Part shown: piece by piece, positions 1 through 64,000 of the stretch
How the letters are laid out: every line of letters begins with the position of its first letter
Numbering within the stretch: the stretch's first letter is position 1
Assembly: GCF_034314085.1 (NCBI RefSeq)
Contig: NZ_JAVIWI010000001.1
Coordinates: 1,426,001-1,490,000 of the forward strand
From: Undibacterium sp. 5I1
Lineage (GTDB): Bacteria; Pseudomonadota; Gammaproteobacteria; Burkholderiales; Burkholderiaceae_D
Direction of reading: 5' to 3'
DNA: 64,000 nucleotides
The notes under the pieces: model-generated
What the model was told of the DNA's origin: nothing
What the model saw: the letters and a program-made list of their open reading frames with translations, nothing else
The model's database searches: none
Position numbers and translations under genes: made by a program

Positions 1-561
1 AAGATTATTGTCGTCAAAAGCAGCTTCGGAAACGCGACTGCTCTGCCAGGCGGAATTATTCTGGTTGACAGAGATTTATTCAAAAAAGGTACACCTCCAG
101 AATATCCCTACTTTGTTATTGCCCATGAGGTTTCTCATGTACTGCAAAGACATCAAACGCGTGCTTACCAAGCCAGGTTAGCAGATGGCATTGATTCTCT
201 TGATAACTTCCGCAAGCTTTTGGGTGATGCTTCACATGTCAACCCTGGTGCGGCATTAGAATACGCATCTGCTCTTAAAAATATGATTGTAAATTATTCT
301 GAACAACAGGAGTTACAAGCTGATAGCTGCGCGATTCGCTTTATGAAAACCAAATATCCGGAGCAAAAAATGATTCTAGAAAAGATGGTAAAGGTCGAAC
401 AAAAATTGGGCCCAATTACCCTTGTAATACCGGATGATTCAAAAGACCCTGCACTTATTAAACAGCTACAATTCCTAGGTGATGGAGTCCTAGAACGGCA
501 TCCGAATACAAAGCAAAGAAAGGACAATTTTCAAGTGACTATCAAGGCGATTTATACTTAG
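1..561 (+). CDS. M48 family zinc metalloprotease, 5'-truncated by window edge
   Basis: The frame is open from base 1 and stops at 561 (TAG), so only the C-terminal 186 codons are visible. Residues about 41-47 read AHEVSHV, the HExxH zinc/catalytic motif of M48 (gluzincin) peptidases, and a later ELQADS segment fits the downstream glutamate that supplies the third zinc ligand in this family. M48 proteins of this kind (BepA/LoiP/HtpX-related) act in the envelope on misfolded proteins. The signal peptide or membrane anchor that would decide localisation lies outside the window. The stop codon is only 10 bases before an IS200/IS605 element, whose tnpB frame reads antisense into the last codons of this gene. 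The family call is firm; the subfamily is not known. Confidence 0.85.
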   Translation, partial: KIIVVKSSFGNATALPGGIILVDRDLFKKGTPPEYPYFVIAHEVSHVLQRHQTRAYQARLADGIDSLDNFRKLLGDASHVNPGAALEYASALKNMIVNYSEQQELQADSCAIRFMKTKYPEQKMILEKMVKVEQKLGPITLVIPDDSKDPALIKQLQFLGDGVLERHPNTKQRKDNFQVTIKAIYT

Positions 562-1830
562 ATGCTCAAAATTGACATCCTCCCCGCCCAAAAGGACGGG
601 GATTCCTACAGCGCTGCGCGATGATTTGTGAGTCGCTTCGGTGGGTTCCTGCTTCATCGAGCGGCCTGACTGCACCGACTCTCCACAGGCTAACAAGCGG
701 TATCCCCGCTCTAAAATATTGATCGCACCGACCACGTCGGCGTGATTTTCGTAGCCACAATCGACACACAGGAATTTCGCCTGAGTCTGCCGGTTGTCTT
801 TCGATACATGGCCGCAGGCCGGGCAAGTGCGACTGGTGTTGTGGGGTGGCACAGCCAGCAGCATCCCGCCGTGCCACACTACCTTATACGCCAGTTGTCG
901 TCTGAATTCACCCCAGCCTTGATCGAGGATGGAGCGGTTTAAGCCGGACTTTTGCGCTACTTTTTTTCCATTCTGTTCGCTATTGCCTTTTGAAGACCTG
1001 GACATATTTTTGACCTGCAAATTCTCAATACATACGAGCGCGTGGTTTTGGCTGATCGTCGTGGTGGCTTTGTGCAAGAAGTCTTTTCTGGCGTTGGCGA
1101 TGGTGCTGTGAATCTGCTGGACTTTGGCTTTCGCCTTCTTCCAGTTACTGCTGAACTTGACCTTGCGGCTCATGCGGCGCTGGTAACGCGCAAGACGCTG
1201 CTGGTGTTTCTTGAAACTGTTGAGTGGCGCGATATAGCTTTCGTCGCTCAAGGTGGCGAACCGGGCAATACCCACATCGATACCAATAGCCCAAGCCGCT
1301 GTTGTCAGGGGTTGCTCGACTTCTCGTTCAGTCTGGATCGACTCGAACCATTTACCGCCCGATTGACTGACGGTGACATTGCGCACCTCGCCCAGCACGT
1401 TACGGCTGTTTCGGTAGCGTATCCAGCCAAGTTTCGGCAGGAGAATGCGGTCGTCGACCTGATCGAGATTAATCTGCTTAGGGTCGGGGTAACGGAAGCT
1501 GTCGCCACTGCTCTTCTTTTTAAAACGCGGAAAGTCAGCGCGTTTAGCAAAGAAGTTTTTGTAGGCCTTTTCCAAATCTTTCAATGCATGTTGCAGCGCC
1601 TGGGAGGGCGTTTCTTTGAGCCATTGCGTACCAGTTTCACGCTTCCAGATTGGTAGGTTTGCTGCCATCGGCACGTAGCCGATGTACTTGTTTCCGGCTT
1701 CGTGGTTCTGCTTTTGTAATGCTAAAGCCTTGTTATAGACAAACCTACACGACCCGGCGAAGCGACGCATATCGCGCTGCTGTTCGCCGTTTGGCATCAG
1801 TGCGTATTTAAAGGCTTGAAGTCTTTGCAT
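490..1830 (-). CDS. tnpB: TnpB RNA-guided nuclease (IS605 OrfB), copy 1
   Basis: 446 codons from ATG at 1830. The RuvC-like triad is complete: D185 in [10 protein letters not shown]269 in CIENLQV and D365 in [10 protein letters not shown] zinc ribbon with two CxxC pairs lies between the second and third motifs. TnpB proteins use an omega RNA made from the element's right end to cut DNA next to a target-adjacent motif. The ATG at 1830 was chosen because it matches the paralogue at 14427 (MQRLQA start); the open frame continues upstream but would overlap tnpA. Unlike the paralogue (405 aa), this copy has no stop inside the element. It reads through the right end and about 27 codons into the flank, antisense to the M48 gene. 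Function intact by motifs; activity not shown. Confidence 0.85.
552..720 (-). ncRNA. Predicted omega RNA of element 1 (scaffold plus flank-derived guide)
   Basis: By analogy with characterised IS200/IS605 systems, the RNA guide of TnpB is transcribed from the 3' part of tnpB through the right end into the flank. Here the element ends at 572, so the guide would be the complement of about 571-552, at the 3' end of and just beyond the M48 gene. The 5' boundary is a guess. No transcript evidence is available. Confidence 0.4.
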
Positions 1831-2352
1831 CGTTAGATCATAGTCTGGTCTATGAGCGAAGACAACAACGATATTAGGAATGGAAGACACTGTGTATTTA
1901 TGATGCATGTACATCTGGTCTTTGTGACGAAATACCGTCGCGGGGTATTCACAAAAGAGATTCTTGACGACCTGCGCCCAATATTTTCCAGTGTCTGCAA
2001 TGACTTTGAATCGGAACTGGTAGAGTTCGACGGTGAGGACGATCACGTTCACCTCTTAGTGAATTACCCGCCTAAAGTGGCAGTGTCAAAATTGGTTAAT
2101 AGCCTCAAGGGAATATCGAGTTTAATGATTAGGAAGAAAAAATATCCGAGCATTCAAAAGAAATTATGGGGCGGTGCTTTGTGGTCGCCTAGCTACTTCG
2201 CTGGAAGCTGCGGCGGTGCGCCTATTGCTGTGATTCGCAAGTACATCGAGCAACAGCAAACGCCGCATTAAACCGAAAGTCCAAGACAAGGAAGGCTTCG
2301 CCTTCCGCGCTTACATCCCCGCCCTGAAGGGCGAGGTTTACGCGAAAATCGG
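572..2352 (-). mobile_element. IS200/IS605-family element 1 (tnpA + tnpB)
   Basis: The element carries a Y1 HUH transposase (tnpA, plus strand) and a divergent tnpB (minus strand). Read on the tnpB strand the right end finishes in GGATGTCAA (TCAA at 575-572). The left end starts just 3' of TTTAT (complement of 2353-2357). Both termini hold short hairpins: near 583-600 and near 2296-2335. There is no target duplication, as expected for single-strand transposition by this family. The boundaries were set by comparing three related elements in the window, which share the TCAA right end; elements 1 and 3 also share the TTTAT target. Confidence 0.85.
1852..2271 (+). CDS. tnpA: IS200/IS605 transposase TnpA (Y1 HUH)
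   Basis: 139 aa, normal length for the family. H65-V-H67 in DDHVHLLV is the HUH metal-binding motif, and Y131 in IRKYIEQQ is the expected catalytic tyrosine on the last helix. It would excise and insert the element as single-stranded DNA, pairing the end hairpins with the TTTAT target. The gene is divergent from tnpB with 21 bases between the starts. It is about 75% similar by eye to the copy at 13993-14406, with diverged third positions, so the two are related copies and not a recent duplication. Confidence 0.92.
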   Translation: MSEDNNDIRNGRHCVFMMHVHLVFVTKYRRGVFTKEILDDLRPIFSSVCNDFESELVEFDGEDDHVHLLVNYPPKVAVSKLVNSLKGISSLMIRKKKYPSIQKKLWGGALWSPSYFAGSCGGAPIAVIRKYIEQQQTPH

Positions 2353-2398
2353 ATAAATTAGTTTTTGCTCGGAAGAATTCTTTCCACAGTGATGTATT

Positions 2399-3727
2399 TT
2401 AAGTTTCAATTGAAATTTCATTATTAAAAATAATCTTGAAAACAGTACCTTGGCCGTTGATTCCATCGCAGACACTTATCTTTGCTTTGAATTGTTCGAC
2501 GATATTTTTCACAATCGTTAACCCCAACCCACTACCTGATTCACCACTACCTTCGCATCGATAAAAGCGGTCAAAAATACGCTCTCTGGCGGCGAGCGAT
2601 ATACCCACGCCATTATCAATCACCGCTAGATAGGGTAGCTTGTTTTCTAAGCCCGAAATGACGTCAATTTTCCCACTTCGCCCTGTATAACGGATCGCGT
2701 TATCAATCAAATTTCCTAGCATAATGCGTATAGATTCTTCATGAGCAAAGATGGAAATTTCACCATTTGGTGCATCAACGCCTAGATCAATATTTTTATA
2801 TTCCGCAAGCAAGGAAAAATCAGCAACAACTTGTTTTGCAATTTGATGCAGAGAGATTTTCTCAAACTTGATTTCACTGTCAAAGTTACTATGGCGAGCT
2901 AAGGTCAATAGCTGTTGTACTAAATGGGTTGCACGGTTTAAGCGTACATGCAATTTTAAAATCCCAGCTTTTCTATCCTCCTCGTGCTGAGTTTTTTCTA
3001 CCAATTGTAGTTGCAGTTTTAAAGCCGCTAATGGAGTACGTAACTCATGTGCTGCATCTGTAACAAACATCTTTTGTAGATTAATTGAATGATCTACGCG
3101 CGCAAGTAACGCATTTGTTGCGAGCACTATGGGCACTATCTCTGAAGAATAGCCGCTCGGATCTAGTTGATGCAGAGCGTCAGCTGAACGCTCTCCCAAC
3201 GCCGTCGCTAATTTATTTAATGGTTTTAGACTATGACCTACGACAAACCAAATTAATAAGCCTAGAAGAGGTATTGAAATGAGAACTGGAATTAGAGAGC
3301 GCAAAGCTAGGCTATATTCAATTTTTTCTCTGTCACTAATTAGCTGTCCAGCCTGGACTACCTGATAGTTATTTTTTTCACTGTATATCCGCCAATGTTT
3401 TTTATTTTCTGTAACTTCAAAAAAACCATTAACGCCATATTTTGGCAAATTTATCGCTGAATTTGAAGTAAATACTAAACGCTCTTTTTTGTTCCAAACC
3501 TGTACAACAATTTTTTTCCCAGGATGAGTATCCGCAATTTCACTTTCCTGTAATGTCATATTTGCTGGAAACGACCGAACTATTTGTTTGAGCTGGTAAT
3601 CAAACAATTCGTTAGTCTCGTGGCGTAATTTCAGATAAGTACCGATATAAACTGAAACGTTAGTTAATATCATTCCTAACATTAAACCAAGCAAAAGTTG
3701 TTGGCGAATGGTACGGACTTTAATCAT
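2399..3727 (-). CDS. Sensor histidine kinase, QseC/TctE type (TCS1)
   Basis: 442 aa. N-terminal membrane helix (about residues 9-28), periplasmic sensor region to about 135, second membrane helix (about 143-163), HAMP-like linker, then the phospho-acceptor H227 in AAHELRTP. The ATPase domain carries N, D-x-G (IDNGVGIS) and GLGL boxes. It autophosphorylates and passes phosphate to the regulator encoded upstream; start and regulator stop overlap as ATGA. The ligand is not visible from sequence. A very similar kinase lies at 15754-17052, so the pair is duplicated in this window. The gene ends 46 bases from IS element 1 with no strong terminator between them. Confidence 0.92.
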   Translation of the reverse strand: MIKVRTIRQQLLLGLMLGMILTNVSVYIGTYLKLRHETNELFDYQLKQIVRSFPANMTLQESEIADTHPGKKIVVQVWNKKERLVFTSNSAINLPKYGVNGFFEVTENKKHWRIYSEKNNYQVVQAGQLISDREKIEYSLALRSLIPVLISIPLLGLLIWFVVGHSLKPLNKLATALGERSADALHQLDPSGYSSEIVPIVLATNALLARVDHSINLQKMFVTDAAHELRTPLAALKLQLQLVEKTQHEEDRKAGILKLHVRLNRATHLVQQLLTLARHSNFDSEIKFEKISLHQIAKQVVADFSLLAEYKNIDLGVDAPNGEISIFAHEESIRIMLGNLIDNAIRYTGRSGKIDVISGLENKLPYLAVIDNGVGISLAARERIFDRFYRCEGSGESGSGLGLTIVKNIVEQFKAKISVCDGINGQGTVFKIIFNNEISIET

Positions 3728-4386
3728 GAGATATTTGTAAGCTTATAGCCAACCCCGCGGACATTTTTTATAAAATTCGGGCCAAATTTTTTTCTAAGCA
3801 TATGGATGTACACCTCTATGGTATTACTCTCAATGTCATCATTTAGCCCGTAGACTTTATCTTCAAGCTTTGCTTTTGATACTACATGTCCGGGTGTTTC
3901 GAGTAGTGCCAACATTAGATTGAATTCGAGAACTGATAAATGTATTGGTTCGTCATTAAAGCTTGCCTCGTGCGTTGATAAATTCAACGTCAGACCATGA
4001 TGACTCACTACTTGATCTTGAGTCATCTGGCATCTACGAATCAATGCGCGTAAGCGCGCATAGAGTTCATCAAGATCAAAAGGTTTAACTAGATAATCGT
4101 CTGCGCCACTATCTAGTCCTAGAATAAGATCAAGTCGAGTGTCTCTTGCGGTAATAATTAATATCGCAGCTTTACCTTTTTTCCTCCGGTAGTTTAGTAA
4201 TACTTCTAGTCCTTGCTTTTTAGGCAGGCCTAGGTCAAGTACGATAATGTCAAAAGCTTGTTTTAGTATGGTCGATTCTGCTTCAATTCCATCAAAAACC
4301 CAATCTACCTGATATCCCACTTGGCTGAGCCCATCTACCAGACTCTCCCCGATCATTTGATCGTCTTCGACTAACAACAATCGCAT
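3724..4386 (-). CDS. OmpR-family response regulator, QseB/PmrA-like (TCS1)
   Basis: 220 aa. The receiver domain has acidic residues near 8-9, phospho-acceptor D51 (IIVLDLGLP) and K101 (YLVKPF). The C-terminal winged helix ends with the typical EVYIHMLRKKF and RGVGYKL segments. First gene of a two-gene operon with the kinase (4-base overlap). Divergent from the TonB receptor at 4846, which makes that receptor the obvious candidate target, although no clear tandem binding box was found in the shared intergenic region, only a lone CTTAAG at 4513. Confidence 0.93.
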   Translation of the reverse strand: MRLLLVEDDQMIGESLVDGLSQVGYQVDWVFDGIEAESTILKQAFDIIVLDLGLPKKQGLEVLLNYRRKKGKAAILIITARDTRLDLILGLDSGADDYLVKPFDLDELYARLRALIRRCQMTQDQVVSHHGLTLNLSTHEASFNDEPIHLSVLEFNLMLALLETPGHVVSKAKLEDKVYGLNDDIESNTIEVYIHMLRKKFGPNFIKNVRGVGYKLTNIS

Positions 4387-4845
4387 CGCTTTAATCCCCT
4401 ATATATTCGTGATGCACAGTTAGATTATTTTTAACAAGTTACATCATGTAATTGAGAGCATGCCTTGTTCAAATTTTCAACGCCTATGCAAATCATATTA
4501 AATTGAAAAATCCTTAAGCAGGATATTTTTTATTTCATAGATTTAAAAATGAAGGCTCATGAATTTCAATTTGAAAAATTAAAATTTCCTTAAATTCTTT
4601 CAAATACAACAGGAAATTTATTAAATTTTTGATGTCTTTTTCTTGTAATAAATCCTGCTTAGCATGCGCCAACGTCACCGAAATTACATCTCTGCTCTGT
4701 ATTGTAATTTGCGATTCCCTATCCTAATTTTTTGTGTCACGTAGATCGGTTTTGAATGCGAGCACACCAGACATTTACTAAATAAATTTAAATTTTTTTA
4801 TCCTATTTGTTTATTCAAATATAATTTTTTAAGGAAAAGTATCAA
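4387..4845. promoter_or_regulatory. Divergent AT-rich control region between TCS1 and TonB receptor 1
   Basis: 459 bases without a gene, very AT-rich. It must hold the promoters for the regulator (leftward) and the receptor (rightward). A CTTAAG half-site lies at 4513-4518 and a CTTAAA at 4589-4594. A ribosome site (AAGGAAAAG, 4832-4840) precedes the receptor ATG. No Fur-like palindrome was recognised. Confidence 0.5.
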
Positions 4846-7038
4846 ATGAAAAATTTACAACTGAAACTAATGACAAGACAGATTCTCGGCGCTGTTGTTG
4901 GTTTGTCGATGTCATCACCTATATTAGCTTTTGCAGAAAATGTGGTAGATGCTCCATCTGATGTTTCTGAGAATACAGTCACGATTGCCGGTGTTAAGTC
5001 AGCAGCATCAAAAGTTGCAATTTCTCAAGGCTCCCTTGCTGCACGTTCTGCTCAATCAGAAATTAGTGATGAATTCGTCAGAAATTACACAGCACCAACT
5101 TCGGATTTTAGTCAAATTATTCAAATGGCACCGGCGATGTATAGCTTTGGTCCTAACGGTCCTGGGCTAGGCGATACGAAAACTAATTTTCGCGGATTTT
5201 CTGACGGAGATTATTCAATTTTATTTGATGGGATACCGTTTCAAGACACGAATAGCCCAAGCCATCATTCCTGGGCATTTTTTCCTGCACCCTTTGTAGG
5301 TGGTGCTGTGATTGATCGAAGCCCTGGCTCCGCAGCCAGTTTGGGACCAGCCAATTTTGGGGGTTCAATCAATTTGTTGTCACGTAACCTCGAAACCCAG
5401 AAAAGAATTTCAGGTACTGCCTCTTTGGGAACGTGGAATACTAGTTTAATTGGTGCAGAATTTGAATCTGGTCAATTTGGTCGGGACGGCTCATCGAACC
5501 TGTTATTCAATGCTCACGAGTTGAAATCGGATGGCTATCAAACTTTGAACAAACAGCAGAGAGATGCCTTATCTGCGAAATATCAATATGTAATTTCTCC
5601 GGATACAGTTTTAACTTTGTTCGGCTCTTATATTACTGTGCATTCAAATACACCAAATATCAAAGGTGCAACCCGCAGCGATATTGCAAAATTTGGGGAC
5701 AATTATTTGCTCGCGTCAGATCCGACTCAGGCCAATTATTTCGCGTACAATTTTTATCATGTCAATACAGATTTTGAATATGCAGGGTTAACTTCAAACT
5801 TGGGGAATGGCTGGAAGCTAGATAATAAGACTTACACCTACTATTACCATAATCAACAAAATTATCCGGGCGCTACCATTCCATTGACCACGGCAAATAC
5901 GACTGCAAACAATTCGGGGACGGATAAACTCAATAGTTATCGTACTTACGGAAATATTTTACGTCTCAATCGTGATACCGAGATGGGGACATTGCGTACT
6001 GGTTTGTGGTCGGAAGTTGCCGACACTAACCGATACCAGATTCCGAGCAATCCTTTGACATGGATAGATTCTGCAATCCCTAATTTTCGTGAAACGTTCA
6101 AAACAACTTTGCTTCAACCGTTCATTGAATATGAACTCAACCTAAGTAAAGATTTAAAAGTAACTGCAGGTGTTAAATATTCTTCCTATAAACAAGATTT
6201 AACCCAGTTTGCCGACAACGGGAAAACCGTCGGCAATTTAAACGGCGCAGCAAGTATTGGACATGTAGCTAGCTACCACACATTTTTGCCGTCAATTGAC
6301 GCGCACTACATGTTACAAGCCAACTGGTCAGCTTATGCACAGTTCGCTACGGGTGACGAAATTCCACCATCGAATGTATTTGACGTAAAAAATGCTAATG
6401 TTACGGCCTTGCCTGCTTCGATAAAAAGTAAAACTATCCAAATCGGTTCAGTCTGGAAAGGTGATAGCCTTACCTTTGATATGGACGCCTATCACATCAA
6501 GTTTGATAATGCTTATTCATCCACGACTGACGCAGCGGGAAATACAACATTCTTTGCTAATGGTAGTTCAGTTAATCAAGGGATAGAGGCGGAAAGTACG
6601 TTAGTTCTGGGTAGCGGATTTAACTTATATATTAATGGCACTTATGGAAGTTCTAAATATTCGACTAGTGACCAATGGGTTCAAAACGCGCCAAGCGATA
6701 CTGAGACTTTAGGTTTGAACTATCAGCGAAACCAATGGAATGCAGGCTGGTTCACTAAGCGCGTAGGGAAAATGTATAACGATAACGGCGGAACACATGA
6801 GGCTATCACCATTAACCCTTTTGTAATTTCCAATGTATTTGTAAATTACTCGTTGAAAAATATGTCTACTTTTTTAAAGGGTGGAAAACTACAACTGAGT
6901 GTTAATAATTTATTTGACAAACACAGTATCGTTGGTGTGACACCTGCGAGTAAGACAAGCTCAGTTGCAGCGGCAGGAGATCAATTGACTCTTCTACCTG
7001 CTCGAAGTGTATCGCTTGCATTAACAGTAGATTTTTAA
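4846..7038 (+). CDS. TonB-dependent outer-membrane receptor 1
   Basis: 730 aa with a signal peptide (basic start, hydrophobic core, cleavage near SPILAFA-EN). A plug domain follows at about residues 75-190 (FRGF, ILFDGIPF, GGSINL segments typical of TonB plugs), then a long beta-barrel ending in LALTVDF with the terminal aromatic residue used for outer-membrane insertion. Such receptors import iron chelates, vitamin B12, nickel or other large ligands using TonB energy. The substrate cannot be read from sequence. Divergent from TCS1, and followed by a strong terminator at 7102, so it is a single-gene transcript. Confidence 0.9.
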   Translation: MKNLQLKLMTRQILGAVVGLSMSSPILAFAENVVDAPSDVSENTVTIAGVKSAASKVAISQGSLAARSAQSEISDEFVRNYTAPTSDFSQIIQMAPAMYSFGPNGPGLGDTKTNFRGFSDGDYSILFDGIPFQDTNSPSHHSWAFFPAPFVGGAVIDRSPGSAASLGPANFGGSINLLSRNLETQKRISGTASLGTWNTSLIGAEFESGQFGRDGSSNLLFNAHELKSDGYQTLNKQQRDALSAKYQYVISPDTVLTLFGSYITVHSNTPNIKGATRSDIAKFGDNYLLASDPTQANYFAYNFYHVNTDFEYAGLTSNLGNGWKLDNKTYTYYYHNQQNYPGATIPLTTANTTANNSGTDKLNSYRTYGNILRLNRDTEMGTLRTGLWSEVADTNRYQIPSNPLTWIDSAIPNFRETFKTTLLQPFIEYELNLSKDLKVTAGVKYSSYKQDLTQFADNGKTVGNLNGAASIGHVASYHTFLPSIDAHYMLQANWSAYAQFATGDEIPPSNVFDVKNANVTALPASIKSKTIQIGSVWKGDSLTFDMDAYHIKFDNAYSSTTDAAGNTTFFANGSSVNQGIEAESTLVLGSGFNLYINGTYGSSKYSTSDQWVQNAPSDTETLGLNYQRNQWNAGWFTKRVGKMYNDNGGTHEAITINPFVISNVFVNYSLKNMSTFLKGGKLQLSVNNLFDKHSIVGVTPASKTSSVAAAGDQLTLLPARSVSLALTVDF

Positions 7039-7101
7039 TTTTTGAAATTACGAAAGCCAGCTTACCAACGATTTCCCTTAATTGATAAAAATTATTTAGT
7101 C

Positions 7102-7133
7102 AAAAAAACCTCCAGCATATTTGGAGGTTTTTT
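7102..7133 (+). terminator. Rho-independent terminator after TonB receptor 1
   Basis: Inverted repeat AAACCTCCA / TGGAGGTTT with a short loop, flanked by an A-run and a T-run. It is therefore able to work in both directions. It lies 64 bases after the receptor stop. Confidence 0.85.
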
Positions 7134-7374
7134 CTTTTGAACGTTAGTGAACTACAGGCATTTCGATCAAATCAACAGGATGCTGCCATTGAGACGGTAG
7201 GCACCAGCAATAGCAGGCCTTAAGAAAAAAATCATCGGCGTTAATTTTTGTATAAAAAATGTGTTCAATTTCACATAAACCGAAATAATGCAACCAGCGC
7301 TAGACAAAATGTCCATCTTGGAAATCGAAATGCCTTATCTCACGTTCGCTAAGTGCTTTGGACCAAATTTAAGA

Positions 7375-8079
7375 CTAATGTGATGCTACCGCTTTAGGTT
7401 CCGTGAAACAAACGAATGATGAAGTCATCGAATCACGGAACGACCGCTCAAACTTCGACGGCTCAGGTAACAATTTTTTTAAAGTTTGGACGACTCGAAG
7501 CAAGCGAAAATCGTTTTCCGGCGCATCGTCGCAGGTATCGTTGATACAAAAAAACGGCAGTTCGCCAAAGTTAGTAATTAGCGAATCGAATTGTCGCTTA
7601 GCATGATTGTCGCCTGTATTAATATGCAAGGGGTCCAGTACTATTTGTTGAGCGATGCCGATATGTACCATCCAGCGCGGAACTAGATCGGGGACAATTG
7701 CCGGTGATTGCCATGAGCGGAATGTTGTTGAACGTACACGCTCAAATAATTCTGGCGCAATTTGCTCAAGCGCAAACATTGCACTCCTGAGCATTGGGCG
7801 GGGTGAATGCGAATAAACGCGGGGATCATGACTGTATGCTGAATAGCGCTTTGACAACCAAGCCTTCGATAGTATGGACGCGTTGACCAATGCGGACTCA
7901 TTAGGTTGTAGGACTTCATACTCTGGTATTGATTTTGTTTCGGAAAAAATTTTCAGACAGTCACCAAACCACCAATCAACATCAACTTCTGCATCGAAAA
8001 AAACATCGTCATTAAGACAGTCGTCCCTGAAATAAACCGCAACACCAAGCAGGAAGCGGTATACAAGACGAATAAGAAC
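7375..8079 (-). pseudogene. Stealth-family sugar-phosphotransferase, 5' end removed
   Basis: On the minus strand a frame with no early Met is open from 8079 to the TAG at 7375 (234 codons). It reads LNDDVFFDAEV, then HDPRVYSHSPRPMLRSAMFA, TTFRSW and further on WMVHIGIAQ. This order (a DD-containing region, a conserved HxP region, then an FR-containing region) matches conserved regions 2-4 of Stealth proteins, which transfer hexose-1-phosphate to capsule or exopolysaccharide. The N-terminal region 1 is missing: the frame is cut where the IS5-like element begins near 8080. Family assignment rests on motif memory and not on a search. A TTG at 7890 could start a shorter product, but a functional enzyme is unlikely. 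Confidence 0.6.
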
Positions 8080-8355
8080 CTATAAATTCACTAGGAATGG
8101 CAAATCACTCTGCGAAATCTGGTGAATTGATGACTCCCAAAGAGACTGACTTCAAACGCGAACATGAGCTGTTCCGGCTCGAATTGAACAACATGGTGGA
8201 TCATCGCCATGCTCTGGTAAAACTCTCCCACCAAATTAACTGGCAAGCGTTTGTCACCGAGTTCGGGCCACTCTACGCCGAAGGCAAAGGGCGTCCGGGC
8301 GTTGCCATCCGTTTGATGGTCGGCTTGAACTACCTCGAACACACGTTCAATTTAT

Positions 8356-9628
8356 CCAGATAGCGCGTAAAACACGGTCCTTCAGGGCGGTGATATCAGC
8401 GCGGGAGGCGTCAGCCTCATTGCTTTTTGGTCGTTAAACGATATACTGATTATATATACAGTCATCAGCAATTCCATGCCCAGAGATAGTTCAACGCCCC
8501 CTAATAAACCCGTTCTCAATACGCGAGTACTCCGCTTGCGTATCAAAGACAAACACGCTGCCGTATTGCGCGATCGTGCGATGTGGGCCAATCAGGTCTG
8601 GAATTACTGCAATGACTTGCAGCAGCAAGTGTGGCGTCGCGAGAAGCGTTTGCTTTCTGGTTACGACTTTGCCCCGTTCACCAAAGGCGCTGGCAAAGAA
8701 GGTATCCCACTTCACTCGCAGACTATCCAGGCGATCTCCGAAGAATACGCCACCCGCCGTAAGCAATTCAAAAAGATTAAACTACGCTGGCGTGTCTCTC
8801 GCGGGAACAAGCGATCACTAGGCTGGATCCCTTTTAAAGCGTCAGCACTAAGCTACCGTAACGGTCAACTCTGGATGTCCGGTATCGATACGCCTTTGTG
8901 CTTGTGGGATAGCTACGGCCTTTCACAATACCAATTGGGTGCCGGTAATCTCTCTGAGGATGCCCGAGGTCGCTGGTACATCAATATCACCGTGAAAGTA
9001 GCCAGGCAGGCCCCTGTCGAAGGTAAGGCTGACGTGGGCATCGATCTGGGATTAAAAGACTTTGCCGGTTTCTCTGATCCAGTTCTGGACAATGTCGAGG
9101 CACAGAAGTATTACCGTGGCGCCGAGGTCAAATTAGGTATGGCACAACGGGCTAAGAAGAAGCGCCTGGTTAAATCGATCCATGCCAAGATTGCCAACCG
9201 GCGTAAGGATCATCATCACCAACTCAGCACCAAGCTAGTCAGACGCTATGGTGCGATCTTCGTGGGAAACGTGAATGCGAGTAGTCTGGTGAAGACCAAG
9301 ATGGCAAAATCGGTCTTGGATGCAGGCTGGTCACAATTCAGAACCATGCTGTCTTACAAATGCGATGACGCAGGCGTATGGTTTGAAGAAGTCAACGAAG
9401 CGTATTCTACCCAAGACTGTTCTGCGTGTTTTGCACGCAGCGGCCCGAAAGGACTGAAAGATCTTGGAATAAGAGAATGGACTTGTCCGCACTGCGGCAC
9501 GATGCATGATCGTGATCGCAATGCAGCTAAGAACATTCTCCGTCGAGGACGAGCGACGCTGGTAGCAGGAATCCCCTTCCTTTCTGTGTAAGCAGCAGCC
9601 GCACGGCTGAGGTGGGGGAGGACGTCAA
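8356..9628 (+). mobile_element. tnpB-only IS200/IS605 (IS1341-type) element inside the IS5-like transposase
   Basis: The left flank ends in TTTAT (8351-8355) and the element ends in GACGTCAA (TCAA at 9625-9628). Removing 8356-9628 restores the interrupted transposase frame exactly, so the boundaries are supported by the host gene. Hairpins lie near each end (8428-8441 region and CAGCCG/CGGCTG near 9594-9609). It has no tnpA and must have been moved by a TnpA supplied in trans; elements 1 and 2 in this window supply possible ones and have related ends. Confidence 0.9.
8476..9591 (+). CDS. tnpB: TnpB-family RNA-guided nuclease with altered RuvC-II motif
   Basis: 371 aa from ATG at 8476. D190 in VGIDLGLKDF is the first RuvC aspartate and the late HDRDRNAAKN (D347) supplies the last. 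A zinc ribbon (CSAC ... CPHC) lies between. At the usual second-motif glutamate the sequence reads IFVGNVNASS, with glycine where copies 1 and 2 have E269. Some TnpB groups are known with a rearranged catalytic glutamate; the nearby FEEVNEAYS (about 303-311) is a possible substitute, but a nuclease-dead protein cannot be excluded. No tnpA partner in the element. Confidence 0.85.
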   Translation: MPRDSSTPPNKPVLNTRVLRLRIKDKHAAVLRDRAMWANQVWNYCNDLQQQVWRREKRLLSGYDFAPFTKGAGKEGIPLHSQTIQAISEEYATRRKQFKKIKLRWRVSRGNKRSLGWIPFKASALSYRNGQLWMSGIDTPLCLWDSYGLSQYQLGAGNLSEDARGRWYINITVKVARQAPVEGKADVGIDLGLKDFAGFSDPVLDNVEAQKYYRGAEVKLGMAQRAKKKRLVKSIHAKIANRRKDHHHQLSTKLVRRYGAIFVGNVNASSLVKTKMAKSVLDAGWSQFRTMLSYKCDDAGVWFEEVNEAYSTQDCSACFARSGPKGLKDLGIREWTCPHCGTMHDRDRNAAKNILRRGRATLVAGIPFLSV

Positions 9629-9648
9629 CCGACGAAGAAGTCGTGGAG
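9500..9648 (+). ncRNA. Predicted omega RNA of the tnpB-only element
   Basis: Inferred from the known architecture of tnpB loci: scaffold from the 3' end of tnpB and the right end, guide from the flank. The guide would be 9629-9648, which is coding sequence of the interrupted IS5-like transposase. The start is approximate. Confidence 0.4.
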
Positions 9649-10760
9649 CGCTGTATTGAGAATCCCTACTGGCAATACTTCTGCGGCGAATAGTATTTCA
9701 ACCATCGCCTGCCGATCGATCCAAGCCAGATGACGCGCTTTCGTAAGCGCATCGGAACGGCCGGTTGCGAAACCATGCTGAAGATGTCGATTCAAGCAAG
9801 ACTCCCCAGCAAGACCATCACGCCGCGCTCGCTGCAAGTGGTCAATGTGGATACGACAGTGCAAGATAAGGCAATCGCTTTCCCGACCGATGCACGGCTG
9901 TACCACAAGGCACGTGCTGCATTAGTGCGACAAGCCAAGAAGTGCCGTTTGCAATTACGTCAAAGCGACGAACGGCTAAGCAAACGCGACCTAATGATGA
10001 ATGGGCGCTACGCTCATGCCAAGCAGATGAAGCGCGCCAGAAGCATGCAGAAGCGTTTGCGTACCTACCTGGGTTGTGTCATTCGCGACATCGAACGCAA
10101 GCTCCAGAGCCAACCGTAGTTGACCGAGCACTTTGCCAAACTGCTGGAGATCGCCAAACACATCCACCTACAGCAGCGGCAAGACAACGACAAACTCTAC
10201 AACGTCCACGCCCCGGAGACGGAATGCATCGCCAAGGGTAAGGCGCACAAGAAGTACGAGTTCGGCGTCAAGGTCAGCATTGCAAGTACCAGCGCCGATA
10301 ACTTCGTCGTCGGGATGCAGGCATTGCCGGGGCGTCCCTATGATGGCCACACGCTGAAACAGGCGATCGAACAGGTCGCCGCACTCACCAGCACACTTCC
10401 AAAAGAAGCTTACGTTGATCGCGGCTACAAGGGTCACAAATTGGAGGGGTTATCGGTCTGGAGTGCCGGCGCTAAACGTGGTGTGACGGGTGCAATCAAG
10501 AAGAAGCTCGAGCGCAGAAATGCGGTGGAACCCGTCATCGATTACATGAAATCGGACGGTAGGCTGGCGCGAAACTTCCTCAAAGGCGCAGAAGGTGACG
10601 CAATGAATGCCGTATTGTGTGGTGCCGGTCACAATCTGCGAAAAATCCTCAGGCGCCTAACGCTTTTTTGGCTTCGCATTATATTGTCGGGGATGCGTTT
10701 GTTCGATTTACGCATCCCTGCATTTGTACTCGCATGAACAAAAAGCGACTTTTTCAGGCG

Positions 10761-11139
10761 CGACGAATTAGATGGGTTATTTTTCAATTAGCGGATCTAG
10801 TCAAGCTTGATGTTCGTGGTTTCCGTGAAAATAGCATCAAGAGCGCTCTCCGCGAGTTTCTTAGACGCCTGAATTATCCAGCGAAAATCATAATGCTTTG
10901 CGCGCACGGGTACTCGGCATCCCTACTGAGTTTTCGTCAAACAGGACAAACTTCAAATGTTGTTGTATTTCTAAATAATTAAGGATGCTTTAAGTTTTTG
11001 ATTGTTATCTTTTAAAAACTGGTTTTTTTTGGTAAAAATGGGTAGAAAACTTCAATCCCTCGTGATCCAGATGGGCAGCAAATAGTCGATTACGTGCTAC
11101 TTTCTCATCTCGGTCTAATAATCGCCGGCTCACTAGAAC
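10761..11139. other. Spacer with a possible gene remnant
   Basis: No convincing gene. On the plus strand a frame open to 10982 encodes about 70 residues beyond the IS edge (RRIRWVIFQLADLVKL onward, ending VVVFLNN) with no start of its own outside the IS. It may be the 3' scrap of a gene cut by the IS5-like element. From 10983 to 11139 only AT-rich sequence upstream of TonB receptor 2 was seen. Confidence 0.35.
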
Positions 11140-13413
11140 ATGCATATTAATACTACGCAGTATTCCAATGAAAGTTATTCAATGCTGTTGAGATTGAATC
11201 CATTCTCTGCTTTACTTTTATTATCGACGATCCTCTCTTCATCTGCTTTTTCCAAGGAAAGTGAGTCCATTCAAAAGCCGCCCGACCAACAGCAGAGATC
11301 AACGACGGAATCAAATGCGCCTACTTCAAAGATACCGACCGATAATAATATTCCTACCGTAAATATCAACTCAAAATTAAAGCGTACACAAATTGATATT
11401 GATCGAAAGGTATATGACGTTGCGAACGATTTACAAAGCATTTCAGGTAGCGCTGCTGACATCTTAAATACAATCCCATCGGTTCAGGTGGATGGTGACG
11501 GCAATGTAGCCCTTAGAGGGGACAGTAAGGTGGTTATTTTGATTGACGGGAAAGCTTCTTCGCAGCTATCTGGATCAAATGCTGGTGCAGGATTGTCACA
11601 GTACTCCGCAAGTGATATCGAAAAAATTGAAGTGATGACGAATGCACCCGCTGAGTTCGCATCCGAGGGAACGGCGGGCGTCATCAACATCATTACAAAA
11701 CGCAACAGACAACCTGGATCCTTCGGCGCTTTTGCGCTCAATGCTGGAAATCAAGGAAGAGTTGTCAGTGATATCAGCGGCGCATTCAATGCTAGCAACC
11801 TTAATATTTCAGGCGGAATAGGATTTCGTGAAGATCAGCGACAGCGTCGCATTGTATCGACAACGACAACCTTAGGACAGGAAGGCGCCGCAACCGGTTT
11901 CAGCGCAGAAGACCTTCACGAAAATGCGCGGCGTCTTAATCCGTCTTTAAAAGGAGCTATCAACTATCGTGTCGACGAGAAGCAGTTACTTGACTTCGAT
12001 TTTCGACTACGACAGCGTAGCGGTCGGCGTAATTACGATTCTCAAAGCACATCTGTGCTTTCAAACGGTAGTATTACCAGTGATTCATCCGGCCACAGCG
12101 ATGGTCACGAATGGAGTCTCAGCGGCGAACAGCGTTTGAGCTATAAAACAATACTTACGTCGCCTGAGGAGACTCTGGCGATCATTTTACACCGATCAAC
12201 CGACAAAGAGCGCGAACGCTATCTTCTAGCTACTAGTTATCAGATACCAGTTGGTCAAATTGGTGGAAATCAAATAGCGCAAAACCACTACTTTATTACA
12301 GATGATTTCAGCGCTGATTACCGAACTTCACCCGCAGAGGGGACGATAATTAAGTTAGGTTATAGTCTGCGTCATGACAGTAATGGAATTGATTTTTCAG
12401 GAAACGATATTAATCCTACAACAGGATTGTTAACAACCACCTCGGTATTGAAAAACCAATTTGATTATCAACGAACCATTCAAGCAATATACGGTTCTTA
12501 CCAAAAAATGGTGAATGCGACTGACGTTCTTGCGGGTCTACGCGTCGAGCAGACACAAAGCGAAGGTGATCAGCTGACATCCAACCAGATCAATAAACAA
12601 AATTATTTCGGGCTATATCCGAGTCTGCATCTTGAACGAAAACTAGACCAACATTCAACCGTATTTTCTGCATACAGCCGACGGCTATCGCGCCCCGACC
12701 CAGAAGACTTGAATCCATATATTGATTTCCGTGATCCTCAAAATCTCCGCAGTGGAAATGCCAACTTGCAACCACAGCAAAGTCAGTCGCTAGAAGCAGG
12801 CTATAAAATAGAAACGGACACACAGAATTTTGCTATTTCAGGCTATCTAAAACAGATTAAAAACGGATTTACTGTAGTGACCACATTGGTGGCACCGAAT
12901 GTTCGGCTTACCCAAGCAGCGAACCTGCCTCTTAGTAAATCTGCTGGAGTTGAGTTGCTGGCCGATGGACCGCTGTCGCATACTCTGTCGTATCGCCTAA
13001 GTAGTAATTTGTTCTATACCCAGGTGGATACCCTCGGAGCGGGCATTTCATCTTTGCAATCAGTGACTGGCATAAATCTAAAAGCCAACCTAGACTACCG
13101 ACCCACTACTATTGATACTGCTCAATTATCGTTTAGCCGCACTGATAAAAAGTTAACTCCGCAGGGGTATATTGCGCCACTAAATCTTGTTAATATTGGA
13201 TATAAGCGACGTATACAACCCAACTTATCTTTGATACTGACAATATCCGACTTGTTCAACGGGCAGCGGCAGATTAGGTACCTTAATACCTCACAGTTTC
13301 AGACAACCTATGATCGATTCCAATATGGGAGGGTTGCATATATTGGGTTTAATTATTCGTTCGGTACGACAAAAAAATCTAAAGCCGAGAGTTTTGATTA
13401 TGATCAACAATAG
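11140..13413 (+). CDS. TonB-dependent receptor 2 (outer-membrane beta-barrel)
   Basis: Up to 757 aa; an internal ATG at 11182 (MLLRLN) gives a more usual signal peptide and may be the true start, since no strong ribosome site precedes either. After the signal sequence (core LLLLSTILSSSAFS) comes a low-complexity linker, then a plug-like domain (about 90-185: GDGNVALRGDSKVVILIDGK, IEKIEVMTNAPAEF, GVINIITK). A long barrel with alternating aromatic strands follows. It resembles the OMP_b-brl_3 class of TonB receptors. Unlike most, it ends with a charged tail (KKSKAESFDYDQQ) beyond the last barrel strand. Ligand unknown. No accessory genes are cotranscribed. Confidence 0.82.
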   Translation: MHINTTQYSNESYSMLLRLNPFSALLLLSTILSSSAFSKESESIQKPPDQQQRSTTESNAPTSKIPTDNNIPTVNINSKLKRTQIDIDRKVYDVANDLQSISGSAADILNTIPSVQVDGDGNVALRGDSKVVILIDGKASSQLSGSNAGAGLSQYSASDIEKIEVMTNAPAEFASEGTAGVINIITKRNRQPGSFGAFALNAGNQGRVVSDISGAFNASNLNISGGIGFREDQRQRRIVSTTTTLGQEGAATGFSAEDLHENARRLNPSLKGAINYRVDEKQLLDFDFRLRQRSGRRNYDSQSTSVLSNGSITSDSSGHSDGHEWSLSGEQRLSYKTILTSPEETLAIILHRSTDKERERYLLATSYQIPVGQIGGNQIAQNHYFITDDFSADYRTSPAEGTIIKLGYSLRHDSNGIDFSGNDINPTTGLLTTTSVLKNQFDYQRTIQAIYGSYQKMVNATDVLAGLRVEQTQSEGDQLTSNQINKQNYFGLYPSLHLERKLDQHSTVFSAYSRRLSRPDPEDLNPYIDFRDPQNLRSGNANLQPQQSQSLEAGYKIETDTQNFAISGYLKQIKNGFTVVTTLVAPNVRLTQAANLPLSKSAGVELLADGPLSHTLSYRLSSNLFYTQVDTLGAGISSLQSVTGINLKANLDYRPTTIDTAQLSFSRTDKKLTPQGYIAPLNLVNIGYKRRIQPNLSLILTISDLFNGQRQIRYLNTSQFQTTYDRFQYGRVAYIGFNYSFGTTKKSKAESFDYDQQ

Positions 13414-13876
13414 CTGAAAGAATAGTTTTAACCTTTTCTCTTTTAGAGATACGAAAAATTTAGATGACAACAAGAGCGAAATTGTTGTGGAACGATTACA
13501 TGCGCACATGCTTCAGTAAAACGTAAGCAGGATTGATAGATGCTACTCTCGGATGTATAGACAACTTAGGTTTAATATTCGAACTGATTAGTATTTCTTT
13601 TTTTCGTTCTTATCGGGCCTTTCCCTTTCCCTCCAAGAGGAAAGCCAATGGTGATTATCTATCTGAGTCATGTTGAACAATTCTGTCTTAAACCGATGCT
13701 GGAACTAGAAGGCTGGGAGCGCCAGCGTAACTTAAACAATTTAGTATTCGTTGATTATTGGGGTTCCGGTGACGCAGCCGCATCATCCTCACATTAGAAG
13801 CTTGGTGAGGATACGCCGCTCTGAGTTAGGTTTGAACCAAAAATCAGAAAACAGGTTACGTAAAGAGTATTTTTGA
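13414..13876. other. Spacer after TonB receptor 2 with one small open frame
   Basis: 463 bases. The only item of note is a 49-codon frame at 13648-13797 (MVIIYLSHVEQF...) preceded by AGAGGAAAG. That purine run also forms a hairpin with the CTTTCC upstream (13626-13645 region). It could be a small protein or a remnant; no homology is recognised. The rest shows no coding signal. Confidence 0.3.
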
Positions 13877-13992
13877 CCAGATGCGCGACAAGCCTCGTCC
13901 AAGCGACCGGTTGCGCAGCAACCTTTAGGTGAAGCCGTCGAGTTTGGGCGGGGAAGGATAGCGCGAACGGCGCAGCCGTCCTTGCTTTTGGT

Positions 13993-14406
13993 TTAATGGG
14001 GTGTATTTTGCTGCTCAATGTACTGCCGAATGATGCTGATCGGAGCGCCGCCGCAGGACGATGCAAAATAGGAGGGCGACCACAATACGCCTTTCCAGTA
14101 TCGATCACGAATATCAGGCCGGTCTTTCCGCAGTAACCGACTAGACACCCCTTTTAGGCTGTTCACCAGCGCCGACACTGCCACCTTTGGCGGGTATTCC
14201 ACGAGCAGATGAACATGGTCGTCTTCGCCGTCCATCTCGATGAGATGCGCATCGAAGTCAGCGCAGACATTGCCGAAGATAGCGCGAAGCCGCTGGACGG
14301 CATCGCCATCAAACACTTTACGGCGATATTTCGCCACAAAGACCAAATGCACGTGCATTTTAAAAACGCAGTGTCTACCCCTACGAATATCATTGTTTTC
14401 TGTCAT
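13993..14406 (-). CDS. tnpA: IS200/IS605 transposase TnpA (Y1 HUH), copy 2
   Basis: 137 aa. HUH motif H64-V-H66 in DDHVHLLVEYP and catalytic Y129 in IIRQYIEQQ are present, so it looks active. Divergent from tnpB at 14427 with 20 bases between starts. Conserved WSPSYFASSCGGAPIS block near the C-terminus as in copy 1. It could mobilise all three elements of the window if their ends are compatible. Confidence 0.92.
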   Translation of the reverse strand: MTENNDIRRGRHCVFKMHVHLVFVAKYRRKVFDGDAVQRLRAIFGNVCADFDAHLIEMDGEDDHVHLLVEYPPKVAVSALVNSLKGVSSRLLRKDRPDIRDRYWKGVLWSPSYFASSCGGAPISIIRQYIEQQNTPH

Positions 14407-14426
14407 AGACCAAATATAATCTAATC

Positions 14427-15644
14427 ATGCAACGCCTTCAAGCCTACAAATATGAGCTACAGCCCAATGGGGAACAGCAGCGCGACATGCGCCGATTCTT
14501 CGGGTCATGTCGCTTTGTGTTTAACAAGACGCTGGCGATGCAAAAAGCCTTGTACGAACAGGGCGAAAGAAAGCTGGGCTATGCTGGCCTGTGCAAATCG
14601 CTCACAGCATGGCGTAGCGCCCCTGAAACACTATGGCTGGCCGATGCGCCTGTGCATCCTCTGCAACAAGCGCTCAAAGATTTGGAGCGGGCCTACACCA
14701 ATTTCTTCGCTAAACGCGCCGACTTCCCGCGCTTCAAGAAAAAGGGAGTGGGCGACAGCTTCCGCTACCCGGATTCAAAACAGTTCAAGATCGATCAGGC
14801 CAATAGCCGCGTGTTTCTGCCCAAGTTGGGCTGGATTGGCTATCGGAACAGCCGCGACATCCTTGGTACAGCCAAGAACATTACCGTGTCGTCCACGGGT
14901 GGCAAGTGGTTCCTGTCGATTCAAACCGAGCGGGAGGTTGATCAGCCTTTGCCGACAGCGACAAGCGCGATCGGCATCGATGTCGGCATTGCCCGGTTCG
15001 CCACCATGAGCGACGAGAGCTATATCACACCGCTCAACAGCTTCAAGAAGCATCAGCAACGTCTTGCGCGTTATCAGCGCCGCATGAGCCGCAAGGTCAA
15101 GTTCAGCAACAACTGGAAGAAGGCGAGAGCCCGTGTCCAGCAGATTCACACCGGCATTGCCAACGCCCGGAAAGACTTCCTGCACAAAGCCACAACGACG
15201 ATCAGCCAAAACCACGCGCTCGTATGCATTGAGGATTTGCAGGTACGGAACATGTCCAGGTCTTCCAAGGGCAATAGCGAACAGCACGGCAAACGGGTCA
15301 GTCAAAAGTCCGGCCTGAATCGCGCCATTCTCGACCAGGGCTGGGGTGAATTTAGACGACAACTGGAGTATAAGGTGTCGTGGAACGGCGGCATGCTTCT
15401 GGCCGTTCCGCCACACAACACTAGTCGCACTTGCCCTTGTTGTGGTCATATATCGAAAGACAATCGGCAAACACAAGCCAAATTCCTGTGTGTCGATTGC
15501 GGTTACGAAAATAACGCCGATGTGGTCGGCGCGATCAATGTTTTAGAGCGGGGATACCGCTTGTTAGCCAGTGGAGAGTCGGTGCAATCAGGCCGCTCTG
15601 CGAAGCAGGAACCCACCGAAGCGACTCAAGCAGTTTTTGTTTGA
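14427..15644 (+). CDS. tnpB: TnpB RNA-guided nuclease (IS605 OrfB), copy 2
   Basis: 405 aa. RuvC triad D185, E269 and D365 is intact; zinc-ribbon cysteines are C336, C339, C355 and C358. It is close to copy 1 in the C-terminal half (about residue 180 onward nearly identical) and more divergent in the N-terminal half, a mosaic pattern that could reflect recombination or different selection on the RNA/DNA-recognition lobe. The stop falls inside the element, unlike copy 1. Confidence 0.93.
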   Translation: MQRLQAYKYELQPNGEQQRDMRRFFGSCRFVFNKTLAMQKALYEQGERKLGYAGLCKSLTAWRSAPETLWLADAPVHPLQQALKDLERAYTNFFAKRADFPRFKKKGVGDSFRYPDSKQFKIDQANSRVFLPKLGWIGYRNSRDILGTAKNITVSSTGGKWFLSIQTEREVDQPLPTATSAIGIDVGIARFATMSDESYITPLNSFKKHQQRLARYQRRMSRKVKFSNNWKKARARVQQIHTGIANARKDFLHKATTTISQNHALVCIEDLQVRNMSRSSKGNSEQHGKRVSQKSGLNRAILDQGWGEFRRQLEYKVSWNGGMLLAVPPHNTSRTCPCCGHISKDNRQTQAKFLCVDCGYENNADVVGAINVLERGYRLLASGESVQSGRSAKQEPTEATQAVFV

Positions 15645-15707
15645 GCGCCGTAGGAATCGCCGACCTTCAGGTCGGCGAGGATGTCAAACACCACAAAAAA
15701 ACTCATC
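15540..15707 (+). ncRNA. Predicted omega RNA of element 2
   Basis: Expected from family architecture. The scaffold spans the tnpB 3' end and the right-end hairpin; the guide would be 15688-15707, lying in the left arm of the terminator between this element and the kinase gene. Start approximate, no direct evidence. Confidence 0.38.
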
Positions 15708-15731
15708 TACGAAGTAAAGTGTGAGTTTTTT
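15695..15731. terminator. Bidirectional terminator between element 2 and TCS2
   Basis: AAAAAACTCA and TGAGTTTTTT form a 10-bp stem around a 16-base loop. It lies just 3' of the histidine kinase gene on the minus strand and of the IS element on the plus strand. Confidence 0.75.
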
Positions 15732-15753
15732 AAAAAATATTTTTATCCGTCAA

Positions 15754-17052
15754 TTAACTAAAAATAATTGTAGCGATCAAGCCTTGTTCAAGCGGATTAT
15801 TGTCAAACTCGATTCTGGCTGAATGCATATCAGCGATACTTTTCGCAATCGCCAATCCCAAGCCACTTCCCCAAGGTTCAACTCCATCGCAACGATAAAA
15901 TCGGTCAAAAACTCGGCTGCGGTCTTCAGGACTAATTCCTGGCCCATTATCTACCACACGAATAATTGATTTATTATTTTGGTACTTCACACTAATATCA
16001 ACACGTCCACCAACTGGGGTATAGCGTAAAGCATTATCTACAATATTATTCAAGAGTATATTGAGGTCATCCATATTTCCACGGATACTGGGTGTCAAGG
16101 GATCAAAATCCATACCAAATTCGATATTTTTGGTCGCTGCCAATGGGTAATAATCAACGACGACTTTCTCAGCTAATTTCTGCAGACTGAGGTCATGAAA
16201 TAACAGTTGTTCTCGTCTAGGTTCATGACGTGCCAAAGTGAGCAATTGATGGACTAAATGACTAGTCCTATCCAGCCGCTCATGTAATTTATTAAATGCG
16301 ATTAATCGTTGATCTTCGCCAACAGCGCGCTCTACCAACTGTAGTTGTAACTTCAATGCCGCTATAGGAGTTCTTAGCTCATGTGCAGCATCAGCGATAA
16401 AAGCTCGTTGTGTCGTCAATGCGATATCAAGGCGCTTTAATAAATCATTTAATGCTTCAGCGACGGGAACTACCTCTGGTGATAGTCCATCTAAATAAAG
16501 CGGTTGTAAAGCATCAGGTGATCGGCTCATTACTGCATAGGCAAATTGCGTCAACGGTAGCAAGCTGCGACCTACTGCTATCCATATGAAGTATGCCAGT
16601 ATAGGAATTAAAATGAGGAAGGGAAGTAAGCATCGAAAAGCAATTCTCGCAGCTAGGGTCTGACGCACCAGAGTTGGTTGTGCGACTTGTATCATTAAAT
16701 TTTGCTTCGTCCGGCTATACACACGCCATTGCTCATCACCGATGGTGACCGTCTTAAATCCTAACGCTGGATATAAAGGTAATATAGATTCAGGATCAGA
16801 CGAATAGACGGAATGCCCCTTGGAGTCCCATGCCTGGAGTACGACCTTTTCCTCTGGTCCACCATCGATATTATCATTACTACCTGCTGCAATCGGGACC
16901 GGCAGTGAACCCGCCACTTGCTTTAATTGTGCGTCAAATAATTCGCTAGCTTCCTCCCTTATTTTTAGAAAAAGTGCACTTCCTGCGATAATTGAGCAGA
17001 CAAATGCCCCGCCAAATAACCATAAGAGTAATTGCTGACGTATGGTTCTCAT
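15754..17052 (-). CDS. Sensor histidine kinase, QseC/TctE type (TCS2)
   Basis: 432 aa with the same architecture as the kinase at 2399: membrane helix (about 7-29), periplasmic sensor region, second helix (about 141-160), HAMP-like segment, H224 in DAAHELRTP, then N box, VDNGPGIS and SGLGLAIAK ATP-binding boxes. The periplasmic part is the most diverged from TCS1, so it probably senses a different cue. Start overlaps the regulator stop (ATGA). Divergent from an RND efflux operon, suggesting that it responds to a toxic compound or metal exported by that pump. Confidence 0.93.
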   Translation of the reverse strand: MRTIRQQLLLWLFGGAFVCSIIAGSALFLKIREEASELFDAQLKQVAGSLPVPIAAGSNDNIDGGPEEKVVLQAWDSKGHSVYSSDPESILPLYPALGFKTVTIGDEQWRVYSRTKQNLMIQVAQPTLVRQTLAARIAFRCLLPFLILIPILAYFIWIAVGRSLLPLTQFAYAVMSRSPDALQPLYLDGLSPEVVPVAEALNDLLKRLDIALTTQRAFIADAAHELRTPIAALKLQLQLVERAVGEDQRLIAFNKLHERLDRTSHLVHQLLTLARHEPRREQLLFHDLSLQKLAEKVVVDYYPLAATKNIEFGMDFDPLTPSIRGNMDDLNILLNNIVDNALRYTPVGGRVDISVKYQNNKSIIRVVDNGPGISPEDRSRVFDRFYRCDGVEPWGSGLGLAIAKSIADMHSARIEFDNNPLEQGLIATIIFS

Positions 17053-17711
17053 GGCTGATCAAGCACGATGTAGCCAACGCCACGAACATTTTTTATAAAA
17101 TCAACCCCTAGCTTTTTTCTGAGATGATGAATGTAAACTTCAACAGTGTTACTTTCAACTTCTTCCATCCAGCCATACAGTTTTTCTTCTAATCGTGATT
17201 TGGAAACTACTTGTCCCGGTGGATCCATGAGAGCTTGTAATAAGGCGAATTCGCGGGAAGACAATTGCAGAGGCTCACCGTTCAAAGTTGTCGTATGACT
17301 TGCGGGATTTAACCTAACCCCTCGGCAATAAATAGTAGGCTGAGGGCGTCCTGCGTTCCGTCGCAATATTGCCCGAATACGGGCAAATAGCTCATCTAGA
17401 TTAAATGGTTTAATCAAATAATCATCAGCACCGATGTCTAAACCTAAAATACGTTCAGCTGTAGTATCCCGCGCAGTTAGAATCAGTACAGGAGTAGCTC
17501 CGCCTTGCTTACGGTAATCTTTAAGTACTTCCAAGCCTGCTTTTTTCGGCAAGCCCAGATCCAGTAGGACAACGTCATATACGTCATTCGATAGCGCCAT
17601 TGATGCACTCACACCATCGCGCACCCAGTCAACAGCATAATGTTCAGCTCTTAGACCTTCCTCAACACTTTCTCCAATCATCCTGTCGTCTTCTATTAAT
17701 AGCACGCGCAC
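17049..17711 (-). CDS. OmpR-family response regulator, QseB/PmrA-like (TCS2)
   Basis: 220 aa, same length as the TCS1 regulator. Acidic pair at 8-9, phospho-acceptor D51 (VVLLDLGLP), K101 (YLIKPF), winged helix ending EVYIHHLRKKL and RGVGYIV. PmrA/QseB-type regulators bind direct repeats of YTTAAG spaced by five bases; two such boxes lie in the divergent region just upstream (17763-17835). Autoregulation and control of the efflux operon are therefore likely. Confidence 0.94.
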   Translation of the reverse strand: MRVLLIEDDRMIGESVEEGLRAEHYAVDWVRDGVSASMALSNDVYDVVLLDLGLPKKAGLEVLKDYRKQGGATPVLILTARDTTAERILGLDIGADDYLIKPFNLDELFARIRAILRRNAGRPQPTIYCRGVRLNPASHTTTLNGEPLQLSSREFALLQALMDPPGQVVSKSRLEEKLYGWMEEVESNTVEVYIHHLRKKLGVDFIKNVRGVGYIVLDQP

Positions 17712-17762
17712 CTAGATTCCCTTTTAGATAAAAATTGTGTTGCCGATTGTAGTGCAGCGAGT

Positions 17763-17835
17763 CTTAAAAGCTACTTAACATGAACACAAACAGTATTAGT
17801 AAGAATATTGTTGGATGGCTTAAGGATTATTTAAG
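17763..17835. promoter_or_regulatory. Two PmrA/QseB-type direct-repeat boxes
   Basis: Box 1 is CTTAAA-N5-CTTAAC (17763-17779). Box 2 is CTTAAG-N5-TTTAAG (17819-17835). The half-site and five-base spacing agree with the known PmrA/QseB operator pattern. Both lie between the TCS2 regulator start (17711) and the outer-membrane lipoprotein start (17930), so one set could serve both promoters. Confidence 0.65.
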
Positions 17836-17929
17836 AATTCAGAAATTATGATGTAGTTACTTAAATTAGTTCTCAGCGCTGTTTTATAACTAAATATCTA
17901 TTTTCCTAGTCTTATATAGAACAAACCTC

Positions 17930-19291
17930 ATGCGAAGATATTACGTGGCCTTACTGTGCAGCTTACTAACTGCTTGCGCAACTTATCAACCAATGCCACT
18001 TGCCAAAGATTTTTCGACACAAGAGTACCCATCTCATTTAACTACGAATTTCAAGTCATTGCCAGTTGCTGAGCAGCGAACACATCCGTTTCAGTCGGCA
18101 GAGCGCTTAAGTATGACGGATGTGGCGATTATCGCTGTATTGAATAATTCGGATCTGAAGATAGGACGAGACGACGCTGGTATCGTGCAAGCACAAGCTT
18201 TCGCCGCAGGATTATTGCCAGATCCTCAGTTAGCCTTGAGTGGCGATTTATCAAACTCCGCTGGACCAGGTTCGACTAAAGCATTTAGTTATGGCCTTAG
18301 TTTTGATATCAGTGCCTTGATTACTCGATCATCGATATTGTCTGCGGCTCAAGCCGAAGTAAGAAAAACAGATCTTAATCTTCTATGGCAAGAGTGGCAG
18401 GTCGTGTCGCAGGCTCGACTACTTTATGTCAAATTAGTACAGGGACAAAAATCAAAAGAAATCCTTCAATACAATCAAGCACTATTTTCTGATCGTTATG
18501 AACGAACGAACATGGCGTTAAGTCGAGGACTTTTAATCAGTGACATGGTCACTCCCAACTTAACTGCACTTGAGGATGTACAGAAACAAGTAAATGATTT
18601 AGAGCGGCAGACGAATCAATACCGACACGAATTAAATACATTATTAGGATTAAAACCAGAGACGATTGTTGTTCTGCAGGATACAGTATCACTACCGGAT
18701 TTAGACGAAAAAGCGATTCTTATAGCGCTAGATAAAGTCACTGAAAGGCGCCCTGATCTGATGGCGTTAGAAGCAGGTTACCACGCGCAAGATCAGCGCT
18801 ACCGTGCTGCGATAATTGCTCAGTTCCCCTCATTAAATCTCGGGTTGACTCGCGCACGAGACTCTAGTGGCATTTATTCAAATGGTGTCGGGCTCACTTT
18901 ATCGTTACCGATTTTGAACCGGAATCGAGGCGTCATTGCTATTGAAAAAGCGACACGGCAAAAGCTGTATGACGAATATCAGCAACGTCTGGATATTACT
19001 AATAACGATGTTCATAAAATTCTGGATGATCAACAAATTAATGAACGGCAGTTACAACAAGTAAAGATAGGGGTAGCGCAGCTTTCCGTCGCATCTAAAA
19101 ATTCGGAGATTGCATTACAGCATAAAAATATCGATTCCCTTAGTTATGCAAATGTTCATGCGGCTTTACTAGCAAAACAACTTGAGGAAATTAATCTTCA
19201 GGAAAATATTCTCGAACAAAGAGTTGCGTTGCAGACCTTAATTGGCGGCGACCTGCCTTTCACAACCTCTCTAAAAAGCAAGCACCCATGA
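17930..19291 (+). CDS. TolC-like outer-membrane efflux lipoprotein
   Basis: 453 aa. Lipoprotein signal with lipobox LTAC, lipidated cysteine C16. Two OEP (TolC) repeats with long helical heptads form the channel; the ERRPDLMALEAGYHAQDQRY segment is typical of the start of the second repeat. First gene of the efflux operon; its stop overlaps the adaptor start by four bases. Together with the next two genes it forms a tripartite pump spanning both membranes. Regulated most likely by TCS2 through the boxes at 17763-17835. Confidence 0.88.
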   Translation: MRRYYVALLCSLLTACATYQPMPLAKDFSTQEYPSHLTTNFKSLPVAEQRTHPFQSAERLSMTDVAIIAVLNNSDLKIGRDDAGIVQAQAFAAGLLPDPQLALSGDLSNSAGPGSTKAFSYGLSFDISALITRSSILSAAQAEVRKTDLNLLWQEWQVVSQARLLYVKLVQGQKSKEILQYNQALFSDRYERTNMALSRGLLISDMVTPNLTALEDVQKQVNDLERQTNQYRHELNTLLGLKPETIVVLQDTVSLPDLDEKAILIALDKVTERRPDLMALEAGYHAQDQRYRAAIIAQFPSLNLGLTRARDSSGIYSNGVGLTLSLPILNRNRGVIAIEKATRQKLYDEYQQRLDITNNDVHKILDDQQINERQLQQVKIGVAQLSVASKNSEIALQHKNIDSLSYANVHAALLAKQLEEINLQENILEQRVALQTLIGGDLPFTTSLKSKHP

Positions 19292-20367
19292 GACCAAAAA
19301 TTCTATTTTCCGGCTTGATTGCGGGCGTTGCGGTAATAATTACATTGGCCTTATTTAAACTCAATGGTAACGCGCAGAAGACGGCAGAAGTTGCCGATAA
19401 GGTCGAGGAGGCTCCCAGTGTTTTAGTCAGAACACAAATAGTGAATCAACAATCCTTAGACCGCACATTGACTACGTTCGGGGAGGTTGTTACAGGAAAA
19501 GTGAGCACTATCAACGTCCCACAAGCAGGACAAGTTAGCCAAATACTGGTGATCGTTGGTCAGCAAGTACGTCAGGGTGAAACACTTGCGATTTTGTCGA
19601 CGGACCCAAATGCTCAAGCGTCATATGCGCAGGCGTTAACTTCAGCAAAATTTGCTGCTAATGAACTTCGAAGAATAGAGGATTTAGCTTCACTTCAACT
19701 GGCTACGCAATCTCAGTTGGATACGGCGAAAAAACAGTTAGATGATGCCGAGTCCAATTTTCTGACACAAAAAAAATTAGGGGGCAATGTCACAAATTTA
19801 AAAATACCAGCCCCATTTGACGGGGTTATAGTGAACCTAATAGTAGCTCAAGGAGAGCGCATTCCTGCAGGAGGTGGGATATTACAGCTCGGGCGCACAG
19901 ATACTTTAAGAATTCAATTAGGGATTGAACCTGCGCAAAGCCGTTTGATCAGATCGGGTATGTCGGTGAACGTTACTTCTGTCCAAGACGTGTCGAAAAT
20001 TTCTACCGTAAAAATAGGTGATGTACAAAATCTGGTTGATTCAAAAACCCAATTAGTTAACGCTTTTGCCGATTTACCCGCAAAAGTAAATTCAGCTCTC
20101 ATTCCAGGCATGCGTGTACAAGGAATAATTCATATCGGGAACAATCTTGTATGGGAAATCCCAAGACAAGCCGTATTGAGTGACGACAAAGGCGCCTATC
20201 TTTTTCAGATTTCAGACAGAAAAGCACATCGTGTCCCTGTGACAAAAGTGATTGAAACTTCCAATACTTATGGCGTCAACGGAAATCTAAATCCTTCAAT
20301 TCCAGTAGTTGTGCTGGGCAATTACGAATTACAAGATGGAATGTCGGTTCGTGAGGTTGGGCGATGA
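19288..20367 (+). CDS. RND efflux periplasmic adaptor (membrane fusion protein)
   Basis: 359 aa with an N-terminal membrane segment (about 5-25). Next is the barrel-sandwich/lipoyl half (GQVSQILVIVGQQVRQGETL), a helical hairpin (about 100-145), the second lipoyl half (KIPAPFDGVIVNLIVAQGE), then beta-barrel and membrane-proximal domains. It joins the permease to the outer-membrane channel. Translationally coupled on both sides by ATGA overlaps. No His- or Met-rich metal-binding tail, so a metal substrate is not indicated by this subunit. Confidence 0.9.
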   Translation: MRPKILFSGLIAGVAVIITLALFKLNGNAQKTAEVADKVEEAPSVLVRTQIVNQQSLDRTLTTFGEVVTGKVSTINVPQAGQVSQILVIVGQQVRQGETLAILSTDPNAQASYAQALTSAKFAANELRRIEDLASLQLATQSQLDTAKKQLDDAESNFLTQKKLGGNVTNLKIPAPFDGVIVNLIVAQGERIPAGGGILQLGRTDTLRIQLGIEPAQSRLIRSGMSVNVTSVQDVSKISTVKIGDVQNLVDSKTQLVNAFADLPAKVNSALIPGMRVQGIIHIGNNLVWEIPRQAVLSDDKGAYLFQISDRKAHRVPVTKVIETSNTYGVNGNLNPSIPVVVLGNYELQDGMSVREVGR

Positions 20368-23300
20368 GCGCAATTACCTGGACACAATCCCATCGTCGGT
20401 CGATACTATTTTTATTACTAATACTCGCTCTTGCGGGCGTTATTGCAGCATTAAAACTGCCAGTATCTTTATTTCCAACCGTCGATTTTCCAAGAGTTGT
20501 TGTAGCACTAGATGCGGGAGATCAACCAGCAGAGCAGATGGAAATGTTAGTAACCCGACCTGTTGAAGAGGCTGTACGACGTGTACCCGGCGTACGCAAT
20601 GTTCGTTCTACGACTAGTCGAGGATCTGCAGAAATTTCGGTCAATTTTGATTGGGGAAGAGATATGGCTTCCTCTGCTTTGCAGATCAATGCTGCCATTG
20701 CGCAAATATCCGTGCAATTACCCCAAGGCACACTCGTATCGACGCGGCAAATGGATCCTACCGTTTTCCCCATCATTGCCTATAGTTTGACGACAAACAG
20801 CCTTACGTCTACCCAATTACGCGATCTTGCAGAATACGATCTCAGACCCTTGTTATCGAGTATTGATGGTGTTTCACGGGTACAGGTTTTAGGCGGTAGT
20901 GTTGAGGAATATAGGGTAACTATCGATCCGATAAAACTAAAATCGGTTGATTTGACGTTTGACGATGTTTCTAAAATGCTCGCTAGTACCAATGTCATCA
21001 GTGCGGTAGGACGTTTAGAAGATCACTATAAATTATATTTGGCTATTGCTAATAGCCGATTTGAAAACATTGAGCAAATTCGACATAGCATTATAAAAAA
21101 TCAATCGAATGGGATAGTGCATCTAAGTGACATTGCAACGATTGAGCAATCAACTGTTCCCGGATGGACACGTGTGACTGCTGATGGAAAAAATGCCGTC
21201 TTATTTTCTGTTTATCAGCAACCTGGCAGTAATAGCGTGCAGATTGCAGCAGACGTCAAAAAAAAGCTTAATGAATTCCAAGCGCAGTTACCCGCCGGAA
21301 TAAAAATATCGAACTGGTACGACCAGAGCCAATTGGTATTGGCCTCTGCATCTAGCGTACGCGATGCGGTATTAATCGGGGTGGCATTATCCGCACTGGT
21401 TTTACTTTTCTTTCTGCGCAACATCAAAGTAATGTTGATCGCTATCGTAGTTGTTCCAGCCGTTTTATCAACTACCGTTGTCTTATTCTATGTATTAGGG
21501 ATGAGTTTCAACATTATGACTTTAGGTGGAATGGCCGCGGCAGTGGGTCTAATCATCGATGACGCAATTGTCATGATCGAACATATCATCCGTAGATTAC
21601 AAGACAATAATAGCAAGATGCATGAGCGGGTCATGGCCGCCGCTTTGGAGTTTATTCGGCCACTAGCTGGCTCTAGCGCATCCACACTAATTATTTTTGT
21701 TCCGTTGGCTTTTTTGACTGGTGTCACCGGGGCTTTTTTTAAGGCACTGTCGTTGACGATGGCTGCGGCTCTGTTTATTTCGTTCCTAGTCACATGGTTG
21801 GCGGTCCCGCTACTTGCCGATAAATTCTTAAACTCAAAGGATGCCGACCACAAAGTTGAAACGCACTTGATTCGTTGGATGCATACTAGATATGAAAAGC
21901 TTTTACATACTCTTCTTACTCGACCAATCCTGATTTTGTTTGGTGTTCTACCTTTGGCTTTATTAGGTTGGATTGCTTTTCAACATGTTGGATCGGGCTT
22001 TATGCCATCCATGGACGAAGGTGGTTTTGTACTTGATTATCAAAGTGCTCCCGGAACTGCATTGACAGAAACAGATCGTTTGCTAGTCCAGGTTGAAGAA
22101 ATTGTCAGAGCAACCCCAGATGTAGAAACTTATTCCAGACGTACCGGTACGGGTCTTGGCGGTGGTTTGAGTGAGGCTAATCAAGGCGATTTTTTCGTAC
22201 GTCTGAAGCCTTTTCCACGTCGTCCGGTAGAGGAAGTGATGGACGATATACGTACCAAAGTAGAGCATCAGGTTCCTGGGCTAAAGATTGAAATGGCTCA
22301 GTTAATGGAAGATTTAATCGGAGATCTGACCGCTGTACCTCAGCCAATTGAAATTAAGTTATTTTTAGCCAGTCCGAATCAATCAGGAGTAATTGCCGCC
22401 AGAGTTGCTGATGCCATCTCAAAAATTCAAGGTGTTGTGGATGTGAAAAACGGTATCAATCCCGCGGGTGATGCACTTGAAATACATATCGATCAAGTCA
22501 AGGCCGCAGTCGAGGGAATGGATATTGATACCGTGACAAAAAGTATAGACACAGCATTAAACGGTAATGTTGCAACCCAGGTAGCCAATAGCATAAAAAC
22601 CATTGGCGTTCGTGTTTGGGTTCCTAAGTCGATAAGAAATACTGACACCGATTTGAGGAGTCTGTTGGTCAGAGCACCAGATGGACATATGTTTCCATTA
22701 AGTCGGGTAGCTAGCATCATTGCTGTCACAGGCCAACCTCAGATCGCACGTGAAAATCTGAAACGAATGATCGCTGTCACCGGACGGATTAGTGGCAGAG
22801 ATCTTGGTTCGGTTATTGCAGACGTAAAAGTAGTGATGGCTCAAAAAAATCTACTTCCACAAGGTAGCTACTATCAATTAGGTGGGCTATATGAGCAACA
22901 GCAAATTGCTTTCCAGGGATTACTTTCGGTTTTTGCTGCGGCAAGTACCTTAGTCTTTCTATTACTTTTGTTTATATATGAAAGTTTCCGTCTGGCGATT
23001 GCTATTTTGTTGACTGCTTTGCTCGCGGTATCGACGGTATTTATTGGTCTTTGGATTACCCATACAGAATTGAATATTTCCGCGATGATGGGTATGACAA
23101 TGATTATCGGAATGGTGACCGAAGTCGCCATTTTCTATTTTTCTGAACAACAAGATCTAATTACGCAAGAAGATCTGCTCGCTTCAATGATACATGCAGG
23201 TATTAACCGCATGCGCCCGATCGCGATGACGACGATCGCAGCGATTTTGACTTTACTTCCATTGGCGTTTGCGATCGGACAGGGATCAGAGATGCAACAG

Positions 23301-23405
23301 CCTTTAGCCATCGCCATTATTTCAGGCCTTATTTTTCAATTGCCACTAGTGTTATTGGTTATGCCAGTGGTGTTTTATACGATGCGTGACAAACACGCGC
23401 CCTAA
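20364..23405 (+). CDS. RND efflux permease, AcrB-like
   Basis: 1013 aa with the twofold RND layout: helix at 15-33, large porter domain, helices about 330-480, second porter domain and helices about 830-1005. The proton-relay helix reads GLIIDDAIVMIE with D399-D400, the Asp-Asp pair of drug-type (HAE) pumps rather than the Asp-Glu pattern of many heavy-metal (CzcA) pumps. Exports amphiphilic compounds by proton antiport. The third gene of the operon is followed at 18 bases by a beta-propeller gene. Substrate unknown. Confidence 0.92.
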   Translation: MSAITWTQSHRRSILFLLLILALAGVIAALKLPVSLFPTVDFPRVVVALDAGDQPAEQMEMLVTRPVEEAVRRVPGVRNVRSTTSRGSAEISVNFDWGRDMASSALQINAAIAQISVQLPQGTLVSTRQMDPTVFPIIAYSLTTNSLTSTQLRDLAEYDLRPLLSSIDGVSRVQVLGGSVEEYRVTIDPIKLKSVDLTFDDVSKMLASTNVISAVGRLEDHYKLYLAIANSRFENIEQIRHSIIKNQSNGIVHLSDIATIEQSTVPGWTRVTADGKNAVLFSVYQQPGSNSVQIAADVKKKLNEFQAQLPAGIKISNWYDQSQLVLASASSVRDAVLIGVALSALVLLFFLRNIKVMLIAIVVVPAVLSTTVVLFYVLGMSFNIMTLGGMAAAVGLIIDDAIVMIEHIIRRLQDNNSKMHERVMAAALEFIRPLAGSSASTLIIFVPLAFLTGVTGAFFKALSLTMAAALFISFLVTWLAVPLLADKFLNSKDADHKVETHLIRWMHTRYEKLLHTLLTRPILILFGVLPLALLGWIAFQHVGSGFMPSMDEGGFVLDYQSAPGTALTETDRLLVQVEEIVRATPDVETYSRRTGTGLGGGLSEANQGDFFVRLKPFPRRPVEEVMDDIRTKVEHQVPGLKIEMAQLMEDLIGDLTAVPQPIEIKLFLASPNQSGVIAARVADAISKIQGVVDVKNGINPAGDALEIHIDQVKAAVEGMDIDTVTKSIDTALNGNVATQVANSIKTIGVRVWVPKSIRNTDTDLRSLLVRAPDGHMFPLSRVASIIAVTGQPQIARENLKRMIAVTGRISGRDLGSVIADVKVVMAQKNLLPQGSYYQLGGLYEQQQIAFQGLLSVFAAASTLVFLLLLFIYESFRLAIAILLTALLAVSTVFIGLWITHTELNISAMMGMTMIIGMVTEVAIFYFSEQQDLITQEDLLASMIHAGINRMRPIAMTTIAAILTLLPLAFAIGQGSEMQQPLAIAIISGLIFQLPLVLLVMPVVFYTMRDKHAP

Positions 23406-23423
23406 CTTTAAAAGGAAATCGAA

Positions 23424-24476
23424 ATGCTTACTATGACTAAAAAAAATACGATGGTATCGACCGCATTTGTACTGCTTTCAATAGTTACTGCTGCAGTTTT
23501 TATAGCACCTGCTATGGCGACTGATTTGAACTATCGTGTAACCAATATGCAGCATTTGGATGGTGATATTAAATGGGATTATTTAACATTTGACGCTGAT
23601 CACCAAAGACTATTTATTACTAGAGGAGATCACGTTGATGTATTTGATCTGGGTACAAAGACTGTTACAGCAACGATCCCGAATACGAACGGTGTTCATG
23701 GTGTAGCGTTAGCGCCTGCGTTAAATAAAGGATTCACTAGTAATGGGAAAGATAATTCGGTAACTATTTTTGATTTATCCTCACTCAAAATAGTAGGCAC
23801 CGTTTCAGTAGGAAAAAAGCCAGATGCAATTATTTTTGATTCTTTTAGTCAGCGTGTATTTGTCGCAAATGGTGAGTCAATGAATTTAACTGTGATTGAC
23901 GCCGTATCCCAAAAAATACTTGGCACTATTATGCTGGAAGGTAAACCAGAATTTACAGCTGTTGACGGTAAAGGAAAATTGTTTGTTAATGTTGAGGATA
24001 AAAATCAATTAGTCTCGATTGATACTCAAAAAATGAATGTTTTGAAAAAGATTGATTTGTCTTCTGTCTGCGATGAACCCGCTGGACTATCTATCGATAT
24101 GCAGCATGGAATGCTGTTCGCCGGCTGCCACAATCAAAAGATGGCTATCGTTGATGGGCAAACTGGAAAAATTATAGGTTCTCCTACTATTGGTAAGGGA
24201 AGTGACGCTACTGTTTATGATCAGGAACGTCAGCTTGCATTTAGCTCTAATGGCGATGGAACCTTAACAGTTGTTGGTGTCGACGCAAAAAATACTTATG
24301 TCACTAAGCAGACTGTAAAGACGATGGTGACTGCAAGAACAATGGCACTCGATACCGTATCGCACAATATTTACCTTGTTGCAGCAGAGTTAGACGTACC
24401 GGCTAAGGCTTCAGAAAATCAGCGTCCAAAATTGAAGCCTGAATCATTTACGCTAATCACCGTTTCTTCCAACTAA
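23424..24476 (+). CDS. YncE-like periplasmic beta-propeller protein (RND-linked)
   Basis: 350 aa. Signal peptide (cleavage near APAMA-TD), then repeated propeller blades with VFDL, VTIFDL and VTVIDA strand motifs and the GVHGVALAPALNKGFTSNGK region typical of YncE proteins. E. coli YncE is a periplasmic protein associated with the TonB receptor YncD. This copy closes the RND operon (ribosome site AAAGGAAA, 18-base gap). Its paralogue at 24584 is beside a TonB receptor. Possible role: binding the pump's substrate in the periplasm; that is inference. Confidence 0.82.
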   Translation: MLTMTKKNTMVSTAFVLLSIVTAAVFIAPAMATDLNYRVTNMQHLDGDIKWDYLTFDADHQRLFITRGDHVDVFDLGTKTVTATIPNTNGVHGVALAPALNKGFTSNGKDNSVTIFDLSSLKIVGTVSVGKKPDAIIFDSFSQRVFVANGESMNLTVIDAVSQKILGTIMLEGKPEFTAVDGKGKLFVNVEDKNQLVSIDTQKMNVLKKIDLSSVCDEPAGLSIDMQHGMLFAGCHNQKMAIVDGQTGKIIGSPTIGKGSDATVYDQERQLAFSSNGDGTLTVVGVDAKNTYVTKQTVKTMVTARTMALDTVSHNIYLVAAELDVPAKASENQRPKLKPESFTLITVSSN

Positions 24477-24503
24477 ATTTGTAATAGATTGACTTTGGAT
24501 GTG

Positions 24504-24534
24504 AAGATATTTGACTGCTAAAGTCAAATATCTT
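24504..24534. terminator. Hairpin between the two convergent yncE-like genes
   Basis: A perfect 13-bp inverted repeat (AAGATATTTGACT and its complement) around a 5-base loop, located between the stop codons of two convergent genes. The U-tract is weak (CTTCCTAT), so termination efficiency is uncertain. Confidence 0.7.
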
Positions 24535-24583
24535 CCTATAATTCAGATCCAAAAAATACTTTTCCGTACTTAAGATATGCCCT

Positions 24584-25579
24584 CTATTTATTACCGACTG
24601 AGAGCACTAAAAATTGCTTGTCCACCACTGTCGGTAAATAAATGACTTTAGTTTTCTTGTCCATTGCCATAGTCTTTGCACCTTGAGCAGTGACTACATT
24701 GTCCAGTACTTTGTAGTGATCACTGTCCAACTGTTTAATGACCGTTAAAGATCCCCCTCCATCGCCGTTAGAAGAGAAAATCGTTGCAGTTTCCTGATCG
24801 TAGATGACTGCATCTGGATGCTCGCCAATAGTAACCTCTGCAATTACTTTTCCATTTTTTGCATCGGTAACTATCATTGCTTTATTTTGGCAAACTGAAA
24901 ATAAGCGATCATTCGGAATGTCGATTGCTAAACCAGTAGGTTCGTCACAATTTTTTAAGTGCCAGCTGGAGATCAGTTTATTCGTAGCGACATCAATCGC
25001 ATTGAGTTGGGATTTATCTTCAATATTAAAAAAAATCTTACCTGCGTTATTACTAACTGCGAACTCAGGTCTGCCGTTAGTGGGAATGCTTGCGATAACT
25101 TTCATACTGGTGCCGTCAATCACTGTCACATTGGCAGTTTTTCCATTAAATACGAATAATTTTTTGGAATTAGGTTCGTACAATATGGCATCAGGATTAA
25201 CGCCGTCGACTTTAATCTCTTGCTTTACCTTCAGCGTGTCTAAATCAAATACCGTTACCGAATTTGTCTTGCCATTGCTGGTAAAACCTAATTTCAGATC
25301 CTCTGCAAATGCTACGCCATGAACTCCCATCGTGCTCGGAATCTGATCAATTAGTTTTCCGCTTGGTAATTCAAACACTTCAACCCGGTCACCTCTGGTA
25401 ACAAACAGGCGGTGCCGGACTGGGTCAATATCCGTATAGTCCCATTTACTTACAGAACCTAAGGACCATTTTTGTAACACTGCGAAGTTTTTTTCAGCAG
25501 AATAAGATGGTTGTTGTATTAAGCAAATCGTCGCGATTATTCCGGTGCAGATAGCACTCTTTTTTGGTCGAAAGTTCAT
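24584..25579 (-). CDS. YncE-like periplasmic beta-propeller protein (TonB-receptor-linked)
   Basis: 331 aa with signal peptide (cleavage near PSYSA-EK). Shares the WDY, RLFVTRGDRVEVFEL, GVHGVAF and GFTSNGKTNSVTVFDL blocks with the protein at 23424, so the two are clear paralogues pointing at each other. It lies 15 bases downstream of the truncated TonB receptor gene on the same strand, so the two formed an operon resembling the yncD/yncE association. With the receptor promoter removed by IS21, expression now depends on another promoter. Confidence 0.82.
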   Translation of the reverse strand: MNFRPKKSAICTGIIATICLIQQPSYSAEKNFAVLQKWSLGSVSKWDYTDIDPVRHRLFVTRGDRVEVFELPSGKLIDQIPSTMGVHGVAFAEDLKLGFTSNGKTNSVTVFDLDTLKVKQEIKVDGVNPDAILYEPNSKKLFVFNGKTANVTVIDGTSMKVIASIPTNGRPEFAVSNNAGKIFFNIEDKSQLNAIDVATNKLISSWHLKNCDEPTGLAIDIPNDRLFSVCQNKAMIVTDAKNGKVIAEVTIGEHPDAVIYDQETATIFSSNGDGGGSLTVIKQLDSDHYKVLDNVVTAQGAKTMAMDKKTKVIYLPTVVDKQFLVLSVGNK

Positions 25580-25594
25580 ATATATTTCCTGTAC

Positions 25595-27483
25595 TTAGTA
25601 GTTAATATTTAAGCCAAGTTGATAAGTCGCGCCGTAAAATTCACGCTGAATGGTACGATTAGAGCTTGCCTCTACAAATTTCAATGGCGTGTTCGTCAAA
25701 TTTTTAGCATTAAAATAAATTGAGACATTGTCGTTAATATCGTAAGAGCTACCGAAGTCCACAGAAGTGCGTGGCTCAGAGAAAACGTCTGTCGCGCTGC
25801 TGCCACCTATTGCCCATAAATTACGTGAAACATAGTAAGCGCCTAAACGTAAATTAAACCCTTTTTTCTCATAAAAAATATTAGCGTTAGCAGTCTGCTT
25901 AGAGGTTGACGGCATACTCGAATATTCGCCTGGCCTGATTTCAAAGCGAGAATTTACATAGGTGTAGTTGGTGCCTACGCCAAGCCCACTCCATACATCG
26001 GGTAATTGCTTAAAGCGTTGTTCATAATTGAACTCCAATCCTGTCGCGCGTGATTTTCCAGTGTTGGCATAGGAATAGACGTGAGCAACTCCGACAAAGC
26101 CTGCAAATAATCCATTATTGGGGAAGGTTTGATTTGTCAGGTTATTCGCGATGTAATTACTAATTTCTTTGTCAAATATCCCAAGAGATAGGATTCCAGA
26201 GTTAGGCAAATACTGTTCTAAAGAGACGTCAAACGAATTTGCCGTGACTGGCTTTAGTGAGGGATTTCCTTGAGACACGGTATTCGCACTGGGATCGATA
26301 TTTAACGAGGCATTCACCTGATTGAAACCAGGTCTAGCGATAGTGGATGAGTACGCAGCGCGTAATAGCAACGATTTATTTAGTTCGATACGTGCTTGAA
26401 TGCTCGGGAAGAAATTTGTATAAGATTTGCTTTGGCTAACTGGAGAAATAAATGCATTGCCGTTTGCATCAACACCTTTAGCATTTGCATCATATGTTCC
26501 ACGAGTGCTTTCAAACCGTAAGCCCGTAATAATTCCTACGTTCCCCAAGGTCATTTGATATTGTCCATACGCGGCATAAACGTCCTCTTTATCTTTTTGA
26601 TACTGAAGCGCTGCATTCGTAAGGTTATCGTCACTGATGGTTTGTTTAGCTGCCAGCTGATTTTGTAGCAAATCAGGACTTAATTGTGGTCCATTTTGAT
26701 ATGCGCCATCATAAAAAGTAATTCCTGGGCCATATGAGGCGTTTGACATTGATATCGAGGGAATTCCGTTATAGGAGTAGGGTTGCCCCCTTACTTCACG
26801 TGTGCGTAATCTTGCACTTACACCTGTTTTTACACTTTCTGAGTCGAAGTTGCCCCATTTGACTGGTAGCTTTAAATTCCCTGCGACTGACCATTCTTTA
26901 TCTGAAATATTCTGTGTACTATTTTGAAATTTAACTAAATTGTAGTTCGCAGGATTAAGGTAGTCGGCGCCGTTTACTCCGAACGATGGAGTGTTTCCCG
27001 TGCCCAAATTATTGTAGCTAATGGTTGGTGGAGTGACCGTTGTCGAGCCAATAATGAATGGCGTTCCAGCAGCCGGAGTATAGTTAAAGTCAGAATTGTA
27101 ATCGTACTTTTTGTCGTACGAACCTTTAGTCATACCGATACGGTAATCGAGAATTTTTTCGTCAAATTGATTTTTACCGCCGAGCACAAAAACCTGATTA
27201 TTAATCGTTTCTTTTTCTTGCCGTAGTGTCTTATCGAATCCATTGACACTCAAGCCATCGATAAATCCTGTCGCCGTTTGAACCGGATTGCCATCAGGGG
27301 TAATGGTTAATCTTTGGCGCAACACAGTTTCTGTATAACCTGCATCAAAGGCTCTAACGTAGTAACTATTTTTTGCATCAGGTTGGTAGCCTAAATCTAT
27401 ACCCACGCCGTGGCGCTTACGATTGTATTGATACCAGCGCTGATCCCATCCTGCATAAGCAAGATGTGAATGAGTATTGTCAT
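25595..27483 (-). pseudogene. TonB-dependent receptor 3, N-terminus lost at IS21
   Basis: About 629 residues of beta-barrel remain, ending YQLGLNINY with a terminal aromatic. Barrel features include LLLRAAYSSTIARPGFNQVNA and LKPVTANSFDVSLE, a segment typical of TonB receptors. Signal peptide and plug are absent: the frame runs into the IS21 end at 27484, and the missing 5' part is not found on the other side of the IS. A GTG inside the IS end could start a product, but without plug or signal it would not work. Confidence 0.88.
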
Positions 27484-27589
27484 TGTTGGCGCGCACTCAA
27501 TATTGACCAGATAAACGCAGTTATACGCACTGAATATTGACCAGGTAAATTAACCTATCCTTGCAGTTTTGACTGCGAGGGAATTCAAG

Positions 27590-29095
27590 GTGATTACCAT
27601 GGGAATGTACTCTAAGGTCAGGCGGCTGTTCTACCGAGAACGGCTATCCATTAGCGAAATTCAGCGACGAACCAGCCTGTCGCGCAATACCATCAAGAAG
27701 TGGCTTAAAGAAGCCGAAGGGACTGAGCCGAAGTATGCCCGGCCTCCGACTGTCAGTAAAATAGCTCCCTTTGCATCCCTCATTCAGTTAGCGCTACAAA
27801 CCGACAGCCATCGACCTAAAAAAGAACGTCGTACTGCGCTTATGCTATTTAAGGAACTCCAGCAAGCAGGGTTCACCGGTAGCTACTCGGGTGTCAACCG
27901 TTACATTTACGCCTGGCGTGACCAAGCTGCCAAAGTCACTGGTAAATCTGCCTTCGTTCCACTGAAGTTTCAACTCGGCGAAGCATTCCAGTTTGACTGG
28001 AGTGAGGAGCTGCTTGTCATTGGTGGCATTCATCGCAAAATCCTTGTAGCACACACTAAGCTGTGCGCCAGCCGTGCCTTTTGGCTGGTGGCTTATCCGA
28101 CGCAAAGCCACGAAATGCTCTTCGATGCCCATACTCGCGCCTTTACTGCCATGGGTGGTATTGCACGGCGCGGTATCTATGACAACATGAAGACCGCTGT
28201 CGATAAAGTCATGAAAGGCAAAGGTCGTATCGTCAATGCACGCTTCTTTGCAATGACAGCCCATTACTTGTTTGACCCCGACTTCTGCAATGTGGCGTCT
28301 GGCTGGGAGAAAGGTATTGTTGAGAAGAACGTCCAGGATAGTCGCCGTCGTATCTGGAACGACGCCAGACAGGAACGCTTCGGCAGCTTTGCGGAACTCA
28401 ATGCATGGCTGGCGGTACGCTGCAAGTTACTCTGGAGTGAATGCCGCCATCCGGATTACCCTGAGTTGACCGTCGCCGACGTGCTGGAACATGAGCAAGC
28501 CCAACTCATGCCGATGCCAACACCCTTCGATGGCTATGTCGAACTCGTAGCACGGGTTTCTTCTACTTGCTTAGTTCATGTCCACCGTAATCGTTATTCA
28601 GTACCGTGCTATTTGGCCAATCACATGGTCAGTGTTCATCTGTATTCAGAACAGATTGCCGTCTACGCTGAGAATGAGAGGGTTGCATGTCATCTACGAC
28701 TATTTGGACGTGATCAGACCAGCTATGACTGGCAGCATTACATCCTTCTGGCAGAAAGAAAGCCCGGTGTCTTACGAAACGGTGCACCCTTTGCATTGAT
28801 GCCGGCGCCTTTAATCAAATTGCAAACCACCTTGCTACGCCGTGCCGGTGGTGATCGCGTCATGGCTCAAGTGTTAGCGGCTATCCCGCACCATGGCCTT
28901 GATACCGTCATTGTGGCAGTAGAACTAGTGCTGGAGTCCGGTGCAACCAGTGTTGAACACATCACTAACGTATTGGTGCGATTAAGTCAGGGCGATCGTC
29001 CTGACCCCGTCGCCACAAGCTTGCAATTAATCGAAGAGCCGGTAGCCGATGCAAGTCGCTACGACAGCTTACATCAGGAGAATCAGCATGTTTAA
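27590..29095 (+). CDS. istA: IS21 transposase IstA
   Basis: About 501 aa. N-terminal helix-turn-helix ([20 protein letters not shown]), then a DDE integrase core with FQFDWSEE, the YDNMKTAV region and a late glutamate region ([11 protein letters not shown]). The GTG at 27590 (V-I-T-M) is preferred because GCGAGGGAA lies just upstream; ATG at 27599 is the alternative. Overlaps istB by 8 bases, as is normal for IS21 operons. No disabling mutations seen. Confidence 0.93.
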
Positions 29096-29918
29096 CATCA
29101 TCAGTGAACTTAAATCACTCAAGTTATATGGAATGGCAACTGCCTATACCGATTTAACAGCACAGAGTACCGCGTCCGTGAGTACATCGGAATGGCTCAT
29201 TCAACACTTGTTAGAAGCGGAATCGACGGATCGAGCGATGCGTTCGATCCGTTATCAGTTGCACGTTGCCAAATTTCCGATTCATCGCCACCTAGCTGAT
29301 TTCGATTTTAGCCAATCCAAAGTAGACCAAAAGCTGATCGAACAGTTGGCCACGTTAGCCTTCACAGAGGCTGCGCACAACGTGGTGCTGATTGGTGGCA
29401 CTGGCACAGGTAAAAGCCATCTGGCAACAGCACTGGCGGTCTCCGGTATTACGCAACATGGAAAGCGAGTGCGCTTCTTCTCAACGATTGAACTGGTGAA
29501 TGCCTTGGAATTAGAAAAGGCAGCAGGCAAACAAGGACGCATGGCCCTAAGCCTTATGCAGATGGATTTGGTGATCTTAGATGAGTTAGGTTACCTGCCA
29601 TTCTCACAGGTGGGTGGTGCGTTACTGTTCCATTTACTGTCTAAACTCTACGAACGAACCAGCGTCGTCATCACGACCAACCTGACATTCTCTGAGTGGA
29701 GCAACGTCTTTGGCGATGCAAAACTGACGACTGCGTTACTGGACCGACTGACACACCATTGCCATATTATTGAAACAGGTAATGATTCCTATCGTTTCAA
29801 ACATAGCAGTGCCACAGCAAAAATGCGGATTAAATCAAGAGAAAGAAGCCGGGAATTAAACAAGCCTGAGACTGAGATATCAGCAGAACCTGGTGAAGTC
29901 TCTGGGCAGGAGTTTTAG
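29088..29918 (+). CDS. istB: IS21 helper ATPase IstB
   Basis: 276 aa from ATG at 29088 (MFNIISEL), preceded by CAGGAG. AAA+ ATPase with Walker [12 protein letters not shown] and Walker [13 protein letters not shown], sensor I region VVITTNL. IstB assembles on target DNA and directs IstA. The gene overlaps the end of istA. Length and motifs are normal. Confidence 0.94.
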
Positions 29919-30069
29919 TGCTTAAGTGGCTAAATTGAGTTCAACAAATGGAGAAAACAATGCACACATAATTGATCGACAAACCTGAAACAAACTTGTA
30001 TGCTCAGCAACTAAGCGCCTGGTCAATATTCAATGCGCGCAGCTGGTCAATATTGAGTGCGCGCCAACA

Positions 30070-30807
30070 ATGATGGATTTTCATTGCCATTTGGACCTAT
30101 ATCCTGATGCCAGGAAAATCTATGCCGAAACGCTGATAAAAAACGAATTCACGTGGCTGGTAACTACAAGCCCGAGAGCCTACGCTGCCACAAAAAATAT
30201 TTTGCCTCCCTGCGAGCGACTCATCGTTTCGCCCGGGTTACATCCAGAAGTCGCAGAACGTAAGGCTTCAGAGCTTGATACGTTGTTGGAGCAACTGGAG
30301 CCCGTTGTAGCGGTTGGCGAGGTTGGGTTAGATGGTTCCGCGCGATATAAGGAATCCTATGCATTGCAGCATCGGATTTTCAGCGCAGTTATTTCGCGCT
30401 GCGCAAATCTTGGCGGCCGTGTCATTAGTATCCACTCAAGAGCTGCGGAAACGGAAGTTCTAGATTACCTTGAGCGCCATCCCGCATTCGGGCTGGCCGT
30501 TCTGCATTGGTTTACTGGTTCAGCATCCGCGCTCCGGCGCGCGTCGGCAGGAGGTTGTTGGTTTAGCGTAGGCCCTGCTATGTTAGCTTCAGCCAACGGA
30601 AGGAATTTGGCGTCGTTGATGCCGCGTGACCGCGTCGTGCCGGAAAGTGATGGCCCGTTTGGCAAAATTGCAGGAGCCTCTTTGATGCCCTGGGATGCAG
30701 GGAATATTGCCTGCGTATTATCGTCGCTTTGGAAATTGCCTATTGAGCAAGTTGCCGACATGCTGCGCGCAAATGGAAGGCGGCTAATTGAACAGGTTTT
30801 AAGGTAA
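30070..30807 (+). CDS. qatD: QatD-like TatD-family metallohydrolase, orphan
   Basis: 245 aa. All TatD metal-ligand positions are present: H5-x-H7 (FHCHLD), E84 (VGEVGLDGS), H122 (SIHSRA), H146 (LHWFTG) and D194 (ESDGPFG). The start DFHCHLDLYPD, the GCWFSVGPAM and MPRDRVVPESDGPF blocks match the QatD subunit of the QatABCD anti-phage system better than housekeeping TatD. QatA (ATPase), QatB and QatC (QueC-like) should lie upstream but the ATG directly abuts the IS21 end, so they are gone or elsewhere. The native ribosome site is also lost. The protein itself looks intact. Assignment rests on motif memory. Confidence 0.7.
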   Translation: MMDFHCHLDLYPDARKIYAETLIKNEFTWLVTTSPRAYAATKNILPPCERLIVSPGLHPEVAERKASELDTLLEQLEPVVAVGEVGLDGSARYKESYALQHRIFSAVISRCANLGGRVISIHSRAAETEVLDYLERHPAFGLAVLHWFTGSASALRRASAGGCWFSVGPAMLASANGRNLASLMPRDRVVPESDGPFGKIAGASLMPWDAGNIACVLSSLWKLPIEQVADMLRANGRRLIEQVLR

Positions 30808-30976
30808 ATTACCGCTCTCAAAAAAACCATTGCAACAGGTGTTGTGCTCTTGATACCGAAGGGAGGTCGCACTCTTGACGGAGTTTATAAGTAGTTCGAT
30901 TCAAATTAGCGGCTTGCAGCATCGTGCTGAAGTGCCTGGATGGAAAAAACAGTTCCGTAGATTAATGTCGCCAATT

Positions 30977-32173
30977 TCACCAGTTGACCTTATGATTTTT
31001 CTCCGTGGCTGCATGGCGTTCATCGTCGAGAGCATGCAAATAAATGTCAGTGGTACTTATCGACGAATGCCCTAAATTATCTCGAACGAATAATAGATCA
31101 ACATCGCCGTTGGACATATCGGTCGCTGCGGTATGGCGTAACCAATGCGCCGAGGCCGCTGTGATCCGATCAGCATCTGCTTGAAAGTCCTCACCCTTCA
31201 TGCGTAGCCGCGCCGCGGTTTGTTCGAACACTTTCTTGATAATCGCATGCAAGCCGCCGCGCGTGAGATGGCGCCGCTGGTCGCCAATCGGAAGTAGTAG
31301 GGGGATTTCTTCCCCCGGGATTGGTGCAGCACTCAGCCCCTTTTCGCGACGGTAGCGCGCGAGCTCGACCATCAATTCGCTGGTCGCCGGCACAATTCGA
31401 AGCACGTCGCCTTTGCCAAGGATCTCTAGCCACCACTGATCTTCACCATCCTTGTCTCGGCGGCGTAAAAAGCTGCCCATCGAACTCTCAACGATCTCGC
31501 TGATACGCAAGCCACAGAGATACATCAACGAGAACAGCCAGCGCAAACGGAAATAGTGCTCACGGTGCCGGTCCGTACCCCTGGGCATTTGTTCAATGGT
31601 CAGTTTCACCTCACCCCACAATCTGTCTTCGAGAAACCGTGTAACACGAGGCTTGCTCTTTCTGTTTTTTTGCCGCGAGAGCGACAGTGGGTTGCCGGCC
31701 AAGTAGCCAGCATTAACCAGCCACGAGAATAAAGTATTAAGAATGATAAATGCCTGGCGCCGGCTGGCGGGGGAGAGCGGTCCCGCGAATGGTCGCCATT
31801 CGGGATGGGCGCGCGCGAACTTTCGGCCGTCGCGCATGACCCAGCGAATTGCCGGCTGCGGGTTTTCAAGAAAAACTTGATACATCAATAAGTCTTCGTG
31901 CGTCAGCGACGACAGGGCTTTGCCCAATTGGATAGTCGACCATAGCAGCAGACGCTCGGCTTCCTTGCGGTAATTGTCGAAGGTCGTCTTGGTGTCGTGG
32001 AAGCGCGTCAGCCAAGCCTTGATCGCATCGATGTCGTTGGTGGCGGCGATTTGAGGGCGGTTGCCGGATGCTCGGTTGGCCCCGTGGCTGCCGTCCAAAT
32101 CGGTGGATAGCGTCACATTTTCCAGTGGCGCGGGTCCGTTAGATGGCGGCAAGATGGCATTTTGATCGTTCAT
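30977..32173 (-). CDS. Tyrosine recombinase / integrase
   Basis: 398 aa. SAM-like N-terminal core-binding domain (about 48-165) and catalytic domain with R223 (GLRISE), K254, H343-x-x-R346 (HWLRH), H369 (LGHSS) and Y378 (TTDIYLH): all catalytic residues present. The RSDxL-type spacing resembles XerD-like integrases that move genomic islands. Divergent from a KfrA-like gene with 141 bases between starts, and convergent with qatD. No duplicated att site was identified. Confidence 0.9.
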   Translation of the reverse strand: MNDQNAILPPSNGPAPLENVTLSTDLDGSHGANRASGNRPQIAATNDIDAIKAWLTRFHDTKTTFDNYRKEAERLLLWSTIQLGKALSSLTHEDLLMYQVFLENPQPAIRWVMRDGRKFARAHPEWRPFAGPLSPASRRQAFIILNTLFSWLVNAGYLAGNPLSLSRQKNRKSKPRVTRFLEDRLWGEVKLTIEQMPRGTDRHREHYFRLRWLFSLMYLCGLRISEIVESSMGSFLRRRDKDGEDQWWLEILGKGDVLRIVPATSELMVELARYRREKGLSAAPIPGEEIPLLLPIGDQRRHLTRGGLHAIIKKVFEQTAARLRMKGEDFQADADRITAASAHWLRHTAATDMSNGDVDLLFVRDNLGHSSISTTDIYLHALDDERHAATEKNHKVNW

Positions 32174-32314
32174 TGTGGTAGCGACGTGCGGATGAGTGGA
32201 TGCCTAGTTTTAATCGACATTATAAAGCTAATGTCATATTTTATAGAATAAATTCACGAAATACTACGTAATACGTTATATTACTTATTATATTTTTTGT
32301 TTTTGGGAGGCACG

Positions 32315-33361
32315 ATGGATGATTTTGTCAGTGAAAAGAAACTCATCGCTGAAATTGATCAGCTGCGCACACAGTTCACTGAGACGCAGGATTTATATCG
32401 CGAAGTCTGTGCTTTATTATTCTTTCGTTACAGCATTACACCCACGGCTAATAAGCTGTATCAGTTGGTTCGTAGGGGTAGTATGTCGGCGCCAGCCGAT
32501 GCGCTTTCAAAGTTTTGGAGTAATTTAAGAGATAAAAGTAGAGTGCGAATTGAGCATCCAGATCTTCCAGAGTCCTTAAAAACAGCAACAGCAGACTTGG
32601 TAGCTACTATATGGAGTAACGCTCAAGAGGAAGCGCAAAGCTCACTGGCTTCCTACCGAGCAGTATCCGACGAGGCAGTTTTGGTTGCAAAAGTATCCCA
32701 AGAAGCCGTAGGTAAAGCCTTGGAAATTGCTGAGTTAGGTAAGCAACATTTATCTGAAGAGTTAAGCCGTGCGCTGGAACTTAATCTCAACCTGCAACAA
32801 CAATTGACAACTACAAACTCTATAAAAGCCGGCTTAGAGTTGCAAATTCTCGAATTTAAGGCTGACGCAAGTGCACAGCAAGCGCGACTCAAAGAGCTAA
32901 CACAAGACTTTACCCAAGAATTAGAAAAACAGCGTCATGCATTGCAACTAGCTGAAGAGCGATTCCGGTCATCAGAAACACGTGCCTTACTGGAAATTGA
33001 CCGAGAACGAGTCCAGTCGACCAAGTTGCAAAAAGAAATCGAACAATCAAGATTGTCTACGTCAGAGTTAAATGACCGATACCAGCACGAATTGCGTAGC
33101 CTACAGTTAATTATCGGCGAATATCGGCAACAGATTGGAAGCCTGCAAGGAAATCTTGAAGCTATCACTCAAAGTCGTGATTCTAGTCACAAGGAACTAG
33201 AGACCTTGCGAATAAGAATGGAGGAACTCCAGGCATCCTTGATTTTTGTGAAATCGGAATCCGAAAGTCGGCTGAAGCAATTAGCTGAAATACGTAACAG
33301 TGAAAAAACAGCCGCTACTAAACAAACTCGAAAAAATAGAAAATCTGACCTAGCTAGTTAG
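32315..33361 (+). CDS. KfrA-like DNA-binding coiled-coil protein
   Basis: 348 aa from ATG at 32315, chosen because GGGAGG lies 4 bases upstream; an in-frame TTG upstream is unlikely. Residues about 1-90 resemble the KfrA N-terminal DNA-binding domain (CALLFFRYSITPTANKLYQL, then LSKFWSNLRDKSR). Residues about 95-330 form one long coiled coil rich in E, Q, L and R, and the tail is basic (KQTRKNRKS). KfrA proteins are plasmid DNA-binding and architectural proteins, and chromosomal relatives occur next to tyrosine recombinases in islands. It may organise the recombinase DNA or repress the divergent promoter. Function inferred only. Confidence 0.75.
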   Translation: MDDFVSEKKLIAEIDQLRTQFTETQDLYREVCALLFFRYSITPTANKLYQLVRRGSMSAPADALSKFWSNLRDKSRVRIEHPDLPESLKTATADLVATIWSNAQEEAQSSLASYRAVSDEAVLVAKVSQEAVGKALEIAELGKQHLSEELSRALELNLNLQQQLTTTNSIKAGLELQILEFKADASAQQARLKELTQDFTQELEKQRHALQLAEERFRSSETRALLEIDRERVQSTKLQKEIEQSRLSTSELNDRYQHELRSLQLIIGEYRQQIGSLQGNLEAITQSRDSSHKELETLRIRMEELQASLIFVKSESESRLKQLAEIRNSEKTAATKQTRKNRKSDLAS

Positions 33362-33401
33362 GCGCAGTTTAATAACAGAATACCTATTCAAAAAAAGTCT
33401 G

Positions 33402-33480
33402 CAGTACTAAAAATCCCAATAAAATGCAGACTATATGATTTGGAATCTTTAGTACCGAAAAATTGGGATCTTTAGTTCCG
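33402..33480. repeat. Three copies of an 18-20-bp repeat after the KfrA-like gene
   Basis: Two direct copies (33438-33457 and 33462-33480; core ATCTTTAGT[A/T]CCG) and one inverted, slightly diverged copy (33402-33420). A separate hairpin (AGTCTGCA 33396-33403 with TGCAGACT 33425-33432) overlaps the inverted copy. Spacing and placement suggest a protein-binding array or recombination site and not chance. Confidence 0.65.
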
Positions 33481-33605
33481 AGTGCTGCGATACCTTACGA
33501 TCTCGTTTTGTTTAAAACTGATATGATTTATTTCGCATAATTTATATTATGTTAAATTAAGAATTAATATCCGAAGGTGGTATAGCTTGAATGCTGATTC
33601 ATATT

Positions 33606-33624
33606 GATATATATTCTCATTATC
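33606..33624 (+). promoter_or_regulatory. Putative Fur box upstream of feoA
   Basis: GATATATATTCTCATTATC matches 14 of 19 positions of the consensus Fur operator and lies 30 bases before the feoA start. feo operons are commonly repressed by Fur under iron sufficiency. Confidence 0.6.
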
Positions 33625-33654
33625 ATTTAGTTTTCTCTACACGCAGGATTAATC

Positions 33655-33948
33655 ATGAGCAGTTTGTTGGCTACACCGTCTAACTCCACAACCTTGGATA
33701 AGCTTCAGGTTGGCGATTCTGCTTTAGTGACTGAAGTTTCTGAAAATATCATTGTCAGCGCAAAATCTAGTTTTGATGTGGTTCGTCGCTTGAAGGAATT
33801 GGGCTTTGTCAAGGGCGAATCAGTAAAGATTTTACACAGGGGTTATTTTGGTGGTGAACCCTTAGCTGTTCGTATCGGGCAATCTACTTTTGCCTTGCGC
33901 CGTTTTGAAGCCGCATTAATTGGTGTTGCGAAGGCTGGAATTGCTTAA
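33655..33948 (+). CDS. feoA: FeoA, ferrous iron transport accessory protein
   Basis: 97 aa, one SH3-like FeoA domain (VVRRLKELGFVKGESVKILH, then GGEPLAVRIGQSTFALRR). It assists FeoB in ferrous iron uptake at the inner membrane. Its stop codon shares one base with the feoB start, so the two are translationally coupled. The N-terminal 25 residues are longer than in minimal FeoA proteins. A likely Fur site precedes it. Confidence 0.93.
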   Translation: MSSLLATPSNSTTLDKLQVGDSALVTEVSENIIVSAKSSFDVVRRLKELGFVKGESVKILHRGYFGGEPLAVRIGQSTFALRRFEAALIGVAKAGIA

Positions 33949-35843
33949 TGAGTCATGCTGAATTTGTTGTCGAGTTGCTTGCACCACGCATCGCATTAGT
34001 TGGTAACCCTAATTGTGGGAAAACGGCATTATTCAATCGTTTAACTGGCGCACGGCAAAAAGTTGCTAATTATGCTGGCGTAACGATTGAGCGTAAAGAA
34101 GGTAAATTTCGCTCGCCAACTGGACGCACATGGCACGTGTTAGATTTGCCCGGCACATACAGTCTGCATGCCATCACCCCAGATGAAAAAATCACGCAAG
34201 ATGTGATTACTGGTCAGCGCGCCGATGAGGCTATTCCCGATGCTGTCGTATGCGTTGTTGATGCGACAAATTTAAAGCGCGGACTACGTGTCGCTCTCGA
34301 ACTAAAAAATCTTGGCATTCCGATGATTTTGGCGGTCAATATGATGGACGTTGCGAGAAAACGCGATATCCATATTGACATAGCTTTACTGCAAACCAGC
34401 TTGGGTATTCCAGTTGTTGAAACTGTTGCAGTTACCCCTGACGGCATTGATTTATTGCTTGGCAAGTTGGAAATCCTTGCTGGCACGCTCAAGCAATCTG
34501 AGGTCACTTCACCTACAAAATCGATTACTGCTTTAACACCCGAATCAATACAAACAGAAGCCAATGCCATACTGGCGCGCTGCGTTTCTTACGACGTCAG
34601 CAAAGATCATCACTTTAGTTTTAAGTTAGATAGCTTTGTCTTGCATCCATTAATTGGACCAGTGATTTTCGCAATCTTGATGTTTTTGGTTTTTCAGGCC
34701 GTATTTGCGTGGGCACAATTGCCAATGGACTTAATTAAATCCAGTGTGGACGCGACAGGCGCCTTTGTTGAGTCGCATATGCAAGTTGGCATGTTACAAG
34801 GTTTATTAGTCAAAGGTGTTATTGGCGGTGCTGGGAGTGTATTGGTATTCCTACCGCAAATTGTGATTCTGTTTTTCTTTATTCTTGTAATGGAAGACTC
34901 TGGCTATTTGCCTCGTGCAGCGTTCTTATTGGACAGAGTCATGGGTAAAGTCGGTTTGTCTGGGCGAGCTTTCATCCCCCTGTTATCTAGTTTTGCTTGT
35001 GCAATTCCGGGCATTATGGCGACACGCACAATACAAAACCCGCGTGACCGTTTGGTAACAATCATGATCGCACCGCTCATGACTTGTTCCGCACGGTTAC
35101 CGGTTTATACCCTTATTATTGCAGCGTTTATTCCTGCCAAAATGCTCGGTGGCTGGCTTAATTTGCAAGGCTTAGTTCTATTTTTATTGTATTTGGCCGG
35201 CATCGTGTCTGCAATGTTAGTGGCTTTTGTACTCAAGAAAAAATGGGGCTCATCGGAGCAGCAGCCTTTGATGTTGGAACTACCGGATTATCGCTTACCT
35301 AACTCCAGAAATTTAATGATTGGCCTTTGGGAGCGCATTAAGATTTTTGTCACCCGGGTTGGGACGATTATCTTGGCATTGATGATTCTGCTATGGTTTT
35401 TGAGCAGTTTTCCTGGTGCTCCAGAAAATGCAACTCAGCCGCCTATTTATTACAGCATTGCCGGCATACTGGGGCGCATGCTTGAAGTCATATTCGCACC
35501 AATCGGATTTAACTGGCAAATTTGCATCGCTCTTGTTCCAGGATTAGCAGCCCGTGAAGTCGCTGTTGCCGCACTAGGAACGGTCTACGCGTTATCACAA
35601 TCTGGCGATGACTTATCGAATAGTCTTCAGCCCTTGATCGCGCATTCTTGGAGTGTACCAACTGCCCTATCGTTGTTAGCCTGGTATGTATTTGCCCCTC
35701 AATGTATTGCAACACTCAGCGTTGTAAAGCGTGAAACTAATACTTGGCGCTATCCTTTACTAATGGCGGCTTATCTATTTGGTCTGGCTTACTTTGCCTC
35801 ATTTGTCACTTACAACGTCGCTAAACTATTGATGGGAGCGTAA
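33948..35843 (+). CDS. feoB: FeoB, ferrous iron transporter with GTPase domain
   Basis: 631 aa. N-terminal G domain with G1 GNPNCGKT (about 19-26), G3 DLPG and G4 NMMD, followed by the GDI-like helical region and a polytopic membrane domain containing two Gate regions (SCAIPGIMATRTI-type and a late VPGLAAREV segment). The protein is shorter than E. coli FeoB (773 aa), as in many betaproteobacteria. Imports Fe2+ across the inner membrane. Middle gene of feoA-feoB-small protein. Confidence 0.95.
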   Translation: MSHAEFVVELLAPRIALVGNPNCGKTALFNRLTGARQKVANYAGVTIERKEGKFRSPTGRTWHVLDLPGTYSLHAITPDEKITQDVITGQRADEAIPDAVVCVVDATNLKRGLRVALELKNLGIPMILAVNMMDVARKRDIHIDIALLQTSLGIPVVETVAVTPDGIDLLLGKLEILAGTLKQSEVTSPTKSITALTPESIQTEANAILARCVSYDVSKDHHFSFKLDSFVLHPLIGPVIFAILMFLVFQAVFAWAQLPMDLIKSSVDATGAFVESHMQVGMLQGLLVKGVIGGAGSVLVFLPQIVILFFFILVMEDSGYLPRAAFLLDRVMGKVGLSGRAFIPLLSSFACAIPGIMATRTIQNPRDRLVTIMIAPLMTCSARLPVYTLIIAAFIPAKMLGGWLNLQGLVLFLLYLAGIVSAMLVAFVLKKKWGSSEQQPLMLELPDYRLPNSRNLMIGLWERIKIFVTRVGTIILALMILLWFLSSFPGAPENATQPPIYYSIAGILGRMLEVIFAPIGFNWQICIALVPGLAAREVAVAALGTVYALSQSGDDLSNSLQPLIAHSWSVPTALSLLAWYVFAPQCIATLSVVKRETNTWRYPLLMAAYLFGLAYFASFVTYNVAKLLMGA

Positions 35844-35844
35844 T

Positions 35845-36099
35845 GTGCAAACTTTGATCACGCTATTACTTTTGAGTATGGCTACTGTGTATTTGCTTTT
35901 AAAGTGGATGCCAGCCTCCGCCAAACAAAAACTCGTACTTTGGATCTTTCAATACTCACCTTCCCTCGCAAAGTATTTGGGTGCGCCTGCAAGTGGCTGT
36001 GGTAACGGATGCTCATCATGCGGCACATGCTCCAATTCCTCCTCATCCGATAAGAACACTGCTGATGAAAAGCCAGTGAAATTTATTCGCCAAATTTAA
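35845..36099 (+). CDS. Small membrane protein with Cys-rich tail (feoC position)
   Basis: 84 aa from a GTG directly after the feoB stop; an ATG two bases earlier is out of frame. One N-terminal membrane helix (LITLLLLSMATVYLLLKW), then a C-terminal stretch with five cysteines (GCGNGCSSCGTC) and Ser-rich tail. It does not resemble the winged-helix FeoC of enterobacteria. The cysteines could bind iron or an Fe-S cluster for FeoB regulation; inferred from position and composition. Similar small Cys-rich proteins follow feoB in other betaproteobacteria. Confidence 0.75.
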   Translation: MQTLITLLLLSMATVYLLLKWMPASAKQKLVLWIFQYSPSLAKYLGAPASGCGNGCSSCGTCSNSSSSDKNTADEKPVKFIRQI

Positions 36100-36109
36100 G
36101 CATCCCTTA

Positions 36110-36232
36110 AGCATTAAATCGGACTTGCACAAAACGGCCTTAGCTGTCCTGCGGCATCTAGTCGTACTAAAAGTACTGCCTTCGGGGCTACGTCTTGCCG
36201 GGACCATTTTGCGTCGATACTATTAAACTATC
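36110..36232. repeat. Hairpin-rich sequence after the feo operon
   Basis: The stretch contains AGTAC/GTACT hairpins (33-base core around 36165-36180) and outer complementary segments (CAAAACGG near 36128 with CCATTTTGCG near 36206). It may act as terminator or be a dispersed chromosomal repeat. No second copy was seen in the window. The remaining sequence to 36408 holds no recognisable gene. Confidence 0.4.
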
Positions 36233-36408
36233 CGTCTAAAATTCTAGTTCCAGTTTTGATATTAATTTAATCACTTTATAAAGTGGCCAGTAAAAATTAA
36301 TTGGTGTATTCTCTGTGGCAAATACAGAGTAGTAATTGCGCATCGCTCGTTTAGACTACAATAAAATAAACACATGTTCCCGAGACAAACTAAGGCCTTC
36401 CTACGCAT

Positions 36409-36981
36409 ATGAGCGTGACTATTTACGACAAAAGCGACAAAGGTCGCGAAGAGATTGCCACTCGCAAATACCAGCTGCCATCGCGGATGAGAACCTTGCT
36501 TGTGATGGTCGACGGTAAGCAAACGGTCGATGATTTGCTTAAAAAAGTTGCAGGTCTAGGATTAAATGCTCAAAGCATTCAGGATCTAGTGGATCAAGGT
36601 TTTATTACGCCGCCTTTGTTTGCAGAGCATACCGCAAGCTTAACTACGGTTGATTTAGATATCTCAGACAGCATGACTGAGTCAGGTGATAGCGATTTAC
36701 CTTCTACCGATCTAATGGACGATGCGACTCGTATTCAGGCACTAAAGAATTTCTTTAATGAAACCATCAAAATAACGCTAGGCTTACGAGGTTTTACTTT
36801 GCAGCTCAAGGTAGAACGTTCTGCGACTTTAGAAGAGTTCCGCGAACTACGGAATCCTTATATTGAGGCAGTATTAAAATCAAAAGGAAAAGAAATGGCT
36901 CGCAGTCTGCGAGATCGTCTGGACCACCTGCTTTATGCTGGCGATCCCAAATTAGAAAAAATCGTTCCTGACGATGAGTGA
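36409..36981 (+). CDS. Conserved-looking protein of unknown function
   Basis: 190 aa, not recognised. Residues 1-70 (LPSRMRTLLVMVDGKQTVDDLLKK, LVDQGFITPP) look like a small winged-helix-like domain of the kind that follows PilZ or stands alone in betaproteobacterial proteins. Residues 71-105 form an acidic, low-complexity linker (DSMTESGDSDLPSTD). Residues 106-190 are a helical domain (FFNETIKITLGLRGFTLQLK, SLRDRLDHLL). No signal peptide or membrane helix, so cytoplasmic. Single-gene unit ending at the terminator at 37013. Confidence 0.8.
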   Translation: MSVTIYDKSDKGREEIATRKYQLPSRMRTLLVMVDGKQTVDDLLKKVAGLGLNAQSIQDLVDQGFITPPLFAEHTASLTTVDLDISDSMTESGDSDLPSTDLMDDATRIQALKNFFNETIKITLGLRGFTLQLKVERSATLEEFRELRNPYIEAVLKSKGKEMARSLRDRLDHLLYAGDPKLEKIVPDDE

Positions 36982-37012
36982 TTTCGACTAAAAAAATATG
37001 AATCAAGCAGAC

Positions 37013-37039
37013 AAAAAGCCAGGAATCTCCTGGCTTTTT
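37013..37039. terminator. Bidirectional terminator
   Basis: AAAAAGCCAGG and CCTGGCTTTTT form an 11-bp stem with a 5-base loop between the convergent genes 36409-36981 and 37069-38670. The A- and T-runs allow use in both directions. Confidence 0.9.
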
Positions 37040-37068
37040 GTTTGGTCAAACTGTCGAATAAACTAAGC

Positions 37069-38670
37069 TTACTCAATACCTTGACTGCTCAAATATTCTT
37101 CATATGTACCACGGAAATCGATGATTTCACTTTCTTTGATTTCTAAAATTCGGTTTGCCAGCGAGGACACAAACTCACGGTCATGCGATACAAAAATCAG
37201 TGTGCCGGCATATTTTTCGAGCGCGATATTTAAAGATTCGATCGACTCCATATCCATATGATTAGTCGGCTCATCCATCAATAAGACGTTATGACGGCCA
37301 AGCATTAACTTGCCGTACATCATGCGGCCTTTTTCACCACCGGACAATACTTTGACTGATTTTTTAACGTCGTCGCCGCCAAACAGCAAACGCCCTAATA
37401 TTGATCTCACTGCCTGATCATCATCGCCTTCTTGGGTCCAGCGACTTATCCAATCCGTCAGATTTTTATCCTCAGAAAATTCCTCTGTCGGATCTTGTGG
37501 CATGTAGCCGACATTGGCATTTTCCGCCCATTTCACCAAACCTCGATCTGCACTCAGTTTGCAAATTTCTTCGCCACCGATGCAACGCAATAAAGTCGTC
37601 TTACCGATACCATTAGCGCCAATAATCGCAATGCGTTCGCCTGCTTCTACCATCAAATCAAGCTTGCTAAACAAGGTTTTGTCATAGGACTTAGACAAGC
37701 CCTGAACTTCCACTGCCAACCGATGCAATTTCTTTTCGCCGTCAAACCGGACAAAAGGATTCTGGCGACTTGATGGCTTAAAGTCTTCAATTTTAATCTT
37801 GTCGATCTGTTTTGCCCGCGAAGTTGCCTGGCGCGCTTTTGATTTGTTCGCTGAGAAACGGCGTACAAAATCTTGTAATTCTGCGACCTTCTCTTTCGCC
37901 TTCGCATTGTTCGACATCTGCTGGGCACGTGCTTGCGAGGACGCAAACATATACTCATCATAATTGCCTGGATATACCTTCAAAGTTCCATAATCCATAT
38001 CTGCCATATGGGTACAAACTTGATTCAAGAAATGTCGATCATGTGAAATAATGATCATGGTCGAGTTACGATCATTCAGCGTATCTTCTAACCAGCGAAT
38101 AGTATTGATGTCCAAGTTATTCGTTGGCTCATCCAGCAGCAAAATATCAGGATTAGAAAACAATGCTTGTGCCAATAACACCCGCAGTTTCCAACCTGGC
38201 GCGATTCCACTCATCAAACCCTGATGCTGATCAGTCGGAATACCCGCACCCAACAACAACTCACCTGCTCTTGGTTCCGCTGTGTAACCATCATATTCGG
38301 CGAATTTTGCTTCCAGATCGGCGGCTTTCATGTAGTCGTCGTCAGTTGCCTCTGGGTTAGCATAGATCGCATCGCGTTCAGCCATCGCTGCCCACATCTC
38401 TGTGTGCCCCATCATGACAACGTCCAACACCCGCATATCTTCAAAAGCAAATTGATCTTGCCGCAATTTACCGAGACGTTCGTTCTGATCTAGCATCACG
38501 GTGCCGCTGGACTGCTCTAAGTCGCCACCAAGAATTTTCATAAAGGTGGATTTGCCACAGCCATTGGCACCAATTAAGCCATAGCGGTTACCGTCGCCAA
38601 ACTTGACAGTAATGTTTTCAAACAGCGGCTTAGGGCCAAACTGCATCGTAATATTTGCGGTAGAAAGCAT
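37069..38670 (-). CDS. ABC-F family ATPase, YbiT-like
   Basis: 533 aa with two ABC domains in one chain and no membrane helices. Walker [10 protein letters not shown] and GANGIGKTT, two LSGGE-type or degenerate signatures (the second is VLSGGEKGR), Walker [12 protein letters not shown] and [11 protein letters not shown]. The linker between domains is basic and helical ([17 protein letters not shown]). ABC-F proteins act on ribosomes (EttA, Uup, YbiT, YheS groups); length and sequence style fit YbiT. Convergent with the preceding unknown gene. Confidence 0.9.
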
Positions 38671-39254
38671 GTGTGTATTTTTACTCTTCTCTTAATAATC
38701 AATAACTTGCGCGACAATCTTAGACTAATTTCAAGCATTAGAAGTGCTAGCTTGAGTCAACACTCGTCAATAAAATAACGAATCACGTACTATTTTTTTA
38801 AAAATTTTTATATCTTAGGTTAGGCAAGATTTTACATCAGCTCGCCTAATAGATAGGGACGTTTGTGATAACTTGCCAGGATTCGTCCGAAAACTGGCAA
38901 GAATTTGCCTAAGTCGTTAATTCAGCAATGGAAGTCGCTTCGTCCCCCCCCATAGCAATATCTAATATACTCCCACCAATTTCATTAAAATATACTCTAG
39001 TAGCCATTATTTACGTAGACTTTTAAATATACAGATAGGGAGTATAAAATATCAAGCTACCAAAGTTTGAAGTTTGAGGTTTGATTTTTATTGATCTGGA
39101 ATAGGTGAAGTTAATTTCGTTCAAGCCAACCAATAGATTACTTAAATGCAATATAGGTTAAGTATCTTTCCTAAATCGTCTGGCAATCTTTGTTAAACTC
39201 TGGCGCTTCAACTTAAACTGCAACCTGGCGCTACTTAGTGCAACTGAATAAACC
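38671..39254. other. 584-base spacer with AT-rich palindromic stretch
   Basis: No gene seen. It contains a TTGCCAG/CTGGCAA inverted repeat (about 38872-38901). Further on is an AT-rich segment 38964-39046 whose ends (AATATACTCCC and GGGAGTATA) resemble the ends of the 86-bp repeats at 41805, 56346 and 61681 but whose interior does not match. It could be a decayed family member. Confidence 0.45.
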
Positions 39255-40403
39255 ATGAGCGATCTCCCTGTCATTAGCTGGACCGAAAACGACCAAGTGC
39301 ATACCGCTCGTTGGCATTCTGAAAGTGGATCACCAGCGCCTAAACGTGTGCAAATCGCTGATGACCGCATGACTGCCGACACCGCGTACCGTCTTGCTTG
39401 TGAAGGCACTGCCTTGTTATGGCGTGGCGACTTTCAAAATGCACGCCAGCTACTACAAGCATTGGCCAGACGGATCGATAAAAAGCCAGCTAAATCACGC
39501 AAAGCTGAGAAAGCTCCGGCAACGATGACAGAGGCTTTCCATTTGCACCGTCAGGCCCAATCACAGCGTGCCCGTGTGTTGGCAATGCTGTTATTGCCGT
39601 TTAATGCCGACTACAGCATTCCCCTCCGCCGTGCCCCTGATCTGCGCCAAGCCTGCGCTGAGGCTTATGGTGTCGTTGATGCAAACAGCACGCCTTTCAT
39701 CGCGTCGCTTAGAGAATTATTAGGACTGACAGGCGCGCATGAGTGGCGTAAAAACGGCGTAGAAATCGAGGTGCTGAACAACCGCATTCACCCACATTAC
39801 GGCGTGTTCTCACCTGTTCGTGGCGAATATTTGGATCTGATCGCCAAAGCGCCATTGCCATCAACCGAACTGGCGTTTGATATTGGTACCGGCACCGGCG
39901 TCATTGCTGCTTTGCTCGCACAACGCGGCATCAAGCGCATTATCGCCACCGATCAGGATGAGCGTGCATTAAGCTGCGCTCGTGAGAATATTCAGCGATT
40001 AGGGAGCGACCAGCAAGTTGAGATCATTAAGGCAGATTTATTTCCGGCAGGCCGCGCGCCGCTGATAGTCTGCAACCCACCGTGGGTTCCTGCCCGCCCC
40101 AACTCGCCGATTGAATATGCAGTCTACGACCCAGATAGCCGCATGTTGCGTGGATTTTTATCCGGCGTTGCGGATCATTTAGAAGCCAAAGGCGAGGCCT
40201 GGCTTATTCTGTCCGATCTGGCAGAACATCTGGGCTTGCGCACATCGGCAGAATTATGGTCGTGGATGGATGCGGGCGGTTTAGAAGTCGTTGGAAAAAT
40301 GGATATCAAACCACGGCATGGCAAAGCGACCGATAGCGAGGATCCTTTGCATGGCGCCAGATCAAAAGAAGTGACTTCTTTGTGGCGCTTGAGGGTGAAG
40401 TAA
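39255..40403 (+). CDS. Class I SAM-dependent methyltransferase with NPPW motif
   Basis: 382 aa. The C-terminal half carries the SAM site (FDIGTGTGVIAALLAQRG) and catalytic NPPW (VCNPPWVPARP), typical of enzymes that methylate an amide or exocyclic amine, such as PrmC-, RlmF- or TrmN6-like methyltransferases. The N-terminal half is helical, with a KKPAKSRKAEKAP basic stretch likely to contact nucleic acid. PrmC proper is about 280 aa and uses the same motif, but the N-terminal region here is different, so substrate is unassigned. Starts at ATG 39255. Confidence 0.85.
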   Translation: MSDLPVISWTENDQVHTARWHSESGSPAPKRVQIADDRMTADTAYRLACEGTALLWRGDFQNARQLLQALARRIDKKPAKSRKAEKAPATMTEAFHLHRQAQSQRARVLAMLLLPFNADYSIPLRRAPDLRQACAEAYGVVDANSTPFIASLRELLGLTGAHEWRKNGVEIEVLNNRIHPHYGVFSPVRGEYLDLIAKAPLPSTELAFDIGTGTGVIAALLAQRGIKRIIATDQDERALSCARENIQRLGSDQQVEIIKADLFPAGRAPLIVCNPPWVPARPNSPIEYAVYDPDSRMLRGFLSGVADHLEAKGEAWLILSDLAEHLGLRTSAELWSWMDAGGLEVVGKMDIKPRHGKATDSEDPLHGARSKEVTSLWRLRVK

Positions 40404-40507
40404 GCGACGTGAGGTAAGCGCTATGTTCAAAAGCTCAAAATCCGATGAAAACTTCTTAACTAAATTAAGCTTCAGCGTAATTCAAGCTCAATCTAATTCA
40501 ATCTGAT

Positions 40508-40975
40508 TCAATTTAATTCAAGCACATAAGACCATTCAGCCCCGGTGCTTGGGTCAAGTTTTCCCTCGATCTGCCACCCCATTGATTTATAGAGATGAAC
40601 AGCCGCAAACATCGTTGTCCATGTCTCTAAATAAATGCTGGTATAGCTTGTTTGCTTAGCGATCACGACTGCGTTTTGAAGCAAAATTTTGCCAATGCCC
40701 TTCCCTCTGGTAGCAGAATCCACATAAAAGGCAGAGAGTTTAAGGACACGTTCACTTTTGCGAGAGAGTATTAATGAACCGACGATTTCTCCATCTAACT
40801 CCGCAACCAATTGTGTAATAGTCGTTTGGCTAAGTACGCCCAATTGCCCTAAGTCTCGGTCTAAATGATCAAAATCTGGCTCCAGACCAAATTCACGCAT
40901 AGCAACGCTGGCAATCTCATGCACCCTAGGGCGGTCAGCCAGGCACGCTGCTCTTATAACTACATTGTTCGGCAT
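40508..40975 (-). CDS. GNAT-family N-acetyltransferase
   Basis: 155 aa, a single GNAT domain. Motif A reads RGKGIGKILLQNAV (acetyl-CoA pyrophosphate binding), preceded by the beta-strand LSAFYVDSATRG and followed by YLETWTTMFAAVHLYKSMGW. The substrate, small molecule or protein, cannot be told. Convergent with the methyltransferase gene. Confidence 0.88.
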   Translation of the reverse strand: MPNNVVIRAACLADRPRVHEIASVAMREFGLEPDFDHLDRDLGQLGVLSQTTITQLVAELDGEIVGSLILSRKSERVLKLSAFYVDSATRGKGIGKILLQNAVVIAKQTSYTSIYLETWTTMFAAVHLYKSMGWQIEGKLDPSTGAEWSYVLELN

Positions 40976-41091
40976 AAATCCATTTCAAAATGAGTTTCGT
41001 AGTCATAAATGACCCGTGAAAATTTAACACGGCCAGAACACATCTCAGTAGAATAAAAGTGTGATTATTCGGGAAATCTAAGGAGTTCATT

Positions 41092-41691
41092 ATGCCGCTT
41101 TTGCTTTTGCGTCATCTATCTGGCCGTTACGTCTCGATAATATTTCTGCTGTTATGGCTTGTTATTCCAAATGCCCACGCCATTGATCGCTATCAAATCG
41201 ATCCTGAGCATACTTTCTCCGTATTTGAATACAATCACTGGGGCTTGTCTTTGCAACGTGGGCGGTTCGACAAGAATACCGGCACGATTGAGCTAGATAC
41301 TGCCAATAAAACTGGCTCGGTTCAATTTGAGATCGACACTGCCTCGGTCAGTACCGGCACTGCGCTGTTCGACACCAGCTTACGCTCACCTAGTTTTTTT
41401 GATGCGATGCAATTCCCAAAAATCGCTTTTAAATCAAACGCCTTACGATTTGACGATGCTGGAAAACTCACCGGCATCGATGGTGATTTAACCATCAAAG
41501 GTATCACTAAGCCTGCTAAGTTCGAGCTGACGCAATTCAATTGCCGCTTTATGGTGATCTATTTACGATCGGCATGTGGCGCCAATGGTTACACCAAAAT
41601 CCTGCGCAGTGATTTTAATGTTGGACGATATGTGCCATTTGTGAGCGATGAAGTGACTTTGTATTTCAGCGTTGAGGCAATTAAAGAGTAA
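41092..41691 (+). CDS. YceI-family periplasmic lipocalin-like protein
   Basis: 199 aa with signal peptide (IIFLLLWLVIPNAHA-ID). The rest is one YceI domain: YQIDPEHTFSVFEYNHWG, GRFDKNTGTIELD and FKSNALRFDD are characteristic. YceI proteins bind isoprenoid lipids in the periplasm and are often stress-induced. Single gene with AAGGAG upstream (41081-41086). Confidence 0.92.
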   Translation: MPLLLLRHLSGRYVSIIFLLLWLVIPNAHAIDRYQIDPEHTFSVFEYNHWGLSLQRGRFDKNTGTIELDTANKTGSVQFEIDTASVSTGTALFDTSLRSPSFFDAMQFPKIAFKSNALRFDDAGKLTGIDGDLTIKGITKPAKFELTQFNCRFMVIYLRSACGANGYTKILRSDFNVGRYVPFVSDEVTLYFSVEAIKE

Positions 41692-41804
41692 ATAGAGGGT
41701 TGTAAATAAGAAGTACTTCAGTTGCTGGCCAAGGAATAGAATTTAAAGATCGCCTTTACCGATCTAAACTAGATCATCAGACTATTTACTCGACACCCAC
41801 AAAT

Positions 41805-41890
41805 AATATACTGGTATCCCGTATATTTTAGTTGTCCATATGATTACTGGGCAATAGAGCATTTTTACAAAAAATAATGGGGAGTATATT
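41805..41890. repeat. 86-bp palindromic repeat, copy A
   Basis: Starts AATATACT and ends AGTATATT, with an inner ATTGCCCAGTAATC/TGTCCATAT-type imperfect stem. Aligns end to end with copies at 56346-56430 (reverse) and 61681-61766. It lies between yceI and ribF. Confidence 0.85.
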
Positions 41891-42027
41891 GCTTGAGCTT
41901 GTAATTTTGTTGATGAAAAACACAACAAGAATGGTTTTTTCAACATCACCAGCCTGGTAAAGTTGAGAGCGTAAAAGTTTTCACTGAAGTCTTTATTGTT
42001 CAAAAATCGATGGCCCCAGACGAATTA

Positions 42028-42263
42028 TCCTAGAAACGGCAGTTGGACGAGTCTGAGTGTGCATTTTTTTCGGCTTTTCAGCAAGGCGAGACGAGGCGCA
42101 ACCTTCACGTTGCAACGAGGAGCAACGCAGCTGGGGAGCCGAAAAAGTGTGCAATCAGATTCGTAGTGCTGTCACCAGAACGGTGACGGTAAAAACACTG
42201 AAACGATTCAATTTAATCAAATACTTATTAATACTGACAAGCGGTCAACTGTCGTTTCTAGGA
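42028..42263. mobile_element. 236-bp MITE upstream of ribF
   Basis: Near-perfect terminal inverted repeats of about 19 bp (TCCTAGAAACG...) flanked on both sides by TTA (42025-42027 and 42264-42266), consistent with a 3-bp target duplication. Inner hairpins include TTTTTCGGCT with AGCCGAAAAA and CGTCACC-type pairs near 42170-42190. No coding capacity for a transposase; presumably moved in trans by an unidentified IS. It lies 112 bases before the ribF start. Confidence 0.8.
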
Positions 42264-42377
42264 TTATCATCAACGAAAGTCTTTCTTTCCCTCATCCAAA
42301 GCAAAAACGTAATGAGAATGCATTTATAATCGAAGGTTTTGCATTCAGTCGTTACTCATAGCAGTCACTCAAAAAAT

Positions 42378-43355
42378 ATGAAGGTATTTCGCGGACTTCC
42401 CAACGCTGCCTCGCGTGCGCCCTGCGCACTGGCAATAGGCAACTTTGATGGCGTGCATCTTGGACATCAGGTTTTACTGTCCCACTTGCGCGCCGCCGCT
42501 ACACGCTTGAACGTTGAAGCTGCGGTCATGACGTTTGAACCACATCCACGGGCATTTTTTGCGCAATTGTCTGGCGATATCAGTAAAGCACCTAGCCGCA
42601 TTGCCAATCTGCGTGACAATATGCTGTCGCTGCAAGAAGCTGGCATCGACCGTGTGATCGTGGAGCATTTCAATGCGCATTTTGCTGCGCTGTCACCACA
42701 AGATTTTATTGAAAAAATTCTGGTGCAAGGCTTGCACGTGAAATGGTTAATGGTTGGCGAAGATTTTCGGTACGGTGCCAAACGCGCCGGCGATATCGAC
42801 ATGCTGATCGCAGCTGGCAAACGATTTGGCTTTGAGGTCGAAACACTGCCTGCGGTACAACACAAAGGCGAGCGTATATCTTCATCGGCTGTGCGCGCTG
42901 CGCTGGCGGCAGGTAACTTTGTCGAATCCGAACATTTACTTGGGCGCCCTTATCGTATCTCTGGCCATGTAGTACATGGTCAAAAGTTAGGACGCACTAT
43001 CGGTTTCCCTACATTGAACTTACAAATCGCGCATCATCGTCCTGCTTTGCAAGGCATCTTTATCGTACAAGTGCATGGTTTATCCGTGCAAGCTTTGCCT
43101 GCCGTCGCTAGCCTGGGCGTAAGACCAACGGTAGATGATAGTGGCCGCGTGCTGCTAGAGACACATGTATTTGATTACAGCGGCAATGCCTATGGCAAAG
43201 TGGTCCAGATAGAGTTTTTACAGAAGCTGCGTGATGAAGAAAAATACATCGATCTGGCAACCCTGACCGAAGCGATTGAGCGCGATGCCGAACAGGCCAG
43301 AGCGTATTTTCGTAATCGTGCCACGGGTGCGATATCTGCTACTGACCGAATTTGA
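42378..43355 (+). CDS. ribF: Bifunctional riboflavin kinase / FAD synthetase RibF
   Basis: 325 aa from ATG at 42378 (MKVFRGLP); an in-frame TTG at 42339 is a less likely start. N-terminal nucleotidyltransferase domain with GNFDGVHLGHQ (HxGH-type ATP site) and a C-terminal riboflavin kinase domain beginning GHVVHGQKLGRTIGFPTLNL. Makes FMN and FAD in the cytoplasm. First gene of the conserved ribF-ileS-lspA cluster. A MITE lies just upstream and may affect its promoter. Confidence 0.95.
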   Translation: MKVFRGLPNAASRAPCALAIGNFDGVHLGHQVLLSHLRAAATRLNVEAAVMTFEPHPRAFFAQLSGDISKAPSRIANLRDNMLSLQEAGIDRVIVEHFNAHFAALSPQDFIEKILVQGLHVKWLMVGEDFRYGAKRAGDIDMLIAAGKRFGFEVETLPAVQHKGERISSSAVRAALAAGNFVESEHLLGRPYRISGHVVHGQKLGRTIGFPTLNLQIAHHRPALQGIFIVQVHGLSVQALPAVASLGVRPTVDDSGRVLLETHVFDYSGNAYGKVVQIEFLQKLRDEEKYIDLATLTEAIERDAEQARAYFRNRATGAISATDRI

Positions 43356-43454
43356 AGGTCACTTCTCTTTGTTTAATTCAAGCATTTTTGAATTGAATTA
43401 AATTGAGTCGTCTTCACAAAGAACGCAAAAAAAATAACTCACTTAAAGAAAATT

Positions 43455-46319
43455 ATGTCTAACGAAAAGTCAGCAAAAGTCGCCAGCAAGTATCCAGTCA
43501 ATATGACTGAAACCCCGTTCCCGATGCGCGGCGATCTCGCCAAGCGCGAGCCGCAATGGGTGAAGCAATGGCAAGACAAAAAAATCTATCAACGCATCCG
43601 CAAGGCCTCTGCCAATCGTCCAAAATTTATTCTGCATGACGGCCCGCCGTACGCCAACGGCGACATCCACATCGGCCATGCAGTTAACAAAATTCTGAAA
43701 GACATGATCGTCAAAGCACGCAATATGGCGGGCTTTAATGCGCAGTATGTGCCGGGTTGGGATTGCCATGGCATGCCGATCGAAATCCAGATCGAAAAAC
43801 TATACGGCAAAAATCTGCCGGTGGCCGAAGTACAAGCCAAAGCGCGCGCCTATGCAAACGAGCAGATAGAACGACAAAAAGTAGACTTTATCCGCCTGGG
43901 GGTCTTGGGTGAATGGGACAATCCCTACAAAACCATGAACTTCGGCAATGAGGCCGATGAAATCCGTGCACTCGGCAAGTTGCTTGAAAAAGGCTATGTG
44001 TATCGTGGCCTGAAGCCGGTCAACTGGTGTTTTGATTGCGGCTCTGCTTTGGCAGAGGCAGAAGTCGAATACGAAAATAAACGTGACCCGTCAATCGATG
44101 TCGGTTTCCCGTTTGCAGAGCACGACAAGATCGCTGCGGCGTTTAAACTCGCCAAGCTGCCTGTCGACAAAGGCTACTGCGTGATCTGGACCACGACACC
44201 GTGGACCATCCCCTCCAATCAAGCATTGAACATGCATCCGGAAATCACTTACGCACTGGTCGAGACCGTACGTGAGGGCGAACCGACCTTGCTGATTCTG
44301 GCAAACGATCTGGTAGAGGCATCGCTCACCAATTATGGTCTGGAAGGTAAAGTCATCGCGACCTGCCTCGGCGCTGATCTTTCAGAGATCAATTTTAAAC
44401 ATCCGATGGCACAATTGGATGCAGGCTACGACCGTTTTTCTCCCGTCTATATGGGTGAATACGTGACGCTCGATAGTGGCACAGGTGTGGTCCATTCCGC
44501 ACCAGCTTACGGTATAGAGGATTTCCAATCCTGCAAAGCACACGGCATGAAGGATGATGCCATCATCGCGCCAGTAATGGGCGACGGAAAGTTTGCGTCT
44601 TCACTGCCCTTCTTCGCGGGGATGACGATCTGGGAGGCGTCCAAACCGATCTGCGACAAACTCAAAGAAGCGGGTACCTTGTTCTCGCTGAAAATGTTTG
44701 ATCACAGCTACATGCACTGCTGGCGTCATAAAACGCCGATCATCTACCGTGCAACATCGCAATGGTTTGCGAGTATGGACAATATACCAAAAGATGGTGG
44801 CAATAGCCTGCGCCAAACCGCATTAAAAGCGATCGACGAGACCGCATTTTTCCCAGCATGGGGCAAAGCGCGCCTGCATGGCATGATCGCCAATCGTCCG
44901 GACTGGACACTGTCACGTCAGCGTCAATGGGGCGTACCGATGGCGTTTTTCTTGCACAAAGAAACGGGACAACTGCATCCACGCACCGCGGAATTTCTAG
45001 AACAAATTGCGCAACGTGTTGAGAAAGAGGGTATCGAAGCCTGGCAAAAAATCGAAGTTGCTGATTTGCTTGGTGATGATGCCGATATGTACGTCAAAAA
45101 CCGCGATACGCTGGATGTCTGGTTTGATTCAGGCACCACACATTACACGGTCTTGCGAGGTTCACATAAAGAACAATCGCAGTTCCCTGCCGACTTGTAC
45201 CTGGAAGGCTCTGATCAGCATCGAGGCTGGTTCCATTCGTCTTTACTGACTGCATCGATGCTGGACGGTCGTGCGCCTTACAAGGCTTTGCTGACGCACG
45301 GGTTTGTGGTCGATGGCGAAGGCAAGAAAATGTCTAAGTCCAAAGGTAACGTCGTAGCGCCACAAAAAATCTCGGACACCTTGGGTGCAGATATCTTGCG
45401 CTTGTGGGTAGCTGCAACCGATTACTCCGGCGAGCTGTCTATCTCTGACGAGATCTTGAAACGTGTTACAGAATCTTATCGCCGCATTCGCAATACTTTG
45501 CGCTTCCTGTTAGCGAATACCTCAGATTTCAATCCTGCGACGGACGCAGTGGCTATCAATGAGATGCTGGAAATTGATCGTTACGCGATCGCCAATATGG
45601 CAGCGTTGCAAGCCGATATCCTCGCTCATTATGAGCAGTTTGAATTCCATCCGGTGGTCGCCAAATTGCAATCCTTCTGCTCAGAAGATCTTGGTGGTTT
45701 CTACCTTGATATCCTGAAAGACCGTTTATATACAAGTGGCACGACGTCGACAGCACGTCGTTCTGCACAAACAGCGATCTGGCATATCACGCAAAGTTTG
45801 CTGCGCCTGATGGCACCAACATTGTCTTTTACAGCGGAAGAAGCCTGGGTCAGTTTCGCCAGCAAAGAAGCTTACGCAGAAAGCGATGAAACGATTTTTA
45901 CGCAACTGTATTACGCTTTACCAGTCATCGACAATGCCAGTGCACTGATGGAAAAATACACTGCGTTGCGCTTGATTCGCACGGACGTTACTAAGCAATT
46001 GGAAGAAGTTCGGGTAGCTGGCGGCATCGGGGCATCCTTGCAAGCGGAAGTGACCATCAAAGCCAGCGGTGCTAAATTTGACTTACTGCAAAGCTTTGCC
46101 GATGACTTGCGTTTTGTATTAATCACATCAGCAGCGGTGATAGAGAAAGTGGCGACGGAAGCGGAAGAAGCTGTGATTGTTACGCCATCCAGCTATCAAA
46201 AGTGTGAGCGTTGCTGGCACTATCGCGCTGATGTTGGGGCACATGCAGAACATCCCGGTTTATGCGGTCGTTGTATCAGTAATTTGTTTGGTGCCGGAGA
46301 ATCACGTCAATTTGCGTAA
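43455..46319 (+). CDS. ileS: Isoleucyl-tRNA synthetase
   Basis: 954 aa, full length for the bacterial type. HIGH motif as GDIHIGH near residue 70, class I catalytic core, CP1 editing domain with [15 protein letters not shown] as [11 protein letters not shown] near 620, and a C-terminal zinc finger (CERCWHYR ... CGRCISN). Charges tRNA-Ile and edits valine. Classic neighbour of lspA. Confidence 0.98.
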
Positions 46320-46355
46320 TTCAAATTGACTCAATTTATCGCTTTAAGCTTTAGC

Positions 46356-46379
46356 CCCTCTCTCATTTGTGGGAGAGGG
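46356..46379. terminator. Hairpin after ileS
   Basis: CCCTCTC and GAGAGGG pair across a 10-base loop, 37 bases after the ileS stop. No clear U-run, so it could equally be a REP-like repeat or RNA-stabilising hairpin. Confidence 0.45.
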
Positions 46380-46492
46380 TTGAGATGAGAGATCAGCGGC
46401 TCAATAATGCAATCATGATCGATGTCATCAAGAATCATCAAGAATCATTTACACGATAATCTCTCTTATTAAAACAAATTCATTCTCACTAT

Positions 46493-47011
46493 ATGGCAAC
46501 TAAAAAACGCAATTCGTTTTCTACCGTCTCTAAATCTTCAGGGAGCTCACTGGCGCCTTGGCTAGGCTTGGCCGGTATTGTTATTTTGTTAGATCAACTT
46601 AGCAAAATAACGATCGCCAAACTATTTACTCTGGGCGAATCACTTCCAGTCACCTCTTTCTTCAACCTGGTGTTGGCGTATAACAAGGGCGCGGCGTTCA
46701 GTTTCTTATCATCAGAATCTGGCTGGCAACGTTATTTATTTACCGCCATCGGCGTAGTTGCTGCTCTGGTCATTACTTATCTGATCAAGCAAAATGCAGG
46801 ACAGCGCTTGTTTTGCTGGGCGCTAGCCTTGATTATGGGGGGTGCTCTGGGTAACGTGCTGGATCGCTTGATGTACGGTCATGTCATCGATTTTTTGGAC
46901 TTCCATTACAAGGATGCGTATCACTTCGCTGCATTTAATATTGCAGATAGTGCTATTTGTGTTGGTGCAGCTTTATTTATTTTGGACGAGCTGCGTCGGG
47001 TAAAAAAATAA
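46493..47011 (+). CDS. lspA: Lipoprotein signal peptidase LspA
   Basis: 172 aa with four membrane helices. The two catalytic aspartates are in [16 protein letters not shown] and [11 protein letters not shown]. Cleaves prolipoprotein signal peptides after lipidation; would process the outer-membrane lipoproteins of the efflux systems here. The coaBC start follows by 9 bases. N-terminus is basic with Ser-rich extension (about 25 residues). Confidence 0.96.
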
Positions 47012-47020
47012 GGAATCATC

Positions 47021-48229
47021 ATGCGGCTTGCTGGCAAAAAAATTGTTCTCGGCTTAACTGGTGGTGTCGCCTGTTATAAGATTGCGGAACTGACTCGCGC
47101 ATTAGGCAAAGCAGGTGCGCAAGTACAAGTCGTAATGACGCAAAGTGCGACGCAATTCATCACTCCTGTGACCATGCAAGCGCTGTCGGGCAATCCTGTT
47201 TATACCGATCAGTGGGATGCACGGATCCACAACAATATGCCGCATATCGACCTTACTCGTGATGCCGATGCGATAGTAGTTGCACCTTGCAGCACGAATT
47301 TCATCTCCAAACTAGCGCATGGTGCTTGCGATGATCTGCTGTCAACTCTGTGCGTAGCTCGGCCACATCATGTGCCACTACTGGCAGCACCTGCAATGAA
47401 CGTAGAAATGTGGCTCAATCCGGCTACCCAACGTAACGTTGCGCAAATTAAAAAAGATGGTATCCAAATTTTAGGGCCTGCGGCAGGTGAGCAAGCCTGC
47501 GGTGAAGTTGGTATGGGTCGGATGTTAGAGGTCGATCAGTTACTGGCAGAAATCATAGCGTCTTTTCAGGCTAAATCTCTGGTTGGAAAAGAGGTACTGA
47601 TTACAGCAGGTCCGACATTTGAACCTATCGATCCAGTGCGTGGGATCACCAATTTATCATCAGGGAAAATGGGTTATGCGATTGCTCAAGCGGCGTGGGA
47701 AGCTGGAGCCAATGTCACTTTAATCTCTGGACCTACTGCATTAGATGCACCTTATGGCACGCATCGCATCTCGGTGCAGACCGCACAGCAAATGCATGAT
47801 GCTGTTATTGCGCAACTAACATCTACCGCAAAAAAACCGCAAGATATTTTTATCGCGGTAGCCGCAGTAGCTGACTGGCGCGTAGCGAATACAAGTGCAC
47901 AAAAAATTAAAAAAACTAGTGATAGCGACATGCCGCAGCTTGAATTTGTGCAAAATCCAGATATCCTTGCTAGCGTTACGGCTCTTCCAAATGCGCCCTA
48001 CTGCGTTGGATTTGCCGCTGAATCTGAACATCTTTTGCAATATGGCACGGCTAAACGCATAAAGAAAAATGTACCTCTGCTAGTTGGCAATATCGGCCAC
48101 CATACTTTTGGCAAAGACGAAAATGAGTTAATTTTATTTGATGCAAACGGACATACAGCTTTACCAAGAGCAAATAAACAGACGCTCTCTGTTCAATTGA
48201 TACAAGAAATCGCACAGCGTTTAAGCTAA
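47021..48229 (+). CDS. coaBC: Bifunctional phosphopantothenoylcysteine decarboxylase/synthetase
   Basis: 402 aa. N-terminal flavin-dependent CoaC domain (LTGGVACYK start, [19 protein letters not shown] and the PAMNVEMW active-site motif), C-terminal CoaB domain from about residue 190 ([26 protein letters not shown]). Catalyses two steps from 4'-phosphopantothenate to 4'-phosphopantetheine in coenzyme A synthesis. Cotranscribed with lspA and probably dut. Confidence 0.96.
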
Positions 48230-48299
48230 TAAAATTCAACACAAAATTCGCACTAAACTCTTCACTAATTTCAACACGTACGTATATCAAAGAATTCGC

Positions 48300-48749
48300 A
48301 TGAAAAATATCGATCTGAAAATCCTCGACACTCGCATGAAAGACCAAATGCCAGCCTATGGCACGCCAGGTAGCGCAGGCTTGGATTTGCGGGCTTGCAT
48401 AGATGCGCCAATTACGATTAAACCAGGTGAGACTGTTTTAATCCCCACTGGCCTGGCAATACACATAGGTGACCCAACTTACGCCGCTATGATCTTGCCA
48501 CGCAGTGGTATGGGACATAAAAACGGCATTGTATTAGGTAACCTTGTTGGCTTGATCGACTCGGACTACCAAGGTCAACTGATGGTGTCTACATGGAATC
48601 GTGGTCAAAACGAATTCACCTTGCAACCAATGGAGCGTTTGGCACAGCTGATCATTGTCCCTGTATTGCAAGTCGGTTTTAATATAGTAGAAGAATTTGG
48701 TGGTAGTGAGCGTGGTGAGGGTGGATTTGGTAGTACTGGCAAACACTAG
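48300..48749 (+). CDS. dut: dUTP pyrophosphatase
   Basis: 149 aa trimeric dUTPase with the conserved motifs in order: [10 protein letters not shown] (I), [11 protein letters not shown] (II), [15 protein letters not shown] (III), [10 protein letters not shown] (IV) and [14 protein letters not shown] (V, P-loop-like tail). Hydrolyses dUTP to dUMP, keeping uracil out of DNA. Position after coaBC is conserved in proteobacteria. Confidence 0.97.
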
Positions 48750-48761
48750 GACGCATTTCGC

Positions 48762-49390
48762 ATGACTGATCAAATTGTAAAAAAATATCAAGGGAGTTGT
48801 CATTGCGGCGCGATACGATTTGAGATTCAAACCGATTTCCCAGAACTAACTATTTGCGACTGCTCAATTTGTCGCAAGAAAAATGCGCTAATGGTTAGGG
48901 TCTGTTATCACTCAAATCGGGAGATGCGTTCAAACCAAAACACAGGATGGCAAGGCGCGCATCGCCGCTGAGGCTGGTGCCTCAGCAAGAGGTGCAACGC
49001 AGTCCATCGTGCGTTTTGGTTTGAACCCTTCGGGAATGGCCAAAACAAGCACATGGCGTTGTTGCAAGTGGCTTACAGTGATGACACTGCCGCGCAACTT
49101 GCGCCTAGCCCTGTGCTTGTTTTGACTCAGTCGCACTCCCGATTTGAGTGATAACAGACCCTAAGGTGCATGAGAATCAATTTGAATTACTCGCCGGAGA
49201 AGAACAACTGAGCGAGTATCAATACAACAGCATGTCTGCGAGACATTTTTTCTGCAAAATTTGCGGTATTTATCCATTCCATCGCAAGCGCGTTACGCCG
49301 GATCATTTTGGCATCAATGTGCATTGTCTGGATAATTTTGATCCTGCTACGATTCCAGTTCGGCAAACTTTCGGCTCAAAAATGAGCTGA
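48762..49390 (+). pseudogene. GFA-family (DUF636-like) zinc protein gene broken by a MITE
   Basis: N-terminal half 48762-48897 (GSCHCGAIRFEI and CDCSICRKKNALM) and C-terminal half from 49164 (HFFCKICGIYPFHRK). The cysteine pairs are those of the GFA/CENP-V fold, a family annotated as glutathione-dependent formaldehyde-activating enzymes though most members have no proven reaction. Removing 48898-49163 (element plus one TA) restores a 121-codon frame reading ALMVKVHENQFEL. The 266-base insertion shifts the frame, so the gene is inactive now. Confidence 0.9.
48898..49161. mobile_element. 264-bp MITE with TA target duplication in the GFA gene
   Basis: Perfect terminal inverted repeats of about 26 bp starting GGGTCTGTTATCACTCAAAT, flanked by TA on both sides (48896-48897 and 49162-49163). 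This is the pattern of elements moved by IS630/Tc1-mariner transposases. Two inner inverted repeats (about 48929-48951 with 49002-49024, and about 49037-49053 with 49107-49123) give a cruciform-like layout. No coding capacity. Confidence 0.9.
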
Positions 49391-49463
49391 ATAAAACTCA
49401 GCCAAATGAATCAGAAACCAATTACAATCTAACACACATTTAGAAAAATAAACTAGTCAAAAC

Positions 49464-49493
49464 AAAAAGCCCGAACTAGAGTCCGGGCTTTTT
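49464..49493. terminator. Bidirectional terminator
   Basis: AAAAAGCCCG and CGGGCTTTTT form a 10-bp stem around a 10-base loop that can extend the pairing. It lies between the GFA remnant and the convergent gene at 49507. Confidence 0.9.
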
Positions 49494-49506
49494 GTTTTAC
49501 TACATA

Positions 49507-49785
49507 TTACTTTTTAAGTTTTCGGCTACGTCCTGCCGATTCTCGCAAAATAGTGTAGTTCCATTCATCAGTATGCAAACCTGCATCGGTATTGACGGTT
49601 ACTTTAAACAGGTCATCCTCCCCTTTGATTCTTTGACCAGAAGCAATGTGTTTTTTATTCACATCGCTTCGTTCGTATACATCAACTTCGACTTCTTTAC
49701 CTTCTAAACCCGATTGAGAAAGAATCGAATCGATCGTCTTCAGTGTGTAGTCAAGTACAAATATTGGGAGTGTAAAACCAACCAT
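49507..49785 (-). CDS. Small protein of unknown function
   Basis: 92 aa, not recognised. It starts with a short hydrophobic stretch (MVGFTLPIFVLDYTL), has acidic and lysine-rich middle segments and ends with a basic tail (SAGRSRKLKK). AAGGAGGATGA immediately precedes the ATG, an excellent ribosome site. Stands alone between two terminator-like regions. Confidence 0.7.
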   Translation of the reverse strand: MVGFTLPIFVLDYTLKTIDSILSQSGLEGKEVEVDVYERSDVNKKHIASGQRIKGEDDLFKVTVNTDAGLHTDEWNYTILRESAGRSRKLKK

Positions 49786-49915
49786 GTCATCCTCCTTGGT
49801 AAAATATTTTTAGAGTCGTTAAAATTCTCAGTACAAAAATAACTATGTTTTACCAAAGAGTCAGCCGTGCAGAATTACTGTACAAACTCACTTTATAAAT
49901 TTACTCAACTTAAAT

Positions 49916-52216
49916 TTACTCAACTTCTACTACTTCTTGTGGAGCCTCAGGTGGTGTTGCATCGCCTTCAGAAAATTCTAACTTGATCTGATCTTTGTCA
50001 TCCAGGTCAACGATGACACGACCACCACTAACTAATTTCCCGAATAATAGTTCGTCAGCCAGTGCTTTTCGTATCATGTCTTGAATCAAGCGCGCCATTG
50101 GTCTTGCGCCCATCAATGGATCAAAACCTTTTTTACCTAGGAATTTACGTAAAGACTCAGTAAAGGTAACTTCGACTTTTTTCTCATGCAATTGCTCTTC
50201 TAACTGCATTAAGAATTTATCGACAACACGCAAGATAATTTCTTCATCCAAGGCACGGAAACTAATGATTGCATCCAGACGATTACGGAACTCAGGCGTA
50301 AACATCCGCTTGATATCCGCCATCTCGTCGCCTGCTTCTTTACTGTCATTGAAGCCAATAGAACGTTTCTGCAAACTCTCAGCACCTGCATTGGTTGTCA
50401 TGATAATGATCACATTACGGAAATCCGCCTTACGACCATTATTGTCTGTCAGCGTGCCATGATCCATAACTTGCAACAAGATGTTGAATACGTCTGGATG
50501 GGCTTTCTCAATCTCATCCAGCAGCAATACAGCATGCGGCTTCTTATTGATCGCCTCGGTCAACAAGCCACCTTGGTCGAAACCGACATAACCGGGCGGC
50601 GCGCCGATTAGGCGGCTGACGGCATGGCGCTCCATGTATTCAGACATATCAAAGCGAATCAGTTCAATACCGAGTGTAAATGCCAGCTGCTTTGCAACTT
50701 CCGTTTTACCGACACCCGTTGGGCCCGAGAATAAAAAGGAGCCGATTGGTTTATCTGCATTGCCCAAACCAGCACGTGCCATCTTGATTGACGCAGCTAA
50801 AGCATCAATTGCTGGTTCTTGACCAAAGACGACATTTTTCAGATCACGATCAATTGTTTTCAGCTTACTGCGGTCATCTTGGTTGACCGTTTGTGGCGGA
50901 ATACGAGCGATCTTAGCAATGATGTCTTCAATATCGGCTTTACCTATTGTTTTCTTTTGCTTCGATTTTGGCAATACACGTTGCGCAGCACCGGCCTCAT
51001 CAATTACATCAATTGCCTTATCTGGCAGATGACGATCGTTGATGAAGCGTGCTGACAATTCAGCTGCGGTTGTCAATGCAGAAGCGGAATATTTAACGTT
51101 ATGGTGCTCTTCAAATTTAGATTTGAGACCACGCAAAATTTGCACCGTTTGTTCAATCGTCGGCTCATTGACGTCAATTTTTTGGAAACGTCGTGCCAAA
51201 GCATGATCTTTTTCAAACACGCCGCGATACTCAGTGTAAGTCGTCGCACCGATGCATTTAAGCTGACCATTAGATAAGGCAGGCTTCAATAGATTAGAGG
51301 CATCCAGAGTGCCGCCAGAAGCAGAGCCTGCTCCGATGATCGTATGGATTTCATCAATAAATAAAATACCGGTAGGGTTATCTTTAAGCTGCTTGAGCAC
51401 ACCTTTCAGGCGTAATTCAAAATCACCACGGTATTTTGTACCGGCTAACAAAGCACCCATGTCCAGCGAATAGACGATAGAGTTTTGCAAAATCTCAGGT
51501 ACATCGTTTTGCGTAATGCGCCATGCCAATCCCTCAGCAATCGCTGTTTTTCCTACACCGGCCTCACCAACCAGCAAGGGATTATTTTTACGACGACGGC
51601 ATAAAATTTGAATCACGCGCTCAACTTCGCTGTCCCGTCCGATCAATGGATCGATCCGACCTTCCGCTGCAGCCTTGTTCAAATTTTGAGTAAATTGGTC
51701 GAGAGGATTTTCTTTTTGCTGACCTTCTGTCTGTGGTTCCTCTCCACCTTCAGATGATTTTTGTGGCTCGGTCTGCTGATCTTTGCGCACACCATGAGAG
51801 ATGAAATTAACCACATCCAGACGTGTCACACCTTGCTGATGCAAATAATAAACAGCGTGTGAATCTTTTTCGCCAAAAATCGCTACCAGCACATTCGCGC
51901 CAGTGACTTCTTTTTTGCCGTTAGACGCAGATTGCACATGCATGATCGCACGCTGAATCACACGCTGAAAACCAAGCGTTGGTTGCGTATCTACCTCGCT
52001 GGTGCCGGGCACAGTTGGCGTATTGTCGCTGATAAAATTACTGAGAGATTTGCGTAAATCTTCAATATTTACGGCGCAAGCTCGCATTACCTCGGCAGCG
52101 GAAGGATTATCCAGCAAGGCGAGCAACAAGTGCTCGACCGTGATGAACTCATAACGAGCCTGTCTGGCTTCAACAAAAGCCATGTGCAGGCTAACTTCCA
52201 GTTCTTGCGCAATCAT
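49916..52216 (-). CDS. clpA: ClpA, ATPase subunit of the ClpAP protease
   Basis: 766 aa from ATG at 52216 (MIAQELEV); a longer start inside clpS is possible but not normal. Clp-N domain, first AAA module with Walker [10 protein letters not shown] and Walker B LFIDEIH, second AAA module with [11 protein letters not shown] and [13 protein letters not shown], and C-terminal ClpB-D2-type small domain. An IGL-type loop for ClpP docking would be near 615; not verified. Unfolds substrates for ClpP. The start overlaps the clpS stop (ATGA). Confidence 0.97.
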
Positions 52217-52521
52217 ACTTCCTCCATCACACATTGCAGGGGGTGCCCTGCCTTACGAGCGTGCGTCAACACCAGTTCCACTTTGGTTAAAGCGACATCC
52301 TTGGTATAAACCCCACAGATGCCTTTGCCGTCCCGGTGTACCTTAAGCATGATCTGCATCGCGGTTTCGCGGTCTTTATTAAAATACTCCTGAATGATGG
52401 CCACTACAAACTCCATCGGAGTGTAGTCATCATTGAGCAGCGCCACTTGGTACATGGATGGAGGTTTAAGCTTTTGGGCTTGCCGCTCCAGTATCGTACC
52501 GTTTCCTTGCTTGTTTCCCAT
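52213..52521 (-). CDS. clpS: ClpS, adaptor of ClpAP
   Basis: 102 aa. The [17 protein letters not shown] and [16 protein letters not shown] blocks are the signature of ClpS, the adaptor that delivers N-degron substrates to ClpA. Upstream partner of clpA with a 4-base overlap, as in most proteobacteria. The IS at 52906 lies 385 bases upstream, far enough to leave a promoter. Confidence 0.97.
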
Positions 52522-52905
52522 GCGTCTATTCTAGTACGTTGATTCAGTCGAGAGTCGAAAAATAAACGGATAAAAGGAGGTTTGTTTGATCAATGCACAC
52601 TTAGTGACTGAATCGCACAACAACAAATCAATCACATTTTAGTGATGTTACGCTTTTTCTTTATTTTCCGCAGATGGTGCTCAAATTCAATACATCAAGT
52701 CTGCTGGTGATAATTCAAATAGATTTAAGATTTACACAACATTGTCCCAGTAAGACATAGCTTCAAAGACAGTGCGTTAGTACATCACTTAGCACAAACG
52801 AGCTCTGCAACCCGGCTGGGGTGGTTTTGCGTAAGTTCAAATATTGAAAAACCACACATCATTGGCTGCCTTACGTAAGCCGCTTAACAATATTTTCAGT
52901 CTTAA
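52522..52905. other. Spacer upstream of clpS
   Basis: 384 bases without a recognisable gene, holding the clpS promoter on the minus strand. A TTACGTAAG palindrome lies at about 52871-52879 next to the IS. Nothing else was identified. Confidence 0.4.
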
Positions 52906-54349
52906 GAGGTTCTTGCAAAACGAAACACCGGAGAGTAATTTTATTGCGAGAAGCGCAAAATAGATGAGAAAGGAGCGGCCATTTCTGGCAAGATGAAAGT
53001 GACTAAACAACCATCTGCGCTCCGCTATGAATCCTACACAACGCCTGCTGATAATGCAACGCTGGAATTTACTGCAACACGATTTGCTACCGGAGATAAA
53101 ACAGCAATGCGGGTCACTGACGCCGAAGCTGGAAAAATTGATTCATGTACTAGACTGGGTGCGCATCGAAGAATTTGTGTCGGACCAATGGCAAGGGATA
53201 GGACGCAAACCGCATGACCGTGGTGCATTGGCCAGCGCCTTCATCGCCAAAGCTGTGTTGGGGCTCAATACAACAGCGGCCTTAATAGAACGATTGACGA
53301 TGGATCGCAGTTTAAAACGGCTGTGCGGCTTTGAGATGTGGAAAGAAGTTCCGAATGAAGCCACTTTTTCGCGCGCCTTTGGCGAATTTGCCCAAGCCAA
53401 ATTAGCGGAGAAAGTGCACGAAGCGCTGATCAAGAGTTATTTAGGCGACAGCCTCATTGGACACATCAGCCGTGACGGCACGGCGATTGCGGCGCGCGAG
53501 AAGCCGAAGAAACACATGAAAGTTGTTTCCGTAGAAAAGGCCCAAAAGCAGCGCCGTGGACGGCCAAAGAAAGGCGAGATAAGGCCGCCAAAGGAAGAGA
53601 AAGTGACCAAGATAGGCTGGCAGTTGACGCAAACTTTACCGAGCATCGTCAATGCTTTACCCAAAGAGTGTGACCGCGGCACTAAATGCAATGCGCAAGG
53701 TTATAAAGTGAGTTGGAACGGCTACAAGCTGCATATCGACACCGCTGACTGCGGCGTTGCCATCAGTGCGCTATTGACCAGCGCCTCGGTGCACGATAGT
53801 CAAACGGCGGTGCCGTTAGCAACGATGACGGCCGCACGAGTAACGAATTTGTACGATTTGATGGATGCAGCGTATTGCAGTGAAGAGTTAAGGGCACACA
53901 GCAAAAGTCTTGGCCACGTGCCATTAATTGATCACAACGCACGCGGCGGGGAGAAGAAACCGTTCGCCCCGCATGAACAACAGCGTTATAAAGAACGCAC
54001 GCAAGCTGAACGTACCAATGGCAGGCTGAAAGACGAATTTGGTGGCACGACAGTACGGGTGCGTGGTAGCGAAAAAGTGATGTCGCATTTGATGTTTGGT
54101 TTATTGGTATTGACCGCAGATCAGTTGATGCGTTTATTTACGTAACAGCTTTGCTTTTAAAGAGTCGAAAAAAACAACGTTTCCCAACGTTCATAGGGGC
54201 AGTGATGGTCACATAGGGATTGACACGCCATAAAACGATAATCCGGCACAAATTCATGTCACATGTGCCGCTTCAAACAAGAAAACCAATCGCAACAGTG
54301 GCCACACCCATGCTCGACTTTACTGGTTTGGGTATTTTGCAAGAAGCTC
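52906..54349 (+). mobile_element. 1.44-kb insertion sequence with TTAA duplication
   Basis: Imperfect terminal inverted repeats (GAG[G/C]TTCTTGCAAAA at 52906 and its complement ending 54349) flanked by TTAA on both sides (52902-52905 and 54350-54353). One transposase gene. 121 bases precede and 204 bases follow the gene within the element. The IS family could not be named with confidence. Confidence 0.8.
53027..54145 (+). CDS. DDE transposase (IS5/IS1182-like)
   Basis: 372 aa, intact. N-terminal DUF772-like region (IGRKPHDRGALASAFIAKAV), catalytic D in SRDGTAIAAREKP, second D in YDLMDAAYCSEEL, and E in the C-terminal AERTNGRLKDEFGG region, then MSHLMFGLLVLTADQLMRL as in many DDE_Tnp_1 proteins. 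A basic insert (KAQKQRRGRPKKGE) sits between the first D and the core. Sequence is unrelated to the decayed IS5-like transposase at 8097. Confidence 0.88.
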   Translation: MNPTQRLLIMQRWNLLQHDLLPEIKQQCGSLTPKLEKLIHVLDWVRIEEFVSDQWQGIGRKPHDRGALASAFIAKAVLGLNTTAALIERLTMDRSLKRLCGFEMWKEVPNEATFSRAFGEFAQAKLAEKVHEALIKSYLGDSLIGHISRDGTAIAAREKPKKHMKVVSVEKAQKQRRGRPKKGEIRPPKEEKVTKIGWQLTQTLPSIVNALPKECDRGTKCNAQGYKVSWNGYKLHIDTADCGVAISALLTSASVHDSQTAVPLATMTAARVTNLYDLMDAAYCSEELRAHSKSLGHVPLIDHNARGGEKKPFAPHEQQRYKERTQAERTNGRLKDEFGGTTVRVRGSEKVMSHLMFGLLVLTADQLMRLFT

Positions 54350-54539
54350 TTAAGTATAAATTATTGAAAGTGATATACACCCGAATAACATTCGCTCGTA
54401 TGTATTAAAACAAAAAAGCCCGGTCTATTGTCATTAAGTAAAAAAACAACAGTGTTGCAAACAGTGTCTGATATAGCAACAAAATATCTTGACATTACTT
54501 TTTTTTCCGCCAAGAATGACATTCATTGACAATAAATAC

Positions 54540-54645
54540 GCAGCAAATCGTCAATAGAAGTGAGCAAGTTTAGGGGAAGACTGCTTTATGCTAGGTTTCT
54601 TGCTTTTACGGCTCGTGTGATTAGTTTATATTTGAAAGATGCATT
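54540..54645 (+). promoter_or_regulatory. Likely 5' leader of the cold-shock gene
   Basis: About 100 bases of non-coding sequence before the cspA-type ATG. Cold-shock genes usually have long leaders that refold at low temperature. The transcription start was not identified, so the left boundary is approximate. Sequence from 54350 to 54540 (outside the IS) shows nothing else. Confidence 0.4.
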
Positions 54646-54849
54646 ATGGCAACAGGTACCGTCAAGTGGTTCAATGATTCCAAAGGCTTTGGCTTTATCA
54701 CTCCGGATGACGGCGGTGAGGATTTGTTCGCCCACTTTTCCGCAATCCAGATGAACGGCTTTAAGACTTTAAAAGAAGGTCAAAAAGTACAGTTCGAAGT
54801 CACGCAAGGCCCTAAAGGCAAGCAAGCTTCCAACATCCAGAATCCTTAA
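54646..54849 (+). CDS. Cold-shock protein, CspA family
   Basis: 67 aa, one OB-fold cold-shock domain with both RNA-binding motifs: KGFGFITPD (RNP1) and DLFAHFSAI (RNP2). Starts [11 protein letters not shown]. Binds single-stranded RNA/DNA as a chaperone. The gene has its own strong terminator at 54872. Confidence 0.96.
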
Positions 54850-54871
54850 TCTTTTTGATTAGAGATTTCGT

Positions 54872-54901
54872 AAAAAGCCCCGCTTCGGCGGGGCTTTTTT
54901 A
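54872..54901 (+). terminator. Strong terminator after the cold-shock gene
   Basis: AAAAAGCCCCGC-TTCG-GCGGGGCTTTTT: 12-bp stem with a stable UUCG tetraloop and U-run, 23 bases after the stop. Confidence 0.97.
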
Positions 54902-55092
54902 TTTTCATTCTCTTCATTTTTATTGATTGATTGATTAAAAAATTTGAGTAAATTATTTTGCACCCAGATGTTCCAATGGAAAATCTAGGTTGAATACTAT
55001 TTGCAAACGAACGAGTTTTTTACGTCAATCCGCGTTAATTGTTAAACTCTTGCGCATTAATTCTGCTTTATTTTATTTTTCCAAGAAAATCG

Positions 55093-56301
55093 ATGTCCAA
55101 TCTTTCCATTGCACCCGACGGCGCAGCGTCAGTAAAGCCTGTACTGACCAAAAATTTAGTCATGTTCTTCGCATTCTGTTGTGGTGCGATTGTCTCTAAT
55201 ATTTATTATTCCCAGCCATTGATTGAACTGATTGCGCCAGAAATCGGCTTGACCGATAGCGTTGCCAGCTTGATCGTATCTCTGACGCAAGCAGGTTATG
55301 CGCTTGGGATGTTGTTGCTGGTGCCGCTTGGTGATTTGCTGGAAAACCGTAAGCTCATGGTCAGCACTTTGGTCGTTGCGATGGTGAGTCTGGTGGGTGC
55401 GGCGACCGCACATAGCCCCAATGTTTTTCTGCTCTTTTCTATCCTCATCGGATTTAGCTCTGTGTCTGTCCAAATGATCGTACCGCTGGCGGCACATATG
55501 GCAGATGAATCCAGCCGTGGTCGGGTAGTTGGAAGTGTCATGAGTGGTCTGTTGTTCGGCATTTTGCTATCACGCCCGATCGCGAGTCTGATCGCTGATC
55601 ACTTCGGCTGGCGCGCCGTATTTTTGATGGCCAGCGTGTTAATGGTGCTAATTGTTGTGTTACTGCTGGTGACGATGCCTAAACGCCAGCCAGCACATTC
55701 TGCCACTTACTTTCAGCTATTGCGCTCTTTACTGACGCTATTTCGTCACCAGCCAGTGTTGCGGCAAAGAGCGTTTTATCAAGCGAGCATGTTTGGCTCT
55801 ATGGCCTTATTTTGGACGGTTGCACCGGTAGAGCTGGCGCGTCACTTTAGTTTTTCTCAAACGCAGATAGCCCTGTTTGCTTTGGTTGGTGCTGCCGGTG
55901 CGTTTGCTGCGCCGTTTGCTGGCAGGCTTGCAGATGCGGGACATGGGCGCATCGGTAGTTTGATGGCGATGATCGGTGCCATTTTGAGTTTTTGGCCTTC
56001 GCTTATGATCCCCGCTTTAGGTGTGATCGGATTGGGAATCACTGCCGTATTGCTGGACTTGTGCGTGCAAATAAGTATGGTGATTGGTCAGCGGGAAGTG
56101 TATGCGCTAGACCCAGCTAGTCGCAGTCGTATCAACAGTATTTACATGACTTGTATTTTTGCCGGTGGTGCAACCGGATCGGGTATTGGCAGTAGCTTGT
56201 ACGTTAGCGGTGGTTGGATGTGGGTCGGCACCGTGGGCAGTTTGATCGCCAGTATTGCGTTGATGAAGTTCTTGTTTGATCAGCGTAAAAGTAGATCGTA
56301 G
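55093..56301 (+). CDS. MFS transporter (12-TM exporter type)
   Basis: 402 aa from ATG at 55093 (MSNLSIAP), chosen over an upstream in-frame TTG. Twelve predicted membrane helices. The MFS loop 2-3 motif is recognisable as PLGDLLENRKLM, and GRLADAGHGR appears in the second half. Resembles YnfM/AraJ-type sugar or drug exporters. Substrate unknown. Single gene. Confidence 0.88.
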   Translation: MSNLSIAPDGAASVKPVLTKNLVMFFAFCCGAIVSNIYYSQPLIELIAPEIGLTDSVASLIVSLTQAGYALGMLLLVPLGDLLENRKLMVSTLVVAMVSLVGAATAHSPNVFLLFSILIGFSSVSVQMIVPLAAHMADESSRGRVVGSVMSGLLFGILLSRPIASLIADHFGWRAVFLMASVLMVLIVVLLLVTMPKRQPAHSATYFQLLRSLLTLFRHQPVLRQRAFYQASMFGSMALFWTVAPVELARHFSFSQTQIALFALVGAAGAFAAPFAGRLADAGHGRIGSLMAMIGAILSFWPSLMIPALGVIGLGITAVLLDLCVQISMVIGQREVYALDPASRSRINSIYMTCIFAGGATGSGIGSSLYVSGGWMWVGTVGSLIASIALMKFLFDQRKSRS

Positions 56302-56345
56302 TTGAAAATGCCAGTTGAATCAAAGGCGACGGTAGCAGAAAAATC

Positions 56346-56430
56346 AATATACTCCCCCTCATTTTTCAATAATATGCCTCATTGTCCAATGATTATATGG
56401 ACAATTAAATATACTTACCCTCAGTATATT
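56346..56430. repeat. 86-bp palindromic repeat, copy B (inverted)
   Basis: 85 bases, reverse orientation relative to copies A and C. Ends AATATACTCCCCC and CAGTATATT; inner stem ATTGTCCAATGATTATATGGACAAT region (56381-56405). Confidence 0.85.
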
Positions 56431-56505
56431 TTAAGTCATCAATTGAACTCTGACTGGTCTGCGAGCTTTATGGTTGGCCAACTCTTGGTAATTTCAATGT
56501 AAAAA

Positions 56506-56537
56506 CGCAGAGCATAGAAGACTTCTCTATGCTCTGC
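56506..56537. terminator. Hairpin between MFS and emrA genes
   Basis: CGCAGAGCATAG and CTATGCTCTGCG form a perfect 12-bp stem with an 8-base loop, located between convergent genes. U-run is weak. Confidence 0.6.
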
Positions 56538-56632
56538 GCTTTCAGCTTAATACTAAGATCGGTCGGTATATTTAACACAGACTGACTTCGGTTAAATCGC
56601 TTCCGATCGTCAAGCTGACCTATACCCTTGAT

Positions 56633-57790
56633 TTACTTCGCCAAATTCTTTTTGATAATCGCGTCGGCGGCGGATTCGGCCTCTTGCACAGGTTGGCTTA
56701 ACGTTTGTGTTGCGTATACCGGCGCTGCTGGCATCGGCGCACCCAACGTAGCGCCATCCAGATGGCTAATATCCAAAGTGACCAAGGTCGATAAGCCAAT
56801 GCGCAAAGGATGTTCTGCCAATTCTTTTGGATCGAGCGAGATACGCACTGGCACCCGCTGCACGACTTTAATCCAGTTGCCGGTGGCGTTTTGTGCTGGC
56901 AGCAAGGAGAATGCACTGCCAGTACCTGCGGATAATCCGACGACTTTACCGTGGTACACCACTTTGCTGCCATATACATCTGCCTCGATCCGGGCAGCCT
57001 GTCCCAGACGGATATTTTGTAATTCTGATTCTTTGAAATTAGCATCGACCCATAACTGATCCAGCGGCACTATCAACATCAATGTTGTACCCGGAGTGAC
57101 GCGACTACCCACTTGAACGCTGCGCTTGGCAACATACCCGGTGACTGGCGCCAGTACCGCGTTACGCCGAGCAGCGAGCCAGGCTTGTACATAATCCGCT
57201 TTTGCGGATAAGACGCTAGGATTCTCCACCAGACTCACTCCCGCGACCGCTGCACGGCTGGCATCCGCCTGCTTGATTGCTACGTCGAGCGAAGCTTTCG
57301 CGTTATCGACAGCTTGCTTTGCATGTGCGACTTCTTCACCGGACAAGGTATGGTCAGCGGCCAAAGGCTGGCGACGCGCCAGATCATCTGCTGCATCTTT
57401 TAAGCTCAACTTTTTAAGCTCGATAGTCGCCTCGTATTGCGCCACATTGGAATACCGCTCACGCAATTGTCGTACTGTCGTTCCGAGGCGCGCTTCTGCC
57501 TGGGTGAGTGCGACATTGGCGTCAATCGGATCGAGCTTTAATATCTCTGCACCTGCTTTTACCAACTGGGTTTCATCTGCACGAATCTCTTGCACATTGC
57601 CTGTGACTTGTGAAGATAGTGTGACCAGGTTGCCGCCGACATAGGCGTTATCGGTATCTACTTCTTTCGATAAAACCAAAGTGTAATAAATGGCATAAGC
57701 AATACCTGCCAAAATAAAAAATAAGGTGATCCCTAATAAAACGAATTTACGTTTATTAGAATTCGGTAGCTTGTCGTTGTCGGTCGTCAT
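56633..57790 (-). CDS. EmrA-like HlyD-family adaptor
   Basis: 385 aa. One N-terminal membrane helix (about 14-38), then lipoyl half (LVTLSSQVTGNVQEIRADET), a coiled-coil hairpin (about 85-190), second lipoyl half (VLAPVTGYVAKRSVQVGSRV) and beta-barrel. This is the EmrA/HlyD layout that links an MFS drug pump to an outer-membrane channel. Last gene of the marR-emrB-nodT-emrA group on the minus strand; gap to the nodT-like gene is 116 bases. Confidence 0.93.
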   Translation of the reverse strand: MTTDNDKLPNSNKRKFVLLGITLFFILAGIAYAIYYTLVLSKEVDTDNAYVGGNLVTLSSQVTGNVQEIRADETQLVKAGAEILKLDPIDANVALTQAEARLGTTVRQLRERYSNVAQYEATIELKKLSLKDAADDLARRQPLAADHTLSGEEVAHAKQAVDNAKASLDVAIKQADASRAAVAGVSLVENPSVLSAKADYVQAWLAARRNAVLAPVTGYVAKRSVQVGSRVTPGTTLMLIVPLDQLWVDANFKESELQNIRLGQAARIEADVYGSKVVYHGKVVGLSAGTGSAFSLLPAQNATGNWIKVVQRVPVRISLDPKELAEHPLRIGLSTLVTLDISHLDGATLGAPMPAAPVYATQTLSQPVQEAESAADAIIKKNLAK

Positions 57791-57906
57791 GGCGAATATT
57801 CCGTTGATTTCTGTTGATTTTGTTAGTTACAGTGAGTGCTAATCTGTTTCACTGAGAGCTCATTTTTAAAACTGAGTGGGTTCATTGATCACACTCAATA
57901 GGCGCA

Positions 57907-59388
57907 TCAATGGCTCTGCGCCGTTTGCTGATTGCTGTTTGAATTCAGGGGCGCAGGATCAGCCTGATAGCCGCCACCCAGCGCTTTAATCAAAGATACC
58001 TCGGCTTGCATTTGCTGATTCTTCAATTGCAACACATCATCCTGCTGCCTTAACAAGGCGAGTTCTGCACTGATGACTGTGCCGCGCTCTGCCAGTCCTT
58101 GTTTTAACTTAGCCTGCGCTGAGCGGAGCATGTCTGCATTGGTCTGTACTATTTTTTGCTGTTGTTGCAGCTTGCTATCGATGCCGCGCACATTGATCGC
58201 TTGTTGTGCCACGTCACGTACAGCAATGAAAACGCTTTGGTTGTAATCGGCAATCACCTCATTGCGTTGCGAACGACTGGCACCAAGCTGGGCCTGAATA
58301 CGTTCGCTATCAAATAACGGTAAGGATATGGTCGGGCCAATGTATAAAGTGCGGCTGGCAAATTTAAGCAAATCACCCAGCGATAAAGAATCTAAGCCTA
58401 AGGAACCGGTTAAATTAATATCTGGATAAAACGCCGCCTGCGCCGCCTCAACACGGCTCAACGATGCTTCGACACGCCAGCGCGATGCTTGTAAATCCGG
58501 TCTTCTGGCTAATAAGTCCATGCCTAATTTAGAGGGTAGCGCGTGAGAAATATCATGCAACTCTTGCGGTTTTAAATCAGCCAATACTGTGCTATCGCCA
58601 CCAATCAAAGCGTGTAAAGCTTCGCGTTCTCCGCCGATTTGCGCTTCGATCTGTGCAATCTGTCCATTCATGCGACTGAGTTCTGCATCGGCCATCCGCT
58701 GGTCATCTGCCGTCGCCAAACCATGTTGAACACGCTTCGCTTTATCTGCCACGATGTCGCTTTGTTTAGCGACGCTTTTTTGCATGCTGGCGAGCAGCGC
58801 CCACTGACTTTGTAAATTGAAATAACTTTGCGTAATCGCTGTCGCTAAAGTTAACTCAGCTTGCGCATAATCGGCACGACGTGCATTGACTTCACCCACT
58901 GCCGCGACGATTTGTGCCCGATGTTTTCCCCACCAATCAAAGTCATATCGCGCCTGCACTTGCAGAATCGTTTCCGTGTAATAGCTGCCACCAATCGGTT
59001 TTGGGAACAAGCCATTGGAGGAATAACGTTGCCGGGTTTCCTGTCCGTTGAAATTAATCTCGGGTGCCAGATCTGCACTATTGATCTTTAACGCTGCATT
59101 GGCAGAGCCGATACGTGCGGCAGTCATACCCAGACTTGGACTATTGGTCAGGGCTTGGGTAATCAGGCGATTTAATTGTGCGTCGCCATACTGCGTCCAC
59201 CATTGCTTTTCGGGCCACCCTTCGCTTGCCAACTTAATGTCTGAGGCCAGCTGCGCACTTGCGATATCTTTTTGCGGAAACAGATGTTGATCTGGTGGAA
59301 TACTGGCACAGCCAGCAATAGCCAACATCAGCGCAAGCGGCGCAGCTCTTTTGAGTAAGAAAGAAATTTTCACAGTCGTATTTTTCAC
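57907..59388 (-). CDS. NodT-family outer-membrane efflux lipoprotein
   Basis: 493 aa. Lipobox LAIAGC with lipidated C27, two OEP/TolC repeats. The DLLARRPDLQASRWRVEASL segment is the NodT-type landmark. Outer-membrane channel for the EmrAB-like pump beside it. It is not closely similar to the TolC-like protein at 17930. Confidence 0.93.
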   Translation of the reverse strand: MKNTTVKISFLLKRAAPLALMLAIAGCASIPPDQHLFPQKDIASAQLASDIKLASEGWPEKQWWTQYGDAQLNRLITQALTNSPSLGMTAARIGSANAALKINSADLAPEINFNGQETRQRYSSNGLFPKPIGGSYYTETILQVQARYDFDWWGKHRAQIVAAVGEVNARRADYAQAELTLATAITQSYFNLQSQWALLASMQKSVAKQSDIVADKAKRVQHGLATADDQRMADAELSRMNGQIAQIEAQIGGEREALHALIGGDSTVLADLKPQELHDISHALPSKLGMDLLARRPDLQASRWRVEASLSRVEAAQAAFYPDINLTGSLGLDSLSLGDLLKFASRTLYIGPTISLPLFDSERIQAQLGASRSQRNEVIADYNQSVFIAVRDVAQQAINVRGIDSKLQQQQKIVQTNADMLRSAQAKLKQGLAERGTVISAELALLRQQDDVLQLKNQQMQAEVSLIKALGGGYQADPAPLNSNSNQQTAQSH

Positions 59389-59471
59389 GATTTGAGATGA
59401 GTTAAAACAGATTTGTAATCTGGTTTGAAAAAAGTGATTGCCATCTTTTAGCGTTATTCATTGCCACGCCT

Positions 59472-61052
59472 CTAGTCCATCGCTGCATGATCAATTTCGA
59501 TCGTTGCATTCTTTTTCGGAGGACGAATCAAAATTAAAAGTGGGATCACCATCAGGGTCATGATCATCATCAACCAGTAGTCATTGACGTAAGCGATCAT
59601 CGATGCTTGCCGCGTAATTTCACCGTTTAATGTCGTCAGGCTGCTGGTTGTCGCCAGGTTATAAACCGACGCTACGGTACTATCCTGAAATGCCGCGCTC
59701 GTGCTGGTGACTTTTTCGACCAGCGAAGAGTGGGCGATTTGCGTATTGCGCACTAACAGCGTTTGCACCAAAGCGATGCCAATACTGCTGCCGATATTGC
59801 GAACCAGGCTATAAATCGCGGTACCGTCAGCGCGCATTTCTGGCGTAAGTGTGGCAAAAGTCGCCGCACTCAAAGGCACGAATACCAAGCCCAGTCCAAT
59901 CCCCTGAATCACACCGGGCCACACAATATCGCTCTGGGAGAGTACTAAGGTGTAACGGGTCATTTGCCAGAGCGAGAATGCGGTAATGGAGAAGCCAATA
60001 CCCAATAAAATCCGCAGATCAACTTTGCCCACCAGGCGCCCTACGATCATCATCGCCAACATGGTGCCAAGACCGCTAGGGGCGGTAACAAGGCCTGCAA
60101 TTTTGGCGGGGTAATCCATCAAGCCTTGCAGCATGGACGGCGCCAGAGCACGCGTTGCAAACAGCACCATACCAACGATAAAAATAAACAGCAGGCCCGT
60201 CACATAGTTAGGATTTTTTAGCAGCCGATAATCGAGGAACGATTTACCCGCCGGCCGTAACGCGGTATGCGCGACAAAATAGCTAAAACTCATCGCCAAA
60301 ATGATCGCTTCTACCCAAGTCTCGGTTGAAGAAAACCAATCGTTCTGCTCGCCTCTGTCCAACAGCATTTGTAAAGAACCAATCGCGATACTCAAGGTGG
60401 CAAAACCAAACATATCAAAACTCATGCGGCGTGCTGCCGGCGTTTTGTGGATGTATTTCCAGATACCGTAAAACGCCATCGTGCCCAGCGGCACATTGAT
60501 AAAAAACACCCAGCGCCAGTTATAACTATCCGTCAGCCAGCCACCCAATGTCGGGCCAAGAATCGGCCCTATCATCACACCCATGCCCCAGACAGCCATG
60601 GCAGAACCATGCTTTTCGCGCGGATTAATATCCAGTAAAACCGCTTGCGACAACGGCACTAACGCCGCACCAAAAATACCCTGCAACAAGCGCGCGGCGA
60701 CGATCTGGCCGAGCGAACCGGACAAACCACACAACACCGACGCTAACGTAAAACCAGCGACAGAAATGAGGAAAATATTTTTCTGACCAAAGCGATCACA
60801 CAACCAGCCCGTCAAAGGCGTAGTAATGGCCACAGCCACAATAAATGAGGTTAATACCCAAGTGATTTGATCTTGCGACGCTGATAAGCTGCCCTGCATA
60901 TGAGGTAATGCGACATTCGCAATGGTGCCATCCAGCGCCTGGATAATCGTCGCCAGCATGATAGAAATCGTGATCATGAAACGATTGACGCTGGGATCAT
61001 CGGCTGCGGGAATAGTCGCTCCGCCCAAGGCGGCAGAAGATGCACTGCTCAT
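59472..61052 (-). CDS. EmrB-like MFS multidrug transporter (DHA2, 14 TM)
   Basis: 526 aa, fourteen predicted helices. DHA2 landmarks: IIQALDGTIANVALPHM in helix 1, TGWLCDRFGQKN loop 2-3, and GPTLGGWLTDSYNWRWVFFINVP in helix 5 (motif C region). Inner-membrane proton-driven drug export with EmrA and the NodT-like channel. Start shares one base with the marR stop (TAATG), so it is translationally coupled. Confidence 0.95.
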   Translation of the reverse strand: MSSASSAALGGATIPAADDPSVNRFMITISIMLATIIQALDGTIANVALPHMQGSLSASQDQITWVLTSFIVAVAITTPLTGWLCDRFGQKNIFLISVAGFTLASVLCGLSGSLGQIVAARLLQGIFGAALVPLSQAVLLDINPREKHGSAMAVWGMGVMIGPILGPTLGGWLTDSYNWRWVFFINVPLGTMAFYGIWKYIHKTPAARRMSFDMFGFATLSIAIGSLQMLLDRGEQNDWFSSTETWVEAIILAMSFSYFVAHTALRPAGKSFLDYRLLKNPNYVTGLLFIFIVGMVLFATRALAPSMLQGLMDYPAKIAGLVTAPSGLGTMLAMMIVGRLVGKVDLRILLGIGFSITAFSLWQMTRYTLVLSQSDIVWPGVIQGIGLGLVFVPLSAATFATLTPEMRADGTAIYSLVRNIGSSIGIALVQTLLVRNTQIAHSSLVEKVTSTSAAFQDSTVASVYNLATTSSLTTLNGEITRQASMIAYVNDYWLMMIMTLMVIPLLILIRPPKKNATIEIDHAAMD

Positions 61053-61483
61053 TACGCCAACTCCGCCGCCGCTTGTAACGCTTCTAATAATTCGGTCGCT
61101 GCAATCAGTTTTTCCTGATCAATCTTGGATAAAAATTCGGCGCGAAACGCATCGGCTTCGGTTTTCACTTTCAGATAAATTTCGTTGCCCGCATCGGTCA
61201 GTACAACTTGCTTTACCCGCCGGTCAGTTTGCGATGGCACCCTGTTGACCAGACCTGCTTTGACCAAGCGATCAATCATTGCAACCATGGTCGGATCTTC
61301 CACGGCCAGCAAATTAGCCAACTCGGTTTGCGATAAAGGCTTACCAGCCTTAGCGATACTCGCAATCGCCATCCAGCTTGCTTGGCCAACACCCAAATAC
61401 TTCAAGCGCCGATCCAGCGCTTGCCGCCAGGTACGTGCCGTATTGTGTAATGCGGCGGAAAATCGTTCTTCAATAGAGGGCAT
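61052..61483 (-). CDS. MarR-family repressor of the emr-like operon
   Basis: 143 aa, winged helix with LSQTELANLLAVEDPTMVAMIDRLVKAG recognition region and wing DRRVKQVVLTDAG, typical MarR. First gene of the efflux operon. A perfect palindrome at 61499-61518, just upstream of its start, is the probable operator. Ligand binding would release repression of the pump. Confidence 0.94.
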   Translation of the reverse strand: MPSIEERFSAALHNTARTWRQALDRRLKYLGVGQASWMAIASIAKAGKPLSQTELANLLAVEDPTMVAMIDRLVKAGLVNRVPSQTDRRVKQVVLTDAGNEIYLKVKTEADAFRAEFLSKIDQEKLIAATELLEALQAAAELA

Positions 61484-61498
61484 AAGATAAGTGAGCTA

Positions 61499-61518
61499 AT
61501 AGTTAGATGACTAACTAT
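61499..61518. promoter_or_regulatory. MarR operator palindrome
   Basis: ATAGTTAG-ATGA-CTAACTAT, a perfect 8-bp inverted repeat with 4-base spacer, 15 bases upstream of the marR start codon. Size and position are typical for MarR autoregulation. Confidence 0.8.
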
Positions 61519-61680
61519 AAGATAGCACATGTTTTGCAGTGCAGCAAAGTGAAATGTGTGGGAAATGTTTAGGAAATGTCTTCGGGTATAGCGCTGGATG
61601 AAGCTAACTACTTTGGTCTGATTGAGTCATGCTGCGTACATGCAGATTACCAATGTAGGTTAAATCAATTTCTGCAAATA

Positions 61681-61766
61681 AATATACTCGTAGTAAGTAT
61701 ATTTTAATTGTCCATATATTCTTTGGACAATCAGACATTTTTAATAAATTTTATGGGGAGTATATT
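61681..61766. repeat. 86-bp palindromic repeat, copy C
   Basis: 86 bases from AATATACT to AGTATATT, same orientation as copy A. The inner stem is ATTGTCCATATATT/CTTTGGACAAT. Lies between marR and the EamA gene. Confidence 0.85.
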
Positions 61767-61948
61767 GCTGGTAACTATATTCAACCAGCATCCACATCAT
61801 TTGGACTGACGCCTTAATTATGCTTGGCATGAAGAACGGGTTCGCTAAAACGTCTTACTTTCTTTACTCTAAATGAGCGGAGTAATTTTTTGTCAATGCT
61901 GCACATGGTTTAGATTTATGATGGATAAACCTTTAAAAGGAGAAAAAT

Positions 61949-62383
61949 ATGGCTTCATCCACAGGCTGGTTTTATTGGGCGATCCTCTCCGCTGTATTTG
62001 CGGCATTGACCGCTATTTTTGCGAAGATAGGCATTCAGGGTGTCGATTCTGATCTGGCCACATTAATCCGCACTGCGATCATCATTATTGTACTAACCGC
62101 ATTCGTTGCCTATACCGGCAAATGGTCGAATCCTTTTGAGCTATCCTCGAAAACCTGGTTATTCCTGATTTTGTCTGGCCTCGCTACTGGCGCATCCTGG
62201 GTTTGTTACTTCCGGGCGCTAAAAATAGGCGACGCATCCAAGGTCGCGCCGGTTGATAAGTTGAGTCTGGTGTTAGTAGTTGTTTTCGCATTTATATTCC
62301 TAGACGAACGCCCTTCCCTGCGCGAATGGGCAGGTATTACCATGGTCGCTGGCGGAGTTTTACTGCTGGCTTTTAAACGCTGA
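61949..62383 (+). CDS. Single-domain EamA/DMT transporter
   Basis: 144 aa, about five membrane helices, one EamA unit (FAALTAIFAKIGIQGVDSDL start, LDERPSLREWAGITMVAGG end). Half the size of usual two-domain DMT transporters, so it would work as a dimer. Strong ribosome site AAAAGGAG. The substrate is unknown. Confidence 0.9.
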   Translation: MASSTGWFYWAILSAVFAALTAIFAKIGIQGVDSDLATLIRTAIIIIVLTAFVAYTGKWSNPFELSSKTWLFLILSGLATGASWVCYFRALKIGDASKVAPVDKLSLVLVVVFAFIFLDERPSLREWAGITMVAGGVLLLAFKR

Positions 62384-62485
62384 TCTAGGTGGCAATATCA
62401 AGATTGGGATATCAAATCAAAACAAACAGCCCGCCCCACCACATACTGCGTAAAATGCGTCCTTTAAATTAACAAGGCAATCAAA

Positions 62486-62749
62486 GTGAAAAAAACTGGA
62501 ATGGCAAAGAGCGATGCCAAAAAATTGATGGGTAAGATGGATGCGCAGGGTGCTGCTTTCGGCAAAACCGATGCGGTCGTTATCGATAAGCGTGAACAGC
62601 GCAAACTTGATCAGGCTTTGGGTCTGGTGCCATTCGCCGTCAAGCTCAATAGCGATCTGGTCGCACAATTACATGCGTTGGCAAAAGAGCGCGACGTTGG
62701 TTTGAACGAACTGGTCGCCAGTATGTTGAGTAAGGACATGGAAGCATAA
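62486..62749 (+). CDS. Small protein, possible ribbon-helix-helix
   Basis: 87 aa from GTG at 62486 (ATG at 62501 is an alternative). Lys-rich N-terminus; the end (PFAVKLNSDLVAQLHALAKERDVGLNELVASML) has the strand-helix-helix look of Arc/MetJ-type proteins. Not recognised further. Lies 87 bases before the helicase gene on the same strand. Confidence 0.65.
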   Translation: MKKTGMAKSDAKKLMGKMDAQGAAFGKTDAVVIDKREQRKLDQALGLVPFAVKLNSDLVAQLHALAKERDVGLNELVASMLSKDMEA

Positions 62750-62836
62750 TCAACCTGAGTCTGGCTTTGATTGTGTGCCTCGCCAGATCCTTGTTCAGCA
62801 ACGGCTTTTAGTCACCAGTAATTACTATTTTCTTCT

Positions 62837-64000
62837 ATGACTTTTGCTTCCCTCGGCTTAATCGACGCGCTGCAAAGCACGCTCGATACTCTCGGTTATA
62901 AAACTCCCACTCCCGTTCAGGCGCAGGCTATTCCTGCTGTTTTAGCCGGTCGTGATTTGATGGCAGCGGCGCAAACCGGCACGGGTAAAACCGCAGGCTT
63001 TGCGCTGCCGCTATTACAGCGACTGACCATGGAAGGCCCACAAGTTGCCAGCAATTCTGTGCGTGTTTTGGTACTCGTGCCTACGCGTGAACTGGCGGAG
63101 CAAGTGTATGAAAGCTTTTGCGATTATGGCGGTAGTTTGCCCTTACGCATGGCAGTTGCTTATGGCGGCATCAGCATCAATCCGCAGATGATGAAGTTGC
63201 GTAAAGGCCTGGATGTATTAGTGGCGACACCGGGGCGCTTACTCGATTTACATAGCCAAAACGCGGTAAAGTTTGATCAACTGCAAACCTTGGTACTGGA
63301 CGAAGCAGACCGGATGTTAGATCTGGGATTTTCGCGCGAATTAGATGCCATCATGGCGACGCTGCCAAAGCGCCGCCAGACTTTGCTGTTCTCTGCCACA
63401 TTTTCAGACGCCATTCGCACCCTAGCAAAAGGCTTGCTGAACGATCCACTGAGTATTGAAGTCAGTCCGCGCAATACCACAGTAAAAAGTGTCAAACAGT
63501 GGATGATCCCGGTCGACAAAAAACGCAAGGCGGAATTGTTTTGCCATTTATTAAAAAAGCGGCGCTGGGGTCAGGTGCTGGTCTTTGTCAAAACTCGCAA
63601 AGGTGTGGATGAACTAGTCGATACTTTAATCGCCAAAGGCATTAAAGCCGATGCCATCCATGGCGATAAACCACAACCTGCCCGCCTCCGTGCCTTAAAC
63701 AGCTTTAAAGCAAATGAGATACAAATTCTGGTCGCAACCGATGTCGCCGCACGCGGATTAGATATCGACGATTTGCCACAAGTCGTTAATTTTGATTTGC
63801 CGACGGTGGCAGAAGATTACATCCATCGCATCGGCCGCACCGGCAGAGCTGGCGCCACAGGCGAAGCGATTTCTATCGTCTGCGCGGACGAGGTAGAGCT
63901 ACTGGCAGCAATAGAAATACTGACCAAAAATACCCTACAGCGAATCGAAGAACCTGGCTTTGAAGCCGAGCACCGGGTGCCTGTCACCAATACGGCTGGA
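62837..64000 (+). CDS. DEAD-box RNA helicase, RhlE type, 3' end beyond window
   Basis: 388 codons visible from ATG at 62837, open to the window end. Motifs in order: Q motif (GYKTPTPVQAQAI), I AQTGTGKT, Ia PTRELAEQ, Ib TPGRLLD, II LDEADRML, III SATFSD, IV VFVKTR, V TDVAARGLDI, VI HRIGRTGRAG. FSRELDAIMATLPKRRQTLLFSAT-type wording is characteristic of RhlE, which remodels ribosomal RNA and cold-induced structure. Only the basic C-terminal tail is missing. Confidence 0.95.
   Translation, partial: MTFASLGLIDALQSTLDTLGYKTPTPVQAQAIPAVLAGRDLMAAAQTGTGKTAGFALPLLQRLTMEGPQVASNSVRVLVLVPTRELAEQVYESFCDYGGSLPLRMAVAYGGISINPQMMKLRKGLDVLVATPGRLLDLHSQNAVKFDQLQTLVLDEADRMLDLGFSRELDAIMATLPKRRQTLLFSATFSDAIRTLAKGLLNDPLSIEVSPRNTTVKSVKQWMIPVDKKRKAELFCHLLKKRRWGQVLVFVKTRKGVDELVDTLIAKGIKADAIHGDKPQPARLRALNSFKANEIQILVATDVAARGLDIDDLPQVVNFDLPTVAEDYIHRIGRTGRAGATGEAISIVCADEVELLAAIEILTKNTLQRIEEPGFEAEHRVPVTNTAG

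Follow-up and report, generated by a model that had tools for sequence, protein, structure and literature searches.

Elements that carry tnpB and lie inside the transposase gene of another transposon raise the question of whether the one is directed against the other. The DNA analysed here (the window, a stretch of 64,000 nucleotides from Undibacterium sp. 5I1) contains such a pair, a tnpB-only element within an IS5-like transposase gene (Table 1). TnpB uses an RNA composed of the right end and about 16 nt of the flank, according to the available text of PMC8612924, and the first-pass annotation proposed that the guide would here be aimed at every intact copy of the IS5-like gene. We consider it likely, instead, that the element is a tnpB-only, IS1341-like passenger that is retained by TnpB cutting at its own site and helped by a resident TnpA, and that the transposase gene is an incidental host.

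Anatomy of the element and its insertion junction

The element holds a single ORF, that of TnpB (8476-9591), and no tnpA; all 10 matches to PF01797 in the genome lie elsewhere. A lone tnpB between the ends, a fixed 5' TTTAT and subterminal hairpins at both ends mark 8356-9628 as IS1341-like. The right end closes with GTCAA, and the flank CCGACGAAGAAGTCGTGGAG starts at 9629; the guide taken from it was assigned a length of 20 by assumption. The flanks rejoin in frame, with no target-site duplication. When joined they read ...LNYLEHTFNLSDEEVVERCIENPYWQYFCGE, much like the N-terminal block of IS5-family relatives (for example LQHTFDLSDEDVVWGWVENPYWQLFCGE in L107), and they form the block YLEHTFNLSDEEVVERCIENPYWQYFCGE, which is recognisable in IS5 relatives. 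Because the junction block is matched in IS5-family relatives, restoration of the frame is not due to chance and the junction is right to the base. The sequence therefore confirms the element's exact position inside the IS5-like frame, the TTTAT and the guide flank, all of which had been proposed in the first-pass annotation. The annotation also held that removal of the element restores the frame, which is true locally, but the gene does not become open, as TAG codons persist at 9691 (21 codons on) and at 10117.

The local IS5-like copy is a pseudogene, since it retains these two in-frame stops after joining. Its three pieces match NF033578 with E values of 4.8e-19, 6.2e-40 and 1e-61, each under the whole-protein cut-off. 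With a threshold of 14 matching bases in 18, comparison of 7951-8110 with 10601-10900 showed no terminal inverted repeats of this copy, and a repeat search returned one pair only, which is unrelated. A search of the complete genome with the IS5 3' part matched itself alone, so that this is the only IS5-like copy.

Table 1. Features of the tnpB-only element, its host gene and related elements. Positions refer to the window unless locus L021 is given.
Feature	Position	Strand	Basis
TTTAT, target-side motif (TAM / left cleavage site); also before the second copy and three IS605-type left ends	8351..8355	+	sequence
tnpB-only IS200/IS605-type (IS1341-like) element, 1273 bp	8356..9628	+	sequence, second copy
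Left end with subterminal hairpins	8356..8420	+	DNA fold
tnpB, 371 aa; D190, E308 (Ealt), D347, CxxC...CxxC	8476..9591	+	ORF, profiles, alignment
Right end, predicted to form the 3' scaffold of the omega RNA; hairpin that covaries in relatives, GGGGGAGGACGTCAA end	9568..9628	+	covariation, folds
Predicted guide CCGACGAAGAAGTCGTGGAG, within the host IS5-like gene	9629..9648	+	right flank sequence
IS5-like transposase pseudogene, 5' part	8097..8355	+	NF033578, E 4.8e-19
IS5-like transposase pseudogene, 3' part; TAG at 9691 and 10117, final TGA at 10735	9629..10737	+	NF033578
IS605-type element, TTTAT at 2353-2357; candidate TnpA source in trans	572..2352	-	read end to end
Three fragments, each a right end of this type of TnpB element, with differing flanks	L021 1486-1581, 1733-3234, 3346-3496	-, +, +	similarity search
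Diverged TnpB paralogue, 62% identity, right end GGAGGATGTCAA	L021 7506-8645	-	alignment

A second copy and fragments nearby

A second full copy lies about 15 kb upstream, at C1:1419457-1420729, in the same genome (4.88 Mb in 2 contigs, 100% complete). It is preceded by TTTAT and ends with GTCAA, and its flanks and guide differ from those of the first copy; the same limits within other flanks support the element boundaries independently. The two copies differ at 1 of 1278 positions compared, an A to V change between the first two zinc-finger cysteines. Judged from the sequences, the near-identical pair implies fairly recent movement or duplication, and the two copies could stem from duplication although their flanks differ. 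The element is rare in the genus: of 43 genomes, 3 have DNA matches to it, its own included, and those in the other two are partial.

Further upstream, at C1:1409-1417 kb, lie three right-end fragments and a diverged tnpB paralogue, and their right ends all stop at GTCAA. An IS3 element interrupts the second fragment and has a duplication of three bases, ATG. The right-end fragments could provide guide RNAs in trans, if they are transcribed. The neighbourhood also contains a gene for a 454-aa IscB (NF040563, E 2.7e-132) at L021 15938-17302 (+), equivalent to C1:1423938-1425302. This gene lies about 9 kb from the TnpB element and precedes the start of the window by about 0.7 kb.

The abundance of IS remnants around the locus (the three right-end fragments, including the one split by IS3, the tnpB paralogue and the degenerate IS5) and a mismatch in the left hairpin would suit a decayed relic, in which TnpB and the right end are inactive and erode slowly. 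We regard this as unlikely, because the 371-aa ORF is complete with its catalytic residues kept, and because its twin differs from it by a single base.

Catalytic residues of TnpB

The protein is recognised as TnpB by NF040570 (E 1.6e-68) and also matches OrfB_IS605 and Cas12f1-like_TNB. The canonical RuvC-II glutamate, E278 in ISDra2 TnpB, aligns with Gly264, and this glycine is invariant among 24 aligned sequences (query included), as are D190, E308 and D347. The zinc-finger cysteines C315, C318 and C337 are likewise invariant in the 24, and C340 is present in at least 90% of them. E308 stands six residues ahead of the first zinc-finger cysteine, and a Glu occupies that position in all 79 relatives that could be scored with the pattern (79 of 80). 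The available text of PMC10711439 describes such an arrangement, termed Ealt, which is shared with Fanzors. From the alignment, D190, E308 and D347 are a complete RuvC triad in the Ealt arrangement.

Loss of the canonical glutamate to Gly264 could also point to a nuclease-dead, TldR-like TnpB that acts as an RNA-guided repressor. TldRs are nuclease-dead repressors in which the RuvC triad has been lost. The present protein differs from them in that the triad is kept in its Ealt form. E308 is invariant together with D190 and D347, the zinc finger is intact, and the pattern extends through the family (79/79). The arrangement is, moreover, common to Fanzors, which are RNA-guided endonucleases (PMC10711439, PMC10432273, each as far as its accessible text goes), though the wording of a rearranged glutamate is absent from that part of PMC10432273. 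A repressor of this type is thus extremely improbable.

Hairpins at the ends and the predicted omega RNA

In the terminal stem of the right end, 523 of 608 cells form standard pairs. Slid registers give 345 of 532, 369 of 608 and 279 of 532, and shuffling did not reach 523 in any of 1000 trials (mean 432, maximum 454). These counts draw on 76 of 86 sequences, 10 being without a match; they include five segments that look wrong and were left in (L050, L067, L068, L085 and L101), and the shuffles ignore relatedness. By this measure the right-end stem is covarying in relatives. Because the DNA hairpin for TnpA and the RNA scaffold overlap, the covariation cannot separate an RNA role from a DNA role. 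As RNA, the tnpB 3' end joined to the right end gives a good fold (z -2.40), and the right end alone, folded as DNA, is little better than its shuffles (z -1.01), 34 of 200 of which do as well. Rfam models gave no convincing match over 7000-11000, the best of 3 having an E value of 0.08 and falling under the gathering score.

At the left end, the DNA fold has a z of -2.23 and, by eye, one G.G mismatch in the stem that is absent in the IS605 copies. Hairpins matching the left-end pattern turned up in no more than 8 of the 80 relatives; four of the eight have TTTA[TC], three have TTATC with another preceding base, and one (L055) looks spurious.

The complete Ealt triad and the right-end hairpin that covaries in relatives together make RNA-guided cleavage plausible, and TnpB plausibly still works as an RNA-guided nuclease.

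Resident IS605-type elements as a candidate source of TnpA

Among the PF01797 matches, four score about 150 bits and are without stops. Three of these four adjoin left ends similar to that of the tnpB-only element, with TTTATCC followed by TAAA and a hairpin, and 78-82% identical to it over the first 60-77 bases (n=3). One of the three, at 572-2352, has divergent genes, tnpA at 1852-2271 (+) and tnpB from an ATG at 1830 (-), the frame of the latter remaining open through the right end and on to 490. Its TnpB has the usual glutamate (CIENLQ, by eye). The right end reads GGGGAGGATGTCAA, versus GGGGAGGACGTCAA in the tnpB-only element, with GGGGAGGAYGTCAA common to both; this comparison covers one of the three IS605-type elements, the other two being on contig C2.

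Two types of TnpB appear, from these sequences, to share one kind of ends. We infer that the Y1 TnpA of the resident related IS605-type elements most likely moves the tnpB-only element through the shared ends. Since the mismatch in the left hairpin is absent from the IS605 copies, it is uncertain whether their TnpA would recognise the element. A further stop-free Y1 TnpA match lies at 14008-14370 (-) of the window, with a tnpB start beside it by eye, and similarity to the other left ends revealed no left end there.

Search for targets of the guide

The first-pass annotation suggested a genome search for IS5-like copies that contain TTTAT followed by 9629-9648. With up to 3 mismatches allowed, the search of the own genome recovered the element's own right junction and no second site. 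The guide of the second copy likewise had no other site in the genome at up to 3 mismatches. Across 147 genomes (the own genome and 146 relatives), TTTAT plus guide was found in none at up to 2 mismatches. A degenerate codon-level pattern gave one match in 398 genomes of the phylum, with 5 guide mismatches and in a frame that is not transposase-like by eye, and one in viral contigs, facing a 664-aa ORF on the other strand that is by eye not a transposase. As the own intact site is interrupted, the searches of 147 and 398 genomes carry no positive control.

The C-terminal part of the IS5-like protein was matched in 31 of 399 genomes of the order, the own genome included; with one locus (the best copy) taken per genome, 19 sites were readable, in 18 of 30 loci. 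TTTAT was present at none of the 19, and the guide mismatches ranged from 4 to 10 of 20. Within the genus, 4 of 43 genomes matched the IS5 DNA, again including the own genome, and in the longest other copy (64% identity) CGTCT replaces TTTAT, with 4 guide mismatches (alignment by eye). A plasmid search with the IS5 5' part gave no match. With the 3' part it gave 155 records, none of which had a single place covering 80% of the query; the IS5 copies in the two that were opened are without TTTAT and have 5 and 6 guide mismatches. Altogether, TTTAT was found in 0 of 22 homologous sites (19 order-wide, 2 plasmid, 1 same-genus). The protein motif is partly conserved in these homologues; TTTAT requires the codons AAT TTA T.., and the homologues that were read have other codons or residues.

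These results do not uphold the claim that the guide is aimed at intact IS5-like copies. The idea of a weapon against such copies, and of a drive that copies the element into them, has in its favour that the guide matches a transposase gene, that TnpB appears catalytically complete and that cutting of any copy of an insertion site by TnpB is published (PMC11870625, in its available part). The genome, however, has one dead IS5-like copy and no second target site, no target was found in the 147 genomes, and none of the 22 homologous sites has TTTAT, so that we judge such a role very unlikely. An anti-transposon targeting system would need the other transposon to be present as intact target copies, and such copies were found neither in the genome and its relatives nor among the IS5 homologues and plasmid copies. 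It is equally doubtful, to the point of being very improbable, that the guide is a lasting genomic memory by which intact IS5-like elements of this type that come back into the cell on a plasmid or phage are destroyed or turned into copies bearing tnpB, and that it is spread by the TnpA of elements whose TnpB has the canonical Glu; if true, this would explain why just one dead IS5-like copy remains. The element's own empty site is plausibly the guide's only target, and further plasmids or strains could hold others.

How the element may persist

The reading that we prefer, a passenger kept in place by its own TnpB, builds on the anatomy of the element, the shared ends, the Ealt triad, the covarying hairpin and the absence of other targets in the searched genomes. 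A tnpB-only passenger of the IS200/IS605 system, moved by a Y1 TnpA from the related resident IS605-type elements that recognises the shared ends, would have landed behind a TTTAT in an IS5-like gene, which is dead today. TnpB with the right-end RNA is predicted to cut TTTAT plus CCGACGAAGAAGTCGTGGAG. In this genome such a site would be present only just after excision of the element. Repair from a sister copy would then put the element back, which is the known retention mechanism of TnpB. Transcription, cleavage and the action of TnpA in trans are steps that we infer. The empty site of its own element is what any TnpB guide matches, so the transposase host gene is most simply an accident of landing.

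Comparison with known systems

The use of the own insertion flank as a TnpB guide is already published (PMC8612924, PMC11870625, from the available text of both), and the present element looks like an ordinary self-maintaining example. According to the accessible part of PMC11870625, a preprint, TnpB keeps a record of the site where it inserted and cuts that site wherever it occurs, which results in a gene drive in plasmids. The predicted cutting of every copy of a recorded insertion site is common to that system and ours; in the former, plasmid copies supply the targets, whereas here no second target was found. Besides the plasmid gene drive, TnpB guides against other transposons did not appear as the subject of any title or abstract found, in a literature scope that most subscription journals lie outside. 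The failure of the present element as an anti-transposon system for want of targets is a caution against reading meaning into TnpB guides.

ISDra2 TnpB, as described in the available text of PMC8612924, resembles the present system in the RNA from the tnpB 3' end and the right end with a guide from the flank (predicted here) and in a TAM of 5 bases. The TAM is TTGAT there and TTTAT here, and the RuvC-II glutamate here is at the Ealt position. With the Ealt TnpBs and pro-Fanzors of PMC10711439 (available part) the protein shares a Glu placed six residues ahead of the first CxxC of the zinc finger. Pro-Fanzors and Fanzors have DPG in RuvC-I, where the present protein has DLG (D-hydrophobic-G), and the ends here are of IS200/IS605 type, not IS607.

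IS1341-like tnpB-only elements of the IS200/IS605 family have the same lone tnpB between LE and RE in about 1.27 kb (1252-1393 bp for 10 of the 18 elements of PMC9956272, in its accessible text), no tnpA, TTTAT at the left, TCAA at the right end and no target duplication. Nothing categorical separates the present element from them. In the same text of PMC9956272, the status of IS1341 elements, as autonomous or as decay copies, is called unclear, and a possible evolution independent of IS605 is argued for. The present element has its ends in common with resident IS605-type elements, which offers a direct TnpA candidate. With an element in two copies and IS605-type elements that share its ends, mobility of the IS1341 type by TnpA in trans can be tested with the parts of one genome.
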